Below, in pieces: positions 1 to 22,517 of a DNA stretch of 22,517 nt (positions are counted from its first letter, which is position 1; every line of letters starts with the position of its first letter). The stretch spans positions 277,870-300,386 of the forward strand of contig NW_003129364.1 in the NCBI RefSeq assembly GCF_000003605.2, given 5' to 3'. Made by a program: the position numbers and the translations under genes. Source of the DNA: Saccoglossus kowalevskii. Its lineage: Eukaryota; Hemichordata; Enteropneusta; Harrimaniidae. A model generated the notes under the pieces. That model saw only the letters and a list, made by a program, of their open reading frames with translations. It searched no databases and was not told where the DNA came from.

Positions 1-381
1 ACATGAGAGCGGTTATCAATCCTACGCAGATAAAATATGGTAAATCTAGATTTGCTGCCTGATATTTGAATAATTAGAGGGCAATTGTGGAGACTAATTT
101 TCATGCACATTACTGACTCTTCCTGAAGACACCATTGAAGTATTCAATTAGTGAAAAATGTACCTATCACGAAATAAGTGTTTTTTATTAGAGAAAAAAA
201 ATCACTGTAAATACACTGTAATATGATGACCTCCCCCAAAATATATCATACATACACACTAGGTATTTCAAGTGTTTTAACTCCCAAGTAAACAGAACGG
301 TAGATTTGTGGATTAACTCTCCTTATAAAATGTAATGGAGAACATAAAATCGATGGCTACATGTACAGTTTAAACAGCTTT

Positions 382-524
382 TATTGTAAAATACTTTATT
401 TTCACTTGGAATTAATTTTCGCTTAAGAAATTATTTAGTGAAAATAAAATAAATTGCATACAAAACACCCAAAAAGTCTTTTCAGCAAAAATTAATTCCA
501 GCCAAAATGAAGTATTTTACAGTA
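382..524. mobile_element. MITE-like inverted-repeat element, copy A
   Basis: A 143-bp near-palindromic element. The left arm begins TATTGTAAAATACTTTATTT and the right arm ends AAGTATTTTACAGTA, so the arms are inverted copies of about 43 bp with a few mismatches. The interior shares the words for GGGTGTTTTGTATG and ATTTATTTTCACT with the element at 21825-22020, in reverse orientation. It has no coding capacity. I read it as a non-autonomous DNA transposon; the superfamily is not assignable by eye. Confidence 0.75.
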
Positions 525-821
525 TTTTCCAAAATACAACATGACTCACAAAATGTTGTCAATATTACACTGCAGCTGATCCCCTCAACAAATTTTGTTC
601 TTATTAACACCATTGATTTGCCAGATAATTCTAATTCTAAGCGACGAAAATTAAATAACCATGACCAGATACAATGCACATGTATGCAATAGGTATCCAC
701 AGATATCACTGTGGCTAAAGTCTGGTTGAATTGTCATGGCGACAAACTTTACAATCTAACTGGCAAAACATAAATTTTCATTTAGAAATTCCAACAGGTT
801 CAAAAAGGTCTGGCAATATAA

Positions 822-1129
822 CAGGGTCCATAGCATCAAAAGCCAAATGGTTTCCAAGACTTTTCCAGACTTTTTCCCAAAACTTTGTTGCATCTCCCCC
901 CAAGATACTTTGACCCTTAATTCAGGCCAACATCATCATTAAAGTTAAAAGTAGCAGTTCATATGTGTACAGAGTTAACAGGCCTTTCTAAAATGAATTA
1001 ATAACTATGAAGAAAAGACTTTTCCAAATTTTTTTTATTTTTCCTGTAATTTAAAGACAACATAAAAACTTTCCAGATTTCAACAAATCCAAAGACTTTC
1101 AAAGGATTTTCCCAACGATACGAACCCTG
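822..1129. mobile_element. Possible hAT-like non-autonomous relic
   Basis: The left end reads CAGGGTCCATAGCAT and the right end, reverse-complemented, reads CAGGGTTCGTATCGT: 11 of 15 positions match and both start with CAGGG, as many hAT-type ends do. The interior is built of repeated GACTTTTCCA/ACTTTCCAGA words. No 8-bp duplication of the flanks is evident, and there is no coding capacity. It could instead be a fragment of a longer repeat. Confidence 0.35.
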
Positions 1130-1914
1130 TACAATGTAGGGTCACTAATGTGTTATTCCGTCTCTTTCTGTAAGAGCCTACCAATAGGAGGTGTGAAAGA
1201 TCACCGAGTGATAGCATAAACAACCATCTACACATTATCTGTGGGGGAAGTCACAGGTGTTCCAAGTATTCCAATTACTATGAAACCAATTGGAGCATGC
1301 AACACAGCCTGCATTCGTGAGGTAGTGAGGAGAGACTACCGTACTCACTCTAACATGAGTGATTGTCAGTGTAAACAAGAATTGTAAAGAAATTAATTAC
1401 AATTTCAGTTATTGTCACAATTGTCACATCTCTAAATCTGAATATAATGGTTGTAGGTTTTGCATCAGTTGAGTGTCGTATTTGCGCTATTAGCAGCACA
1501 CGCACAAAAAAGCCCTGATAACAGTTTGGGGCATTTACGGCATGTGTGCGATTCTAGCGATAATCACGTCACCTATACTGTATGACATACTGTCAACAAT
1601 TGGAATTTCGCAAGAGACGCATAGTTGCTAGTTTTGCAAATCATGGAAAGAACAAAATTTACCTAAGATTTAACAAATCATGCAATTTATAGCTTTCATT
1701 CCGTGTTAACGATATATGCAAACTAGCAGTGTTTGACACAATTGTAAACGTCAAATACGGGCCAGACAAGGAACTATGCTGAACTGTGACAAAAACTGAA
1801 ATTCCAAATATGGGATACCGTACTGTGCCGAGAACTAATGCCTCTTGACCTTTAACCTGTAAACACACACAGTGTATGTGATGGTATTCTGTAACACAGA
1901 TGGGTGTTCAAATC

Positions 1915-2044
1915 CGGCTTGGCAGACCAACAAATGGCCAGCACGGCTTGGCAGACCAACAAATGGCCAGCACGGCATGGCAGACTATAGCCAGCACAGC
2001 ATGGCAGACCAACAAATAGTCAGCACGGCATGGCAGACAAACAA
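1915..2044. repeat. 29-bp minisatellite, about 4.5 copies
   Basis: Units begin at 1915, 1944, 1973, 1997 and 2026. The unit starts CGGCTTGGCAGACCAACAAA and continues TGGCCAGCA. The first two units are nearly identical; the third lacks about five bases; the last is partial. A later form changes CTTGG to CATGG. It is GC-rich against AT-rich surroundings. The sequence just before it, 1906-1915 (GTTCAAATCC), resembles a Pol III B box. Confidence 0.9.
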
Positions 2045-3117
2045 GCGAACCCTCAACATGACATGGCTGTTATATACGCACAACACAATCCAAATACATG
2101 TATACAATAGATCATTTATATTTCAAAAACAAATATTATCAATACAAATCATATCAATATGGTCATACGTTGTTATTTTAATCTGACAAATCAGGTGTCC
2201 AGGGGTAATATATAAAGTATAATTCATTGGGACTTCCAGCTGGGGTCCAACTTGTCCATATTTGTAATGAGATCTTTGATGTTTACATATATGTGTATTT
2301 TCAATCATATTAGTGCAGATATGAGTGACAATACTTGATGTCAACATCTGTCTTCTATTGATTATTTCAGTATAAGTGTTCAGTGTAAATCTGTTTTTGT
2401 TTTTTTATATTTGAGACAAACTGTCAAATAATAGACCATAATTGCAAAAACATTTTGTCACTGAACTCACTAAAACTTTTAAAAATTTATATACTTTTTG
2501 ACACCTTGTAATATATGTATACATTTCTGTCACTGAGCAAAAATGAGATGTTAAAATGAAAAAAATGTGTTTTTTTTTCATTTATATTAAATAACATTTA
2601 AAGCATGACTTTTCTCCCATTTTCTTGATGAAAGAACAAATGTTTTTTGGACACTATATATATGTGACTGAAAAATTGAATTATGATAACTATACAGTGA
2701 TCATGTAGTTTATTACAATATCCATGGAATGGACAGTAGTGACAAGTATACCAAATATATCAACTTTCCGGAGGTAGATATTCATAAGAACAATGACAAA
2801 CAAAAGACTGATAGTGTATCATAGTGAGCATGAACTCTGTAGTATCAGCAGACACCACATACAGAGAAAATGTGTTACAAAGTATCTCAATTTGTTCCAC
2901 ATCCATGGTCCATTTCAATACTGTTATTGGTTGACTTCACCGAGATTGGCAGCATATTGTCAAGAGCGTTGAAAATCTCATCTCGACTATGAATGGTGAC
3001 GTCCCACAACAATACACAGCATGAAGTATTGTTGATAACTATGTCGTGCAAAATACAGCACAGTTATTTGACTTCTAATACAGTGATAGTTCTACATGTA
3101 AGCTGTTTAGTAAATAT

Positions 3118-3645
3118 TATGCAAATTAGTAAGCAGACACTAATCCATGCAGATATAAGAAAATTACCATGTAAAGGAAATCAGTGTGTAAATATATCAA
3201 TAAATTGATAAGTAAATTTGAACAAATCAATATGTACTCTGTAAATTTGTATGTAAATATATACCAGTAATGTAAATTAGTAAGAAAACATTATTGTGAG
3301 TAAATATGTAAATTAGCATGTAAATGCAATGCAAATTAGTAAACAAACACTGGTGTCATGGAGATGTAAATTACCATGTCTATGTAGAAAAGTATGTAAA
3401 TATATAAATTGTTAAAGGGGCACCTTCCAGTTAAAATTAATTTTACAACAAATTTACTTTCTGGATTAAAATAACAATGGATAACAAAAGATAGATTAAC
3501 ATTGTAAACAACATAAACAATAGTGTCCCATGATTCTTTGGTGCAATCCATGGGATTGAGCGGTTCCCCTTTAATGTAAATCTCACAAACATTGGCTCAT
3601 ACCATATGCAGATCAGTATGTAAATGAGTATGCAAATTAGTAGAA
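3118..3645. repeat. Degenerate ATGTAAATTAGTA array
   Basis: Irregularly spaced variants of ATGTAAAT, ATGCAAATTAGTA and GTAAATATAT recur from 3118 to 3410 and again from 3571 to 3645. The array is interrupted by the TTAA-flanked element at 3416-3570. Three exact ATGCAAAT octamers lie at 3119-3126, 3329-3336 and 3630-3637, each followed by TAGTA. It looks like an old, strongly diverged tandem repeat with no fixed period. Confidence 0.55.
3416..3570. mobile_element. TTAA-flanked MITE (piggyBac-type target site)
   Basis: The left end is AGGGGCACC and the right end, reverse-complemented, is AGGGGAACC, an 8/9 inverted match. Both sides carry TTAA (3412-3415 and 3571-3574), as expected for a target-site duplication of a piggyBac-type transposase. 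It is 155 bp with no coding capacity. It splits the surrounding degenerate array, so it is the younger insertion. TTAA is common in AT-rich DNA, which limits certainty. Confidence 0.6.
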
Positions 3646-6600
3646 AACATATTGAGCAAAGGAATGCAATATATATATGTGGTAGAAACCTTGTTTCAAT
3701 GAAACCTATCATGGTCACTAATTAGATTCAGTTTAATTAGACCAGACTACGCTTGGATGACATACAGACTATTCCCACAGACTTTATCTGCCTTTTACTA
3801 ATACGAAACACTGAATTTATTTTGAACTCAAATCAATTTCAAATCAATGTTCAGTAACAAACCATCTATCTATCTAACCCACCCACATACACACACACAC
3901 AAGAGACTTATAGTACTATTTTGCATTTTACTTTCAATCTATCGGCTAAAAATATTCGAGATAAAAGCTACAAAGTGCTGGTAAATACAAATAAAATGAA
4001 ATTAAATAATAATCAAAGATCTTCACACATAACCACTTGATGAGTTCATATAAAAATGAAATAGCCTCATTATTCAACATAATTAACATTGACCCACTAG
4101 AACAATAAATTGATTGCCAATTTTTTGAAACAATATAATGGTATTACTTCCAATAACATCTGTTAAATTATTATTACAATGAAAATATTAAATCATATCA
4201 ACTTTACAATTTGACATTTCAACATTTGAGGAAGTTCAGGCCAAATTGAAAGTTATAATTATATGTTGGTTTTCATGGTTTCATTTTAAGTATCACAGGT
4301 TAATTAATGTCATTGGGATGCTGAAAAAAATGGGGTCATCTGAAAATATTTCAAGAAAGAAAAAGTCTGAATTTTTATGGTTTCTATTGTGAAACTATTT
4401 ATTCAAATCTCAAAATTATGTTGATGACATAAAGTGAAAAATATTATAGTATATTATTTTTGATATGAATACTAATGTTAATATATAAAAAAAAAAAAAT
4501 TTAAAGCGAGGGAGTTGTCACCTACGCATATAGTATTATATGTTTTTAGTGCGTGTGATAGGTGTTGGAAGGTTATACCCAAACACAAACAATGCCCACA
4601 TTTCAACGCCCCATTTATAATGTATTTTGATATACACACTACTTGTACATTTACTGGGTTTTAAATTGGCCTGAATTGGTTGAGTGAATTATTTTTAGTT
4701 AAATTTTGGTTATTCTTTTGGGAGGTGTCGTATAGCCAGCGGGAGGAGAAGGAGGTCATGAATTGTTCTGGTTTAGTCATATGCAGAATTAATATTTATA
4801 TTTACCAGTTATACCAGTTCACATTTTTTGTACAAATTTTAAAATCCATGCAGTTAATTCACTCTTACAATATATTTTAGTGATATGCAAATGTACAGGT
4901 TGGTAAACTTTGTGTGCCTATGGAATATTTTTTTTATTTTAAATGAGATTTCATACGAGTACATTGTTTCTCAATAATCACAAAGCAATGCAACAGTATG
5001 TTTACAAATATCATTACCCTATTAGAAGCACATTTCCAATACAATCGTACATAAACAAAAAATTAATGAACTACTAAAAAAGCAAAGGCAGTATTTGATG
5101 AAAGCGGATTTTGCTTATTTTTTTTTGAGAATAAATGTCTACAAAGGAAAAAAAATAGCGTTGCCTTATAGATGAACTAAGTTACAATAAATTTTCAATT
5201 TGATTGTTTCAGTTACAATATGAACCTAACTACTAATGACACAAGCATACAGCAGTAATGAATTGACACCATAACATAGCTTGAACATGTTAAAAGTGTC
5301 ACACTCATTCCATCCCACATGATGAATTAAAAACATGTACAATACATGAATTTCTCTTCTTAAACATAAAATTCAAGACACAATATCACATGCTCCATTT
5401 TTTAATGATAACATGCCCCTAAAAACAATGGGTTATTTTTGATATTTATTAATTTTTTTAAATGCTAACAGTACATCTCTCAACATATATATAAAAAAAT
5501 TATATAATAAAGTTTGTGTTGTATAGAGAACATTGTTGTCAAATATGTATCATTTTATTATTATATCCGTCCTTGAAGTAGTTTCTAGTTTTAGGTTTAG
5601 AGAGCTGTGAATTTTCATTGTTTTTATTTGCTAAATTCTTATTTTTTATGATCACGGCTGGTGAGATTATATCTGAAACACATCCAAACCACATACCCGA
5701 TCAGAGTAAATGATAAAACCATGCACAACAATGATGCTAAAATAAAAATTGAATTTAAAACAAATGAGCGTGATAACATCAATTTAATCACTATAGCAGC
5801 TATGATAAGGGAAATGAGGAATGTGTTCTGAACAGGAAATAGACACTAAAACGTACATTCTTTAATTTAATGTGGTTTCTTAGTATTATCACCAACTGTA
5901 CATGTAAATGAATTCAGTGTTGTGATGTGTCAGCTTATAAACACATATATACCTCAATCATGAATAAAACAACATATTAAAATGAATTTTCCATACCTGT
6001 TGTATTTCCCTAGCCTCACCCGGCATCATACCACCTCCAATTCAAAGTGACCTACTCTCCAAATTAAAATACCCCATCAGCTATTTGTATACCGAGTTAA
6101 TGCTTAATGTTCAAATATTGAAAGATATTCTCTCTTGTACCTACTTTGCATGAATCAATGAAATTAATGCAAATATCATGAAAGGACATCGCTGAGTACT
6201 CGGCAATTTAATTACTAGTCCGTCTGGTTACATATTTTAACAATATATCTCATTACAATAAATTAGATTAAGTGTCATTAATAACACCGTCACAAGTGAC
6301 TAAAAACAAAAATTCAGTTAGTGGCACTCAACTAATATTATTACAAGATACGTATTTCAAATACTGTAAATTTATTTTCTACTTTGAAATGAATACAAAG
6401 TTACCATTCAAATTTCCCATTGTTATGAGAAAAACAAAAAAAAACGATGATGGCTGTCCAAGTCACACAACAGTGAATAGATACATGCAACCACATCACG
6501 TGTAAAATTATTGTATTTTTCAAACACAGTTTTTAAGGAACTCTATGGAATATGATCACCGATGCTACAGAGAACCGAAATAATCTATTTTGCTCATGCC

Positions 6601-9346
6601 TGTGTGCTTGTAGGACATTGAAGCTTTCAAAGATGGTTGCTACATGTACATTCAATTACCTGGCATCATTCATAATGATCTATAGCCTTTAGACATGGAA
6701 AATTATAATAATAATTATTAACGAAAATTTAGGTCAAAGTTCAAGCTCATTAAATATGACAACATCATTCACATGTTTTAACCCACATGTTCTTTGTGTC
6801 ACAAGTGTCTATTTAAAATAATCGCCCTGCTAAAATCATCATCATTGAACACAAACATATTTTATAATTTCATATCAGAATATGAGAGTCAAAATATTTT
6901 TTTTGGAGAGACATTTTTTTAAATTAAAATATGATCATATTACATTGTATACCAGTATAAACAATATCAATTTAGAATTTTTATTTATTTTCCTTCTCCA
7001 TCCTTACCACTTGATAATTCTACATTCATTATTATTATTTTAAATAAGTGTAATATGGGAACTCTTCAGTTATAGGGTGGTGGTCCGTTGTTGCACATCT
7101 TGTTCGATATGGGATTCCTACACATACACAACACATGTAAAATACATTGTTTGTTTGTTTGTTCCACCGCACTTTCAATGTACATATTTATAAACTACAG
7201 TACCTGTATAGTATGAATGTATGATTCAAAAAATAAATGATAAATTTAAAAAAACCAGTAATCTATATTATTAGTTATTGGTATTGTAAATGTCAATATA
7301 GGGCACGTTTTCATATTGGCAACACGCTGGCGTTGTATATGGTGACACTTGTCGATGTATAAACTTTGGAAATCTCCTCAAAAACTACTCAAACAAAACT
7401 GATTTTTTTTCAATTTAATTACTTTTCTGGGAACTTTTCTTTATTTCAAGAGTGATACGTACATGTATGTAAACAAAGAAAAACACATCTTTTCGTTGGC
7501 ATTTCTTTTACTCTGAATAAATTGTAAATGGGGGAATAAACAAGTGTTTGCTCACAAAAATGTAATAGAAAATTCAACATATATGTCAATGAATTAAGGA
7601 TATATTCATCTATAATTTGTATATTTAGATGTGATGCCATTTTTATTAAAAAAGTCACATTTTGATAATTATTTTGGACAATGAAAGTCATGTAATTGAT
7701 TTTTGTGTTTGAAAAATGTCTTAAATGTAAATACAGCAAAAATCATTGAAGTCAAATAGTGACTAATTTTTAGGACTGAGGGCCAAGTCAAAGGTTTGCA
7801 TTAAAACATGTATGTGGAGAATTAAAGTTAAAGAGATACATGTACACAGGATGGCAATTATGTATGACGATATTTTAAGCACAGGAACTCATTTTAAACT
7901 TAATGATTATCAACTTACAGGTACTGAAATTATTTGTTAGAAGCGCATTCCTAATAGAGGTACACATAAACCAAAAAATTGCATTTAGTGTGAAGTTGAT
8001 CTGAAAACATGACTTACTATGACAAGTTATTCACCGATAGTGTATGCGCTACTAACAGAGCAAAAAAAGTTACCCAAATGTGTAAACTAACCAAGCAAAT
8101 CCCAGCATCTGATCGTGCCTATGATTACAAATTAACAACAATTTCAATTTAATAGGTTGTCTGAAAATCACACTGACTCTCATTAAAACCTTTGTTGAAA
8201 TATTATTTGGTGTCCGGTAACAAAATAACAGGAAAGAAAGAAAGCATTCCTAAGTTTTCTGCCCAGTTTTTGTTACTTTCTTCTCCTGCGGTTAAAACCA
8301 CATGAACTGCTGATCAGTGATGTAACCTTTGCCACCAGCAATCACTCATAGTCACAGATTTAAGAGGAAACACACATTTCAGAAAACAAACAAACCAAGT
8401 ATGGACAGGTGCAGTATGCGGTCACTAGTTTGACATAATATTAACCACAATGTAAGTGAAAGACAATAATTACTGATATCTTAAGTTTATTATCAGTATA
8501 TGTGGTAATAACTTGATACAGTTATAGGGATTACAACGTTAACTTGAACGAATCGCCATGGTAATTTTAAGTAATTCTATAATATATTTTATGTTATACT
8601 TGACTGATTACCAATAGAAGTATTAAGTACAAATTTCTGTCAAAAGGAGTCACGGGATTGGGTTTAATATTCACAAATGAATAAAAATTGGTACACAATA
8701 TAAAAAAAAAAGATTATATTGTTTTGAGTCTTTTTTGTTATAATATTATTTAACTACAATGTATCTGCATGTACCGGTACTTATTAAAGTAAACCCCCCT
8801 CCTCCTGGAAAATATAGTTTTTATGACAATTAAAATTGATTTTCATGCATATACATGAAATTTCAATATTGGTACTATTACAAAAATGAATGAACATTAA
8901 CTTGAAGAGTGTTATTTTATATTCTGCCATATATACTGCAGTGTTCCATCTCTCAACACTGTCCTGGCCAAGTTGGATCCAGACAGACATTTTTCAGAGA
9001 GTATCAAAGTACAGAGAACACAATAGTTAACAATACATTTTGTTGAAGTTGAGAATAATAAACATAGATAGGAATAATAAAAGAGGCTATCAGTTTTCAT
9101 TTCACATGCCAAATAATCACCTTATTTGGCAAGAGGAACTTTGATTTCAAAAGATAAACAAAGCAAAATTATCACAGGAATTACTATTGTTTAAATATTT
9201 ATCTATCTTATTTGTTTACATTTGTTTTATCTATTTTTTAATATGATCAGGAAATGGTGCCATTCACCACAGGGTTTCCATTGAATAGATCTGAACACCA
9301 GGTATACAAGTCAACAATGTACTATACATTCAATGATTTGGTCAGT

Positions 9347-9426
9347 TTATAAATTAGCCAACTAGCTTATAAATTAGCCAAGTAGCTTATAAATTAGCCA
9401 AGTAGCTTATAAATTAGCAAGCTAGA
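9347..9426. repeat. 20-bp tandem repeat, 4 copies
   Basis: The unit TTATAAATTAGCCAAGTAGC occurs at 9347, 9367, 9387 and 9407. The first copy has AACTAGC in place of AAGTAGC and the last has AGCAAGCTAG. Spacing is exact, so this is a recent expansion within the intron, about 290 bp beyond the PPP1R9 splice donor. Confidence 0.9.
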
Positions 9427-9710
9427 TTATACACAGACCAGTTATGAACTTAGGAGGTTTATAACGTCTAATTTGTGTAACTGAGAACAGTGTAAATGTA
9501 ACAGTCTGGGTACCCAAGTATTTCATTGGAAATCTTGACAAATAAGTCTGGCAATACTATGCCTTCTACATCGTACACTGTATGTAGCAATCAGTTTCCT
9601 TACGAGAGATTAAACAGGAATAGAATCATATAATTTAGTTGCACCAGAACGGCCTGTACAATGAAGAGCAACATACTTCACAGAAAGGGAAAGGGGTATA
9701 ATTTAGAATT

Positions 9711-9716
9711 CTTACC
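9711..9716 (-). other. Splice donor of PPP1R9 exon
   Basis: On the minus strand the sequence reads TTTCAG then GTAAGAATTC, a strong donor. Reading through it would add about 26 codons to a stop near 9635 (VRILNYTPFPFCEV...), which has no family similarity and is taken as intron. Confidence 0.85.
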
Positions 9717-11620
9717 TGAAACAGTGAATCATCCTCTATCTTCCCATTATCCTCCTCGTCAAATGACTCTTCATTGCTGCTACGACTCGGCTCTGCGGAA
9801 TCAGATGCTGCATCACTTTGCTCCTCATCCGATGAATAACTGGGTCTCCTTACACCGTGAGACACAACCTCCTCAGTGAAAGGATCAGATCTGGGAAAGC
9901 GCATCCCAGCATCGGCCGTTTGATATGTATCTTTTGGGACATGCATCTCCTCTTCCAGCGACTTTCTCCTCACTTTCAAATCAATATCACTGCCCCCCAC
10001 AGGAGATAATGGAATCTCAGGTCTATTGTCTCGTAAGATAATAGCTTCAGATGCATTAGATATTTCTCTTTTTGACTCAAGTGTGTCACTTTCTCTAACA
10101 ACTATATAATGTTCAGTCACTTCCGATCCACTTGGACCTGGTTCCTCTAGACTTTCTGTACTTCCTTGAAATCTTTTCACTAAACACTCCACTGATGCTC
10201 TATTCTCCGTCGGCATAGATGGTCCAACATCCATATCATCCGGTGGAGTTGGCGGCAAATCAGGCACTTGTACGTAACTGCGCTTCTGTACTCCCTGGGC
10301 GTCTCTGGGTACGTATGTAGTCACCGCTTGGGGTTTGTGAGCTGGAGAGGAATCTGATGAAGAGGTTGCACTGGATTCCGAAATATGCAAATGACTTGCA
10401 ATAACCTGAGAAGCATCAATCCGTGGACCCGGTTTGCGGCTTGGTGATGTATCCGGAGTTGAAGTATCATCTTTACTCATGGAACTAGAGTCATCGTCAA
10501 AGTCTGGGTAAATATCCGGGTCATTTTTATTCAATGAAATAATCTCTGATGGAGAATATGATGACTGCTTCGGTGTACGAGACCAGCCGCCAACACCACC
10601 ACCACCCGTGTACCTGTCAGGCAAGGATGCTGATTTTGGTTCAATATATGATTTGCTTGATGGTTGGGTGACAGTGGTTGTGTCTGTAGAGACTACTTGG
10701 GGTGGTTGTATAGGAGCGGTTTGTTTTACAGGTTCACCAGTTATTGTTAGACCTGTGATGCTGGTATACCGATCAGGTGATATTATGGTAACTGGTTTGG
10801 TTGGTTTCCAATCCGGACCAACTTCTTTTTTTGGATGCCTAGACTGATTCAAATTTTCATATGATCCACTTCTTGTTGCAGTAGAACGATTAAACAATTC
10901 GTGTGGCCGCTGCGCATCTGCTGATCCAGTGTATCGCTTCTTTGTAACTGGGGGACTGGCTGGGGGGCTGGCACCATAAGCTTTCTTCCTCATTGGTGGA
11001 CTATTGGTAACTTTTTCAAACAAAGCTCTAGCACTAGTAAAGCGGGCACGTAGATCAACTGGCAATTCCTCTGGACTTGCTTTATTTTCACCTTGCTGCT
11101 GAACAGTGGTATTACGGTTTGTGTCTTGTTGTACATGTACATGGTGTCTGGCAACTCTTGTCTCCTGTTTTGGATCAGCTGAGTGGTAACTATCACGCTT
11201 TGGTCGATCTTGAACAGAATCCACTGGTCCAGCAGGACCAACTTGGGTACTTGCAGCCCAACTACCACTCCTAGCCCTGCTACTAGGTATAGTTGCTTTT
11301 GTACCACCAGTCGCGGCAGCTGGTTCATCCGTCATCGACATAAACATGTGCTTCAACTTGCTAACGTTAGCGCCCGTCTTGGCATGGTAATTCATCTCCG
11401 GTCTTGTTACACGGTGTTCTTCCTCGTCGGCGTGAGCAGCATATCCACCAGCTTGCGCTTTCTCATAATCCCTCGTCATTTTGACTTGATCTGATCCGCC
11501 CCTTGCATACGCCGATCGCTGTCCGTCCGTGCTATCAGCTGATCGTGTGAAGTCCGACTTCCGCATATAGTCACTGTTTTGAGATTTCAGAGGTCGGTAG
11601 TTGTCAATTCTTTCCGTCAT
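9716..11620 (-). CDS. PPP1R9: Neurabin/spinophilin homologue, first coding exon (partial gene)
   Basis: This 635-codon exon encodes the N-terminal part of a PPP1R9-family scaffold, which binds F-actin and, through later parts, targets protein phosphatase 1 to actin-rich sites such as synapses and junctions. Three conserved blocks are visible: NVSKLKHMFMSMTDEP (residues 85-100, compare NVNRIKNLFMQMG in neurabin), RARFTSARALFEK (191-203, compare the FTETRKMFER block) and FQGSTESLEE (484-493, compare FNGSTEAL in spinophilin). The rest is Ser/Pro-rich and looks disordered. RRKS (551-554) and RRPS (591-594) fit basophilic kinase sites; the end is acidic. I start at ATG 11620: the frame runs upstream only to an in-frame TAA at 11647-11645, with no other ATG, and position -3 is G. 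The exon ends in CAG followed by GTAAG, phase 0. The PP1-docking RVxF motif, PDZ and coiled coil are not in this exon. Family placement also rests on the sarcoglycan neighbour. A symbol of neurabin versus spinophilin cannot be chosen. Confidence 0.88.
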
Positions 11621-12042
11621 GTCACAACAACATAGCGACAAAAGTTACTTGTAGGCCGCAAAATCATAAACAAATATACGTTTATAACAGGCCCGGTTAT
11701 ACTATCTGTTCAGTAAGTAGCAATCTCGCTCTAAAAACAAATACGAGAAGTGGGGGCTCCCGATCTATTTTGGGTAAGTTCAAATCTGCATACACACATT
11801 CACGATCTACACCTTGCACTTTACTTGGGAGGGTGTTGGCTTTTTACAGTGGCACATACCTGGTGAAAAAAAAACAAGCGTTGTAACGATATTAAGCGAA
11901 CGCTGCCGTTCTTGATAGTTACACGGATTCCGATTTGGCGTTGTTTTGCTAGCGGCCCCCAAAGCTCGACGATACGCCGATGAAAACTATGCCACTGTGA
12001 ATCAGAAGCAAGGATCGTCCGCCATTACTGCACACAACGACG

Positions 12043-12052
12043 TGCGCACGCA
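12043..12052. promoter_or_regulatory. NRF1-like site
   Basis: TGCGCACGCA fits the first ten positions of YGCGCAYGCGCR except one (A for G). It lies in the CpG-rich part of the shared promoter. Prediction from motif only. Confidence 0.35.
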
Positions 12053-12159
12053 ACGGGGGTGGGCCTCAGAACTCTTAAAATAGCCCGGATGTAAAAGTAA
12101 ACAAACGTTTTGTGTAACTCTCTTGTTCTAAAAATACTACACCCAGACTACACCGTAAC

Positions 12160-12268
12160 ATTTATTTATTTAATATTTGTTCGTTTGTTTATGTATTTAT
12201 TCATTTCTTTAGCTGTTTATTTATTCAGCTATTTATTTATTTACCTGTTTATTTATCTATTTATCATC
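12160..12268. repeat. Degenerate (TTTA)n low-complexity tract
   Basis: TTTATTTA-type words with TTTG and TTCA variants form an imperfect microsatellite within the shared promoter, apparently between the two transcription start regions. Confidence 0.8.
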
Positions 12269-12440
12269 AACCTCACTTTCCAGTTGTTTTAATTTAATGT
12301 CTTGTTTGTTGCCAAGATGTTTATTTAAATTATGATAATCTTCTAGTATCTTATTGTAAGACCCTATTTCATTGAAGAAATATCTCATCGCTGATGTATG
12401 GTAAACCTCATGCAGGCTTGATTTATTTTCTGTTTGAGCG

Positions 12441-12456
12441 ATGCATGCTGGGAGAC
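12441..12456 (-). promoter_or_regulatory. ZNF143/Staf-like site
   Basis: Reverse complement GTCTCCCAGCATGCAT contains the CCCAGCATGC core of the ZNF143 (SBS) motif. It lies 98 bp upstream of the sarcoglycan start codon, followed 5 bp later by a YY1-like word, a pairing common at animal bidirectional promoters. Confidence 0.45.
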
Positions 12457-12461
12457 TTCTT

Positions 12462-12472
12462 CCGCCATTTTG
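12462..12472 (-). promoter_or_regulatory. YY1-like site
   Basis: CCGCCATTTTG is the reverse complement of CAAAATGGCGG, a full YY1 core (AAnATGGCG). It is 82 bp before the sarcoglycan ATG, where YY1 sites often mark the 5' UTR or initiator. A shorter match, CCGCCATTACTG, is at 12019-12030. Confidence 0.45.
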
Positions 12473-12553
12473 ACCTTGTTCGTCTGTGTCTTATCAGTTT
12501 CAAAAGAATTCCGATGAAAATTGCTATAATTGTTTTATGAAAACCATACCAAA

Positions 12554-12575
12554 ATGACATACGTGTTTGTTATAG
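12554..12575 (+). CDS. SGCE: Sarcoglycan exon 1
   Basis: Encodes residues 1-7, the start of the signal peptide (MTYVFVI), and ends in phase 1 at ATAG followed by GTAAGT. The ATG has A at -3. It joins exon 2 to make a continuous hydrophobic leader, which supports both start and donor. Confidence 0.8.
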
Positions 12576-15500
12576 GTAAGTCCTGCATTACATTCGGGTT
12601 ATGCCTCGTGATAACGAAAATACTTCAAAAAAAGTGTGTAATTAAATAGTGTCAGTGTTGGTTGTACCATGGAGCTCCGTTGTACTGAGACACATCGTAC
12701 ACTTTTCAAGCTCAGAATGCAAATAGCTGTAATAACCCTATTCTACAATAGTCTTTATTCGTTATCATCTTCATTTCTTGCACCACATGAACATTTTTTA
12801 ACATTGCGATAGATGCGAGTTTGGCAGCTTGTCGGTTTAAGCAGGGAGCTCGCTGGTTTAAGTTAACCATTTTTCACATTCCTTTGTTTTACGTGTTGGA
12901 ATAGCCGCGAAACCACGGCTAGTGTTGGAAATGATATACTGCTGTGCATTTCATTATTTACCTGTGAGTTAGCTTGACCTGAATTGACCCATCTATCGAT
13001 TATCGATGTTTTCGTTGAAATATGTCACTGCAGAAAGAATTGTGTGAACGTTCATGGTAATGTAAATTGCTTTGACACTAGTTAATTAAAAGAAAGTGTA
13101 TTATTGGAATTTACTGTGTTCATAATAGACACTTTCCATAGTGTCAGTTTGTTAAGCAATAGAATCAATACACATACATTTGAAGAATGCAAGTACACAT
13201 TAGTCGTGTTCAGACTATGCCAAGTACGGGCTTAAGTTTTAAGTAGGTATTTTCGTATTGGCTAGATCCAATTGCGTCCATGCACAGGAGGAAACAGCAA
13301 TTAGCAGGAGCTAACGAATGGCCAAAACTTGTGAGGAATATACAAATCTTCAGTCATTTTAACTACCGGTATGATTACTCAGTACATTAACCAAGAAGGT
13401 ATACCGTTAGTTAGTTCTATGGTTAGAAAACAATAATAAATCATATTCAGAAAGTGCAAATTGCAGAATAACAGGAAGTAGTCTGAAGTTCTCTTCGACA
13501 GTTCATTTTTTCTCAAAAATTATGTCACTACAAGTGTGTGCATTGATTTTCATGTTGAAAATGGCATACTGAAATAAACAGTTACATGTATGAATATAAT
13601 AGTAAATCTTCTAAGTTGACATCGAATATAATGGTGTTTTTGGTGTGACTTATCACAGATGTGCAATGGTCATCATCTTTTTTCTGACTGGGAACTGCTC
13701 TGTCTAGCTAGTCTATGTGAATGAATATGTCAATTCTCTCATCTTTTTTAGTGAAATTTGTTTTGTTGTTGAATAATATAACTTCAATTCCTGTTTTTGA
13801 TTCCATACGTTTCGTGATATCGTAGTTTTGATGTCTGTGTGTTTTTTTTGTGGTGTAAATGGCTGTGCTTTATAGTAGTATACAATGCCTGTTTTTCACA
13901 GTGAATCTATGCATATTTTAATTCTTGACTTCTGTTACGACTCTGAATTTGAATAATTACACCTCAATAGTTCTGCTTTTGGCTTTCCATAAAGGCCTTT
14001 AACTTTTATCTTGTCTGTTTTGTGTACTTGTACATTGAATTGACCACATAATTGTTAACTAAATCTTTCCAACTTCTTAACGAAATGTAGTCAAAATCTA
14101 CTCTTACATCACTAACAGTTTAATTCCTAATAAAATTTTTGACGAACACTGTTGTCAGTGTCCTCACAATGCTTTACGTGTACCATCAAATCAAGGAAAA
14201 CTAGAGGTTATATGACATTCTATGTTGAATTGTTCATCAATTTCTATGTTACTACCCTGGTAATATGCAAATTAGCCACCAAGCTTCAGTACTGACAGAA
14301 CACTGACATGAAGGTGTAGCAAAAACAATAACCACCATTTGCTGTGATTTTCCATTACAGGAATCATCCTGGTAGTCATTCCAGCCACAGTCAATGGTCA
14401 GAGTGTAGCAGTTGTAGGCAAAAACTTCCATTATCAAATACTACGTCGAACTTATTTTGATCCCAGTAAGTATGATATTAAAAAAAAATTTATTGTGAGG
14501 TTATCATGAGAATACTACATACATGTAGTTCTTGCGTTTGATGTAAACAAATTTTTGAATATTAATTAATGTTGGTTGCATAGTTTACCCCAAGTAAGAA
14601 TAAATTAAAATGTTCTAATGAGTACAGGTACGTTTTGGAACAAATGCAGAAACGGCTTTTAATGGAAAGATAAATTCAATTTTTTATGCTACTTGTATGT
14701 GTATAATACTGTATGTTATATAAATTTTGAAATTGTCTACAAAAATTTGCTTACTGATCAACTTCATCGACTGACTTTATTTTTCAAGGGACAAATTTAA
14801 GTACAGTATGCAATAGGTTCAAGTTCTTTTGCTGCTATCATAGATGTGCCTAGACATAGAATGTATTTTGAATGAATATTTCAGTGTTGCACAGAAAACA
14901 ACTATGTGAATACTGGTAGTACAATTTTTTCTGTCCCTCCTGTAATGCTTTGGCATGAAAAAATAGAATATAGTGTACATAGAAACCTAAAAGTAAGTAG
15001 TGTTAGGATAGCTTGATGAAAATACTGTTCATGGTGAAGCAAATACCGATATATTGATGAATGAATGAAATTTGCATACTAACAGATGCACCATGATTGC
15101 ATTTACTCTGTAGTACCAGATAGTGCTGTTTACTTCAAAGCAAGTAGTACAGGTAAACCTGGTCTTCCAGCATGGTTGAAGTATATTCAGGAAGACCCGA
15201 AAATGGACACTGCATATCTATATGGTACTCCTACTCCATCTGATATTGGGACAGCTTCAATTGAGGTACATACATGTATATATGTTTTCATATTTTGGCT
15301 TGACTGAGTTCATTTATTCTCTAACAAGTTTTCCACCTATGCTAATGCGACAAATCTTACTTCTTCTGATTTCCTGGTCTATAACGGAATATTTAGAAGA
15401 AAAATTAATTTCTTATTAAAACAAACCATCAAGATTGATTGATATAATTTTAATGTAGCCATATTCAGTCAAGTCCCATCGAAAACTAAAAATATTCACT

Positions 15501-18500
15501 TGTTAGCGACTTAAGACGTCAAAGACATAAAAATACATGGTACGGTTGGGGCAGCAATTTGTACTTTCACTGTTCAAGCTGTAGCTGTAATCAAATATAT
15601 TTCCTGAGTTTATGAAAAAATGGCAACATCTTCAATGTGAATCCGTTATCTTGTATTTCTTTCACCAAAGTTTAACAAGTATCAGTAAGTGAAGAAACTG
15701 TTTTCTTGTTAGTATTTCTATGGCATCTGTCTGAGAGACACTTGTATGATTAGCTTGTTTGTTGGTGTGTTTGCATAACAATTGATTTGGACACTGGCAC
15801 TTAAAATTATTAGTGATGTGACACTAACTATTAGACAAAATTATTAGTGAGTGAGTGTTTGAGACAACAGAAAAAAAAAAAGTTGTTTAAAAACACCACC
15901 AAACCCTTCTCGCAACCTTAAAGTATTTCAGTTTTCAATCATCTGCTGTGTGATGGTTTTTTTTTCAGTAATATTGTGTATATAATAATTTTTTACGTTT
16001 AATAATTTGTTATATTTTGTAGATTGTAGCCTTCAATGCTGACACGTATGACACTAAAATACTAGCTATAACAATATCTGTAGAAGAAAATCATGGTAAG
16101 AATTATTCATAGCTTTGTGTGTCTTATTTATTTATCTAAGATAGAATCAATCTAATGCTCGGGGACTACAACATTTTTGTTTGTGTCTCAAATCTATACA
16201 GTCACATACAAATTCTTTTAAGGCCTTCCTCCCCAGCAGTCAAGAAGTGACTTAACTTAATTTTGGGGCTCCATTTTGACTGAAGGTTCATACAAAATAA
16301 GTCCTGTTAAGAGGGCACACTGCTCGTGTCACTCGATGATGAATCTGCTACTAGTTACTGCAAGGTTACCATGTCCTGGAATTTATACTGAGGACAGGAA
16401 CAAGACACTGTGCCATTAGTAATATCCCCACCTATATGTAATAATTTTATAACTACATCTTATGGGGCTGGCAGTATAAGGGTTATAAATAATAGTTGTT
16501 CAGTGTTGTAATAAAATATACAAGTATGTGTTCCTGTTGATTAAATTTACAAACAATGTTGCCAAAGCAGATCATGAGCTGTGCTGATCTGACAAACTTG
16601 TCATTGCAGTTGTCAAAACTGCAAACAAATTAGATCACTGTGTGCAGGCCTATTGAATAACTATAAACCACCATACACTGTTGGTACCTCTCAGTTGTGC
16701 AATGAATATATTATCATTACATATTCTTATTTGTTAGTTCCAAATAGTTACTTTGTGACATTCAACGTCACCAACAAGGATGTAGGAGATATGTACAGTC
16801 CTGATCCCAACTCTGGTAAAATGACTATAGATGCGTTTGTGGGCACTGTGAAGACGATATGGTCTGATGCACAGAATCTAGCAGTGGCCGATATCACATC
16901 ATCCCTAGATGCTGGAGGACGTGTACCTATACCTGGACAACCAACTGGGTATGTACAAACCATTGATCAATATCAGTGGCAACTAGATGATCTGTTACGC
17001 CAATAATTCCAATCTTAGAAGGTGAATGAATATACTGAACCCACCATAGAGGGCAGTGTTCACTAAGATATAAATCAATACTCAAGCTTGAAACATGAAT
17101 ATTTTTATGGGTAAGACACGAGTTGCCTAAAACTGGTTCCCAGGGAATGTTGAGTTATTTACCCAGTACGGCTAAAATGCTTATACTTGTAAGCCTGCCT
17201 CTCAGTTTCATAAGTGTACACGCTTATAATGGCGAAATTACAATAGGTGCTCTAAAAAGGAACTCCAATTTCATATACAGTCAAACCTCATTATAACGAA
17301 AAGCATTGGACCAACGTAAACAGTTTGTTATAACCGTAGTTTTTTATAACCAATTACCAATTAGCCTCTAGGGGACGCTTTTCAAACACATGATGGCTGT
17401 CGGACACCCCCCCCCCCCTCCGATTTCAGCACAAAACATGTACACAAGACACATACTTTCACATGAGAATACAGTTTTATTACTATTGTACCACTCCATC
17501 TTACAGAAACAGTTTGCAATGGAGGTTGACTTGACTTTGACCCAAGACGAGTGTATCATGTCGATGGCATCTTTAATGTTGATAATCGTCAGATTTTCAC
17601 AGGCATCAAAGGGAACAAGCATTCTCTCGACTACCCGTCTACTGTAATGACTTTTGAAATTTTTTATAACCCCATATCCATATCCATCGGCTGCAATTTT
17701 GACGTTGTGTTTGGCGGCAAAAACACAAGTTTGATTGATGTCAAATTACTGACAACAGGATGGGCGAGACAGTTGTCAACAAACATCAACATTTTTCGTT
17801 TTTCAAAAGTGAATTTTCTGTCTTGTTTATGAAGCCAGTCTTGAAATAAATCACTCTTCATCCAGGCTTTTCTATTTGCTGCGTAATCGACAGGAAGGGC
17901 ATCCAAACACCAAGGACGAGCGGTTTCAACTTTTCTAAGCCATCCATGTTAGCGCATAACATCACTGTTATTCGCTCTTTACTCTTTTTACCGACAGAAC
18001 ACCTCTTATTTTTTAAAGCCAGCGCCTTATCTGGCACGAGTCAAAAAAACAAACCAGTCTCGTCCGCGTTGAACACATCTTTCGGGTGGTACACTTCGAG
18101 CAAGTTAGGGAGTGAAGGCGTCATCTACAGTACCGGTAGTCTGAATAAGGGACGCAGCCTCGCCACACACAGATTTAAATGTGATACCATGGCAACCTTT
18201 AAAACGTTCCAACCAACCATTGCTAGCTTTAATTTCAGGATGACCCATTTTCTCTGCAAGATCTTCAGCTTTGGTTTGTAATACTGGTCCTCCGCTAGCA
18301 ATATTTTGCGGCCGTGCAGTGGTGAACCATTTTAGTGGTGCTTCCTCCACATCATCGACAGCCGAGAAACAAAATCGTTTACGACTCGGAGCAAACAAGC
18401 CGTGTTCGAACATCTCTTTTATCCGAGATTTTTTTTTTTAAATTGTAGAGAGCGTACTCAGTTTGACATCAAACTTTCGGCAAACATCACCATGACGAAG

Positions 18501-21500
18501 ACCTGATTCAATAGCTTGAATCGGCGTTTAATGCGGGTGTTCGACATGGTGAAGTCAACACTTTGCGTCTTTGTGTTCATTCATAAAAAATCACATCCAT
18601 AATCTTATGTGATTTTATAGTCAGACAAGCATTGTTCGAGGTGTTAAAATTGACTGGACAGGTTAATTGTACGCAAACAGTCTTGTATGCATTGTTTATT
18701 ATGCACCACACCGGATCTTAGCCAGATGTTATGATCGTAATTATCGAGGCCACTCAGGCATTTGTTCGTTATAAATGTAAACAACCCATTGTTCTCAGAC
18801 GAAAAACAAGTCGCTGCAACAGGGTTTTTGTAATAAGCATTGTCGTATAAACGATGCCCATTGCATAGGAAAGTAAGCATTTCAAACGAGACCTTTGTTC
18901 GTTCGTTCGTTCGTTCGTTGTAAACGTTTTTTTCTTGTAACTGAGTTTGTACTAATGAGGTTTGACTGTACTTAGTTATACAGTTATATACCATTTTACC
19001 ACCAGAATTTTTCTGCACTTTTTACTTATATTCTTCAATATTTCCGGAAATGAACTCAATTTTCAGTTTTTACTCGAAAAACTTGGCTATTTTTGTTTCA
19101 ATTTTCTGAAGACTATAAATGAGACTATTTTGTTAATTTGGAATGAAAAGAGGGAACAGGTGGTGAAAGGGCTAAGCTGTTAAATTTTTGCTGCTAGGAA
19201 TTTCCCAGATTCATGGTACTAATGTGTCTGAATCCTTGTCTTTATGACCCCAGTTTGATTTTTACTGACTGTACCACTTGCATAATTGAGTTGATTTACT
19301 GTAAACAAGTACAGTAAAACTATGGAAAGCAAGCTTCATCAGTGTTTTTATACGTTTGATTTCAGTGTTGTTATTCAGATTGGTTCTCAGTCTGATTTTT
19401 CTAGTGGCATTAAGAATGCGGCAGTCTCTCCGTGTGAGGCTAGTTTCCAAATATTTACTGATAATGGCTTTGACATTAATTGGTGTTATTTCAACACAAC
19501 GGTAAGTATCTCACACTTTGTCACATCTTGTTAGTTTCATGTAGCAAGTTCTGGTTATCATCTTAAATTCTTGATTTTCCAATGTTGAAGTAATACGCTT
19601 TGTTTACCCAGGGTATAACCCTTTAACGCAGTATTTCCGCTGTAAACCACATCTTTTTTCCTCCCGTGTGCGAAGTACACAAACTAGTAAATAAAGTATT
19701 CCATTTTTGTACTTCATGCCTCCGATACCCTTCAGCACACAGGAATTCTTTCTAAGCTTCTTCGATTTTTTTTGTTTTCATAGTCTGAAAATGGATATCG
19801 ACTATGGCAATCATTCACATTTTTTTTGATTTTCCTATACCGATCTAAAAATAAATCAATGTAGCCAACTATTTAACAATTTAAATTAGTTATTATGATT
19901 ATTCATTCAATTTTCTCATCAGGTTAAAGAAATGAATGACAAGTCCACTATTAACCCTTCCCCTGTGGTTCTTGGTGCAGTCTATGTTGCACCTGTTTTG
20001 ACTGTGGAAGAAAGAGATCTGACAACTGAATTCATATTGGTTGTTATAGTGCCATTAGCTGTCGCTATTGTCTTGGCTATAATATTAAGTTATATCATGT
20101 GTGCTAGACGTGAGGGAGTGTAAGTATATGTCTCTATTCTGTTAGAATATTTATGTCTATGACAGTCTGCTTCTCATAGGGAAATATGTAGATTATAGTG
20201 CTTATTTGTTGTTTATAGTGTTAAATCAAGAAAGTTTTGCTTCAAGTGTTTTAGGCTTGTGTTAAGTTACCACTGTGGAATAGAAAAATATACTTAGAGT
20301 GAAAATTAAATAATCTAAAACAATTACTAAAGTCTTCTGAAGTTTACATACAATCTAGAAACCTGCCCAAACCACCATAGATTCATAGGAACTTCTATCA
20401 GAATGACTACTAGACTTAGCAAAGCTATTCCAATTTATCATAGGCATAGGAAAGTTTCTTTCTATAGACTATCGTTGTACAAAAATTTAAAGTTCTATGC
20501 ATTACTCACTGTACCGGTAATCACTATTTTGTGTTCTGATGTTTGGGACTGCTGAATCAATAACATTGCCATTCATAAATTTATACAATTAGATAAAGTA
20601 AATTAAACAGGAAATGCATCGTCTATTGGTATTCAATAATATGCTCCTCTGTATTAATTTGATGTCTCCTGTTAATTTGACACGTTCCAATCATGAGACT
20701 CGCATAGCAAGCAAGTCAGCAACTAAGCTGGCAATATTGTTGTTTTGGTGTACAAAACAATATGGCAGTGAATCATTATGAAAAATGGATAGACATTTAG
20801 GACAATTTAAAGTGAACACAGACAATGAGGATTACTTCTTGCCCACTCAATGCCACCTCATATTTGAATTTACTCCAGCATGCCCAAATAATGTATCTTT
20901 GTAGAACAGGAATTACATTTTTGTGAAGTATGTTTCAAGTGTTTACATTGTCTGCTCAAGGCCTTCACAGACATACTAAAATTAATATTAAGAAAGAGCA
21001 TCTGTTAACAGTGTGCTGAAATTTTATATGAGCAATAGGTGATTTTCCGTACAATTGCGTCTGCCGCAAAAATCGAACGATTTGATTTTGAACTAGAATT
21101 TCTTTATTTCGTAGCTTACATTGACCAGCCGATCTTGGACAGAGGAATATTGCTTCCGAATACCCTTACTTAATCGAAATTGCCTATCATCAAATGTGGA
21201 CAGCACATTATTAAGCATGGAAATGTTCCCGAAATACTTTCGCGTTTGTCGAATCCCACGCGATGTTTGACGCGACTACGACGCTATGACCTTTGTTTGT
21301 CCTGTTTTTACGTTCGATTTCACGCATAACGCGCGATTCTCGCAGTGTACGGAAAATGGTCTATTTGAATGAACCTAATGTAGGTGTATGGTTGTGTATA
21401 TTTAGTATTAAATGAATACCAGCATAGTCTAACAAATTAACCATACAATAATTTTAAATCGAGAAGTGTCCAAATCTCATCTTTGTGATATATTTCAAAC

Positions 21501-22490
21501 AATTTAATTTTCCATTCCAGAGAAAACCCTTTGTATTTTTGTATGATTTTCATTTTTCCCTTCATGTCTTTCCTTTTTGGCAGGGAGAAGAGAATTAATG
21601 CCACCCCAACGTAAGGAACATTTATTCTTTTGTTTTTATGATTTTGTACTTATCCCATGTCAGCCATTTTGTTTTTCACCTTTATATGAGTTGTATAGGT
21701 TTCTATAAATAGACGTCAGTGTAATGTTGTGATGTATTTTACTGTTGTTTTAATTTGCCTGGGCATTTGTGAGAGTAATGAATTGCTTGACACAAAAAAC
21801 TTGTCGGCTACAATGTATCTCAATTACTGTGAAATACTTTATTTTAGCTGGAATTAAGTTTCGCTGAAAATGCAATTTGGGTGTTTTGTATGGAATTTAT
21901 TTTCACTGATTTTTGACAAGTTGAATGTGAAATATACAGAAAAAAGTTATATTGGCTGGATTTTATTTTCATGGAATCATCTTTTCAGCAAAAATAGCGA
22001 AAATAAAGTATTCTACAGTATGGAAATATTTAGTTGAAGAGCCATAATTTTGAAGTGTTAAACTAACAGTAGCACAGATGTCTGGTCCATGGCAATAAAA
22101 AACAAAACCCCAGTTTCACAGGTGACATAATTGAAATGAGTCTTCACACACCATGTGTCAAAAAAATCTTTTTAGTTATTATATAAGCCCATTTTCTACT
22201 GTGATACAATAAAGCGTGTCAAGAATGGAGTACTATTTGTGTCTAGACAAGTTTTACTGTTCCATACAAGTGTTGAATTTTAAGAAGATTCACAGTATTA
22301 ATTTCTTTACATTATTTATTGTCTGTAGTGTACAGTTGACTCACCACAGTCACATTAAAAATGCAACAAAGGAACTGAGAGATATGTCTATGAGAAGGGA
22401 AGGTGCTCAGCCTTTATCTACACTACCAGCGTTCAGACTGTCTCCAACTCCCGGAAGTCGTACTGGTCAACATTCCCCACCACAGGACAG
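12554..22490 (+). CDS. SGCE: Alpha/epsilon-type sarcoglycan, exons 1-9 (3' end missing)
   Basis: A single-pass membrane glycoprotein of the dystrophin-associated sarcoglycan complex. Joining 12554-12575, 14361-14465, 15114-15265, 16023-16095, 16738-16948, 19366-19501, 19923-20119, 21584-21610 and 22329-22490 gives an open frame of 361 full codons plus two bases. Residues 1-20 form a signal peptide. Residues 21 to about 117 are the cadherin-like part, with LPAWLKYIQ and YLYGTPTP matching PGWLRYIQ and VLYGSPTA of human SGCE. Then come [12 protein letters not shown] (compare SALDRGGRVPLP), an INWC block, a transmembrane helix (about 270-292) followed by CARREGV-EKR, and tail motifs ATKELRDM and PLSTLPAF. 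Sequons are at N127 and N231. Only two cysteines (211, 228) lie in the membrane-proximal ectodomain where vertebrate forms have four. Human SGCA and SGCE are both similar; a pre-duplication SGCA/SGCE orthologue is likely, so the symbol is a family label. Confidence 0.93.
12576..14360 (+). other. Sarcoglycan intron 1
   Basis: Begins GTAAGT and ends TTCCATTACAG. It is 1785 bp, AT-rich, with no recognisable gene or element. Its length and position make it a candidate for regulatory sequence, but no specific site is claimed. Confidence 0.75.
14361..14465 (+). CDS. SGCE: Sarcoglycan exon 2
   Basis: Phase 1 in, phase 1 out. It completes the signal peptide ([13 protein letters not shown], likely cleavage after G20) and begins the mature ectodomain. 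LRRTYFDP at its end matches the LEREYF block of vertebrate epsilon-sarcoglycan. Donor is GTAAGTATGA. Confidence 0.88.
14466..15113 (+). other. Sarcoglycan intron 2, with a perfect branch-point consensus
   Basis: 648 bp. It contains TACTAAC at 15077-15083, identical to the branch-point consensus, 30 bp before the TAG acceptor at 15111-15113, with a pyrimidine-rich stretch between. An earlier AG (15084-15085) directly after the branch site would break the frame. Confidence 0.75.
15114..15265 (+). CDS. SGCE: Sarcoglycan exon 3
   Basis: Phase 1 in, phase 0 out. Residues 43-93 include [12 protein letters not shown] and [12 protein letters not shown], the strongest match to the cadherin-like domain (PGWLRYIQRTP, VLYGSPTAENVG in human SGCE). 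The start at 15114 is set by phase and by the branch point at 15077-15083. Donor GAG followed by GTACAT is weaker than the others. Confidence 0.92.
15266..16022 (+). other. Sarcoglycan intron 3
   Basis: 757 bp, AT-rich, ending TTATATTTTGTAG. Nothing recognised apart from short homopolymer runs near 15870 and 15960. Confidence 0.75.
16023..16095 (+). CDS. SGCE: Sarcoglycan exon 4
   Basis: Phase 0 in, phase 1 out. Residues 94-117 ([20 protein letters not shown]) align with the [21 protein letters not shown] strand of vertebrate epsilon-sarcoglycan. Donor is GTAAGA. Confidence 0.88.
16096..16737 (+). other. Sarcoglycan intron 4
   Basis: 642 bp, ending TTCTTATTTGTTAG. The part from 16205 to 16480 is less AT-rich and may be an old repeat fragment, but no ends or family could be defined. 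Confidence 0.7.
16738..16948 (+). CDS. SGCE: Sarcoglycan exon 5
   Basis: Phase 1 in, phase 2 out. Residues 118-188 include the sequon N127-V-T, the block [10 protein letters not shown] (compare FLGAVKNVW) and [15 protein letters not shown] (compare NITSALDRGGRVPLP). The N-I-T sequon I recall for vertebrate SGCE is D-I-T here. The donor is GTATGT; reading on reaches a stop at about 17006. Confidence 0.93.
17278..18968 (-). mobile_element. Tigger/pogo-type DNA transposon, decayed
   Basis: A 1691-bp element with 16-bp identical terminal inverted repeats (CAGTCAAACCTCATTA at 17278-17293 and its complement at 18953-18968), flanked by TA at 17276-17277 and 18969-18970, the target site of Tc1/mariner transposons. 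The terminal sequence matches the Tigger CAGT-AACCTC signature. It carries a broken minus-strand transposase, antisense to the sarcoglycan gene, and a (GTTC)n run at 18897-18916. It is shorter than intact Tigger elements, so internal deletions are likely. Confidence 0.93.
17500..18547 (-). pseudogene. Tigger transposase pseudogene (CENP-B HTH plus DDE)
   Basis: Pieces of one pogo-family transposase appear in order but in different frames. From 18547: an MSNTRIKRR start, then in another frame [20 protein letters not shown], the first helix-turn-helix. Then 18413-18105, one open frame with [11 protein letters not shown] and [11 protein letters not shown], the CENP-B-type second DNA-binding domain. 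Then [10 protein letters not shown] near 18076-18047 (first catalytic Asp), followed by an in-frame TGA and a frameshift. Then 17906-17664 with [11 protein letters not shown] (second Asp) and [16 protein letters not shown] (third Asp). Then, after another shift, [11 protein letters not shown] and SIANCF at the C-terminus. All three acidic catalytic residues persist, yet at least three frame changes and a stop rule out a working enzyme. Confidence 0.92.
19366..19501 (+). CDS. SGCE: Sarcoglycan exon 6
   Basis: Phase 2 in, phase 0 out. Residues 188-233. [15 protein letters not shown] aligns with GVYVMVGADVPFSSC, and [11 protein letters not shown] with FYIDWCKISLV. Cys211 and Cys228 are the only cysteines; the vertebrate loop carrying two more is shortened. 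N231-T-T is a sequon. Donor is GTAAGT. Confidence 0.92.
19502..19922 (+). other. Sarcoglycan intron 6
   Basis: 421 bp, ending TTCAATTTTCTCATCAG. No element or gene recognised. Confidence 0.75.
19923..20119 (+). CDS. SGCE: Sarcoglycan exon 7 (transmembrane exon)
   Basis: Phase 0 in, phase 2 out. Residues 234-298 hold the juxtamembrane ectodomain and the transmembrane helix [20 protein letters not shown], followed by YIMCARREG, nearly the same as YIMCCRREG in vertebrate alpha- and epsilon-sarcoglycan. One of the two intracellular cysteines is Ala here. Donor is GTAAGT. Confidence 0.95.
20120..21583 (+). other. Sarcoglycan intron 7
   Basis: 1464 bp, ending TCCTTTTTGGCAG. It contains the CpG-richer inverted-repeat element at 21038-21361; nothing else was recognised. 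Confidence 0.75.
21038..21361. mobile_element. TA-flanked MITE in sarcoglycan intron 7
   Basis: Left end GGTGATTTTCCGTACAATTG; right end reverse-complemented GACCATTTTCCGTACACTG. The shared core ATTTTCCGTACA is identical, and TA flanks both sides (21036-21037, 21362-21363). It is 324 bp with many CG dinucleotides against an AT-rich intron and no coding capacity. It looks like a non-autonomous Tc1/mariner-type element. Confidence 0.7.
21584..21610 (+). CDS. SGCE: Sarcoglycan exon 8 (27-nt microexon)
   Basis: Phase 2 in, phase 2 out. It supplies [10 protein letters not shown] at the start of the cytoplasmic tail, matching VEKRNMQTPD of human SGCE. TTTTTGGCAG precedes it and GTAAGG follows. Because it is 27 nt and symmetric, skipping it keeps the frame and removes nine residues just inside the membrane. 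Confidence 0.9.
21611..22328 (+). other. Sarcoglycan intron 8
   Basis: 718 bp, ending ATTTATTGTCTGTAG. It contains the inverted-repeat element at 21825-22020. Confidence 0.75.
21825..22020. mobile_element. MITE-like inverted-repeat element, copy B
   Basis: Left arm TACTGTGAAATACTTTATTT, right arm ending AAATAAAGTATTCTACAGTA. The interior word TTTGGGTGTTTTGTATG is shared with the element at 382-524 in the opposite orientation, so both belong to one family. It is 196 bp and non-coding. Copy B has about 50 bp that copy A lacks. Confidence 0.75.
22329..22490 (+). CDS. SGCE: Sarcoglycan exon 9 (partial or last in window)
   Basis: Phase 2 in. Residues 308-361 include [17 protein letters not shown] (compare [17 protein letters not shown]) and PLSTLPAF (compare PLSTLPVF). 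After residue 361 the sequence reads CAGGACAG then GTACATGT, a possible donor with phase 2. The frame also stays open to the window edge, so the exon may continue. The C-terminal tail and stop lie outside. Confidence 0.85.
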
Positions 22491-22517
22491 GTACATGTAC
22501 ATGTATTTATTATTTCC

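Follow-up and report, generated by a model that had tools for sequence, protein, structure and literature searches.

In the genome of the hemichordate Saccoglossus kowalevskii, a PPP1R9 (neurabin/spinophilin) gene and an alpha/epsilon-sarcoglycan (SGCA/E) gene lie head to head, and this arrangement very likely descends from one ancestral PPP1R9-SGCA/E pair. We assign a probability of about 0.6 to the fuller reading that a pair older than the vertebrate genome duplications is transcribed from one spacer, that is, to ancestry and a shared promoter together. As we picture it, PPP1R9, a scaffold that binds actin and PP1 and carries a C-terminal SAM domain, and SGCA/E, a type I membrane glycoprotein belonging to the dystrophin complex, would be transcribed away from one spacer of less than 1 kb, most likely a bidirectional promoter region. 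SGCE/PPP1R9A and SGCA/PPP1R9B would then be the copies that the vertebrate genome duplications made of this pair. The window, meaning the whole stretch of 22,517 nt that was analyzed, covers forward-strand positions 277,870-300,386 of contig NW_003129364.1 (assembly GCF_000003605.2) and stops where the contig ends; positions below are those of the window unless the contig is named. An Rfam search of the window gave no match, and no relatives were found in the viral contigs scanned with both proteins.

The sarcoglycan gene is on the plus strand, where nine exons (12554-22490) join into 361 amino acids of alpha/epsilon-sarcoglycan, with the stop codon beyond the contig end. Coding exon 1 (12554..12575) has its ATG at 12554, encodes the start of a signal peptide and ends in phase 1. 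It is followed by exon 2 (14361..14465), exon 3 (15114..15265), which matches Sarcoglycan_2, exon 4 (16023..16095), exon 5 (16738..16948), which matches Sarcoglycan_2_C, exon 6 (19366..19501), exon 7 (19923..20119), which encodes the transmembrane helix and MCARREG, exon 8 (21584..21610) and exon 9 (22329..22490), which encodes the cytoplasmic tail with PLSTLP. All eight acceptors are AG and all nine donors GT; an exon 3 starting at 15086 was rejected, as it breaks the frame that the acceptor at 15114 restores. Pfam reported Sarcoglycan_2 and Sarcoglycan_2_C (6.4e-14 and 1.1e-10, both above the curated cut-off), and a PDB search returned alpha-sarcoglycan at 5.8e-41. In the alignments, the protein has a single transmembrane helix and an MCxRREG...HH...ELR.M...PLSTLP tail, as in sarcoglycans. 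A Pfam match to MxiM on a piece of exon 5 was set aside as chance. The intron phases are identical to those of human SGCA at all eight introns; five introns sit at exactly the matching codon of the alignment, and the remaining three are off by no more than one residue. Five of the human positions come from published papers, and the other three are c.385, c.956 and c.983. Exons 4 and 8 are 73 and 27 nt long, the same lengths as in human SGCA. Judged from its sequence, the gene is a member of the SGCA/E family, by a match far beyond chance, and the SGCA/SGCE-type identity proposed in the initial annotation is borne out by the domain and structure matches and the intron phases.

A PF05510 profile search of the 572-Mb assembly found one place, exon 3, a count that is a lower bound since exon 3 alone scores and a diverged copy could escape. 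In a comparison of three sequences, human SGCA and SGCE are 44.3% identical, the window protein and SGCA 32.8%, and the window protein and SGCE 39.5%. The alignment has 335 three-way columns; in 64 of them SGCA groups with SGCE, in 42 the window protein groups with SGCE, and in 20 it groups with SGCA. These pairwise identities and column counts, which are not a rooted tree, put the window sarcoglycan outside the SGCA-SGCE duplication. A published paper gives the number of sarcoglycans as three in invertebrates versus six in vertebrates (PMC1790709).

The first coding exon of PPP1R9 is on the minus strand (9716..11620), has 635 codons and is closed, in phase 0, by a GTAAGA donor; upstream non-coding exons may exist. 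By itself, this exon is marginal as evidence for the neurabin/spinophilin gene named in the initial annotation. It has no Pfam or PDB match and carries an actin-binding-type motif, GANVSKLKHMFMSM, with weak similarity. Tblastn of a neurabin-I N-terminus gave E = 0.004, 0.011 and 0.032 against it in three databases of growing size, and block shuffles scored at least as high in 25 of 1000 cases against neurabin-I and in 5 of 1000 against spinophilin. Identification from exon 1 alone was therefore abandoned as too weak, and other exons on the contig were used instead. A PP1-docking exon (contig 211293-211397, same strand, GLPVDVYKDRKVQFSHSPIR) lies 76 kb on and shares phase 0 with the end of exon 1; it fits the R/K-V/I-x-F motif, here RKVQF, followed by S..PI.V. 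This exon was spotted by reading the list of contig open reading frames against the motif; a PDB search with a 43-residue joined piece that includes it gave no match, and tblastn of a piece of spinophilin on the contig did not pick it up. Two further exons on the same strand (contig 155144-155317 and 153801-153959) encode a SAM domain (SAM_2, 6.5e-9), for which the best PDB match is neurabin-1 (2gle, 6.4e-15), followed by an ETV6 fusion at 3e-8. The identity of the gene is firm only with the RKVQF and SAM exons, which lie outside the window, on the same strand and in the right order.

PPP1R9 thus extends leftward to contig position 153801, for a span of about 136 kb with a first intron of 76 kb. 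Tblastn on the contig found no neurabin PDZ exons; for the C-terminal coiled coil, one search gave no match and the sole hit of the other (E = 2.0) was the SAM/tail exon. A 19-kb run of N occupies the expected PDZ position, and the coiled coil would fall there too. A PF17817 profile search of the genome found 0 places, and its controls gave none either; a spinophilin query gave three weak matches, all of them on other contigs, at 36-50% identity. Exon 1 itself was found at one place in the 572-Mb assembly, which is a lower bound. The next recognized gene to the left is PTPN23, which is not known to belong to either vertebrate neighborhood.

Human SGCE/PPP1R9A (7q21) and SGCA/PPP1R9B (17q21) are both divergent, and the genes are about 250 kb and about 15 kb apart, respectively, in vertebrates. 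Such pairs exceed the 1-kb definition of bidirectional promoters, and at these spacings, a common core promoter would therefore not hold the genes together. The vertebrate neighborhoods behind the earlier statement that human has the same order twice are described in published work: CASD1, SGCE and PPP1R9A formed one region before PEG10 insertion (PMC10570562, Figure 9 legend), a mouse gene list reads Col1a2, Casd1, Sgce, Peg10, Ppp1r9a (PMC7642923), and Sgca and Ppp1r9b lie within the same 100 kb as Col1a1 (PMC13135081). The hemichordate locus upholds the presence of the pair in an invertebrate genome; COX1 codons likewise point to a non-chordate source, perhaps a hemichordate. With both families present, their order divergent and the window sarcoglycan outside the SGCA-SGCE split, the earlier proposal of a pair older than the vertebrate genome duplications is well supported. 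Among the matches listed in a search of the main texts of open-licence literature, there was no paper on the PPP1R9-sarcoglycan pair outside vertebrates. Irimia and colleagues reportedly published genome-wide lists of conserved metazoan gene pairs in 2012, and the pair may already be among them.

The spacer (11621..12553) confirms the divergent arrangement with 933 bp separating the start codons, which is below the 1000-bp limit for bidirectional promoters, as a distance between codons and not between transcription starts. For divergent genes less than 1000 bp apart, a common promoter is assumed (PMC2871058). The median observed/expected CpG ratio of the contig is 0.44, whereas that of the spacer is 1.12, a value reached in 24 of 1168 N-free 933-bp windows (contig 137870-300386, windows overlapping the spacer included). 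The enrichment is mainly on the PPP1R9 side (left half 1.20, 46% GC; right half, toward SGCA/E, 0.78, 30% GC and 8 CpGs), which counts against one shared promoter and lowers our confidence in ancestry and a shared promoter together. We put a candidate promoter common to both genes at a little better than even. Two YY1-like CCGCCAT[TC] sites at 12019 and 12462 are the sole two in 121,463 non-N bases (contig 137870-300386); they were not used as evidence because CCGCCAT occurs six times (four outside the spacer), the motif was chosen after 12 had been tried, and it contains a CpG.

The proposal that the genes stayed together by shared regulatory constraint rather than chance is not supported, since one locus cannot show excess adjacency and a 933-bp gap is seldom broken; the CpG-rich part is mainly on the PPP1R9 side, and simple inertia of so short a spacer would explain the arrangement equally well. 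It stands only slightly short of an even chance that the ancestral pair simply persists, with separate promoters and no selection, as a spacer of less than 1 kb is rarely broken in slowly rearranging lineages. The present data fit selection and inertia alike, and the uneven CpG content fits two separate promoters; the two genes of therian mammals have PEG10 between them (PMC7642923 and PMC10570562), and so, the tight spacer would be dispensable. However, few stretches of the analyzed contig are as rich in CpG as the spacer taken whole, and the genes remained neighbors after their spacing had widened, which is less expected under pure inertia.

Instead of a common core promoter, enhancers of one gene that sit within its partner could also keep the two linked; the 76-kb first intron of PPP1R9 is one candidate location. 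We consider this unlikely, though worth weighing: the size of PPP1R9 would accommodate it, and it fits the separation of the genes in vertebrates. When one Col1a1 allele was lost in mouse bone, 51 genes were up-regulated, with the neighbors H1f9, Sgca and Ppp1r9b in the first three ranks (PMC13135081), so that Sgca and Ppp1r9b can behave as a single domain. However, this response is not specific to the pair because the Col1a1 locus drives it, H1f9 responds too and, by 24 weeks, Ppp1r9b has dropped out of the confirmed genes (same source). The likelihoods given to the shared promoter, to passive persistence and to internal enhancers overlap because all three include ancestry.

That the genes became neighbors independently in the hemichordate lineage and in vertebrates is very improbable. 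The comparison covers a single invertebrate locus, but the same two families occur in the same divergent orientation, both vertebrate copies are alike, and by our own estimate, two given genes among ~20,000 would be divergent neighbors by chance about once in tens of thousands. A misassembly that fused two unrelated loci has less probability still: the scaffold has long N runs, one of which ends directly before the window, and the contig ends with the window, but the spacer and both first exons are free of N, the PPP1R9 exons that were found keep one strand and one order across 136 kb despite intervening N runs, and it would be an odd coincidence for a false join to match the arrangement in vertebrates.

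If the pair is ancestral, two loci of human disease would descend from one divergent pair: that of SGCE, which has imprinted PEG10 and PPP1R9A next to it, and that of SGCA. SGCE is associated with myoclonus-dystonia and SGCA with limb-girdle muscular dystrophy. The unsplit arrangement would be available for study in an invertebrate, as a test case of whether deep microsynteny comes from shared regulation or inertia. More speculatively, and in our opinion improbably, joint control from a bidirectional promoter region, over a synaptic scaffold for actin and PP1 and a glycoprotein of the dystrophin complex, both at neuromuscular or synaptic membranes, would go back to the deuterostome ancestor or further. 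Both vertebrate copies would have kept a common regulatory domain, and PEG10, when it inserted and brought imprinting, would have met two genes that were already regulated together.

The same two gene families adjoin at the SGCE/PEG10/PPP1R9A locus (human 7q21, mouse chromosome 6), which is imprinted in eutherians and received PEG10 in therians, whereas the 933 bp in the window contain no recognized gene; they also adjoin at the SGCA/PPP1R9B locus (human 17q21, mouse chromosome 11), a region with the H1f9/HILS1 histone gene. The hemichordate PPP1R9 keeps a C-terminal SAM domain, as does neurabin (PPP1R9A-type architecture) and unlike spinophilin, which is not known to have one. Like gene pairs that share bidirectional promoters or are conserved as divergent neighbors, the window pair is divergent, with start codons less than 1000 bp apart and a CpG-enriched spacer between them.

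The alpha/epsilon-sarcoglycan-type gene (SGCA/E) consists of nine coding exons at 12554-22490 on the plus strand, and these join in frame to encode 361 residues with a signal-peptide-like N-terminus, an ectodomain and a single transmembrane helix followed by a conserved cytoplasmic tail. The protein matches the Pfam families Sarcoglycan_2 (6.4e-14) and Sarcoglycan_2_C (1.1e-10), and its top PDB match is alpha-sarcoglycan (5.8e-41). The intron phases equal those of human SGCA in all eight cases; five of the eight introns are at the identical aligned codon and three are at most one residue off. Five of the human intron positions are taken from published reports, c.37 and c.584 (PMC11699685), c.157 and c.748 (PMC8262330) and c.313 (PMC6376703), and the numbering of the human protein used agrees with six published residues, A64, A107, S142, C209, R221 and V242 (PMC6376703, PMC11699685). 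A profile search finds PF05510, which matches in exon 3, at one place in the whole genome, a count that is a lower bound since a diverged copy may escape.

Intron 5 contains a DNA transposon of the Pogo/Tigger type (17276-18970), with inverted ends of 25 nt that are 88% complementary and with minus-strand DDE_1 and HTH_Tnp_Tc5 pieces whose frame is interrupted by stop codons. Intron 7 has a CpG-rich inverted-repeat element (21034-21365; ends of 20 nt, 85% complementary) that looks like a small non-autonomous element.

The neurabin/spinophilin gene (PPP1R9) was proposed in the initial annotation from its first coding exon, a minus-strand open frame of 635 codons (9716-11620) that terminates at a splice donor. 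This exon has no match in Pfam or PDB searches, and its likeness to the actin-binding region of neurabin-I is short, with 25 of 1000 local shuffles scoring at least as high as the real sequence (5 of 1000 against spinophilin). Exon 1 by itself would not carry the PPP1R9 claim. It occurs at one place in the whole genome, again a lower bound because a diverged copy may escape. The adjoining first intron has minisatellites at 9347-9431 (period 20) and 1915-2044 (period 29).

The window is the right end of its contig, C2113 (277870-300386; the assembly has 572 Mb in 4830 contigs), and 97870-277869 was examined to its left. An exon at 211293-211397 encodes GLPVDVYKDRKVQFSHSPIR, which we take to be the PP1-docking motif of the neurabin/spinophilin family, and the terminal exons at 155144-155317 and 153801-153959, the latter ending with a stop codon, encode a SAM domain. 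All are on the strand of exon 1 and in the expected order. The SAM domain matches Pfam SAM_2 (6.5e-9), and its top PDB match is neurabin-1 (6.4e-15), followed by an ETV6 fusion (3e-8). Several serine-rich open stretches between the docking-motif and SAM exons look like candidate linker exons. No PDZ or coiled-coil exon turned up on the examined part of C2113; a run of Ns at 168570-187929, where they are expected, may reflect withheld sequence or a gap in the assembly. A PF17817 profile search gave 0 matches in the whole genome and likewise in control genomes, and with spinophilin as query the genome showed three weak matches (36-50% identity), which lie on other contigs. As recovered, PPP1R9 spans about 136 kb. 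The docking-motif and SAM exons, together with the Pfam, PDB and intron evidence for the sarcoglycan, show that the two neighboring genes are real.

The 933 bp between the two start codons (11621-12553) have a CpG o/e of 1.12. The whole window has 0.60, and the median on C2113 137870-300386 is 0.44; there, 24 of 1168 N-free windows, including those overlapping the spacer, reach this value. Other CpG peaks are at 147870-148670 and, inside the PPP1R9 first intron, at 250170-250670 on C2113, and in two mobile-element-like stretches inside the window. Within the spacer, CpGs are unevenly distributed: the half adjoining PPP1R9 has a CpG o/e of 1.20 (29 CpGs, 46% GC) and the half adjoining SGCA/E 0.78 (8 CpGs, 30% GC), after which the ratio climbs again to 0.97 in 12501-13000 and 0.93 in 12751-13250. 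Consequently, this composition would be compatible with either one shared promoter or two adjacent promoters. An ATTT-type tandem repeat lies in the spacer at 12160-12264, and an upstream reading frame of eight residues, read by eye, runs from ATG to TGA at 12514-12540, shortly 5' of the SGCA/E ATG.

The initial annotation attributed the persistence of the pair to shared regulatory constraint; a common promoter, the inertia of a short spacer and common distal elements remain as candidate reasons. A common promoter is assumed for divergent genes less than 1000 bp apart in one report, which nevertheless does not find such pairs enriched in non-vertebrate animals (PMC2871058). In favor of inertia, synteny conservation in yeasts is reported to be best predicted by intergene distance (PMC2258174). 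Shared distal regulation has one hint in its favor, in that H1f9, Sgca and Ppp1r9b, all from the Col1a1 region, take the first three places among 51 up-regulated genes in Col1a1-haploinsufficient mouse bone (PMC13135081); however, this is an effect on the domain with Col1a1 in the lead, and by 24 weeks the genes still up are H1f9, Sgca and Dcc alone (PMC13135081), so these data are no proof of pairwise Sgca-Ppp1r9b control. The next recognized gene to the left of PPP1R9 is PTPN23/HD-PTP (minus strand, about 99051-122359 on C2113, L016-L018; top PDB match 1.3e-55), and thus the PPP1R9 side shows no synteny conserved past the pair itself; the SGCA/E side lies past the contig end.

The mitochondrial COX1 of the same genome (L024, at 13523-14863 of the 17,037-base contig C4830) has seven internal TGA codons, of which five are at tryptophan. 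The eight ATA codons of this gene align in a PDB COX1 chain with isoleucine (five), valine (two) and leucine (one) and never with methionine, which is the residue at 17 of the 19 ATG codons. The single AAA is at lysine, and AGA and AGG are absent. These few codons suggest that ATA is read as isoleucine. Among bilaterians, ATA as isoleucine with AAA as lysine is a hemichordate trait; chordates and most protostomes read ATA as methionine, so the codons point to a hemichordate and away from those groups.

Human SGCA and SGCE are 44.3% identical, and the window protein is 32.8% identical to SGCA and 39.5% to SGCE, values so low that a vertebrate source is unlikely. In 335 three-way columns, SGCA and SGCE share 64, the window protein and SGCE 42, and the window protein and SGCA 20. 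Because the human proteins are nearer to each other than either is to the window protein, this unrooted comparison of three sequences favors a branching before the SGCA/SGCE duplication. In human, SGCE and PPP1R9A at 7q21 and SGCA and PPP1R9B at 17q21 are likewise divergent. Excerpts of published work list six sarcoglycans in vertebrates and three in invertebrates, with none found in ascidians (PMC1790709). They also give the mouse genes Col1a2, Casd1, Sgce, Peg10 and Ppp1r9a (PMC7642923), state that the CASD1, SGCE and PPP1R9A region predates the PEG10 insertion (PMC10570562), which followed the monotreme split (PMC3820666), and assign both Sgca and Ppp1r9b to the region of Col1a1 (PMC13135081). 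With the three-way comparison, these vertebrate neighborhoods give good support to the proposal that the pair is ancestral and predates the vertebrate duplications, and the simplest reading is that the window pair and the vertebrate pairs derive from a single divergent pair.
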